In this document: positions 1 through 64,000 of the stretch, in pieces
How positions within the stretch are numbered: position 1 is the first letter of the stretch
How the letters are laid out: every line of letters starts with the position of its first letter
Origin: Liolophura sinensis
Lineage: Eukaryota > Mollusca > Polyplacophora > Chitonida > Chitonidae
Length of the DNA stretch: 64,000 bases
Assembly (NCBI RefSeq): GCF_032854445.1
Contig: NC_088305.1
Span: 29,412,628 to 29,476,627, forward strand
Direction of reading: 5' to 3'
The notes under the pieces: model-generated
Database searches by the model: none
Seen by the model: only the letters and a program-made list of their open reading frames with translations
Told to the model about the DNA's origin: nothing
Translations under genes and position numbers: made by a program

Positions 1-843
1 CAACTGCACTCAAATTCCTGATAGAGGTTGACAGATGAAATTTTTCACAAAATTGACAAACAGCTGATGGAGGTCAAACCCACCTGGGCGGAGGCCAGTG
101 GACCAGGACTTTTCACTACTTTTGCCTAGTGTGCAGCCGCCACCATACTTGAAAAACTTTGAAACCTTTGCTACAAAATGATACCACGTTGCAAGCAGAA
201 ATAACGAAAAAGGGCTGCCCAAAGGAGCAAAAGAAAATATATTAAAGAATAGCTCAGCTTCGTCCTTCCCAACCCGGAAGCATTAATTGTGGACTGAAAC
301 CACATAGGGGAAAGTTTGGTTGACCTCGTTCTCTGTGGTTTCTTCCACTGACCGCTATGCTATAAGTTAAAAATTCTTGAGTATGGCGTGAACTTGTAGC
401 AACAGTCAGATAAGTAAGAAAATCCAAACGTTGTAATCACTAGGCCTATATTTAGCTGCTTTTGGCCTGCAATGGATTGTCCTCTGTATTTTTATTCTCG
501 GGAGTACAAACCTGTACATCACAGGTGGGAGAGTTCTTCAGTAACTTGCCAAAGGTCAGTGGTTTTCCTCTGGTATGCTTTAAAACTACATGATAGAAGT
601 GATATAAACAAAAATAATGCTCCTTGAAGTTCCTGGTGGCAGTGGTAATGTGCTGCATATTTTTCTTGTAATTTAAAATTTTCATGGTCCTGCTACCAGA
701 CTTTCTGGTAGATTCCAGATAACCCAGTAGAGTATGGGGTTCTCTGTTTGATATGTATGTTTGCACATGGCCTGCAACTGACAGCAGGGTGGAGTAGATT
801 ACATTCTCAAATGTTTGTGTATTGATTGTGACTCTCTGCGCAG
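1..843. other. non-coding, probably a WDR24 intron
   Basis: No exon is recognisable here. The stretch ends in a good splice acceptor (CTCTGCGCAG, ending at 843), so it is most likely the intron upstream of the first visible WDR24 exon. Around 330-400 and 500-560 there are fragments resembling dispersed repeats seen again near 40,310 (shared wording about ACTTGCCAAA). Open frames in this region look like chance. Confidence 0.5.
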
Positions 844-3800
844 GTGGCACAGAGGATGACTCTGATGCGGAGAACTCTGAACAGGAAAACCTGGCTGAGA
901 TAGCCACGGGATTGGGCAATCAGTGCAGCGACTTTTTCTTCGGGGACGTAGACGTAGAACAGCTAACTTGGAATTCAGTTCGCTGAAGCTCTTTGATATT
1001 GACAACCCTGGAAAGGTAGGTACAGGTTGCCATCTTGGGAGTCATATAGCAAAAAGGTCACTTTGTTGTTGATGAGCATTGTTTGTTCTCTATTTCTGAA
1101 AATAATACAGGAAGACAAGTTTTGTGATGCTTTGCAGGTGTGAGGTCACACAAGAACATTTGGTGTCACCCATCGCTAACACATAGCCACACATGACACT
1201 GTACTTTATGAGGCTGTAGGCGTCATATCAGTTTAATCACCTTACAGGCTGACACCTGATTCATAGTGACACTAGGAACATCATCAGACAAATTTCCGCA
1301 AACTGGTGAAGATTTTGTTCTCATGGACTTTTCAGTTATAGGGGTTAAATAATTGCATATCCTTTCGAACAATATTAGCTCATTTAGGATTTCGTTCCTA
1401 TAATTTTAGTGTTACCTTATAGTATCCGTTGGAACTGAAGTAGCATTGCATTTGTATCCCTGTGTAGGTTCTGGACACTGAACACACTCAGGATTGTGTA
1501 TCTGTTACAGTAGTAATCCCATTAGTAATCATGCTACTTCCTTGCATGGTTTTCAGTTTAGGACAATGGGCTCTGGTTGAGTATATGGTGATTATGTGGG
1601 GTGTCATGTCTGGTGTCAGGATACTATGGGGTGTCATGTCTGGTGTTAGGATACCATGGCTCAGGATGTCGTGTCTGGTGTCCGTGTACTGTGTGTAGGT
1701 GGGGTGCCATATCGCGTGTTTGTATGCTGTGTGGGATGGGGCATCTTGGAATGGCCTTCCAGTGAGGCAGCACTGTAAATGTTGGCATAGTGGCTGGAAT
1801 ACAAACACACTCACACTATTACAGATATAATATTGAGGGCATCATGATACCTAAGCTAAGCTGAACACATTCTCTGTTTGTTTCAGCTTCAAGACTTGAC
1901 CCTCCCTAGCGAAGCCTTCCAGCCCCGTCATGAAATCCTTGATCAGTCCACGCCCCCGGAGACACAGCTTCTGAACGGGGCCATTGACTCTCCGCCGAGC
2001 GCGAATGAGAGTGACCTGAACAACCAGCACCCAGACCAGGAAACAGAGATTCAGGCTCTGATCAAATCCCCTCCAGCCCATTACCCGCTTACCTGAGTGG
2101 AAGTTCTCGGACATTGTGCTGGATATGCTCAAGTACTACGCTGAACAGGTGGGTGGGGCATTAACGAGTTCCAGGATATACTAAACAGGTACAGTGTAGA
2201 TGGTTCGAGAACATAGTATATTTGACCTACAATTTCAGCATCTGATTCAATGAGTCCTGTTCTTCTTAAAAAGAGATGTTGACGTTTGTTTGGGTAGTGG
2301 CTGAGTGCATTGCTCTGTGGTCTGTAAATGTTCTGTTTATTGCTTTGCGTGATACGATATCAAACACTTCACCCTTATCACAGTGACCCCTTGTTTAATG
2401 CCCGTAGGGTGACATCCAGACCTCTGTGTCTATGCTGATTGTCCTGGGGGAGAGGCTGCGAGGGAAAATTGATGAGCAGACTCAAGAGAACTGGTTTGCC
2501 TCCTACATTGGTGAGTAACAGTGTCCTACATTGGTGAGTACCTACATTGTTGAGTAACAGTCTCCGACAGTGGTGAATAAGTCTCCTACATTGGTAATTA
2601 ACAGTCTCCTGCATTGCTGAGTAAGTCTCCTGCATTGGTGAGTAATAGTCTCATACATTGGTGAGTAATAGTCTCATACATTGGTGAGTAAGTCTCTTAC
2701 ATTGGTGAGTAAGTCTCTTACATTGGTGAGTAAGTCTCACCTACATGTATGTTTAAGGCTAGTAGACTACAGGAACATTGGTGATAACCGAAACCTTGTG
2801 AGTTGTTTCCTTCAGTAATAGTCTCCTATATATGTTAATGACTTCATGCAACTTTCTTGCCTCCTACAAAAAAGAGTGGATAGATTGTATTTAACTGTTC
2901 TGCAAGTGATGTGGCTCATAGTTTGTAAGAGAAAGTTGTGATAAAACATTCATAATGATGAAGAAGTTTTCCTGTTTGTTTCAGAGCTGCTGGGGAGGTA
3001 TGAACTGTGGTCAGTAGCTAATAAGGTGATCAAGCTGAGCGGGTTGCCTCAGATAGGGATGCTCAACCAGCAGTCCACGACAGTCCACACCAACTGTAAC
3101 AACTGCTCTAACAAGCTGCTCCAGTCTGGCTGGCTCTGTCAGAGATGCAAGTCCCTCACCAACACCTGTAGTATATGGTGAGCCATTTAAGTCCTCACTA
3201 GAAAGCAGGAGAGTGGAATTCATGGGTGGCACATTTACGACACTGCTTCGTGGAGGAAATATAACTATATTTCCTCATTTGTTTTATCGGTATTATCGGT
3301 ATTTAATGCCGTAATCAAGCATTTTTCACTTCCATGTATGTAATGTATGTCAGGTTTTTGGCTGGAGGAAACCAGAGTACTCTGAGTAAACCAGAATACC
3401 CTGAATAAACTAGTACCCTGAGTAAACCAGACCACCCTGAGTAAACCAGAGTACCCTGAGTAAACCAGACTACCCTGAATAAACTAGTACCCTGAGTAAA
3501 CCAGAATACCCTGAATAAACTAGTACCCTGAGTAAACCAGAGTACCCTGAGTAAACCAGAGTACCCTGAGTAAACCAGAGTACCCTGAGTAAACCAGAGT
3601 ACCCTGAGTAAACCAGACTACCCTGAGTAAACCAGAATACCCTGAGTAAACCAGACTACCCTGAATAAACTAGTACCCTGAGTAAACCAGAATACCCTGA
3701 GTAAACCAGACCACCCTGAGTAAACCAGAGTACCCTGAGTAAACCAGAATACCCTGAATAAACTAGTACCCTGAGTAAACCAGAGTACTCTGAGTAAACC

Positions 3801-4262
3801 TGAGTACCCTGAGTAAACCACCAAGGGTCAGTTTCATGAAATGAAATAAACCCTACTTACAATGAAAATCACGCAAAAGGATTGATCTAAAAATAGGAAG
3901 TCAGATAAAAATGGCAAAATTTGTATTTTTAGCTGTGGCTGGTTTTAAGTAATTGACATTATTTTTTGTTGTGCAATGTTTAATAAGCAGCTAAGAATAA
4001 ATTTGAAGTGTACTTTGTGTTATAAAAGCAAAATGTTTTTCTTTCCCTCGTTCAGGTTTGTAAATATTGGTACACTTGTTAGTATATTGTTAGTACTGAT
4101 CAATCATTTCTCATTTGGTTTTTTAGCCATTTACCTGTGAAAGGTTTGTATGCCTGGTGTCAAGGATGCTCACATGGAGGTCACATTCACCACCTGCAGG
4201 AGTGGCTCCTTAAGAACTCCTCGTGTCCTACAGGTTGTGGCCACCTGTGTGAATACACCTGA
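844..4262 (+). CDS. WDR24: WDR24 homologue, 3' exons (GATOR2 subunit), two frame breaks
   Basis: WDR24 is a WD-repeat subunit of GATOR2, which acts at the lysosome to relieve GATOR1 inhibition of TORC1. Only the part after the beta-propeller is in the window. Exons: 844-1015, 1887-2148, 2408-2510, 2985-3177, 4127-4262 (stop TGA 4260-4262). The third exon encodes [18 protein letters not shown], matching the family helical region. The fourth and fifth encode the C-terminal RING-like zinc domain with CNNC, CQRC, the split CSIC, CQGC, the SHGGH motif and [11 protein letters not shown] at the very end, as in the family. Phases of the last three exons agree exactly. Exon 844-1015 needs a one-base correction near 960-966 ([10 protein letters not shown] in one frame, [16 protein letters not shown] in another). 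Exon 1887-2148 needs one near 2081-2090 (before [20 protein letters not shown]). These may be sequencing errors or real damage. The propeller exons lie left of the window. Confidence 0.9.
1590..1705. repeat. short imperfect tandem repeat in WDR24 intron
   Basis: About three imperfect copies of a 32-38 bp unit containing GTGTCATGTCTGGTGT. The rest of the intron (1016-1886) shows no other structure. Confidence 0.6.
2500..2745 (+). repeat. tandem copies of the WDR24 exon end and its splice donor
   Basis: The exon ends TCCTACATTG at 2510 and is followed by donor GTGAGT. The combination TACATTGGTGAGTAA is then repeated about eleven times with 19-25 bp spacing. Most copies keep the GTGAGT donor; some are degraded (TTGTTGAG, TTGGTAAT, TTGCTGAG). 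The array therefore consists of duplicated exon/intron junction. Confidence 0.9.
3360..3826. repeat. 19-bp minisatellite in WDR24 intron
   Basis: About two dozen copies of a roughly 19-bp unit of the form AGTACCCTGAGTAAACCAG with G/A/C variants. It lies in the intron between the exons ending 3177 and starting 4127. No exon sequence is recognisable in the unit. The 3827-4126 remainder is AT-rich intron. Confidence 0.95.
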
Positions 4263-5045
4263 CAGTTCTCATAGAGGATATATTCATCACCTGCAGGAAT
4301 GGCTCCTTAAGATTTCTTCCTGTCCTACTTGTCTTGGCCACCTGTGTGAATGCACCTGACATTTCTTATAAAGGATATATTCACCACCTGCAGGCGTGGC
4401 TCCTCCTGTTCTACATCTTGGTCACCTGTGTGAATACACCTGACAGTTCTCATAAAGGATATATTCACCACCTACAGGCATGGCTCCTCCTGTTCTACAT
4501 CTTGGCCACCTGTGTGAATACACCTGACAGTTCTCATAGAGGATATATTCATCACCTGCAGACGTGACTCCTCCTGTCCTTCATATCTTGGCCACCTGTG
4601 TAAATACACCTGGCAGTTCTCATAGAGGATATATTCACCACCTGCAGGTGTGGCTCCTCCTGTCCTACATATCTTGGCCACCTGTGTGAATACACCTGGC
4701 AGTTCTCATAGAGAATATATTCACCACCTGCAGGCGTGACTCCTCCTGTTCTGCATGTCTTGGCCACCTGTGTGAATACACCTGACAGTTCTCATAGAGG
4801 ATATATTCACCACCTGCAGGCGTGACTCCTCCTGTTCTGCATGTTTTGGCCACCTGTGTGAATACACCTGGCAGTTCTCAAAGAGAATATATTCACCACC
4901 TGCAGGCGTGACTCCTCCTGTCCTGCATATCTTGGCCACCTGTGTAAATACACCTGGCAGTTCTCATAGAGAATATATTCACCGCCTGCAGGCATGACTC
5001 CTCCTGTTCTGCATGTCTTGGCCACCCGTGTGAATACAGCTGACA
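4170..5045 (+). repeat. tandem array derived from the WDR24 terminal exon and 3' UTR
   Basis: Roughly ten copies of an 80-90 bp unit follow the stop codon. Each contains recognisable pieces of the last exon (ATTCACCACCTGCAGG, GGCTCCT, GGCCACCTGTGTGAATACAC, CTGA) joined to the first 3' UTR bases (CAGTTCTCATAGAGGATATA). The first unit is the functional coding end itself. Later copies lie in the presumed 3' UTR and are not translated from the WDR24 frame, which stops at 4262. Confidence 0.93.
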
Positions 5046-5270
5046 CTGTTTTGGGGATCTCTTGCTGGAATGGCTTCATTTTTCATCAGTTTGTCAGGAC
5101 TTTTATTGTGCCAAATATTGATGCTATGTATAACAGTGCTATATGTACATATTTGCATACTAATTTATTTGTTCAAAGATTGTGTGAGTTTTAAAAATGT
5201 GACCTGAAGGCGTTCCATATATAACATCAGTGTACAGATGCCTAATCAGATACAGTAACATTTATTTTTT

Positions 5271-5276
5271 AATAAA
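5271..5276 (+). promoter_or_regulatory. candidate polyadenylation signal for WDR24
   Basis: AATAAA about 1 kb after the stop codon, beyond the terminal-exon array. It is the first clear canonical hexamer after the array on this strand. Position and strand fit; no transcript evidence is available. Confidence 0.35.
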
Positions 5277-7071
5277 TTGTGAATATACTCAAATACTCTT
5301 TAGTCTTGATCGAAAGTCAGTTCAGTAATTCTAGTCAGTTATACACAGCATCCACCAGGAACAAGTCATATGTCAAATTCAGAGCTCAATCCAGGATCTC
5401 CAAGGCCTAAGTATGTGTTCATAGTTGACTTGGCTTGTCCCCGAGAAAGGAGAATCTGCCACTGTGCTCGATGACCAAGTGTCAGTCCCTAAAGACTTGA
5501 GACTTATTAACGTGTTCAATGTGGTACATTCCACTGAAAAATGCGCTTTAGTGGTTGAAAAGGCAGAAGACTTACAGTAAGTGCAGTAAACTGTGAATTA
5601 ATCAAAGTTTTCACTCCCAGACACTGATTAGGACACTGATTAGGACACGGCCTAATTCACAAGTCCACAATTTAAGCAACACGGACTATGTACACATTAC
5701 CATAACTAACACCAGTTTATTCACTGACAAAATACAACCATAAAGAGAAGATACGGATTCTTGTACGTATTTCAGGAATGCACACAAACACAAAGCCCAG
5801 ACACTTTCATTTTTCACTTCAATCTCTGTGTTTTAAAAATATAAAAAGACACGTCCATCCTTTAGAATCCGAAAAAAAAGGTCAACAGCCTGAAACATAC
5901 ATGTACGTAAATGAGGGGCCAATTTCACAAAGCGATTTTTGACTGATGTCAAAATTTACCTTCATGATCTTGATCTTAAAAGAAACAACCTCTAAAAATC
6001 AAAGTAGGTATTACTTTATAGATCATTTAAAACTGTATAAATATACTTTCATTTAATTTTGTGGAGATAGTTAAAGGCGTTCAAACTGTTGAATTCTAAT
6101 GTGGGCTTTATGGACCATACTATCAGAGTTTAGGACGTCTGACGTCACGGGAAGCTTTTCCAACTCTATTCACGACACTGAATGTTCGCAATGCATCATG
6201 ACGTTAAACCCCAAGCACTCACTCACTCAAAATGTATCTTTTCAATATGAGTAGTGCATAGTTTCAGGCCTAAAACGTTCAAATGACAACAGATTTTGTC
6301 TTAACCGACCACTTATTACTTGTTCCCAAATTTTACCACATAGGGTTCAAAGCTAAGAATCAAAATCAAATTTTGACAACGGGATTGTAAACATGCGGCA
6401 GTTGGACCTTGACGTCATTTTATCAACATCAAATGTTCCTTTCCCAGCTCATCATGACAACATCTTATTGAAGATATTATTGTAAGACTTTACAACAGAA
6501 AGTTATATATAGTCGCTACAATCCATTTTTGAAGCGCTACAATCCATTTTGAAGCGCCACCTCACTGGATTAAATAATTTGCCTCCTCCCCATTAACAAT
6601 TGGCTTTGTGCAATTTACCCCAGGTGTGACCTTTTCTGCAGTGTTATTTGTGATTGTTTTATATTACCTGCACCAGGAGTAACCAGTGTTTCCTCATGTG
6701 AGGTCAGATATTGTCACTTTCGTGACAGACCTAGCCTACATGCATTTCTGCACACTATTTTCCAGATATGTAATATGAATACAAATTTTCAGAATTTATT
6801 GATTTTCGCTCTTTGTTACGAAATCTAAAGATAATGTAACATATCCATCAGGGCAGAGTAGACAGATAAGGCTGTGTTTTAGCGAAGCGTGGATCTAATA
6901 TTCAGGAGGTAAAACGTCATTTTCACCTAAAAGAATTTTTTTATGCATTATCTTTTTTACAATATCACTACTGAACCCATCTCATATCAGAAGTATTTGT
7001 AAGTTTATAAATCAAAGATTTCTGTTGGACATAGCATGTACATATTTTTAGATTTGGCACTTGTATCTGTT

Positions 7072-7568
7072 TGTTTGGAACATGGGATGATATTCTACTG
7101 GAACATGGGATGATATTCTACTGGAACATGGGATGATATTCTACTGGAACATGGGATGTTCTACTGGAGCATGGGATGATATTCGGCTGGAACATGGGAT
7201 AATATTCGGCTGGAACATTGGATGATATTCTACTGGAACATGGGATGATATTCTACTGGAACATGGAATGTTCTACTGGAACATGGGATGATATTCGGCT
7301 GGAACATGGGATAATACTCGCTGGAACATGGGATGATATTCTACTGGAACATGGGATGATATTCTACTGGAACATGGGATGATATTCTACTGGAACATGA
7401 GATGACATTCTACTGGAACATGCTACTGGAACATGAGATGACATTCTACTGGAACATGGGATGATATTGTACTGGAACATGGGATGATATTCTACTGGAA
7501 CAGGATGATATTCGGCTGGAACATGGGAGGATATTTTACTGGAACATGGGATGATATTTTACTGGAAA
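7072..7568. repeat. 22-23 bp minisatellite, intergenic
   Basis: About twenty copies of CTGGAACATGGGATGATATT with TCTA or TCGG variants and a few truncated units. Flanked by non-repetitive AT-rich DNA. Confidence 0.95.
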
Positions 7569-9545
7569 ATTGTAAGCTTCAGCACCAGAAACAATACTGT
7601 AACATTTATTTACCTCAAAAAAAAACAGCATTTGTGGGTCATTTAGGGTATTTTTCTATATTCTACCCACCACCCCATCTTAAAATTGGCAGGCTGATCC
7701 TACCGTGCCATAAAGTGTAGACTTCACATCACAAAGGGGCATCACTGTGTTGTTGTACCATGATATCTTGACACTCACATACTGAATTCTTACATTAACA
7801 TTTTGATGGAGTGAAGTTGACTTTTCAATCATTAGTGTACTGAAGTGACAACCCTGTTTAAAAACTATTTACAGTTTTGGCCAAATCCAACCTGACATTG
7901 GTTGCTGCACAAGCTGAGAAAACATTTCTTTAGATCTCGCCAGCAACAAGTCAGTAAACATGTAGATTGAGTGGTTAAATAAAGTCGAACAGTTGAATTC
8001 TTAGGAGGGCTTTCAACAAGTACATGTGAAAGGCAGTTTCAAATTCTTCAATATTTTCGCACATTTGTACGCTTGTTTAATTCAAGCATATTCTGAAGGC
8101 ATTATTCTCAGTTCACCAATAAAAGTTTGCCTTTCGTGAAGCCCTGAAACTGGACAATCCAACAAATGTAGTTTTGTTTGGAAAAATCAAATTAAAAACG
8201 TGCACAAAATTGCACTGAAAGTTGCTCTTATATATGCCAAAAGTTTGGGAAATTAAGATAGTTATCAACTGATATTTAGGCTGATATTCATTTTTGTCTT
8301 CGATTTTAAAGTCTTAATATCACACAGGTGTGTCAATGATTAAGAAGCCGGGGTGTACGCAGTAAATGATTGGCCTTCAGCGGGTACATGTATGTGACAA
8401 ACCTATCAGAAACAGCGAGAGCAATCCTGATTGGCAAAGATGCACCATTACAGGTGGTAATTTTACTATTCTCATAAAACTTTACATCTAGTATATGTCA
8501 CAGACATCGTAGTACAAAAACATATTCAAAACAAATCACAAAAGACAATTAAATACGAGATTGTACATTTACTTCATGCCACAGGATAACATCTGCAGCT
8601 CAAATATGCATGTACATACTCTCCCGGCCGCAGAAGACGCAACACGTGCTGAAGACTAAAACTCAGCTACACCTACCTATACATGCACGTAAACTCAAAA
8701 AAACAACTTTTTACAATCTCCTGTTACATTTATCCATGTATTTTTTCCCTTAATATATCACACATATCTTCACCCATTCTAAAGAACATATTTATAATTT
8801 TAAGAGGTGATTTGATTGTAAGGAACATAAGTATATGTTCAAATACATAAAACCACTTTTCCATTTCAGATGATTGTGAAAGCAGTACGAGTAGGTTTTC
8901 TTTCAAGATTTTCATATTTTGTCACAAATTAGAAGAAAATAATTCAGAAAATTTTACAGTAACAAAACAAATATCATTTCTTTTATGCTCTCTCCATTAC
9001 AAATCATTCAAATCTATTCATTCTATGTTCTGCTGAAAGACACCTGGTTTTCTGATATGACTGAAAAGTGACGTATTCCGTGTTAGCCAACTGAACAACG
9101 AAACAATAATCCAGAAATACTCTCTAAATACTTTGCATAGCAACAGTTTACACTTACATGTAACTAACTGCAATGAATCCTATTTCAGTAATGAAAGACA
9201 TATGCTGAATCAGTTGTCCAAGTTTTTGTTACGTGTTATCATATCAAAGACAGGCCTTTTTTCATTAACTTTTACCTCACTGTAGGTTCTTTTGGTTCAA
9301 TACTTCACAAAAAGTAAATATTTCACATTAAATTTTAGCCCTCATTGTTGCTGACGTTTTTCTCACTTCATTTCCATTCACATGTAACACGCTCATTCAC
9401 ACCTCATACCAGCCCTTCATAAAACAAGTTGAGCAAAAGCACCATCTTGAATTCTCAGCAATTATTTGGAGAAATAAGAATGTGTCATCTGGCCCACGGC
9501 AACCATAACTTCCAAAACACACATTCAGCTTCCGAATACTAAGCC

Positions 9546-19042
<9,497 letters not shown>

Positions 19043-19288
19043 GATCCTTGTGTTACATGTACCTGACGACCTTATCTGAAAATATGACAAAAATAAAAAC
19101 AAGTAAACTTAATTTACACCTTTTTTTACAGTATATCACGGAATTCCTATAATATACTTCTTGCTTTAATTAATAATAAATTAACAAGTTATCTGACAAC
19201 TCAGATGACATGGATTCGAAACATGTAATTATTAACAAACTGACTGTGACACATACAATGTATGAGCTAATTACTAGAGCTATGTTAA

Positions 19289-19385
19289 TTAATTTGATTG
19301 GGTTTTCATACCGCACTCAAGAATTTTCCCATGAACAGCGGACAGCATCATGGTGGGAGAAAACCAGGCAGAGTTTATCAGACTC
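19289..19385 (-). mobile_element. SINE fragment (main family)
   Basis: Degenerate tail part: TTTGATTGGGTTTTCATACC, ACTCAAGAATTT, CATCATGGTGGGAG, AACCAGGCAGAG. Orientation minus relative to the tRNA-like head. Confidence 0.7.
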
Positions 19386-19714
19386 CTGAATATTTTACTT
19401 ATTTCTACGATGGCTGTAAGAAGCAATAGGTTGAGGAAACCAAGCAGAACACCTGAAGCAATTAAACCATTGACCCGTGACAAGTAATACTGTCAAACTT
19501 TCCAAAGACTGACAAATGTCTTATTGGTTGAAAACAAGTGTTCTTCCATGAACTTCATGTAAGCCCACATGAAAGAACCTTATCTACCCCTTCTTGCTAC
19601 CAAGGCAACCAGGACAAAGTGTGGAAGCATGAAATCTTGAAAATCTACATCCGCAAATGGAACTGAACACTGGAGACCTGGAGACTCAAAAATATTTCCC
19701 TTAGATGATGACAG

Positions 19715-19900
19715 CCAGCACTATAGTTGGAGGAAACCACTGAGAGTCCAGGGTAAACCCACAACCATCTGTAGGTTGCTGCACGACCATCCCATGTACG
19801 GCTAGAGAAGAAGCCAGCGGAAAGCTGGACTTGAACTCAGCAACCATATTGGGGAGAAGTTCTCCAGTCACACACTAACCATTCGTCCACAGGGCATCCC
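19715..19900 (-). mobile_element. SINE copy, diverged (main family)
   Basis: Contains GGAGGAAACC, AAACCCACAACCATC, GTAGGTTGCTG, CCCATGTACGG, GCTGGACTTGAACTCAG in family order. Tail missing. Confidence 0.7.
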
Positions 19901-21465
19901 CCACCCATAACCTTATGACTGTATTTCTACAATCTTGACATGACTAGAACACGTAGAACGTTTCATATTTTCAGCTCAATGACCCAGACGATATGGCACC
20001 TAGCTGTTCGGTAGAATTTCTGAAGAACTTATGTTGTGTAATGGAATGTCTATACACATTCTGTAAAAAAGTATTCTATAGAACAAACTGCTCTAAAGAA
20101 TTTCTGTTACATTGTAGAAAGTCTATAGAAATCCTACAGAATTTAGAAAAGACAGAACATACTGTACAGAAGAAAGTATTTAGACTTCCACAGAAATTCT
20201 TTAGAACATTTTTTGCAGGGCTAGCCTACAATCATTCTGTGCCTCTCCAGGGCACCTACTCATATTCTGGAAAATTTTTCTGACTACAGCAGTGTCAAAT
20301 TCATCATGCAAAGTTTACAGTTTACATGTCATGTATGTGGTTTACGTCCTTTAGCTTGGCACAAGTTGATATTTTAAAAATAAAACAAGTGGATAAAGTG
20401 ACCTACATACACATGCACATATATATGGGGATTGTTTTACATGATTTTATACATGTGTATATATAAATAGCAAAATCTTCATCCTTTTCAATCACTAAAG
20501 AACTTTCTTTCAGATCGAGAGATTTATTTATACAATTATTATGAAAATGCCAAAAATGATTTCTTTGTCGCTAAAAATGTAAGCACAAACTATTTCTCTA
20601 CATCCCACAGTTCTCTCAGGATGTTTCAAAACATTAATTGATCACACTGTTGGTTCAAAAGGTCGAAGAAATTAGGGTTTTAGTAAATGTCATTGTCTTT
20701 GAACACAGTTAGACTGCTCTTAACGATCATGGTTTTATATAAGCTGTATGTTGGAGCTGTTTGATAAGAATTATTTTGTGCCTTTTATTGTTGTGCTATG
20801 GTGAGTTTAAACCAAAATAATGTCAAGAACAAGTTTGCCCTGAGATATCTGACATCAGGAGACCCTCACGCCTGGACAATCACTGCCCCTCCACATTTGC
20901 TGATGTAGGTCAGTAATGATCAAGTGTGTTCTTTACTCCTGTCCGGTTCATTTGCAACCTACACTATCCACATGAAAGATCGAGTTCACTTCGGTATGAC
21001 ACTCATGCTGATGTGCTGCTACAATAATAAATCTGGATCATACAGTACGAAGGTCCCCACTAGAAATGACTAATTACATAACGCTTTGCACACCTTCACA
21101 GGTTTGACAGTCGCGTAGTTACGTCAGAAAACCAGATTCGAGAAAAAATGCCATCACGGCAACGTCTGATCAGCAGTAATATCGTAAATAGTGCCCTCCT
21201 TTTGCAAAAACGTTCCACTTTCTGACACTACCAGTTCGCCATTGGAGCTCTCTTCAGCGCGTGGATTAGCGTTGTTCCGAAGAGTGTCTCCTACCATCGG
21301 TTCTTTTCGGCCTATATCAATAAACACAGTGTATTAGTATACGATTTCTAGCAATAGTCGGATTGCGGAGAGTCGTTCACCGAAACCACAGTTGCATAGA
21401 TGTGGAAAAAAAGCCCTCAGAGGTAACATTGCTTGTCGCTGGGGAAAACTATTCAAGTTTTAATC

Positions 21466-24400
21466 ATGTGGCGCATACTGTCTCCCGTGATAGAATACCT
21501 ATTAGCACACCCTTATCTCTTCGTCGGTGGTTTCCTTCTGTATGTTTTCATATTTTTTCTTGTCGTTGCTGATGAATGGCAAAAAAACCAGGACCAAACC
21601 CATTTTCGCGAAGCTCCTGTACAGCCAGCGAAACCACTGGTGACTGACAGCAAGAAGAGAGACCAAGTCCTCAAACAAGGTAAACATATTCTTAAATGAC
21701 TTTGGTGGGAATTTTAAAAGTTCAGGTTGCTGTCAGTGGTAGGTGTCAGGCACTCCAGTTTCTTCCACCTATGAAACTAATCGCCATCGTACAAGAGATG
21801 GAAGTATTCTTGAATATGACGTAGACATCATAACTAAATGAATGGTACCGGTATGCAAAAAGGGGATCAAGGCAAAACGACTTCAAGCAAAAACGCCCTC
21901 TACATAAACGTCAGGGGTCCAACGTGTGTGCAGTTGACGGTCTTCAACAACACTAGTCAGTCAGCAAGCGCCGTGTACGCGTCCCTGTAAGGCTAGGTAC
22001 CGGTATTTTTAAAAGTAGGCCTACGTGACAAATGTCAGGAGGCTTAACTGTGTAATCTTGGTCAGAAATATGTCCACAACAAATCCCTGTCTTCATTTCT
22101 CTATACAGCAACCATCATATTTACATGCAATCAGTTAATAAACTGGTAAAGAGACCAGAAATAATTTTAAAATGTGTATTTTACAATAGAAACATTTAAC
22201 AACTTTTATCGGCTATATATATATATATAGAATACAATATGAGACAGACATACATTGAAGCCCATGCAGCGAGCTTGAACATGCATTTTATATAGAGTTC
22301 TTTTAGGCAGAGGGCTAGAGGCGTTCTCTCTGTAATTCACAGCAAGGACCTTTATGGCTGCTTTCACTGTATGCAACCTATTGCCTGTATGTGCTGCAGC
22401 TTTAAGTCAGGAAATTTGTGAGGCACCTGTCAACGTGTGGGGATGTTCTCAGGGCTCTGACCCAGTATCGGCATATATATAATTTCATTCACCAGACACA
22501 GGCTTAGACCGTCTATAAAACTATGTTGTTTGTTTTGTATACCCCTACCTATCTATACCAAAAATGGAAAAATCCTTGTTTTATATAGTCTTTTATTTTT
22601 TCTTTTTCAAGGATGGCCTCCATGTCAGACTGCTTAGCATGCTAGCGCACAACAATAAATCGGTAATCTGTCACCATTTCTGTCGCTGTGAGTTCAAATC
22701 CAGCTCATGCTGCATGACACTTCCTCTCCAGGACTACCAGCAAGCTGCAGATTGTCATGGGTTTCCCTCTGTCTGTGCCCGTCGTAGAAGTGAAATATTC
22801 TTAAATACGGCATAAAACACCAATCAAACAAATAAATAAATACTGGTACTCCAGGCTCTTTATGCATTCGCCTCAACCCATATTATGTGAATGTAAACAT
22901 GACTCAAACAGGTAAAAAATATTACCTATAAAGTTGTAATGTTATGTCTGTCTATTGCCATGGTTACTGATTGTTTACATATATTTGTTGTTTGTATACC
23001 TCAGGCTTCAGCCCTCAAAAAGTTCCTGATGACCTGGATGCCATCATTGTGGGCAGTGGTATGGGAGGCTTGAGTACAGCTGTCATGCTGGCTAAGGCGG
23101 GCAAGAAGGTACTGGTGTTAGAGCAGCATGATCAGGCTGGAGGGTGCTGTCACACCTTCATAGAGAAGGGCTTCGAGTTTGATGTCGGTAAGAAACCAGC
23201 AGATATGACCTGACACGGGTCAAATTTCAGAAATACAGCTACATGCAGAAGCCACAAGGTGCACATTATTGTACCATTATTCATTTTAGTCCAGATGTAC
23301 GAATGAAGACTTCAGACATAAAAGTAGATAAAAATCCATTCGTGCCAAGATATGTAAAAAATTGAATTCATGGAATTTTTAACTTTTTCGAGAAGTTTGC
23401 ATTTGCTTTCCCAATTTTGTGATAGTTAACTTTTTGACACCTATCTTCATATGCCTGCATTCCTAAAAACAGGAAGTAAATACAAAATTTAATTCAATTA
23501 AATGGATTTGTCTGTTTTAAGCATGAACTCATCATATATACATGAACAGAAATAATAGTTAGAAACCTGACCAGTTGACTTTTATTTTGAGACATAGACT
23601 GTTTATATTCAGATTGCTCAGGTTACAATCACAGTATTATATGTAATGGTTGAAGGATTTTACCAGTGTCACACCAGAATTTGAACTCCGGTCTCAGCAG
23701 CCGAATTCTAGTGCTCTATCAACTGAGCCAAAGGGAAATTCCAACTAGCTGCTACCAGTCTAAGCACTGGAAAGCTGCTCCCATGACACTCCTCAGAACT
23801 TAACTCCTTCCCCTCTCCCAAGACACACCCAGGTTCACAGGCCCAGAGCCCCACACTTCTTGGAACATGCCATGTCTAGTGTAAATGGTTAAAAGATATC
23901 AGTAAGTGGGTCACACCAGAATTCAAACTCCGGTCTCAGCAGCCGAAGTGCAACGCTGTACCAACTGAGCCAAAGGGAAATTCCCACTAGCTACTGCCAG
24001 TATAAGCACGGGAAAGCTGCTCCCGTTACATATACAGTACATGGATATAATGTTATAGATTAAAAGGCTAGAATTAGTGTGTACAGTGAAAGTGGTAGGG
24101 TTTTGCATATGCCTGAGAATATGCAAATAACTGGGGTCAGTAGACTAGGGTGCACCATGATTTTTTTTCAAACAAATGAAAACCTTTTTCATTTTATGAA
24201 TGTATTTCTGTCAAGTTTAGTTGTATAAATCAGCCAAATTTTTATTTCAGGTGTCCATTACATTGGTGAGATGAGAGGTACAACACTCATCAAATGTGTG
24301 ACAGATTTTGTGACTGATGGCCAGCTTGTCTGGGATTCTATGGGCAGTGTATTTGATGAAGTGAGTACCCAGGGTTCAAATCCATGTGCTGGCAATTTGG

Positions 24401-27400
24401 CAGCCATCACTAAGGCGAAAAATTCTTGAGTGTTTCATTAAATAACAGTTCATAAATAAACAAACAAATTAGGTTATAATCCACTGTAGCTAGAATAATT
24501 TGGATAAGACTTGCTTTTACAATCAGTCTTCTGTTCTTCACATATCTCCACCAGGTGGCGCTTGGTGACCCGGCTAAAGCAAAACGTTATCCATTGCGGA
24601 GTGGAAAGGATGAGTTTCGTCAGTGTCTAGTAGAGAAATTCCCTGATGAAGTACCTGCCATTGATAAGTTCCTGGAAATGGTGAATGTAAGTAGAAACAG
24701 CCCTCTTTACACCGGACTAAAGCAAAACATTGAGTTACCTATCTGCTGTTTTTTTGTTTTTTTTTTTATGTTTTTTCACTTTTAGTTGATTTTTACAGAA
24801 ATGCCATGGCAGCACACTAAAGTTCGTCTTGCTGATTTTATCTTACAGAAATGCCATGGCAGCACTCTCATGTTCGTCTTACTGATTTTATCTTACAGAT
24901 ATGCCATGGCAGCACTCTCGTGTTCATCTTACTGATTTTATCTTACAGAAATGCCATGGCAGCACTCTCATATTCATCTTACTGATTTTATCTTACAGAA
25001 ATGCCATGGCAGCACTCTCATGTTCGTCTTACTGATTTTATTTTACAGAAATGCCATGGCAGAACTCTCATGTTCATCTTGCTGGTTTTATCTTACAGAA
25101 ATGCCATGGTAGCACTCTCATGTTCATCTTACTGATTTTATCATACAGAAATGTCATGGCGACACTCTCATATTCATCTTACTGATTTTATGTTACAGAA
25201 ATGCCATGGCAGCACTCTCATGTTCATCTTACTGGTTTTATCTTACAGAAATGCCATGGCAGCACTCTCATGTTCATCCTGCTGGTTTTATCTTACAGAA
25301 ATGCCATGGCAGCACTCTCATGTTCGTCTTACTGATTTTATCTTACAGATATGCCATGGCAGCACTCTCGTGTTCATCTTACTGATTTTATCTTACAGAA
25401 ATGCCATGGCAGCACTCTCATATTCATCTTACTGATTTTATCTTACAGAAATGCCATGGCAGCACTCTCATATTCATCTTACTGATTTTATGTTACAGAA
25501 ATGCCATGGCAGCACTCTCATGTTCATCTTACTGGTTTTATCTTACAGAAATGCCATGGCAGCACTCTCATGTTCATCCTGCTGGTTTTATCTTACAGAA
25601 ATGCCATGGCAGCACTCTCATGTTCGTCTTACTGGTTTTATCTTACAGAAATGCCATGGCAGCACTCTCATGTTCGTCTTACTGGTTTTATCTTACAGAA
25701 ATACCATGGCAGCACTCTCATGTTCATCTTACTGGTTTTATCTTACAGAAATGCCATGGCAGCACTCTCATATTCATCCTGCTGGTTTTATCTTACAGAA
25801 ATGCCATGGCAGCATGCAGATGTTTGTGTTATATGTTACAGAAGTACCATGGTTAAGGCAGCACACTAAAGTTCGTCTTACTGGTTTTATCTTACAGAAA
25901 TGCCATGGCAGCATGCAGATGTTTGTGTTATATGTTACAGAAGTACCATGGTTAAAGGCAGCACACTAAAGTTCGTCTTACTGATTTTAACTTACAGAAA
26001 TGCCATGGCTGCACTCTCGTGTTCGTCTTACTGGTTTTATCTTACAGACTTGCTATGGCAGCGCTCTCATGTTCGTCTTACTGGTTTTATCTTACAGACT
26101 TGCCATGGCAGCACTCTCATGTTCATCTTACTGGTTTTATCTTACAGAAATGCCATGGCAGCACTCTCATGTTCGTCTTACTGGTTTTATCTTACAGAAA
26201 TGCCATGGCAGCACTCTCATGTTCGTCTTACTGATTTTATCTTACAGAAATGCCATGGCAGCACTCTCATGTTCGTCTTACTGGTTTTATCTTACAGACT
26301 TGCCATGGCAGCACTCTCATGTTCGTCCTTACTGGTTTTATCTTTCAGACTTGCCATGGCAGCACTCTCATGTTCGTCTTACTGGTTTTATCTTACAGAC
26401 TTGCCATGGCAGCACTCTCGTGTTCATCTTACTGATTTTATCTTACAGAAATGCAATGGTAGCACTCTCATGTTCGTCTTGCTGATTTTATCATACAGAA
26501 ATGCCATGGCAGAACTCTCATGTTCATCTTACTGAGTTTATTTTACAGAAATGCAATGGTAGCACTCTCATGTTCATCTTACTGGTTTTATCTTACAGAA
26601 ATGCCATGGCAGCACTGTCGTGTTCATCTTACTAATTTTTTTTTACAGAAATGCAATGGTAGCACTCTCATGTTCATCTTACTTATTTTATCATACAGAA
26701 ATGCCATGGCGACACTCTCATGTTCGTCTTACTGGTTTTATCTTACAGAAATGCCATGGCAGCACTCTCATGTTCGTCTCACTGGTTTTATCTTACAGAA
26801 ATGCCATGGCAGCACTCTCATATTCATCTTACTGATTTTATCTTACAGAAATGCCATGGCAGCACTCTCATGTTCGTCTTACTGGTTTTATCATACAGAA
26901 ATGCCATGGCAGCACTCTCATGTTCATCCTGCTGGTTTTATCTTACAGAAATGCCATGGCAGCACTCTCATATTCATCTTACTGATTTTATCTTACAGAA
27001 ATGCCATGGCAGCACTCTCATGTTCGTCTCACTGGTTTAGCATACAGAAATGCCATGGCAGCACTCTCATGTTCATCTTACTGGTTTTATCTTACAGACT
27101 TGCCATGGCAGCACTCTCATGTTCGTCTTACTGGTTTTATCTTACAGAAATGCCATGGCAGCACTCTCATGTTCGTCTTACTGATTTTATCTTACAGAAA
27201 TGCCATGGCAGCACTCTCATATTCATCTTACTGATTTTATCATACAGAAATGCCATGGCAGCACTCTCATGTTCATCTTACTGATTTTATGTTACAGAAA
27301 TGCCATGGCAGCACTCTCATGTTCGTCTTACTGATTTTATCATACAGAAATGCCATGGCAGCACTCTCATATTCATCTTTCTGGTTTTATCATACAGACT

Positions 27401-30400
27401 TGCCATGGCAGCACTCTCATATTCATCTTACTGATTTTATCTTACAGACTTGCCATGGCAGCACTCTCATGTTCATCTTACTGATTTTATGTTACAGAAA
27501 TGCCATGGCAGCACTCTCATGTTCGTCTTACTGATTTTATCTTACAGAAATGCCATGGCAGCACTCTCATATTCATCTTATTGATTTTATCATACAGAAA
27601 TGCCATGGCAGCGCTCTCATGTTCGTCTTATTGATTTTATCATACAGAAATGCCATGGCAGCACTCTCATGTTCATCTTACTGATTTTATCTTACAGAAA
27701 TGCCATGGCAGCACTCTCATATTCATCTTTTTGATTTTATCATACAGAAATGCCATGGCAGCACTCATGTTCATCTTACTGATTTTATCTTACAGAAATG
27801 CCATGGCAGCACTCTCATGTTTGTCTTACTGATTTTATCTTACAGAAATGCCATGGCAGCACTCTCATGTTCATCTTACTGATTTTATCTTTCAGAAATG
27901 CCATGGGAGCACTCTCATGTTCGTCTCACTGATTTTATCATACAGAAATGTCATGGCAGCACTCTCATGTTCATCTTACTGATTTTATCTTACAGAAATG
28001 CAATGGTAGCGCTCTCATGTTCATCTTACTGATTTTATCATACAGAAATGTCATGGCGACACTCTCATATTCGTCTTACTGATTTTATCTTACAGAAATG
28101 CCATGGCAGCACTCTCATGTTCGTCTTACTTATTTTATTTTACAGAAATGCCATGGCAGAACTCTCATGTTCATCTTACTGATTTTATCTTACAGAAATG
28201 CCATGGTAGCACTCTCATGTTCATCTTACTGATTTTATCTTACAGAAATGCCATGGGAGCACTCTCATGTTCGTCTTACTGATTTTATCTTACAGAAATG
28301 CAATGGTAGCACTCTCATGTTCATCTTACTGATTTTATCATACAGAAATGTCATGGCGACACTCTCATATTCGTCTTACTGATTTTATCTTACAGAAATG
28401 CCATGGCAGCACTCTCATGTTCGTCTTACTGATTTTATCTTACAGAAATGCCATGGCAGCACTCTCATGTTCATCTTACTGATTTTATCATACAGAAATG
28501 TCATGGCGACACTCTCATATTCGTCTTACTGATTTTATTTTACAGAAATGCCATGGCAGAACTCTCATGTTCATCTTACCGATTTTATCTTACAGAAATG
28601 CCATGGTAGCACTCTCATGTTCATCTTACTGATTTTATCTTACAGAAATGCCATGGTAGCACTCTCATGTTCATCTTACTGATTTTATCATACAGAAATG
28701 TTATGGCGACACTCTCATATTCGTCTTACTGATTTTATTTTACAGAAATGCCATGGCAGAATTCTCATGTTCATCTTACTGATTTTATCTTACAGAAATG
28801 CCATGGTAGCACTCTCATGTTCATCTTACTGATTTTATCTTACAGAAATGCCATGGCAGAACTCTCATGTTCGTCTCACTGATTTTATCATACAGAAATG
28901 CCATGGCAGCACTCTCATGTTCATCTTACTGATTTTATCTTACAGAAATGCCATGGGAGCACTCTCATGTTCGTCTCACTGATTTTATCTTACAGAAATG
29001 CCATGGCAGCACTCTCATATTCATCCTGCTGGTTTTATCTTACAGAAATGCCATGGTAGCACTCTCATGTTCATCTTACCGATTTTATCTTACAGAAATG
29101 CCATGGCAGCACACTGATGTTCGTCTTACTGAAGAGCCTACCTGTATTTCTGTCCAGACTGTTGGTCAAGACTGGCCTAGTCCATCTTGTGTCCAACTAC
29201 TTCAAATACAGCACCATGTGTCTTCAGTCCACGCTGGATGAACTGACAACCAACCCTGACCTAAAGGCCGTGCTGTCTTACAGTTTTGGGGATTATGGCA
29301 TGTTGATTTCTTTTTTATAGCATATTGTTTATTTCTCCCATGATGGGTAACTAGCCAACGGTTATTTCCATGGCCTGATCAGTCGACGGTTATTTCCATG
29401 GCCTGAACAGCCGACGGTTATTTCCATGGCCTGAACAGTCGACGGTTATTTCCATGGCCTGAACCTTCGACAGTTATTTCCATGGCCTGAAAGGTTGACA
29501 GTTCTTTTCCATGGGCTGAAAGGTTGACGCTTATTTCCATGGCCTAATACCTTCACATTTTTTATCATGGCTTCAATGTTGGTTGGGATTGCTGTGCCTG
29601 AAAAAGTTGATGCCGTCAGTAACTCTCAAAAGATAGGCAAGTGACATTAGAGTGACCTTTGCAATTATGTGTGTTTAAGAAAAATATAAACGGGAAAGGG
29701 AATTACAAAAAAATTTTCAGTTTTATTTAATATTATAGGTATTGTATACGATTTGCAAAAATTCTAATTGTCATAATAGTCTTTTAAAACAACATTTACT
29801 ACTATTATATTTCTTTACTTATTTAGTTATTTATTTATTTATATTATATTTATATTATATTATATTACAGGTGTTGTCCCAAAGAAAGCAGGCTTTGCCA
29901 TGCAGGCGTCACTGGTCAATCACTATGTGCGAGGCAGCTACTATCCACGAGGAGGTGCCAGCGAAATCGCATATCACATGATCCCCATCATCGAACGAAG
30001 CGGAGGACGAGTTTTGGTGCGGGCGCCGGTGACCAAAATCCTGTGTACAGGGAAAGGCAGGGCAGGAGGTGTGTGGTAGTTCCCTTTATATTAAAACCAT
30101 ATACAGGGTAAATGACGTAAAATTTCTCCCAAACAGTGCATTTTTTGGGGCAGATAAAATATTACCTTTGAAACCAAAACTCACATTTTCTCAGTAGGAC
30201 ATCATTCTGCTTCCCAAACAAGCATGAAACCACCTGTGAGATCAATAAATCTCAATAAATCAGGCAAAATGAGCAACTTGGTCATGGACAAAATTTTAGG
30301 TCATTTATGGTACATGTAGGTCATCATATATAACAGTGATAACAGTCACACTGTTTCACATGATAATAGTTTAGGCAACAACAGTTTCATTTTGTGTTTT

Positions 30401-33400
30401 TACAGACAAGCTGACTGTACAAAATCCCAGTATGGAATAAAAATAAAACTCATTGTGGTTTGTGAACTCAAGAAAATGAAAAAGTCTTGTGCCTTGCGCT
30501 AAATTGTACTGCTCAAAAACATGTACATGTATATAAATGTCAGTTAAATATTCCATATCATTATAGTGTACATACAATAAACTCTAATGTCTGTCTCTTT
30601 TGTCTTAAGCATTCGTAGTATTATCGTATCATTGTTTCAATATCAAGGAAACACAATGAAAACGGAATTGTTGTTTTCATTTTTTTGCCTGAGACCTGCA
30701 AATTTTGTCTTTTCTCCTTGTCAAGGTGTGCGTGTTCGTAAAGGACAGAATGAGTATGACTTCTATGCTCCGTACATTATATCAGCCACAGGGGTCTGCT
30801 CTACCGTGACTAAACTCCTGCCCAAAGAGGTCGCCTCCAAGTCAGGTGGGTCTCACTGTCACAATTTGGGTCTACTCTCCAGTGACTAGACTCCTGCCTA
30901 AAGAGGTCTCCTCCAAGTCAGGTAAGTCTCACTGTCACAGTTTGGGTCTTCTCTCCAGTGACTGGACTCCTGCCTAAAGAGGCCTCCTCCAAGTCAGGTA
31001 AGTCTCACTGTCACAGTTTGGGTCTACTCTGCCATGACTAAACTCCTGCCTAAAGAGGTCTCCTCCATGTCAGGTAAGCCTCAATGTCACAGTTTGGGTC
31101 TAATCTACCATGATTAAACTCCTGTCTAAAGAGGTCTCCACCAAGTCAGGTAAGTCTCACTGTCACAGTTTGGGGTCTACTCTACCGTGACTAAACTCCT
31201 GCCTAAAGAGGTCTCCTCCAAGTCAGGTAAGTCTCACTGTCACAGTCTGGGGTCTACTCTACCATGACTAAACTCCTGCCTAAAGAGGTCTCCTCCAAGT
31301 CAGGTAAGTCTCACGGTCACAATTTGAGATCTACTCTACCGTGACTAAACTCCTGCCCAAAGAGGTCTCCTCCAAACCAGGTAAGTCTCACTGTCACAGT
31401 TTGGGATCTACTCTACCGTGACTAAACTCCTGCCCAAAGAGGTCTCCTCCATACTCTAAATCTCTTTCTATTTCTGGATGTAACATCAAATGTGCCTCAC
31501 CTCTTAAAATTCCTACATGAAATAACTGTATACACAACTGTATTTTCTTAGGTGCATGCTTTTGCTGATTTGAGAATTCATTAGTACCTGTATTACATTG
31601 TTGTTGTTTCAGTGTTGTCCACCCTCCTCACCAAAGTGGAGCCTGGAGCTGCCTGTATGTCTATGTTTATTGGGCTTAGGGGCAGCCCCGAAGAGCTCAA
31701 ATTACCCAAGTTCAACACCTGGGCATTCACACAGTGAGTAAATGGCAGAGTTGTCACTGTTTCACTTTTGAGTGACTGGCTGTGGTATTGCAGTGTCTGT
31801 TTCACTCTTGAGTGACTTGCTGTGGTATTGCAGTGCCTGTTTCACTTTTGAGTGACTGGCTGTGGTGTTGCAGTGTCTGTTTCACCCTTGAGTGACTGGC
31901 TGTGGTGTTGCAGTGTCTGTTTCACTTTTGTGTGACTGGCTGTGGTATTGCAGTGCCTGTTTCACTTTTGAGTGACTTGCTGCGGTATTGCAGTGCCTGT
32001 TTCACTTTTGAGTGACTTGCTGCGGTATTGCAGTGTCTGTTTCACTCTTGAGTGACTGGCTGCGGTATTGCAGTGTCTGTTTCACTCTTGAGTGACTGGC
32101 TGTGGTGTTGCAGTGTCTGTTTCACTTTTGAGTGACTTGCTGTGGTATTGCAGTGTCTGTTTCACTCTTGAGTGACTTGCTGTGGTGTTGCAGTGTCTGT
32201 TTCACTCTTGAGTGACTTGCTGTGGTGTTGCAGTTTCTGTTTCACTTTTGAGTGACTTGCTGCGGTATTGCAGTGCCTGTTTGACTTTTGAGTGACTTGC
32301 TTCGGTATTGCAGTGTCTGTTTCACTCTTGAGTGACTGGCTGTGGTGTTGCAGTGTCTGTTTCACTTTTGAGTGACTTGCTGTGGTATTGCCGTGTCAAT
32401 ATACAATAGTTGATGAAAGGGGCATGGAACCCTTGCTCTCTGTCCATGTGTCTGGTCAGGCCTACTGATTAAGAGGACCAGTTTTACTACAAGTTACTTA
32501 CATGACCAATCATTGTGTAGAAAACACTTAAAATTCAAGGAGAGGAATATTGTAAATTCTGCAGATTTGATGTATATGAATTGCTTGTACTTTAATCAGA
32601 AATTTGTGTTGGTGTCCAGGTTGACCCTTTGTCAATATTTGCTTTAATCTGCTGGCCAAATCATTGACAAACTCACTGTCAAGTAACATCCAGGATTTAT
32701 TTATTTATTTGATTCGCATTTTTTATGCCATACTCAAGAATATTTCACTTATACGATGATGTCCAGCATTATGGTGGGAGGAAACCGAGCAGAGCCTAGG
32801 GGAAACCCACGACCATCCGCAGGTTGCTGTCAGACTTTCCCATGTACGGGCGTGGAAGAAGCCAGCGTGAGCTGTACTTAAAGTCACAGAGACCACATTG
32901 GTGGGAGGCTCCTGTTTTGATCAGGAAAGGAGAATATTGTAAATTCAACAGATTTGATGCATATAAATGTAAATTTCTTTTACCTCAGAGTTTGATTAAA
33001 ATGATGTTGAGGGCATTTTATTTAGTTTTAGATGTACTTGTGGGTTTAGTCTCACTCTTTGTACAAACATCACCAAATATCCAGGGAGCGAATGTTGGAA
33101 AGTCGTGAGATTTTACCCATATCTGTTTCTTTATCATGTAAATTCAATCTTCATTTAGTTCTTTTACTCTGATCTACAGGGCCAGATATTCTCAAAGTTG
33201 GGCAAAAGCTTTATCTAGCAAGTAAAAAAAAATATCACAAATTAAGCAGGTTATATGCATATAGTTCTAAGTAAAACGATACACATTAGCTCGATCATTC
33301 TCATTAAAGGTAGGTTGTAGGGAGTGAGATTGATCGCACCCAGTGAAAGGTAAGGCCAGCTACGATGTAAAATGTCTCGCTACACAGGCACTTCATTTAG

Positions 33401-36364
33401 TGATACATACCAGCAAGGGAATTTTTGTTGTTCACCAGTTCCAACTTTATTGTTTGCAGAAATGATTTCGATAACTCTGTGGAGGAATACCTGGCTCTCA
33501 GCGGCGAAGAAGCTGCCAAGGCCGAAGTACCTTTGCTGTTCATATCCTTCCCCTCGAGCAAAGATTCCAGTCACAATGAGAGATACCCAGGTAAACTTCA
33601 GCGTGGCATTCAGGCATTCAGATCTCTCTGCCTGAATTCAACGACTGGTTGACATGTATCAGTATAATGGCTCAGGTGGCCATCCTACTTGCCTTCCGTA
33701 AGGCGTCTCAGTGAAGCAACACTAGATAAAAGAGGGGTGGAATCCGTCCTGCAACAAGGAGGTGCATTAGATGCACTCTAAGGATTCCTTGTTGTCATAT
33801 AACTGAAAAATTGTTAAGTACGACGTTAAACCTCATGCACTCACTCACTCACTCACTCACTCACTCACTCAGTCACTCACTCCGCCTAATTCGTCTCGAC
33901 ACAGAGGCATAAATAGTGCTTTACACAAGTCAGAAATAGTGCTTTACACAGAGGCATAAATAGTGCTTTACACAAGTCAGAACAAAATTGAAGCTGTGGC
34001 TTGAATACAGCCCATAACTTATGGTTCAGTTTAAAGAGGTTTGTGCAGAACTTGACAAATCTAGAGATTTCATTGTGTTTTTAATTGTACCCATTTCACT
34101 GATATTGTGTAAGAAAAAGTTTGCACATTATGATAAAAAAAAAGCCTCCAAAATAAAAAAAAGATGATTAAATGTTCAGGCATAGACACAAATCATGTGA
34201 ATCAACAGATCCATCAGCGACTTGCCCGTAGCATCCACACGTGTTTTTCACCTGTGTTTTTGTGACCTCAGGTAAAAGTACCTGTACTCTGGTGACCTTT
34301 GCAAACTGGAACTGGTTTGAGGAATGGCAGAGCGAGCGTGTGAAGCACCGTGGGGCTGCCTACGAGGAAATCAAGAACGGGATTGGGGAGCAGATGCTGA
34401 AACAGACCATGGCACTCTATCCACAGCTGGAAGGACGGGTAACGAAAAATAAAATTAAAATAGGTGTCTGGACAATTTTGAAACCAGGACCACTGATGTT
34501 ATTCATGGAGAACCATTCCCTCTTTGGTAGAGTAATTAGGTGTAAACTGTTCATTCCTGATGTCCTGGTGATGATTTGTGGGCGAACTCGGAAAGTAATA
34601 CTCCTGTATTACAAGAGATAACGATAATCTCTTTGGCTTATACTCGAGTCGCCACTGTGTGAGAAAATGTACAAAATTACGTCCAGCTTTTCACATGGAT
34701 GCTGTAATCCAAATATTTAATGTGTACATCCAAGTACAAAGTCAGATGCACATGCTCCTGTTTTATTAAGACAGTGTCATTTTAAGAAACCCAGTTAAAT
34801 GAGATCATAGTCAAGCAGTTTTGTTTCACTTCATATATAAAATATAGAAAGTGAACTAAGATACAAAAATCAGCTTCATGTAACTATCTGGATTCTTCAT
34901 TATTCACAAACAGTATACTTACAGGTATGTACAATGCCTTATTGTCTCTAGTAGAACAGTTTATCAAGCTCCTGACTTTTCAGATGCAACTACAGTAACT
35001 ATGCTATCGCATTGTCGTTTAGGTCGCCTTACATGAAGGTCATGGGAGATCTCACATGACCCAGGAGCCTCTCACCAATGCAGTCACTGTGATTTTAAGT
35101 CCAGCTCATGCTGGCTTCCTCTCCAGCCGTACATGGGAAGGTCTACCAGCAACCTGCAGATTTCCATCCAGGGTCTGCCCGGTTTCCTCCCACCATAATG
35201 CTGGCCTCCATAGTATGCGTGAAATATTCTTGAGTTTGCCGTAAAACACCAATCAAATAAATAAATAAAAAAATTATTGGTGTCTTGTCAATGCTGATGG
35301 TTGGCCACTTCAGTTTTCTCCAGCTTGAAAAATGGATGACCTTTTACATATGATATACATATGATATGGTATTGGATGTATGGGACGTTGTTGTTGCTGT
35401 TGCAGATTGAATACATGGAAGTGGGCACTCCGCTGTCTAACAACTACTACATCGGCTCCCTAAGGGGTGAGATTTATGGGCTAGAGCACAGCAAGACACG
35501 TTTCTCCCCTGAGTCTGTCATCAGCCTGCGGCCTAAGACCGACATCCCAGGTCTGATTCTCGCAGGTGAGTTAATAATAATAGGAGAGAGGGGAGCTCTT
35601 CTGTCTCTGTTTAGATATTAGTTTTGATCCGCCCACCTGTCTGTGTGCGTGTCACACTTTGGTTTCCGTGCATCAACTCCTGCAAATATTATTTGATTTT
35701 GATCAAATTGTGTGTGCAGGTTCACTCAGTGGTACCTCAGATAAAGTTTGAAAACAAGCTGGATCTGTGATTAAGTTTTGCCCATTTAATGATTTCCTTG
35801 ATTCTGATTGTCCGATAGTTTCTGTGGAATATTATAAACTGCTCCAAATATTGTCCAATTTTCGGATTAACTTGAAAACCAACCCAAGCCATGAATAGAT
35901 TTTGCATATTTTAGGAATTCCTGGATTCCCATTGGTTATTGGATTCTGTGCAATGATTGCTCCAAACATTGCTTTATAGATATTTTGATAAAATTTTTGA
36001 TTAGTTTTGCAAAGCAGCATAAAATTTGCATATTTAACCTGAGTTATAAATTCACAGTTTTCCATGATGGTCTCTCAGTGAATGATGATACTTTTCTTGG
36101 TTACCTCCTCGTTTAAACAGTGGGTTTCTCATTTATACAGTGGGTTTCTCATGAAAACAAGTCTTGACAGAAGACAGAGCACACTGCCACCTGTACTTGG
36201 CTTGGTCTGTTTCAGGTCAGGACGTGTTCACCTGTGGAGTGGTGGGGGCCATGTTTGGGGGCGTGGGGGCGGCATCAGCAGTACTGCACCGAAATCTCTT
36301 CAGGGATGCCCTCGCCTACAAGAAGCAGGTTGATGCCGGCTGCTGGAAGAACAAAGATGACTAA
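21466..36364 (+). CDS. RETSAT: retinol saturase (all-trans-retinol 13,14-reductase), complete
   Basis: RETSAT is a membrane-associated FAD/NAD(P)-dependent reductase of the ER that saturates the 13-14 bond of all-trans-retinol; invertebrate substrates may differ. Exons: 21466-21679, 23005-23187, 24251-24360, 24555-24686, 29096-29297, 29871-30068, 30726-30845, 31613-31733, 33460-33590, 34272-34438, 35406-35565, 36216-36364. They total 1887 nt, 628 codons plus stop, and all phases agree. The N-terminus has a hydrophobic segment at about residues 14-35. The dinucleotide-binding motif is [11 protein letters not shown] (G88-G93), followed by [16 protein letters not shown]. Later family motifs include [43 protein letters not shown], and C-terminal [17 protein letters not shown]. 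Slightly longer than the vertebrate protein of about 610 residues. Start at 21466: first ATG followed by the membrane segment. Intron 5 is GC-AG. Intron 4 consists mostly of acceptor-site repeats. Confidence 0.95.
22610..22843 (+). mobile_element. SINE copy, nearly full length (main family)
   Basis: In RETSAT intron 1. Head ATGGCCTCCATGTCAGACTG and TTAGCATGCTAGCGC, B-box-like GTGAGTTCAAATCCAGCTC, body TTCCTCTCCAGG, and tail GTGAAATATTCTTAAATACG, AAAACACCAATCAAACAAAT. Confidence 0.85.
23640..24025 (-). mobile_element. two copies of a second tRNA-like SINE
   Basis: Two copies, about 23,655-23,790 and 23,895-24,030, in direct orientation in RETSAT intron 2. On the minus strand each has an A-box-like TTGGCTCAGTTGATAGAGC or close variant, and a B-box-like GGAGTTCAAATTCTGGTG. 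This head differs from the main SINE family. The spacer contains CAGAGCCCCACACTTCTTGG. Confidence 0.7.
24786..29095 (+). repeat. 50-bp array of duplicated RETSAT exon 5 splice acceptors
   Basis: About 85 copies of a 50-bp unit fill most of intron 4. Each unit reads, in order, CTTACTGATTTTATCTTACAG (branch-like TACTGAT, pyrimidine-rich tract, AG) then AAATGCCATGGCAGCACTC and ATGTTCGT. The last unit is the authentic acceptor (AG ending 29,095) and exon 5 start AAATGCCATGGCAGCACACT. The unit is therefore the final intron bases plus about 37 bp of exon. Variants: TGA/TGG, GTTCG/GTTCA, AAATG/ACTTG, CTTACAG/CATACAG. Two odd units at about 25,806-25,985 contain GCAGATGTTTGTGTTATATG and ACACTAAAGTTCG. 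Confidence 0.97.
29096..29297 (+). CDS. RETSAT: RETSAT exon 5, followed by a GC donor
   Basis: Begins at the 3' end of the acceptor array with AAA TGC CAT GGC (KCHG) and encodes [20 protein letters not shown] through [13 protein letters not shown]. The family pattern YG|V and the phase-1 start of exon 6 (GT GTT GTC) require the exon to end after GATTATG at 29,297. The intron then begins GCATGT, so this is a GC-AG intron. Confidence 0.9.
29340..29560. repeat. 28-bp minisatellite in RETSAT intron 5
   Basis: About seven copies of a unit with GACGGTTATTTCCATGGCC and TGAACAGTC, degrading to the right. Starts about 45 bp after the GC donor; no exon sequence in the unit. Confidence 0.92.
30796..31460 (+). 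repeat. 76-77 bp array of duplicated RETSAT exon 7 end and donor
   Basis: Exon 7 ends ...ACTAAACTCCTGCCC, AAAGAGGTCGCCTCC, AAGTCAG at 30,845 with donor GTGGGT. The last 45-50 bp of exon plus about 27 bp of intron are then repeated about eight more times, with AGTCAG marks near 30,917, 30,993, 31,069, 31,145, 31,222, 31,299 and 31,376. Copies carry GTAAGT, a closer match to the donor consensus than the authentic GTGGGT. No copy has an acceptor upstream. Confidence 0.95.
31750..32395. repeat. 40-bp minisatellite in RETSAT intron 8
   Basis: About sixteen copies of a 40-bp unit: CTGTTTCACTTTTGAGTGAC then TTGCTGTGGTATTGCAGTG. Starts about 17 bp after the exon 8 donor. Each unit has an acceptor-like TATTGCAG but no exon sequence. 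Confidence 0.95.
32695..32915 (-). mobile_element. SINE copy (main family)
   Basis: In RETSAT intron 8. ATTTATTTATTTGATT, ATACTCAAGAATATTTCACT, AGCATTATGGTGGGAGGAAA, ACCCACGACCATCCGCAGGT, CCCATGTACGG, ending GGTGGGAGGCTCCTG. Confidence 0.88.
33655..33888. repeat. GTGAGTGAG-type dispersed repeat, inverted copy
   Basis: Reverse complement of the element at 17,762-18,015: AGGAGGTGCATTAGATGCAC, TAAGGATTCCTTGTTGTCAT, TGTTAAGTACGACGTTAAAC, then a run of ACTC repeats (33,838-33,880). Lies in RETSAT intron 9. Confidence 0.75.
35035..35275 (+). mobile_element. SINE copy, nearly full length (main family)
   Basis: In RETSAT intron 10. CCAGGAGCCTCTCACCAATG, GATTTTAAGTCCAGCTCATG, GGTTTCCTCCCACCATAATG, GAAATATTCTTGAGT, AAAACACCAATCAAATAAAT. 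Confidence 0.9.
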
Positions 36365-36389
36365 GACGCCTTCCCTTTATTTTTAAGGG

Positions 36390-36395
36390 AATAAA
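36390..36395 (+). promoter_or_regulatory. possible RETSAT polyadenylation signal
   Basis: AATAAA only 26 bp after the stop codon. This would give a very short 3' UTR, so a later signal (for example ATTAAA near 38,470) may be used instead. Confidence 0.25.
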
Positions 36396-37559
36396 ACCGG
36401 TGATCATGTTAGTTTGTATCTGTATAATTCAGGTCAGCAGTAATAAGAGAATTGTCATTTTTAGACAGCAGGTATCACCTTTGCAATTTTCATTAATTTG
36501 ACATGATTTTCAATGCACGGAAGTCCCATCAGTGCGATGTATATTCTCAGGACGATTGAAAATTGTATATCAGATATTGATTTATCATAAGTACATGTAA
36601 CTGAGAAGCAGTTGCAATCATTGTCTGTGGCCTGGAGCCACTTTTTTGTAAATGACCTTGCTATGGTTACATAAGGCAAGGAGGTTTACGAAAAATGTTC
36701 GAAAAAAATTGATGCAAACTTTTGTGAAATTTGGGCCCTGAAATTTGTCCAAACTAAGTTTGTGTCGGTTTCACAAGTGTGTTTTATTTCTTTATTTTCC
36801 TATTCATGTTTTAAGTTCAGAATTTAAGTGGTATCATTTATGGTTATAATGTTAGCAACAGAATCCTGTTTTTGGTCGTTTCCACTGGTGATGCTGCTTT
36901 TGTTTCAAATGTGGTGTTTCAGATGTGTTTTCAGATGTGTATCCGGTGCCGAGGTTGAATGATTATCGAGACTTAATACAGAATTGTATTAAACATTGTT
37001 TGAAGCTGTATTTTATTTATTCAGTTCTTAAGATTTTCACACATACGTAAATTTATGTGTAAATAGTTACAGATATGGCATATTTAGACGTGTGATATTT
37101 TTTTTTTAAACCATGAAGCCATTTTCATTAAATTTACTAGTACTGGTAGTCATGGTTTTGTGTTTTTTGTTCTTAAAAAAAGCTACAACAGTTGATGCAG
37201 ACATGATGTCTGTCAGAATAAGAATGCCGAGCATGTATGTTACAATTTGCTGCAGCTTTGGAGATAACTATTCTTACGTTATGACAGTCTGAATTATTTG
37301 TAACTTCTGATTAATAGATTCATCTACCTTGCAGGGTCACAAAAACATATTTTGTGAAGTTTGATTTACTTATCAGAAAAACACAAGTTGGCATCAAAAG
37401 TATCATTTTAAGGCTTTTATGTGTTTCCGAAAGTGCATTTTTAGAGGTCAAACTTTACATGAAATATGGTAAGTGTATGGTATAGTGTGTCCAACAGCTT
37501 ACACTGTACATAGCAATGGCCCAGTGTTTAATGTCGTGAGTAAATGTTGACAATTTGAT

Positions 37560-38305
37560 GTTTTGAACCTGGGGCCTTTAAAGCATATCATATATCTGGA
37601 GCAAATGACACATGGCCTGCTTTAACATAGCTGTTCCCATGACCTGTGTTTTGAACCTGGGGCCTTTAATGCATATCATACACCTGGAGCAAATGACACA
37701 TGACCTGCTTTAACATAGCTCTTCCCATGAGCAAATGACACATGACCTGCTTTAACATAGCTGTTCCCATGACCTTTGTTTTGAACCTGGGGCCTTTAAT
37801 GCATATCATACACCTGAAGCAAATGACACATGACCTGTTTTAACATAGTTGTTCCCATGACCTTTGTTTTGAACCTGGGGCCTTTAATGCATATCATACA
37901 CCTGGAGCAAATGACACATGACCTGCTTTAACATAGTTGTTCCCATGACCTTTGTTTTGAACCTGGGGTCTTAATGCATATCATACACCTGAAGCACATG
38001 ACACATGACCTGCTTTAACATAGCTGTTCCCATGACCTTTGTTTTGAACCTGGGGCCTTAATGCATATCATACACCTGGAGCAAATGACACATGACCTGC
38101 TTTAACATAGCTGTTGCCATGACCTTTGTTTTGAACCTGGGGTCTTAATGCATATCATATACCTGGAGCAAATGACACATGACCTGCTTTAACATAACTG
38201 TTCCCATGACCTTTGTTTTGAACCTGGGGCCTTTAATGCATATCATACACCTGGAGCAAATGACACATGACCTGCTTTAACATAGCTGTTCCCATGACCT
38301 TGGAT
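37560..38305. repeat. 85-90 bp minisatellite, intergenic
   Basis: About eight copies with TTTGAACCTGGGGCCTTTAA, GCATATCATACACCTGGAGC, AAATGACACATGACCTGC, TTTAACATAGCTGTTCCCAT. One copy is truncated near 37,730. Confidence 0.95.
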
Positions 38306-38879
38306 GATCTAAAATCTAATAAGGTGTAGCCTACAATTAAATCTGGCTATTGATAAGGGTTTGTTTGGGTTTTTAAGCATGATGTTTTTTTTTTTTTTGT
38401 ACACAGTTTTTGATACAGTCACAGTAGCATTTATTTTCTTTTCCTGTAACTTGTAAAGATGGATATTTCACTATTAAAGAGGATAGCAGAGTCTGGTTTA
38501 TGGTTGATACAACCACATACAGCCTCTTTCGTAAAATAATCATATTTGTTAAATCTTCAAAGACGAATGCTTAAAAAGCCAATCTCAAAACAGGAATGAG
38601 CTCTGTTTGTGATTGGTACATTGTACACTTCTGCAGTAAAGAATCAGAGCAGGTGGCAGATTTTCACATGTACGATCAAAAGCCAGTGTGAACTCACACC
38701 TCACCTGATTGGTGAGAGGTTCCCCAAGTGCTTGTGCAGTGAAAATCAGAATAATTATTCCTACTAGCACTGTTTTTTCCTCTGATTGGTGTTTTTGTCA
38801 TTTTCAAAATTACCACACTTAATTTAAGTAACATATTGTTCATTTCTTGGAGGATACAAATGAACAGAAATTGTGTCCA

Positions 38880-40110
38880 TCAGAAGTACCCAATAAATGT
38901 CTCAACACAAGCAGTTCTTACATGCGTGGATGTGCCCACCAGAAGTACCCAATAAATGTCTCACCACAAGCAGTTCCTACATGTGTGGATGTGTCCACCA
39001 GAAGTACCCAATAAATGTCTCACCACAAGCATGTGTGGATGTGTCCACCAGAAGTACCCAATGAATGTCTCATAACAAGCAGTTCCTACATGTGTGGATG
39101 TGCCCACCAGAAGTACCCAATAAATGTCTCACCACAAGCAGTTCCTACATGCGTGGATGTGTCCACCAGAAGTACCCAATAAATGTCTCAACACCAGCAG
39201 TTCCTACATGCCTGGATGTGTCCACCAGAAGTACCCAATAAATGTCTCACCACAAGCAGTTCCTACATGCGTGGATGTGCCCACCAGAAGTACCCAATAA
39301 ATGTCTCAACACAAGCAGTTCCTACATGCGTGGATGTGTCCACCAGAAGTACCCAATAAACGTCTCAACACAAGCAGTTCCTACATGCCTGGATGTGTCC
39401 ACCAGAAGTACCCAATACATGTCTCACCACAAGCAGTTCCTACATGTGTGGATGTGTCTACCAGAAGTACCCAATAAATGTCTCAACACAAGCAGTTCTT
39501 ACATGCGTGGATGTGCCCACCAGTAGTACCCAATAAATGTCTCACCACAAGCAGTTCCTACATGCGTGGATGTGTCCACCAGAAGTACCCAATAAATGTC
39601 TCACCACAAGCAGTTCCTACATGCCTGGATGTGTCCACCAGAAGTACCCAATACATGTCTCACCACAAGCAGTTCCTACATGCGTGGATGTGTCTACCAG
39701 AAGTACCCAATAAATGTCTCAACACAAGCAGTTCTTACATGCGTGGATGTGCCCACCAGTAGTACCCAATAAATGTCTCACCACAAGCAGTTCCTACATG
39801 CGTGGATGTACCCACCAGAAGTACCCAATAAATGTCTCACCACAAGCAGTTCTTACATGCGTGGATGTGCCCACCAGAAGTACCCAACAAATGTCTCAAC
39901 ACAAGCAGTTCCTACATGCCTGGATGTGCCCACCAGAAGTACCCAATAAATGTCTCAACACCAACAGTTCCTTTATGCATGGATGTGTCCACCAGAAGTA
40001 CCCAATAAATGTCTCAACACAAGCAGTTCCTACATTTGTGGATGTGCCCACCAGAAGTACCCAATGCATGTCTCCACATGAGCAAATCCTACATGTGTGG
40101 ATGTGCCCAA
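38880..40110. repeat. 59-bp minisatellite, intergenic
   Basis: About twenty-one copies: CCAATAAATGTCTCACCACA, AGCAGTTCCTACATGCG, TGGATGTGCCCACCAGAAGT. Each unit carries AATAAA on the plus strand, and RETSAT reads toward it. Open frames across it result from the repeat. Confidence 0.95.
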
Positions 40111-40486
40111 ATGAACTTATATGAATGATTTTGATTTGTTAATTTCATTGTTGTTTAATGTCAAACTGAAGGGTTTTACATGTATACAATGGCAGTCGGT
40201 TTCAGTGGGTGAAGGAAACCAGAGTGGGGTTAACTTTGATCCTGAAGTTTACTGGAGATCGCTCATACATATTGAACTGATTTTGTGTATGAAAATTTTT
40301 GTGTTACATGTGGGAAAGTGTGTCAGTGACTTGCCAAATGCTGGTGGTTTGCCACTTCGATTTCCTCCACATGGAAGAGTGCATGACCTTTCATCAAAGT
40401 AAACAGATTTAGTACAGGAACGTCTATATGCTTGGGACTTAACGTTGTATTTAGCAGTTTTTCAACAGCATCCTGCACATGGTTGG

Positions 40487-40563
40487 CCACCATAATGCTG
40501 GCCGCCGTTGTATAAGTGACATTTTCTTGAGAACGGCATAAAACACAGTCAAATAAATAAATA
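40487..40563 (+). mobile_element. SINE tail fragment (main family)
   Basis: CCACCATAATGCTGGCC, GTATAAGTGAC, GGCATAAAACACAGTCAAAT. Head missing. Flanked on both sides by pieces resembling the GTGAGTGAG-type repeat (TTAACGTTGTATTTAGCAG; TTTTTCAGTCATATCAGGAC), so the SINE may have inserted into one. Confidence 0.75.
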
Positions 40564-41023
40564 ACAGTTTTTCAGTCATATCAGGACGGGTGAACCAATC
40601 CTGCTTCCTTGCTCTAACCTCTCAGTGCTGAGCGCCAAGTGAGGCGGCAACAAATACTGTTCTTTGGTACCACCTGACCAGGGTTTAATCCTGCAGTCTG
40701 ACTTCGAGGCAGACACTCACGCTATAATGCCACCAAGACTGGGACTGAGTCCACCTCTGGAATACCTTGTAGCCAGGCATCAAGCACACATCCCACTTCT
40801 TTGGAATTGATTGAGATTTTTAGACTTTACACGAGTAAAGTTGTTTTATAAACAGAGGGAGATTGCAGAGTTTTGTTCCGATTTACAGCTACAACCGATT
40901 GACAGGAATTAGTCACGATTCCTTTAGCTCGCTAGTCAAGTACTGCTGTTGACAATTTTTTGGGACAATCCAATAGATTTTATCTGCCAGAGAAATGATT
41001 TCTCACCCCCAAGGGATAAGGCA

Positions 41024-41240
41024 TATTTATTTACTTGATTGGTGTTTTTAACCCAATTCAAAAGTATTTCACTTATATGACCGCAGCCAGCATTATGGTG
41101 GGAGAAAATCTGTGACCATCCGCAGGTTACTGATGTATGACCGCAGAGGAAGCCACCATGAGCTGGACTTGAACTCACAGCCATCGCATTGGTGAGAGGC
41201 TCATTAGCACGCCAGCCACCAGGCCATGGAGGGCCCATCT
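41024..41240 (-). mobile_element. SINE copy (main family)
   Basis: TATTTATTTACTTGATTGG, CCAGCATTATGGTGGGAGAA, TGTGACCATCCGCAGGTTAC, GAGCTGGACTTGAACTCACA, CATTGGTGAGAGGCTC, and head GCACGCCAGCCACCAGGCCA. Confidence 0.88.
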
Positions 41241-41589
41241 GTGGAAATGGGTACTTTAGGGAAGCCCTTGGGTAGGGTGACAATTTTTTTAATCACATAC
41301 ACCAAAACAGTATTTAACATAATATTCAGGTTTATTCATTGTTATTCAGGATACAAACCATGGATATACATATATTCATATTCACATGTAACATATCTGT
41401 TCATTCAGGACAAATATAAATGTGTGACGGACACAAAATGTTGACAATAACACACATTTACCACAGGCTTATAAGATATGTACAAATAATGCCCAGAAAT
41501 TTGAAGACCCACACTTACATAGATGTATATATCTACATGTGGGACTTCAACCTTATTAGAACATGTGCAAGTGGCATTCTAGTGTAAGC

Positions 41590-42560
41590 TAAAATCTGCC
41601 AAAAGAATCCCAGCAGTTAGTAACCTGTCTATGGCATGCCAATTGGATGACACTGGACTGGCAAAAGTGTGTCAGTAGCTTGTCTATGACATGCCAGTTG
41701 AGTAGTTGTAACTAGCCAGTGGTTTGTACATGGTGCTTTACTGGATGACACTGGACTGGCAAAAGTGTGTCAGTAGCTTGTCTATGACATGCCAGTTGAC
41801 TAGTTGTAACTAGCCGGTGGTTTGTACATGATGCTTCAACTGGATGACACCGGACTAGCAAAAGTGTGTCAGTGGTTTGTCTATGGCGTGTCAGGTTTGT
41901 CTATGGCGTGTCAGTTGACTGTCATTTGACTGGTTGTAACTAGCCGGTGGTTTGTACATGATGCTTCAACTGGATGACACTGGACTAGCAAAAGTGTGTC
42001 AGTGGTTTGTCTATGGCGTGTCAGTTGACTGGTTGTAACTAGCCAGAGGTTTGTACATGGAGTGTCAACTGGATGACACTGGACTGGCAAAAGTGTGTCA
42101 GTAGCTTGTCTGTGACATGCCAGTTGACTAGTTGTAACTAGCCGGTGGTTTGTACATGATGATTCAACTGGATGACACTGGACTGGCAAAAGTGTGTCAG
42201 TAGTTTGTCTATGGCATGTCAGTTGACTGTCATTTGACTGGTTGTAACTAACCAGAGGTTTGTACATGGTGTGTCAACTGGATGACACTGGACTGGCAAA
42301 AGTGTGTCAGTAGCTTGTCTATGACATGCCAGTTCACTGGTTGTAACTAGCCAGAGGTTTGTACATGGTGTGTCAACTGGATGACACTGGACTGGCAAAA
42401 GTGTGTCAGTAGCTTGTCTATGACATGCCAGTTCACTGGTTGTAACTAGCCAGAGGTTTGTACATGGTGTGTCAACTGGATGACACTGGACTGGCAAAAG
42501 TGTGTCAGTAGCTTGTCTATGGTATGCCGGTTGACTGTCATTTGACTGGTTGTACCTGGT
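41590..42560. repeat. 97-108 bp minisatellite, intergenic
   Basis: About ten copies containing ATGACACTGGACTGGCAAAA, GTGTGTCAGTAGCTTGTCTA, CATGCCAGTTGACT, GGTTGTAACTAGCC, GGTTTGTACATG. Unit length varies because of a partial GTCATTTGACT duplication. Confidence 0.93.
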
Positions 42561-44359
42561 AAAAGTGTGTCAGTGGTTTGTCTGTGGTGCACCTACTGAA
42601 TGGCACTAGATTACAAGAAGTTTACTACAGACTGGCATTTATGGTCAGCCTTTGGCATGTCACTAAGAAACTTCAGCCTATTGTATATAGATATACTGTG
42701 TATGTGAAAGAGATGTTCTGTTTATTAGTATATTAATATGTACAAAAATCAAATTCAGGAAGAGTCACATCTACTGTAATTACGATATCATGATCTTAAG
42801 ATGAGTAGTAAGAACTCAGATGTTTCCACCTATTAAATGATGAATTCACATACATAGACGTATGGGTGCAAACGTAACAAGGCCAAAATTTCCATAAATA
42901 TACAAAATTCAAATTCTCTACATATAACTGATTTTAATACCCTATTTGTTCTCCAAACATTCTTGGCAGAAAAGCATTTTTTGAAAATTTTTATTTTCTC
43001 AGGAAAACAAAGTCTGAAATGTAAAAGTTTGTCTGTAAAGTGACAGGCCTCCCTACAACATCTGCACAATGCTGTAAATCACAGATTCAGCATCACTGGA
43101 TATAATCTACGTTTTGCAGGGCAGGCAACTTATTTTGTTTTATCCCAAAGGACACTTCAGAAGACTTACAGGGCAAATTTTTATCCATTTTCTCTACTAA
43201 AATTGGCACTTTCTGGTCATCATTAGGAAGGGTGGCATCTGGATACTGAACTCTAAATCAACCTAGATTAGGTCCTGGTACAGAACCTGTTAGGATTGTT
43301 TTTGTTTTCCTTGTCTGATCAACCCCAAAATGCAATTTTAGGTTTGCGAAAGAATAAATTTACAAACAAAACAACACCTGTCTTTGGGACACTGAACAAG
43401 GTATGTTGGGTTCACAAAAATCAAAGTTTTTGTACATGGACACGATCCCCAACCACCTTTGTGACCGCTATTTTGAGGACATTCTGAGACAACTACAGGA
43501 TGCAGAGAAGAACCCATGACCATCCACACAAAACTGTTATCTTCCTGCACTGGAGAACTGCTGTTTCATCTTTTCGCTCCATATTATTAACAAAAAGGAA
43601 AAATGACACTGTTGTCATACAAATCTACCCAAGTAGAATTGCATGACAAGATTTAATGATGGTGGTTGTACATGTAGGCTGATATACAAGTACGTACAGG
43701 GTTGAACTTTCCAACAGCTCCAGTACACAAATGCAAAGTAACAGATTTCACACATGAAAAATACGCTCATCCTCAAGCTCATGTCTTCAACCCACAATTA
43801 TCATGACCTGTACATTAGCTTTGAAATATGAAACAAAAAGAAGGAAATCTAATGTTTCCCTAGCTTTTTTTTTTTTTAACAAAAAAAAAACCCACTCTAA
43901 AACGACGGCTTAATTAAAATACAACCATTGTCTGTATGTGCTGTTTCGGTCACACCAAATATCACTTTTGTTTTACGTGCAAACTATCCCAGCAACTGTT
44001 CCAGTTAAAAATATATTCACCTGTTCACAAAGCCTTGAAAAACAGGAAAATCATTAAAAAAAAAAAGGTTGGGCAAAATAAAATGGTTGATTTTCAATGT
44101 TATTTTTATTCCATTTTGGGATTTTTAGTTTCGCCTTGCCAGTAAAACACAAAAATAAAATTTGTTTCGCCCTACATGTAGATGTTTATATGGAATTTAC
44201 TGGAAATAAAACATTCCTGCTGGGCTCATTTTACCATACATTCAGGTTCTTCAGACAGCTTCTAATATTTCCCAAGTTACATGTACAGGTACACATTCAT
44301 ACAAATGTACACGAATTCTAAATGTATAATGCAGTACTCTGTCTTTCAAACTCCTCTAC

Positions 44360-44530
44360 ATACCCATTTACATGTATACAGACCCGTTCACATGTATACA
44401 GAACCATTTACATGTATACAGAACCATTTACATGTATACAGACCCGTTCACATGTAAACAGACCCGTTTACATGTATACAGAACCATTTACATGTATACA
44501 GAACCATTTACATGTATACAGAAAAGTACT
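44360..44530. repeat. 20-bp minisatellite, intergenic
   Basis: About eight copies of ATTTACATGTATACAGAACC with GACCCGTTC variants. Confidence 0.95.
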
Positions 44531-45589
44531 ATGTTCATGTCCATCTATTTACATACACACACAAACATTAACTGTGGACCTTCTTTGTTTTCAAATAAAA
44601 GACAATGAATACTTATCCATTAACTTTTGTTTTCCAATTTTTGTTCTTGATACTGGGAAGTCTCGCATCTAAAGTTTCAAAAGTAAAATGGTACTATCAG
44701 AAGTACAGGACGGCCTTAAAATGATACTTTTGATGCTTAACACTTAAACATGACAAAAACTCTTAAGTGCCCTATACTATATACAGTGAATCAATCAATC
44801 AGAATCAAGCACAGTTGAAAAATCCATCCATAAATACAGTTATTCAGCTTTTCTGTTGAGTTTGACAGACTACTGACTTTATCAATGTCCACAATTCCTT
44901 CTTTTTAATTTCTTTTGCTTGGCTGAAATTCAAGAATCTTTCACTTCTATGAAAGAGGTCAAGTTTAGGAGTGGATAACACTGGGCAGAGCCTGATCTAG
45001 ACCTGCAGGGAAGCCTACCACAGCTAGGCCACATTTCAAAGATCAGCGCTAACTGGGAATTTGTCAGGATCCTTCAGGGGTGATGCCTGACCAAATCCCT
45101 CAACTTTCGATGGCATTTATGCATCTTTTCAATGTGATTTTGGAGGAAAAAATTATATTGGTTGGGTTGACAATAAAAACCATAATTTTACCAGTCTGCA
45201 CAAAATAATTCCTTCAGAACATGCTTGAATAAACATCTTGCACACATGCAAAATGTTGAAGACTTACAGTAATCACGTAATCCTCGAAAGAAACTGTTTA
45301 ACCGAAACTTAGTATGCGCACGTTATGTGCCATGATCTTAATACACTTTGAGCAGGTGATGTTTTCTGAGACAAGATGGGGCTCACTGCCAATCACATTT
45401 CATGGACTTAAGAGGATCAATGTAATAAAGATCTCTGAGAAGGAGTTTTTATCATCTGATATGACATAATTTGAGCTTTATAATTTGTATTACATTATAA
45501 AATAAAAATAAGCCCAGGCCATAACCTTAATTAGACAGACAGCCACAACCATGATATTCCATATGTGCTAATACTGGAGTAAAATCTTT

Positions 45590-45700
45590 TGTATGTCAAC
45601 ACCTGCTTTATGTCAACACCTAGCGTATGTCAACACACACCATATGTCAACACTTACTGTATGTCAACACCTGCTGGATGTCAACACCTACCGTAATTAA
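45590..45700. repeat. short tandem repeat, intergenic
   Basis: Five or six imperfect copies of a roughly 19-20 bp unit with TATGTCAACACCTGC. Confidence 0.85.
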
Positions 45701-48429
45701 TACTGCAAGATCCAGAATTATCCATGAATCCAGCAATTTTTTATACCTTAAATGACAAGAAATTTCGTCCATGACTAACTTGCCCACATTTCCTGATTCA
45801 GACAGTTCTGTTGATTTTAGAAAGGTGTTTTGAGGTCTGTTTGGAAAATGGGATGATATTCTGCTCAAAAACTGACAGTTTTGGTGCCAAAAATAATATT
45901 TTGTGACATTTATTTGCTGCTAAAAATGCACTTTTGGGGGTGAAATTTTAGGTCATTTAGGGCATTTGATGAAATTCTCATGAACACACGAGGCAGCAAG
46001 CATACTACATTTGACCTAACACCTGGCCGCAAAAAGGTGCCTTTTTACAGGTGAATAACCTTCATGTCATATATCTTACTACATATATATATACACATGA
46101 ATATGAAATTGTATATGAATGAAAACTTACTCATTAACAGCACAGCACAACTTTTTGGCGACTGTTAACAATCTGCATAATTTAACATACTGAAAATCAA
46201 CTGCATAATTTTATTCATAATTCATATTTATATAGTTCCATGAAAAATCTGCTCCACTGCAATAATTTTATATTTTCAGCTAAAGTTCATGGAAATTCGG
46301 TAAATTCATGCAGGCACAGGGATTAGAATCATTAGAATCAAAGCAAAAGCTACAGAACAGACTTAAATTTCAAATTTCATACAAATCTTAATCCACAGTT
46401 ACTTATGATGACATTGTCTAGAAAATCTCCACACTCTACCCTTCACCTGTTATCTGCAGTTCCTCTTAAAGGAGAAGAAAACATAAAAATGACATAAAAA
46501 TGAGATGAAAGAGCGTCGAAACTCATTTGCAGTTACAGTCAGTAATATTTTTGGGATTTTGTCTTTCAAGAGAAAAGGTTATTCAGCCATATTTTTGTAT
46601 GGTGGGTATTTGCAGCCACATCTTAGTACATGTCACTTATGTTTAATGATAATTAAAATCCTAATTAAAATAAGGATGTGATGCATAAAAAATTATTCAA
46701 ATGTGAATTTGTTGTTTATATCCAAACACATGCATTTAATTCAAATTATGACAATATTTATGTGAATATTAAATCTATAAATACAATAAAAATCCAGGCT
46801 GAATTTGTTAGATGGAAAGACCAAATTTCAATGCAAATATATTCATCATGAGTTACATCCTCATTTATAACATTGTTCCTCAAAGACAATATATACCAAG
46901 AGGAGGTCCCAAATACCCATCATACAAACATTATTTTTAAGTGTCTTAATCTTGAAAAAACTATTGAGGACCACACTTACAACTAACTTTTCGCGCTCTT
47001 GCATCTGAGATTTATGTAAGGTTTTCTCCACCTTTAATGATAACTACGAGTTTGAAAATACATGAAGGTAACAAGTTAGCCGTAAATTGGCCCAACAAAT
47101 AGTATAATAATAATAATAATAACAATAATAATTTTACCTCATCTAATGTAGCTCTGAAGCCCTGTACATTATGACTAGCTTTTTGCTTTTAAATATTTCC
47201 ACGGATAGATACAAATTTGCTACGGATACAAATGTAGTCATCCCATCAGATCTACAATGTACTATATTGTATATGGTTTTCTGAAAGTATGACTCGCATA
47301 TTTATATATGTGTGTGTTTTTACTATTTTTAGCGAAAATTTACGCTATAAGTCTAGGACTGATATGGAGTCTCAGAATACAGTTTTACCTTCGGACTGTA
47401 TCATTAAATGATATCAGGACACCACAAAACATGGCAATTTAACATTTTCCATACACAATTGGTCCCACATATACACTAGGGTGGGAAATACAGGTGTTCA
47501 AATATTTACACCATAAAACGAAGATTCCCGGCGAGAAATATGTGAGAGAGAGTACATTTGTACAACTCCTGACATGACTGATGGTCAGTATAGGAACAGG
47601 GTAATATAGATATAGTGTAAATGGCTGACAAAATGTGGCATTCATTAGCAGATGCATATTCATATGTGGGTGGGTAGAGAAGCCTGAATAAAATAGCACG
47701 CTTGGTAGAAGCCATTTTTAAAAATAAATGCCACCTTTAAAACAAAAAACACTTTTGAAATAAGAATTTATCATTTCTGAAATGAGTCTGACCTTTTTGA
47801 CATAAAAATTGACCACTGTAATATGAAATAACAAATGCACTTTTTCGGTCAATATTTTTCCAATACTGGAACTTATTTTCAAATAGGTGAATTATTATTT
47901 GAAAACTAATCCACAGCGTTTTTTTTTTCAAAACCGGTCAATTTTCATTTCAAAAGTGAAACATATTTCAAAAATGGTAAATTTTTATTTCCTCCACATT
48001 TTATTTTCAAAAATGATTCCTACAACATGCTTTATCTTTTTACATGAATCACTGGTCACAAAAACATCCTTTGTTACTGGACAAAGCTGCCAAATGTTTT
48101 CATGTCAATATTATCTGCACAGTTCTAACATATTATCATACACCAATCGTTTAATATTCATCACCATTTTGAGGTGAAATACTTCGAGTTTCACCAGACT
48201 CAGATAATGATACATGCATATGTTGTTGGTCAAATACAGTGTTGAAGTGTTTAAAAAAAAATGGTACACAGCCAATTTGTGGTGCCAGTATTTAACAAGA
48301 ACTCGCTCTTGGATAATCTACACTCTGATCATAGAAAGATTTACACCTGATTCTTCTCTCCTATGTTGACCAACCATTATTGTTGAAATCTTATCTAACA
48401 GTTAAATATACAAGGCTGCATAAATTTTG

Positions 48430-48645
48430 GTACAGTACACACACATACCAGTGCCTATGTACCAGTATTCACATCTACTGTACATATACCAGTGCATACG
48501 TACCAGTATTCACATCTACTGTACATATACCAGTGCATATGTACCAGTATTCACATCTACTGTACATATACCAGTGCATATGTACCAGTATTCACATCTA
48601 CTGTACATATACCAGTGCATATGTACCAGTATTCACAAATTTCAG
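48430..48645. repeat. 42-bp minisatellite, intergenic
   Basis: Five copies: CCAGTGCATATGTACCAGTA, TTCACATCTACTGTACATAT. Directly abuts a SINE at its right end. Confidence 0.95.
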
Positions 48646-48870
48646 GGGGCCCAATGTGGGTCGCTTTGAGTTCAAGTCCAGATCATGCTGGCTTCCTCTC
48701 CGGCCATACGTGGGAATACGTGTGGTCTGCCAGCAACCTGCGGATGGTCGTGGTTTCCCCCTGGGCAGTTTCCTCCCACAAACATTAATGCTAGCCACTG
48801 TTATATAAGTGAAATAATCTTGAGTTGGGTGTAAAGCACCAATCAAATAAATATTTAAATAAATAACAAA
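48645..48870 (+). mobile_element. SINE copy (main family)
   Basis: TTTGAGTTCAAGTCCAGATC (B-box-like), TGGCTTCCTCTCCGGCCATA, CAGCAACCTGCGGATGGTCG, GAAATAATCTTGAGT, AGCACCAATCAAATAAAT. A small duplication of ACGTGG(GAAT) is visible inside. Confidence 0.88.
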
Positions 48871-49607
48871 TTTCAAATGTGTAATTCTCATACAACTAAG
48901 TAAATAATTACACAAACTAAATGTATTAGATTCACAAACAGTGATCAGTTGCTTGTACTACAACCAACAGGGTGAACCTATATGTATGATCACCAGCTTG
49001 CACTCAAGACTTTCTGCGCTATGAGAAACTTTCAGCGGAATAGGACGGTCTTATACATCAGGATTTTACAGAATGTACCCTTGCTAAACAACATATGAAC
49101 ACCAAAGTTAACGCTTTGTACCTCGTTTTCTTGCTTGATTAGGTGGACCTGGAAATAGTACAGGTGTGTATTTCAAGGTCTAAAATGCTGTGTACCAATC
49201 AATGTATAAACACAAAAGTGGTACAGTTGGTGTTTTGCCTGATTAGTACAGGTGTATATTTCAAGGTCTAAAATGCCAGGTGGTGATCAACACATGAACA
49301 CCTTCATATATAAGTCAACTCTTCACACCTGGTCATTTACCTGTGAATTCTGGGATGTCGCATGCTAACCCATGTGTGGATAGGTCAACAACAACAGACC
49401 TCACCAAGATGAACTCTTTACACCTAACCTTCCGTATCATTGTAAAATGTATCTAGGATTCCTTTCTTAACATCAGAGTTTGTCCAAGTGATCTTTAGGC
49501 TGATTACATGGATTAAGACCTGGATTAAGACCTGGATTATAAGGTTCTAATCCTGTCATTAACACCACAGCTTACATGTAATTAGAAGACGTAATCTGCT
49601 GGGTCTA

Positions 49608-52600
49608 TCATCTGCGAGGCTTGTCCAATTCTTCTACAATGTTGGTCAGTCGCTGGCGTGCCTTTTTACTGATGTGGTCTATACAGTTCACAAGAGCTAT
49701 CAACTGCTTCGGTGAATATACCTATAACAATGATGAATGACGGTTGAACAGACAGCTGGAGAAGTATTTATTTATTTACTTGATTGGTGTTTTACGCCGT
49801 ACTCAAGAATATTTCAGTTATACCACGGCAGCCAGCATTATGATGGGAGGAAACTGGGCAAAACCCGGGGGGAACCCAGGACCATCCGCAGGTTGCTGAG
49901 GGACCTTCCCACAGCTGGAGAAGTAAGTTTAAAATGTTATTCCATTCACTCAAACTTATCCGTCTTTATCTGTGGTTCCTGGTACTGGTACATGGAATTT
50001 CAAAAAGGCAATAATGACACAAATCCACATCCTTGATGAGGTTCCAAGACCGTGTCTTACAGAATATGGATAAGGTGGAATAACAATTTCCAAAATACAC
50101 GAAACAATGATTCTTTAAGATATTTGTGGGCACATGTATCACATTAGCTGAGGAAAATTAAGTTACATAGTAAATCAGAAATAAATTTGAAATGTAATAG
50201 GGTGAAACATAAGCTCTGTCTTCCTCGACACTGAAAGGAATATTCCCTTAGTCAAGTGGTGAAAACCATGGACTGAATACCCAAAGGTCATGGGTTTAAA
50301 CCCTGACATGGACGTTCAGCCACATTAGAACTGGAGAAATGTGTTTTACTCAGGGCTGAAGTTACTCCAGCAATGGGAGAATTCATATTTACGTTCTCTT
50401 AAAACTACAAAATATAGTTTTCTCAGAAATGCAACAATAACTTTATCTCAGAAATATGAGAATTAAGTTTTCTCATCATTCTGTCAGTCGTTAAACAAAA
50501 CGGCTGTTCCTTAGGCCTCCCTCGTTTTGAACATGTATATGTGGGATAATTAGACTTACCTTATGTTCCCTCACCCACTGTTCTAACTGTGCCTCGGGCA
50601 GGTAATAGGCCTTGATGTACGACTCCACGAAATCTCGGTCAGGTAAAGGCCTGCTCAAAGAAATGGACAAAACAAAAAAAATCAAGGTTCACCATAGCTT
50701 TGAGCTTTCATCTTTTCTCCTTTCATCCAAATATAACCCTCTGATGCACAATGGTATTACAACTAGGGTGACTTGCCATTAGCTCACCAATAGCACACCT
50801 CTAACAGGCTTGTACCATTCCAAATTTTTTTCTGTTGAATGTACAGTACAGTATACAATGATTAGAAGTACGGCATATAACTTTTCACACCCAAACTAAA
50901 AACTTCCACATGGAGGCTTAACTTTTTACACCCAAACTAACTTCCGCATGATGGCTTAACTTTTTACACCCAAACTAACTTCCACATGGAGACTTAATTT
51001 TTTACACCCAAACTAACTTCCACATGGAGGCTTTAACTTTTTACACCCAAACTAAAACCTTCCACATGGAGGCTTTAACTTTTTACACCCAAACTAACTT
51101 CCACATGGAGGATTAACTTTTTACATCCAAACTAACTTCCACATGGAGGCTTTAACTTTTTCTACCCAAACTACCTTCCACATGGAGGCTTTAACTTTTT
51201 CCACCCAACCTAACTTCCACATGTAGGCTTTAACTTTTTACACCCAAACTAACTTCCACATTGAGGCTTCAACTTTTTCCACCCAAACTAACTTCCAAAT
51301 GTAGGCTTTAACTTTTTCCACCCAAACTAACTTCCACATCACTGGCTCACCACAGGCTAGCAACAGATTACATACACTTGAGAGCTTTCAGATTTTACCC
51401 AGTAGCCTTGACTCCCTATGATACAAGTTTATTATTTAATATCCTTTTCGATCATTTATTCCCTGGAAACATGCCCACATACAAAGCCTAACAAACTATT
51501 ATCTTCCATTCAAAGTTGCCTCAAGGCATTATAACCTTAAAAAATACTCCTCTCCGGCCACACATGTGAAGGTCTGCCAGCAGTTTGGGGATGGTCGTGG
51601 GTTTGCCCCGGGCTATGGCCGGTTTCCTCCCACCATAATGCTGGCCACTGTCGTACAAGTGAAATATGCTTGAGTATGGCATAAAACACCAATCAAATAA
51701 ATAATAAATACTCACAATTTGAATTCAGAAAGCTTTGTCCAAGTACAAGTGTATTTATTAATTTATATGATTGGTGTTTTACGCCGTACTTAAGAATATT
51801 TCACTTGTACCACAGTGGCCAGCATTATGGAGGGAGGAAACCAAGCAGAGCTCAGAGGAAATCCACGATACCATCCGCAGGTTGCAGAAAGACTTTCCCA
51901 TGTACGGCCCTTTGTGCGAGTAGCCCAGTACAAAATTCTGCATGTCCTGGTGAGTTTTTATCTCTAGGTAGTGTGAGCTTCGCCTTTACCTGACATCTGT
52001 GAGCTTTTCCAGCTTGGTAATGTACTGCTGGAAATCCAGCTGCATCAGTGCTCTCCCTTCGTTAGTACACTTCTTAGCGCTGGCGTACCTGGATTAGCAA
52101 GTCAAAATAGGCATGGTGTTAAAAAGGTATGGTGTTGAAAATTGGCTTGACATGGTGTTGAAAACAGGCTTGCATGGTGTTGAAAATAGGTTCTGGGTTG
52201 TGTTGAAAATAGGCTTGGTATGGTGTTGAAAATAGGACTGGTACTGTGTCCAAAAAATAGGCATGGTAAGATGTTCAAAACAAAATTGGTATGGTGTTCC
52301 AAACAGACTTTGGTATGGTGTTCAGAATAGGCCGTTCAGACAAGATGATGAAACTAAGCAGTTAAAGAATGATTGACACATTGCACTATTTTCTCAAGTA
52401 AGTATCCAACTGTTTAGGTAAGTACATCTATCTACCCTATTTCTTCTAAAATTTGAGACACCAAGTCTGCTCATTTTAGCCAATATATATGCAATTCTAG
52501 CAGGAATATTGAGTTTCTTTTTTCTCACATGGTTAGACCATTTAATTAACAACATACTCCTATCTTTACTTTTTCAAAAGGCTGCTAGAGAAATGTAATA

Positions 52601-55600
52601 TTCCACTTTCAACACTACTAATATCTGTCCCAAATTTAAGAGGAATTAGGGTAGTTTGTCAGATGAGTGTCCAGTTCCTCAGGCAAGTATTCCATTTCTC
52701 AAGCAAGTATGCAACTTCTCCGGTAACTATGCAATTCCTAAGCTAAGTATGCAAATATTCTGGTAAGTATGCGATTCCTCAGCTAACTATGCAACTCTGC
52801 TGGTAAGTATGCAATTCCTCAGCTTAGTATGCAACTCCTCTGGTAAGTATGCGATTCCCCAGATAAGTATGCAACTCTGCTGGTAAGAATGCAATTCCTC
52901 AGATAAGTATGCAACTCCTCTGGTAAATATGCAATTCCTCAGCTAAGTATGCAACTCTGCTGGTAAGAATGCAATTCCTCATGTAAATATCCAATTCCTC
53001 AAGTAATTGTCCAATTCCTAAGGTACTTGGCAAACTCCTCTAATTATTCAACTACTCAGGTAAGTATTCAACTGCTCCAGCAAATATTCAACTCCTCCAG
53101 TAAGTATCCATTTCCTCAGGAAAGTATACAATTCCTCAGGTAATTGTTCCGCTCCTCACATGAGGTGATTTACATTATTCTTTAAACCATCTGTTAACAC
53201 AACTCCATAACACCGTGTGAACAGCTAAGGTAACGAAAAAATCACAATTGAATCCCATGTAGTTAACAACATCTCGTTTCAGCCTGACTAGTCATTTACA
53301 CCAATTAAAGTGCTACTACAAACCACGTTGTTTAGATACTTAACACCTAATATAACTCACCCTTCCACAAAGGTCCTGTTAGCAATCCTCACACACTGTT
53401 CCCACAGGGTGTCGTGGACGGCCTTAGGGAGGGGCACCTGTTTCAGGATCTCTACCATTCGCTTCTCAAAGCTCGAAAACTCCTGAAACAAACCGTAATC
53501 AGTTGGTCATCACAAAGTGGTTCTGATGAATGGTGAGTAGGCCACGCTATACACGCATACAACACGGCCTGATCCAGGGCATTTTTCAACATGTCAAATG
53601 GGTTTGGATGTCAGAAGTTTGGGATCCTAAACTATCCCTAAAGTCCAGGCAGTCCAGGTGTACGTTTGGTTGTGGGATGTGCAATGTAACCATTAAGCAC
53701 CCTTAAATCAATTACTGTATTTCACCTAAAATTTAGTATGTTACAACGCACTTTCAGAGGCTTTTAAAAGCCTTAAAATGATACTTTCGATGATAACTCT
53801 TCAACCTTCACAATACAATCAATCAGAATGAAGCAAAATGTGTCACTTGAAAGAGGCTAGGTTAATTACAGAATGCACTTTTCTTAAAGATTTCAATACA
53901 TGTTATTGCTTAGTTTTACAATAGTGTGAACACTTGTTGTTTAGAACATGGCATTAACAAATCTGTTCAAGGCAGATACAAAAAATTTGTGTTCTGGCCA
54001 CAGCAAGTCGGTGTATGACAACAACAAATCTGTGAATTGCAGCATCAATCAACTGACCTTGAGAATGACATCGACATAAACATTGTGCTGCGACATGATC
54101 TCCTTGACATCCCACTTGACTGCCGACATGAGTTGCTGAAGCTTGTCGTAGTCTATGGCCTGCGCGGCCACTGAGCCGTAGATGGGCCGCCTGAGTTCAT
54201 GACACATTTCCACTGTCTGTACACGTTGCAGAGGGTTAAAGAAAACAGGATCAACAAAAACACTTAGGAATTTTTCAGTCTATGTGTGAATACTGCACAA
54301 AGCTAATCTCATAGTCACTCCCACAGACAGGTATAAGGTTCAGGGTTTAATACTAAGGTGAAAGAGCGAGTCACTCTTAGTTTGCAGAAAATCAAATCAG
54401 TAAAGAAACTAGGAAATTTTTGTTTTTGTGTTTAATACCATATGACAAAACCTGCAAGTAGTTTTTATGGATGGAGCAAATCCAGGTTACACCACCAAAA
54501 CCTTTGGCAATTTACTGAGTTAAACTAATATCAATACAGAAATATTAATTTGCCCAATTACCAACCTTACACTATACAAATACCACAAAGTGACAACATA
54601 AGTATTTCCATATAACTTTTCTTGTACTGTTTTCCATACAAGAAAATGTTATATATTGCATAAAATCTCTGTCGCCTTGAATAAATCCCTACATCGACCA
54701 AATCCAATGGGAACAACATCTTCTATGTTCAAGTAGTTTATACAATTATTTATACATTCATCTGATTGAGGATTAATGAGGTACTCAGGCATTTTCTACC
54801 TGTTGGCAGGCATTTTATGGCTGCCGGACAAAACCACCAGCCTTTAGCAATTAACTGATGATTTTCCTTTTTGCATTTTCCCCCGATTTTCAAATACACC
54901 TTTCTGAAAATGTACAATCCAATTTAGAAAGCCATTTCAAGCTCATCTTGAATTGAAACCTATGTAAATATGGTAGTAATCTGAATCTTTAGACTGCCTG
55001 TTTAATTCAACAGTTTACCTCACTGAAAGTGCCAGCAGAAAAGTTTCCGGTGGGTAGTTTTGATTATACCCTCCTTTATTAGACAGTTTAAATCCAATGA
55101 TATCATTGTTTTAGTTTTTTGTTTAGTTTTCCTTTTGACTTGAATTTATATACAGTTGGAACCATAAGCACGAAAAGTTTTAATTCAATAAAGTTACTAC
55201 AATTGTTTTCTGCTTTTCTTTTTTTTTAAATATTAAAAAAAAATCGTGACATACCTGTGAGTAGAACTGATGCAGGAAAGCTTTTTTATTGGGTGGGATC
55301 ATGGCGTCCAGATGTGGGTGGAGAAACTCAAACTGTGCAGCCAGGAACATTCTACAACACATTCAACAAATGTGGGTAGATATTTCAACAACATGGCAGA
55401 CATTTCAACATAAAATGTGTAAACATTTCAACATAAGATGTGGTAGATATGTCAACACATGGTAGACATTTCAACATAAAATTTTGCAGACCATTTCAAC
55501 ACAAAACGTGGTAGACATTTCAACATAAAATTTTGCACATTCAACACAAAATGTGGTAGATATGTCAACATGTGGTAGACATTTCAACACAAAATGTGGT

Positions 55601-58600
55601 AGATATGTCAACACGTGGTAGACATTTCAACATAAATGTGGTAGATATGTCAACACGTGGTAGACATTTCAACAATGTAGTAGACTTATTAACAAATGTG
55701 ACCAGACTTATTACACATGTATGGGACTCTCTCAGTGAGATATAACAAACATAGCTTTGACTGATTTCAGCGCACATAAAAGTCGTTACTGGAACCCTGT
55801 TTATTCCTACTCACAGAGATTCTGCAGCGACAACCCGCTCAGCAAGGCCATACAGTCTGTCGGGGGTCATCAGGCCAGTAATTGAGGACAGCTGAGGGGG
55901 TGGCATCTTGTCACCCTAAGACAAGAACCAAAATACATAATCTTTTATCTTTACTTACATAGAATTTACATCAATATACAGTCCAATCCATTCCTAGCAT
56001 CTTGACTTTATCCCGACTACATATATTCAGCATTGAACAAATTGGTTTATTTATTTAACTGGTGTTTTTCATGCCGTACTCAAGAATATTTCACTTATAT
56101 GACGACGGCCAGCATTATGGTGTGAGGAAACCGGGCAGAGCCCAGGCGGAATCCATGAGCTGGGCTTGAACTCACAGCAACCACAATGGTGAGAGGCTCC
56201 TGGGTAATTATGCTGCGCTAGCACGCTAACAGCCTGTGCTACAAAGCCCCCAAATTGGCGAGCAGGGAGGAGATTTAATTTATCAAATGCCACTGAACAG
56301 ATCATTCTAAAAAAACGCTTTGAAAATTGCATGTCAACCTCTAATGGTGATATTGTAGGTGGCTGTAAACATTTTCAGAACACCATCTACACCTAAAAAG
56401 CTATTTTACAGCAAATCATCTGGCAGACATTCCTTATATGAGGACATTCCCGTAGTGAGATATTCGCTCAATGTATGTAGACATTCCCTCAATGAAACAT
56501 TCCTTACATCAGACATTCCCTATGTGAGACATTCCCACAGTGAGACAGTCTCTCAGAGATATTCCTCATTAAGGGATCAATCAGTGAGGACATTCCTCAG
56601 TGGGACAGTCTCTCAGAAATATTCCTCAATAAGACATTCAATCAGTGAGACATTCCCTCAGTGAGACAATCCCTCAGTGAGATATTCATTCAGTGAGATA
56701 TTCTTGCAGTAAGACATTCACTCAGTGAGATATTCATTCAGTGAGATATTCTTGCAGTAAGACATTCACTCAGTGAGATAATCTGACAGTAAGAGGTTCA
56801 CTCAGCAAGACATTCACTCAGTGAGATTTTCTCAGAGTGAGACATTCCATACATTAGACACTGCGTTCATAAGACATTGAATCCATAAGAAATTGCCTCA
56901 ATTAAACTGACCTGATTATCGTCACTGTTTCCCGGGCGGCCTGCTCTGCCACATTATCGGACATAATCAGACTGTCTTCTATCCTCTGCAGCGTAATTTT
57001 GGTTCGGTTGCTAAGGATGAGAGAATTCAGCTCCGGCTGCAACAACAACAACAAAAATGTAATTAATCATTTATGCGATTGGGGTTTTAATTTCATCGGC
57101 CAGTGTAAACCACCAGCTTGTGGTAAACAAATGTTGAACATCATCTATTCATGTACACGTATTTACATCATAGCTGTATAATGTCACTGTCAAAAATATT
57201 TCACTCATACGACTGATAGAATTATCGTGGGAGACAACCGGGTGACCATTCCCAGGCTGCTGGAAGACTGGCCCATGTATAATTGAAGAGGGAGCCAGGC
57301 AGAGCCCTGGGGGAGCCCATACCCAGCTGCAAGTTGTTGGCAGACTTTCTGATGACCAGAGGAGGGAAGCCAGGCAGAGTCCAGGGGCTGCCAGATCTTT
57401 CAATCTACGACATGAGAGGAAGACAGGCAGAGCTCTGGAAAAACCTATGCCCATCCGCAAGTTGTCTTCCCATTTACGACCGGAAAGGAAGAGAGCATGG
57501 GCTGGGCTTGAACTCACAGCGACCACATGAGTGAGAGGTTCCTGAACCATTGTTCTGCGAGAGCACGTTAACCTCTCAGCGACGAAACATAAAGAAAAGG
57601 ACCATATTTTATAGGAGTTATCTCCCATGAACTTCATGTAAGATGACCGTAACAGTTTGTCAACACACATCTGAAATAAAGTAAGGCGGGTCAGCCTCAA
57701 AGACAACAACCTGAAAGTGAAAGACAGCACCTGACTAATGTATCTTATTCAAAGTACCTTAAACGGGCATTAAATATTTGTTTAGATTTTTGTCAACCCA
57801 GTTAAAGTTTAGTGAAACTTCGTCTTGACACAGCTTCAGCGTGTCTCCATTATCGACAGCAAAGTGATGTCACGTTTACTCTAGCTGTCTAACGTTGAAG
57901 TCATTTTCCGTACTATAGTCAAAGCAGTAGCCTATGGCAGATGAAAGTTGTGGACTTCGGTGATGAAGGTCCAAGTGATAGCTAGCTTTTTTGGAAATTG
58001 GACATAATGGAAGGATATTTCTTCCACTGCTTGAAACGTTGATACAGTAAGCTGCTTTGTCATTTACAGCATAAGTAGCCTGCGAACGCACTGCCAGAGT
58101 ATTCGTGGTTCAGGTGATAGCCTCTGTAGGGGTTGTGCTGGTGATTTGACCCTTATTAACTATAATTTACAAAATTACAACAGGACTATTGTAAAAACTA
58201 GATTCCTGCTCAATTCTGAAACAGATGGAAATACATCTAAGCACCACTGAGTCCTGATCTAGGCATCCCACTGTCAATTGAATTTTATGCTTCAGCTTTG
58301 TGGTGATGGTTTCTAAGATGAAACCAGTTCTGACATAGTTATCGCAGACATCAGACAGAGTACCTCGGCTTGAACACGGTGTTTTAATAAGTTTATCGTA
58401 TTTTATAAAAGAAAACCAAAAATAATCCCTCGTATGCAAGAAAGATAAAGGAGCAAAATTAAAATTCTTTAATTGTCATAACTTAAAAAAAAACCAAGAT
58501 AACAAACGATGTCATAAGCATTGTCCAGTGAGATGCCAGCCTCTCATTCCCATCAACCTTTGGCATCCCTAATGGATTTTTCACCGACTCTGATATTTGT

Positions 58601-61600
58601 TATTTAGAAAGTGCTGACTAAACAGTAAAATGAACAACAAAAAGCTATCTTTATAATTTGAACAGTGCGTCTAAGTGCGGCTAAGGTCTACTTAGGAGAT
58701 GAACGCGGTTTGGGCAGAGATGGTATGCTGCTGTCAGACATAATTTGTGATACCGTCATTGAATATTACATGGCTTGTACATCAGCTAATTTCAAGTCTG
58801 TGGTGGTCCATAAATGTTACAGACCTGTTCTACAAGGACCTGTGAAATGGCTCCTCGGCAGTACGTAACTAAATCATAGTAAACGATCTCAAAATGATGT
58901 CTTATGCAGCAGTTCTGTGTTATCATGTCACCTCATGGAATGAATGGGTAAAGGCTACGTCAAAGCTTAGGCTGTGCAATCTGATAGCAACATTTTGATT
59001 GGATAAAATTCTCAAGATGTCTGCACCAAGTCGCACCAGCCATTTGTGCAGTATTGTCATTTTGTTCTACATGTTATTTGGTAAAAATAATGATAAAGTA
59101 TGATACTTTTTTGGAAAACTGCAAAATCCTGCTTTCCAATGAAATATATATTAGCCAGGTGCCGTCTCATCCTTTAACCCATTGGCTAAGGCTTGCCTTC
59201 AACAGCAATAAAAACAAATCATCAAAATCGAACATTTATTTGATTGGCGCTTTAACACTGATTGGTGCTTTAAATCTACAGAGCCTGAAGCATCCCCTTA
59301 AGTCAGACACATGAGAAACCAATTCATTAAAAGCTGTTGCTGAACCAGTTAACAAAATTTGTATGTGTGTGTCTTGAATGAATAAACAGAATTATCTCCG
59401 CAGCAAAACAACTTCAAATAAGGTAACACTGCAAACATCTACTCACCAAATCTGTACCAAAGTATGTGTAAACCTGAAAATAAAAAAATAACACTCATGT
59501 GTCATCAGAAGTAATCTCTCTGTGTGAGAAGCTGGCATCTCACACATGTAAGTCTGTACAGACTATTGCTACAATATTAATGCTGATTATTTGTTTACAA
59601 TAAATTAAGTTTTGTGTCAGATCTGATCACTTTTTCATTTTATTATTTATTTCATAAGTGTTTAATGATTTATTTATTTGATTTGTGTTTTAGGCCATAC
59701 TGAAGAATATTTCACTTATACAATGGCGGCCAGAATTATGGTGGGGGGAAAAGTGGGCTGAGCCCTGGGGAAACCCACGATCATCAGCAGGTTGCTGGCA
59801 GACCTTGCCACGTACAGCCAGAGAGGACATGGACTTCCGCTCACGGTGATCGCATTGGAGATTCCTGGGTCAACGCGCTGCACTGGCATGCTAACCCCAT
59901 AGGCCATGAAGGATCCCTAATATGATGTGAGTTTTGTGTCAGATCTGATCAGGAAAGTGAGGAAAATGTTACTGAAATTTATTATTTATCTGGTAAGTGT
60001 TTAATGTGATACATAAGTACCATGGTATAACATAATACCTAGCTATCTGGTCACCATGAAAGTTTCGTACACATTATGCTACCTGCGCTTTATGACACTG
60101 ACACCTGGTTCTAATTACCTTCAATACACACACGACAAGGCAAACTGACAGAATACTCACAGTGTAGAGGACAAGGTAAACTGACAGAATACCCACAGTG
60201 TAGAGGACAAGGCAAAATGACAGAATACTCACGGTGTAGAGGACAAGGCAAACTGGCAGAATACTCACAGTGCATAGGACAAGGCAAACTGACAGAATAC
60301 TCACTGTGAAGAGGACAAGGCAAACTGACAGAATACTCACTGTGTAGAGGACAAGGCAAACTGACAGAATACTCACAGTGTAGAGGACAAGGCAAACTGA
60401 CAGAATACTCACTGTGTAGAGGACAAGGCAAACTGACAGAATACTCACGGTGTATAGGACAAGGCAAACTGACAGAATACTCACTGTGTAGAGGACAAGG
60501 CAAACTGACAGTATACTCATGGTGTAGAGGACAAGGCAAACTGACAGAATACTCACTGTGTAGAGGACAAGGCAACCTGACAGAATACTCACTGTGTAGA
60601 GGACAAGGCAAACTGACAGAATACTGACAGTGTAGAGGACAAGGCAAACTGACAGAATACTCACTGTGTAGAGGACAAGGCAAACTGACAGAATACTCAC
60701 GGTGTATAGGACAAGGCAAACTGACAGAATACTCACTGTGTAGAGGACAAGGCAAACTGACAGTATACTCACGGTGTAGAGGACAAGGCAAACTGACAGA
60801 ATACTCACTGTGTAGAGGACAAGGCAAACTGACAGTATACTCACGGTGTAGAGGACAAGGCAAACTGACAGAATACTCACTGTGTAGAGGACAAGGCAAA
60901 CTGACAGTATACTCACGGTGTAGAGGACAAGGCAAACTGACAGAATACTCACTGTGTAGAGGACAAGGCAAACTGACAGAATACTCACTGTGTAGAGGAC
61001 AAGGCAAACTGACAGAATACTCACTGTGTAGAGGACAAGGCAAACTGACAGAATACTCACGGTGTAGAGGACAAGGCAAACTGACAGAATACTCACAGTG
61101 TAGAGGACAAGGCAAAATGACAGAATACTCACTGTGTAGAGGACAAGGCAAACTGACAGAATACTCACTGTGTAGAGGACAAGGCAAACTGACAGAATAC
61201 TCACAGTGTAGAGGACAAGGTAAAATGACAGAATACTCAGTGTGTAGAGGACAAGGCAAAATGACAGAATACTCACAGTGTAGAGGACAAGGCAAACTGA
61301 CAGAATACTCACAGTGTAGAGGACAAGGCAAACTGACAGAATACTCACGGTGTAGAGGACAAGGCAAACTGACAGAATACTCACTGTGTAAAGGACAAGG
61401 CAAACTGACAGAATACTCACTGTGTAGAGGACAAGGCAAACTGACAGAATACTCACGGTGTAGAGGACAAGGTAAAATGACAGAATACTCACTGTGTAGA
61501 GGACAAGGCAAAATGACAGAATACTCACGGTGTAGAGGACAAGGCAAACTGACAGAATACTCACAGTGTAGAGGACAAGGCAAACTGACAGAATACTCAC

Positions 61601-64000
61601 GGTGTAGAGGACAAGGCAAACTGACAGAATACTCACAGTGTAGAGGACAAGGCAAAATGACAGAATACTCACGGTGTAGAGGACAAGGCAAACTGACAGA
61701 ATACTCACTGTGTATAGGACAAGGCAAACTGACAGAATACTCACGGTGTATAGGACAAGGCAAACTGACAGAATACTCACTGTGTAGAGGACAAGGCAAA
61801 CTGACAGTATACTCATGGTGTAGAGGACAAGGCAAACTGACAGAATACTCACTGTGTAGAGGACAAGGCAAACTGACAGAATACTCACTGTGTAGAGGAC
61901 AAGGCAAACTGACAGAATACTCATGGTGTAGAGGACAAGGCAAACTGACAGAATACTCACTGTGTAGAGGACAAGGCAAACTGACAGAATACTCACGGTG
62001 TATAGGACAAGGCAAACTGACAGAATACTCACTGTGTAGAGGACAAGGCAAACTGACAGTATACTCACGGTGTAGAGGACAAGGCAAACTGACAGAATAC
62101 TCACTGTGTAGAGGACAAGGCAAACTGACAGAATACTCACAGTGTAGAGGACAAGGCAAACTGACAGAATACTCACTGTGTAGAGGACAAGGCAAACTGA
62201 CAGAATACTCACGGTGTAGAGGACAAGGCAAACTGACAGAATACTCACAGTGTAGAGGACAAGGCAAAATGACAGAATACTCACTGTGTAGAGGACAAGG
62301 CAAACTGACAGCATACTCACTGTGTAGAGGACAAGGCAAACTGACAGAATACTCACAGTGTAGAGGACAAGGTAAAATGACAGAATGCTCAGTGTGTAGA
62401 GGACAAGGCAAAATGACAGAATACTCACAGTGTAGAGGACAAGGCAAACTGACAGAATACTCACAGTGTAGAGGACAAGGCAAACTGACAGAATACTCAC
62501 GGTGTAGAGGACAAGGCAAACTGACAGAATACTCACTGTGTAAAGGACAAGGCAAACTGACAGAATACTCACTGTGTAGAGGACAAGGCAAACTGACAGA
62601 ATACTCACGGTGTAGAGGACAAGGTAAAATGACAGAATACTCACTGTGTAGAGGACAAGGCAAAATGACAGAATACTCGCGGTGTAGAGGACAAGGCAAA
62701 CTGACAGAATACTCACAGTGTAGAGGACAAGGCAAACTGACAGAATACTCACGGTGTAGAGGACAAGGCAAACTGACAGAATACTCACAGTGTAGAGGAC
62801 AAGGCAAAATGACAGAATACTCACGGTGTAGAGGACAAGGCAAACTGACAGAATACTCACAGTGTAGAGGACAAGGCAAACTGACAGAATACTCACTGTG
62901 TAGAGGACAAGGCAAACTGACAGAATACTCACTGTGTATAGGACAAGGCAAACTGACAGAATACTCACTGTGTAGAGGACAACGCAAACTGACAGAATAC
63001 TCAGTGTGTAGAGGACAAGGCAAAATGACAGAATACTCACTGTCTAGAGGGAAAGGCAAACTGACAGAATACTCACAGTGTAGAGGACAAGGCAAACTGA
63101 CAGAATACTCACTGTGTAGAGGACAAGGCAAACTGACAGAATACTCACTGTGTAGAGGACAAGGCAAACTGACAGAATACTCATGGTGTAGAGGACAAGG
63201 CAAACTGACAGAATACTCACGGTGTAGAGGACAAGGCAAACTGACAGAATACTCACTGTGTAGAGGACAAGGCAAACTGACAGAATACTCACAGTGTAGA
63301 GGACAAGGCAAACTGACAGAATACTCACGGTGTAGAGGACAAGGCAAACTGACAGAATACTCACAGTGTAGAGGACAAGGCAAAATGACAGAATACTCAC
63401 GGTGTATAGGACAAGGCAAACTGACAGAATACTCACAGTGTAGAGGACAAGGCAAACTGACAGAATACTCACTGTGTAGAGGACAAGGCAAACTGACAGA
63501 ATACTCACTGTGTAGAGGACAAGGCAAACTGACAGAATACTCACGGTGTAGAGGACAAGGCAAACTGACAGAATACTCAGTGTGTAGAGGACAAGGCAAA
63601 ATGACAGAATACTCACTGTCTAGAGGAAAGGCAAACTGACAGAATACTCACAGTGTAGAGGACAAGGCAAACTGACAGAATACTCACTGTGTAGAGGACA
63701 AGGCAAACTGACAGAATACTCACTGTGTAGAGGACAAGGCAAACTGACAGAATACTCATGGTGTAGAGGACAAGGCAAACTGACAGAATACTCACTGTGT
63801 AGAGGACAAGGCAAACTGACAGAATACTCACTGTGTAGAGGACAAGGCAAAATGACAGAATACTCACTGTCTAGAGGACAAGGCAAACTGACAGAATACT
63901 CACTGTGTAGAGATAGTAGTCAAACAGCTGGGACATACACAAGATAACATCAAAGGCAATTGGCTTCAGGTAGGTCATCATCTGCATGTATTTACCTGGG
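49608..64000 (-). CDS. VPS50: VPS50/syndetin homologue, C-terminal exons (EARP complex)
   Basis: VPS50 (syndetin, CCDC132) is the subunit specific to the EARP tethering complex, acting in endosome recycling and dense-core vesicle trafficking. The gene runs off the right edge. Exons, in reading order: 64000-63904 (partial), 59473-59447, 57036-56926, 55915-55815, 55351-55255, 54216-54058, 53482-53361, 52088-51990, 50650-50560, 49721-49608 (stop TGA at 49,608-49,610). Visible family blocks: [155 protein letters not shown], and the end [20 protein letters not shown]. About 336 residues of a protein usually near 960. All phases agree if exon 57036-56926 uses a weak GTGACG donor. Confidence 0.94.
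49760..49930 (-). mobile_element. SINE copy, tail half (main family)
   Basis: In the last VPS50 intron. TATTTACTTGATTGGTGTTT, TACGCCGTACTCAAGAATAT, CAGCATTATGATGGGAGGAA, GACCATCCGCAGGTTGCTGA, GGGACCTTCCCA; head missing. The remaining intron up to 50,559 has no notable structure. Confidence 0.88.
50870..51345. repeat. 37-40 bp minisatellite in VPS50 intron
   Basis: About twelve copies: TTAACTTTTTACACCCAAAC, TAACTTCCACATGGAGGC. No exon sequence in the unit. Intron between exons 52088-51990 and 50650-50560. Confidence 0.95.
51545..51712 (+). mobile_element. SINE copy, tail half (main family), left arm of inverted pair
   Basis: CTCTCCGGCCACACATGTGA, GGTCTGCCAGCAG, GGTTTCCTCCCACCATAATG, CTGGCCACTGTCGTACAAGT, GGCATAAAACACCAATCAAA. 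Lies antisense to VPS50 transcription. Confidence 0.9.
51750..51912 (-). mobile_element. SINE copy, tail half (main family), right arm of inverted pair
   Basis: TTTATATGATTGGTGTTTTA, CGCCGTACTTAAGAATATTT, GTGGCCAGCATTATGGAGGG, CATCCGCAGGTTGCAG, CCCATGTACGGCCC. Opposite orientation to the copy about 40 bp to its left. Confidence 0.9.
52100..52335. repeat. about 24-bp minisatellite beside a VPS50 acceptor
   Basis: About nine copies of a unit like GGTATGGTGTTGAAAATAGG. It begins some 15-20 bp upstream (minus strand) of the acceptor for exon 52088-51990. No exon sequence in the unit. Confidence 0.93.
52670..53155. repeat. about 20-bp minisatellite in VPS50 intron
   Basis: More than twenty diverged copies of GGTAAGTATGCAACTCCTC or GCTAAGTATGCAATTCCTC. 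Many units contain GGTAAGTAT, a strong donor consensus, but on the plus strand, antisense to VPS50. Confidence 0.92.
55360..55705. repeat. about 20-bp minisatellite abutting a VPS50 acceptor
   Basis: About sixteen copies alternating GTAGACATTTCAACATAAAA and TGTGGTAGATATGTCAACAC. Its left end runs into the acceptor of exon 55351-55255, where ACACATTCAACAAATGTGG resembles the unit. Confidence 0.92.
56040..56255 (-). mobile_element. SINE copy, nearly full length (main family)
   Basis: Best view of the tRNA-like head in this family: on the minus strand GTAGCACAGGCTGTTAGCG resembles an A box and GTGAGTTCAAGCCCAGC a B box. Body CCGGGCAGAGCCCAG and CAGCATTATGGTGTGAGGAA; tail GTTTATTTATTTAACTGGTG. 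Confidence 0.9.
56420..56890. repeat. 17-21 bp minisatellite near a VPS50 donor
   Basis: More than twenty diverged copies of a unit like ACATTCACTCAGTGAGATAT. Starts about 20-35 bp downstream (minus strand) of the donor region of exon 57036-56926. No exon sequence seen. Confidence 0.9.
56926..57036 (-). CDS. VPS50: VPS50 exon with two competing donors
   Basis: Starts after TTGTTGCAG with CCGGAGCTGAATTC and encodes [20 protein letters not shown], then [17 protein letters not shown]. Ending at 56,926 (ACA before GTGACG) keeps the frame into [10 protein letters not shown] of the next exon. The stronger match CAG|GTCAGT would end the exon at 56,912 and break the frame by two. Confidence 0.75.
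57180..57590 (-). mobile_element. SINE with internal tandem expansion
   Basis: Main-family words appear two or three times: AAAATATTTCACTCATACGA, AGCCAGGCAGAGCCC and variants, TTGGCAGACTTTC, then GCTTGAACTCACAGCGACCA and head ACGTTAACCTCTCAGC. The middle block is duplicated. Confidence 0.75.
57720..58485. mobile_element. dispersed 0.77-kb repeat, copy 2 (unknown class)
   Basis: Counterpart of 16,975-17,760, same orientation, in a VPS50 intron about 40 kb away. Conserved blocks as listed there; the CRE-like palindrome is changed to TGATGTCA. Short minus-strand open frames are not conserved as any known protein. The following 58,490-59,440 is intron with no further structure beyond a SINE tail scrap near 59,230-59,275. 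Confidence 0.8.
59447..59473 (-). CDS. VPS50: VPS50 27-nt microexon
   Basis: Between TTTTCAG and GTGAGTAG lies GTTTACACATACTTTGG plus TACAGATTTG, encoding VYTYFGTDL. This fits directly after ...DYYLYT of the exon ending 63,904 and before PELNSL at 57,036, where the family has a YTFFG-type sequence. Phase 0 on both sides. Flanking introns are about 4.4 and 2.4 kb. Confidence 0.88.
59660..59925 (-). mobile_element. SINE copy, nearly full length (main family)
   Basis: ATTTATTTATTTGATTTGTG, ACTGAAGAATATTTCACTTA, GGCGGCCAGAATTATGGTGG, CAGCAGGTTGCTGGCAGACC, and head TGGCATGCTAACCCCATAGG reading in reverse. Confidence 0.88.
60125..63905 (-). repeat. 36-bp array of duplicated VPS50 exon end and splice donor
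   Basis: About 105 copies of a 36-bp unit. On the minus strand each reads CTCTACACAGTGAGTATTCT then GTCAGTTTGCCTTGTC. The first unit is the authentic exon end (TATCTCTACACA at 63,904) and its donor GTGAGT, so most units reproduce that junction. One position varies (ACA, ACC or ACT before GTGAGT); a few have ATGAGT, losing the donor. Because 36 is divisible by three and the unit lacks stops in several frames, open frames of 840-1162 codons arise on both strands; I do not call them genes. Confidence 0.97.

Follow-up and report, generated by a model that had tools for sequence, protein, structure and literature searches.

The window, a stretch of 64,000 nucleotides from the chiton Liolophura sinensis (Polyplacophora, Chitonidae), carries two modelled genes, RETSAT on the forward strand and ALDH9A1 on the opposite strand. 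The RETSAT model comprises 12 exons with intron phases that join cleanly into a single open frame of 628 amino acids, and a protein search with this translation returned the entry 'all-trans-retinol 13,14-reductase-like [Liolophura sinensis]' (628 aa) with 100% identity and coverage. The nine-exon ALDH9A1 model matches a Liolophura sinensis protein with 100% identity over 518 amino acids. The initial annotation had assigned the forward-strand gene to RETSAT, numbered the exon considered here as the fifth and placed its acceptor at position 29,095, and the identity of the 12-exon reading frame to the NCBI protein bears out all three assignments. Use of the 29,095 acceptor is thus implied by the annotated protein, although the NCBI entry may itself be a pure prediction. 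In an alignment with 12 relatives, chosen out of the 120 listed, the exon 4/5 junction is found without insertion.

Most of RETSAT intron 4 (positions 24687..29095, forward strand; 4,409 nt) is a tandem array. The segment 24687..24798 comprises the donor GTAAGT, an extended T-rich tract and the acceptor of the first copy, probably the ancestral one, and just 112 nt of intron precede this first array acceptor; the array accounts for 97.5% of the intron. Tandem Repeats Finder delimits the array at 24793..29132 with a period of 50, 86.9 copies, 89% matches and a score of 6732, and the self-match at a lag of 50 amounts to 0.866, versus 0.270 ± 0.007 for 200 mononucleotide shuffles. Anchoring of the units on ATGG resolves 87 copies, the final one of which opens exon 5 itself at 29,096, with 86 decoy acceptors upstream of that position. 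The array is therefore real, and the earlier figure of about 85 tandem copies before exon 5 was close. Exon 5 (29096..29297; 202 nt) begins with the last repeat copy as its first 37 nt and ends at the donor G|GCATGT. Unique sequence flanks the array on both sides.

Each 50-bp unit joins 13 nt derived from the end of the intron to 37 nt derived from the start of exon 5, and the exon 5 bases agree with the array consensus at 34 of the 37 exon-derived positions. The trinucleotide CAG stands immediately 5' of the exon start in all 87 copies (TTACAG in 68, ATACAG in 17 and TTTCAG in 2), as expected from the proposal that a complete 3' splice site is repeated in every unit. The further expectation that upstream acceptors fall at multiples of 50 is slightly off: the unit length is exactly 50 in 79 of 86 cases, the remainder measuring 43, 43, 48, 49, 51, 56 and 57 bp. 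The 79 units of 50 bp have a mean identity to the consensus of 0.948 and a mean pairwise identity of 0.913, and comprise 56 distinct types with 42 identical pairs. Higher-order structure is confined to two short repeated blocks of identical units, one of 3 units at distance 9 and one of 2 units at distance 6. Two compound variants at 25799..25997 (units of 43 + 56 and 43 + 57 bp) retain the ACACTAAAG form of unit 1. Comparison of the cluster edges reveals that unit 1 and exon 5 have A18 and G28 in common, both differing from the consensus; the ACACT form of unit 1 is also present in two inner compound units, and G28 occurs inside the array in 32 of the 79 units. The first copy ends GTTGATTTTTACAG and consensus-type inner copies read CTGATTTTATCTTACAG; the corresponding bases of exon 5 are TACTGAAGAGCC. 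A TGA is common to both breakpoints, one preceding unit 1 in the intron and one standing at the exonic side of the junction, which suggests that the founding duplication took place across this 3-base match; the sequence of events is our inference.

A branch-like TACTGA(T) had been ascribed to every unit. TACTGA does occur in the final 20 nt upstream of the cut in 44 of the 87 copies, and TACTGG in 18, but the adenosine of TACTGA is separated from the cut by only 13 nt, a short distance. Other yUnAy matches are found 17, 22 and 28 nt away, and at least one such branch-like match occurs 15–40 nt before the cut in 84/87 copies. The copies remain credible as 3' splice sites thanks to branch-point-like and pyrimidine-rich stretches that the exon sequence contains by chance. 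Splice scores were computed with textbook frequencies rather than with a fitted model; the acceptor score covers 13 tract positions, and the donor score omits positions +1 and +2, so that GC carries no penalty. By this crude score the array acceptors average 4.9, a value reached by 2.8% of the AGs on the forward strand of the window, and the real copy, at 5.08, is the best of RETSAT's 11 acceptors and is outscored by 60 of the 87 array acceptors. The first copy is distinguished by the T fraction in the 60 nt before its cut, which at 0.67 is the highest of the 87 (the others reach at most 0.42). Its 13-nt acceptor score of 4.25 is lower than that of the real copy, and it is preceded by another AG ending 11 nt upstream.

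Directly after the exon that adjoins the array, RETSAT intron 5 is apparently of the GC-AG type (ATG|GCATGT, positions 29297–29299). Apart from the GC, the exon 5 donor scores 3.73, the median of RETSAT's 11 donors. A GC donor is expected to weaken exon definition. Selection preserving the decoy acceptors was also considered, as CAG is invariant, but 19 of the 50 columns are invariant overall and the case is not convincing; invariant columns make up 8/13 of the intron-derived and 11/37 of the exon-derived positions (Fisher P 0.054).

The consequences of decoy use were followed by joining, in silico, exons 1–4, the array from each of the 86 upstream acceptors and exons 5–12. The frame is kept in 28 of the 86 products, and all 86 carry a premature stop, which in 49 decoys comes after 28 residues. 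Of all 87 acceptors, the one at 29,095 alone yields the full reading frame, in agreement with the view that the last copy is needed for the normal protein. The longest open run after exon 4 extends for 261 residues and stems from an out-of-frame decoy. Against 170 GT dinucleotides, the 50-bp array contains no GTRAGT, and units pairing an acceptor with a consensus donor, as tandem alternative exons would have, are consequently missing. Likewise no AGGT is present in the array, and hence no AG directly followed by GT, the arrangement that marks a recursive splicing site. Given both absences, the array would be expected to produce no separate exons and to serve no recursive steps.

A second array lies at a 5' splice site of the same gene. 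The last 55 nt of RETSAT exon 7 (30726..30845, forward strand) form the first copy of a 76-bp array, found by Tandem Repeats Finder at 30791..31451 of the same strand with 8.6 copies, whose unit contains the end of exon 7 together with its 5' splice site. Eight donors spaced 76–77 bp apart are present, none missing, as located with a pattern that demands GT. The real donor, at 30,846, is GTGGGT, while six of the seven decoys read GTAAGT and one GTAAGC. With the same textbook frequencies the real donor scores 5.69 versus 7.3–8.8 for the decoys; it is nevertheless second best of the gene's 11 donors, and so is weak only relative to its decoys. Use of any of the seven decoy donors brings a stop at codon 401, 400 residues into the protein. 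AGGT occurs 16 times in this array. An acceptor-like CACAG is seen within about 20 nt after the donor in 6 of the 8 full units of 30791..31451, and judged by its sequence a unit could in principle serve as a small cassette exon joined from the donor of an earlier unit. The third array belongs to ALDH9A1 (9579..9815, reverse strand): it consists of 3 copies of a 79-bp unit made up of the last 36 nt of the coding sequence with the stop codon and of 3' flank. For the intron 4, exon 7 and ALDH9A1 arrays alike, the copy that counts is the one attached to the body of the exon.

Tandem repeats make up 31% of the window, in 40 arrays that were merged by hand from 86 Tandem Repeats Finder rows. No enrichment of arrays at exon edges was detected: an end inside an exon is seen in 3 of the 9 genic arrays of at least 90 bp (null mean 2.1, P 0.36) and in 4 of the 15 genic arrays of any size (null mean 3.1, P 0.38). 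The fourth of these, at 29293..29334, comprises 2.0 copies, shares 5 nt with exon 5 and falls outside the set of nine. When 11 of the 40 arrays were compared with the sequence around exon ends, none besides the three already described proved to be derived from an exon edge. Those at 31757 and 13530 were rejected as candidates, their high scores arising only since the 60-nt flank already takes in part of the array; of the other six compared, none exceeded the highest shuffled score and one (10971) equalled it. As array ends in exons match random placement, exon-edge arrays look like the outcome of random minisatellite birth, and look as though they persist since splicing can hide them. Elsewhere in the window, an array at 60134–63912 contains 105 copies of a unit whose length, 36 bp, is a multiple of 3; three reading frames there hold open stretches of 989, 1003 and 1178 amino acids. 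About 11 copies of a 22–23 bp unit with a donor-like GGTGAGTAA occupy 2500–2738, outside both gene models, and the segments 32700–32910 and 41030–41230 resemble what we take to be a dispersed repeat shared among molluscs.

Repeats of this kind have been described in amphioxus as mirages, minisatellite-like repeats, in coding genes, that take in an exon-intron boundary together with its splice signal (PMC3087553, PMC3902484). These papers place them in Adh3, TnC and the globins BflGb6 and BflGb9, and liken repeats of PGBD5 to them; they sit at 3' or 5' splice sites, and many copies, though not all, keep the splice signals. Length polymorphism, somatic instability and an escape of cluster-edge units from homogenisation are counted among the traits of mirages. 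The units measure 10–72 bp in Adh3 and 150–160 bp in BflGb6, where two haplotypes have 6 and 3 of them, and PGBD5 has 2–7 units, according to the same papers (PMC3087553, PMC3902484). The RETSAT intron 4 array shares with these, as there portrayed, a boundary-spanning minisatellite in a coding gene with repeated splice signals: its repeats are tandem and minisatellite-like (50 bp x 86.9) its unit spans the exon-intron boundary, and splice signals are retained, as CAG in 87/87 copies and as eight donors in the exon 7 array. The full reading frame comes solely from the copy adjoining the real exon, the one that the annotated protein matches, and normal mRNA would probably use it. The intron 4 array differs from the amphioxus cases so described in occurring in a mollusc and in having 87 copies that make up 97.5% of an intron. 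The array is real and fits the description of a mirage, as an extreme case, its novelty being one of scale and phylum.

Other systems resemble it in part. CeRep25B and other intronic minisatellites have been linked to alternative splicing in C. elegans, and they are likewise intronic minisatellites of spliced genes, but in the portion of that report consulted they bear regulatory motifs without copies of an exon boundary (PMC4039745). Earthworm metallothionein genes have minisatellites in intron 1, comparable as large intronic minisatellites of a lophotrochozoan gene, whereas the available part of the account mentions no exon boundary within the repeat (PMC12783039). The Rogers model, as cited in PMC3087553, derives intron gain from duplicated AG/GT proto-splice sites, and tandem duplication creates new splice signals in both settings; in contrast to that model as summarized there, the 50-bp array is without AGGT and enlarges an existing intron, while the exon 7 array, with its AGGT, has the precondition. 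No mirage outside lancelets was found in the literature searched, which included only a minority of subscription papers, and a word search in the available text of two chiton genome papers (PMC12005716, PMC11068029) returned nothing on such arrays.

It is quite probable, in our judgement, that intron 4 holds a giant mirage, a minisatellite born of a short duplication across the intron 4 / exon 5 boundary, and that the last copy supplies the acceptor of the productive mRNA. The duplication would have taken in about 13 nt from the end of the intron and 37 nt from the start of the exon, probably across the TGA at both breakpoints, after which slippage or unequal exchange would have enlarged the intron from roughly 112 nt to 4,409 nt. 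The invariant CAG, the pairwise identity of 0.913 and the 56 types among 79 units are as expected of an evolving array, and the two repeated blocks of identical units speak for the same reading, as do the two further exon-end arrays in the window, one of them at a 5' splice site, and the 31% share of tandem repeats, with array ends placed in exons at the rate of chance. Transcripts would contain the 86 decoy acceptors, and exon definition, the pairing across the short real exon, would favour the acceptor nearest to the real exon and its donor; decoy products, with their premature stops, would be degraded. A choice of the last copy by exon definition has three points against it: exon 5 has a GC donor, 60/87 copies surpass the real one in crude score, and the intron end at the first copy is T-rich. 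Intron definition might favour that first copy, with its T-richest tract and 112-nt intron, yet it has the lower score and the additional AG 11 nt upstream.

If decoys win in some transcripts, output is lost to premature stops, and it is conceivable, though unlikely, that this happens often, the early-stop mRNAs being degraded and array length setting RETSAT output as a length-dependent dial of unproductive splicing. The 86 acceptors of good score, the first copy with its T-richest tract and short intron, the premature stop in every decoy product and the GC donor of exon 5 are all compatible with frequent decoy use. A strong loss of product should, however, be selected against, and the array, long as it is, has existed for enough time to accumulate 56 types among 79 units; moreover, splicing reportedly proceeds undisturbed at amphioxus mirages, as RT-PCR of the globins and data on Adh3 are said to suggest (PMC3087553, PMC3902484). 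We regard as distinctly unlikely a rheostat in which competition of the 86 decoys for the splicing machinery lowers the productive share of RETSAT mRNA as copy number rises, fast changes of length between individuals and cells making output heritable but unstable.

It is very unlikely that the array is an artefact of assembly. Long tandem arrays are readily mis-sized and a single assembly was examined, so that the copy number may be inexact; however, the units vary, with the pairwise identity given above and 42 identical pairs among 79, and the array continues into unique sequence on both sides within a contig of 32.8 Mb. Less probable still is the proposal of the initial annotation that some upstream acceptors would yield translated isoforms with 50-residue periods. 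The consensus does follow the proposed three-unit reading cycle, stopping in its middle unit, a TACTGG there opens the cycle, and one out-of-frame decoy stays open for 261 residues past exon 4. Set against this, the 28 frame-keeping decoys include none free of a premature stop, and none of all 86 stays open through to the normal end; the units, devoid of GTRAGT, have no consensus donor of their own; and a 273-residue open stretch of the array, the only one queried, gave 1,443 word-sharing candidates in a protein search but no match at E <= 0.001. Translated isoforms from array acceptors are unlikely; those made by extension of exon 5 are refuted for this allele, for which the idea fails. Removal of intron 4 by recursive or stepwise splicing, to which the regularly spaced series of acceptors would lend itself, is scarcely credible, as it needs AG followed by GT and the array has no AGGT.

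The choice of splice sites is usually studied with few competitors, and RETSAT intron 4 presents 87 similar acceptors that differ mainly in distance. With the apparent old end of the intron intact on one side and the real exon on the other, the array constitutes a natural test of such choice, and the same gene offers the mirror case at exon 7, where seven decoy donors are nearer to consensus than the true one. Since the bases after position 37 distinguish decoy from true junctions, AGAGCC following in exon 5 and TTTTATC in consensus decoys, chiton RNA could weigh exon definition against intron definition and put a figure on the difference. With this array the mirage phenomenon reaches beyond lancelets into a mollusc, and arrays of the kind would seem to be leftovers of random minisatellite birth striking the edge of an exon.
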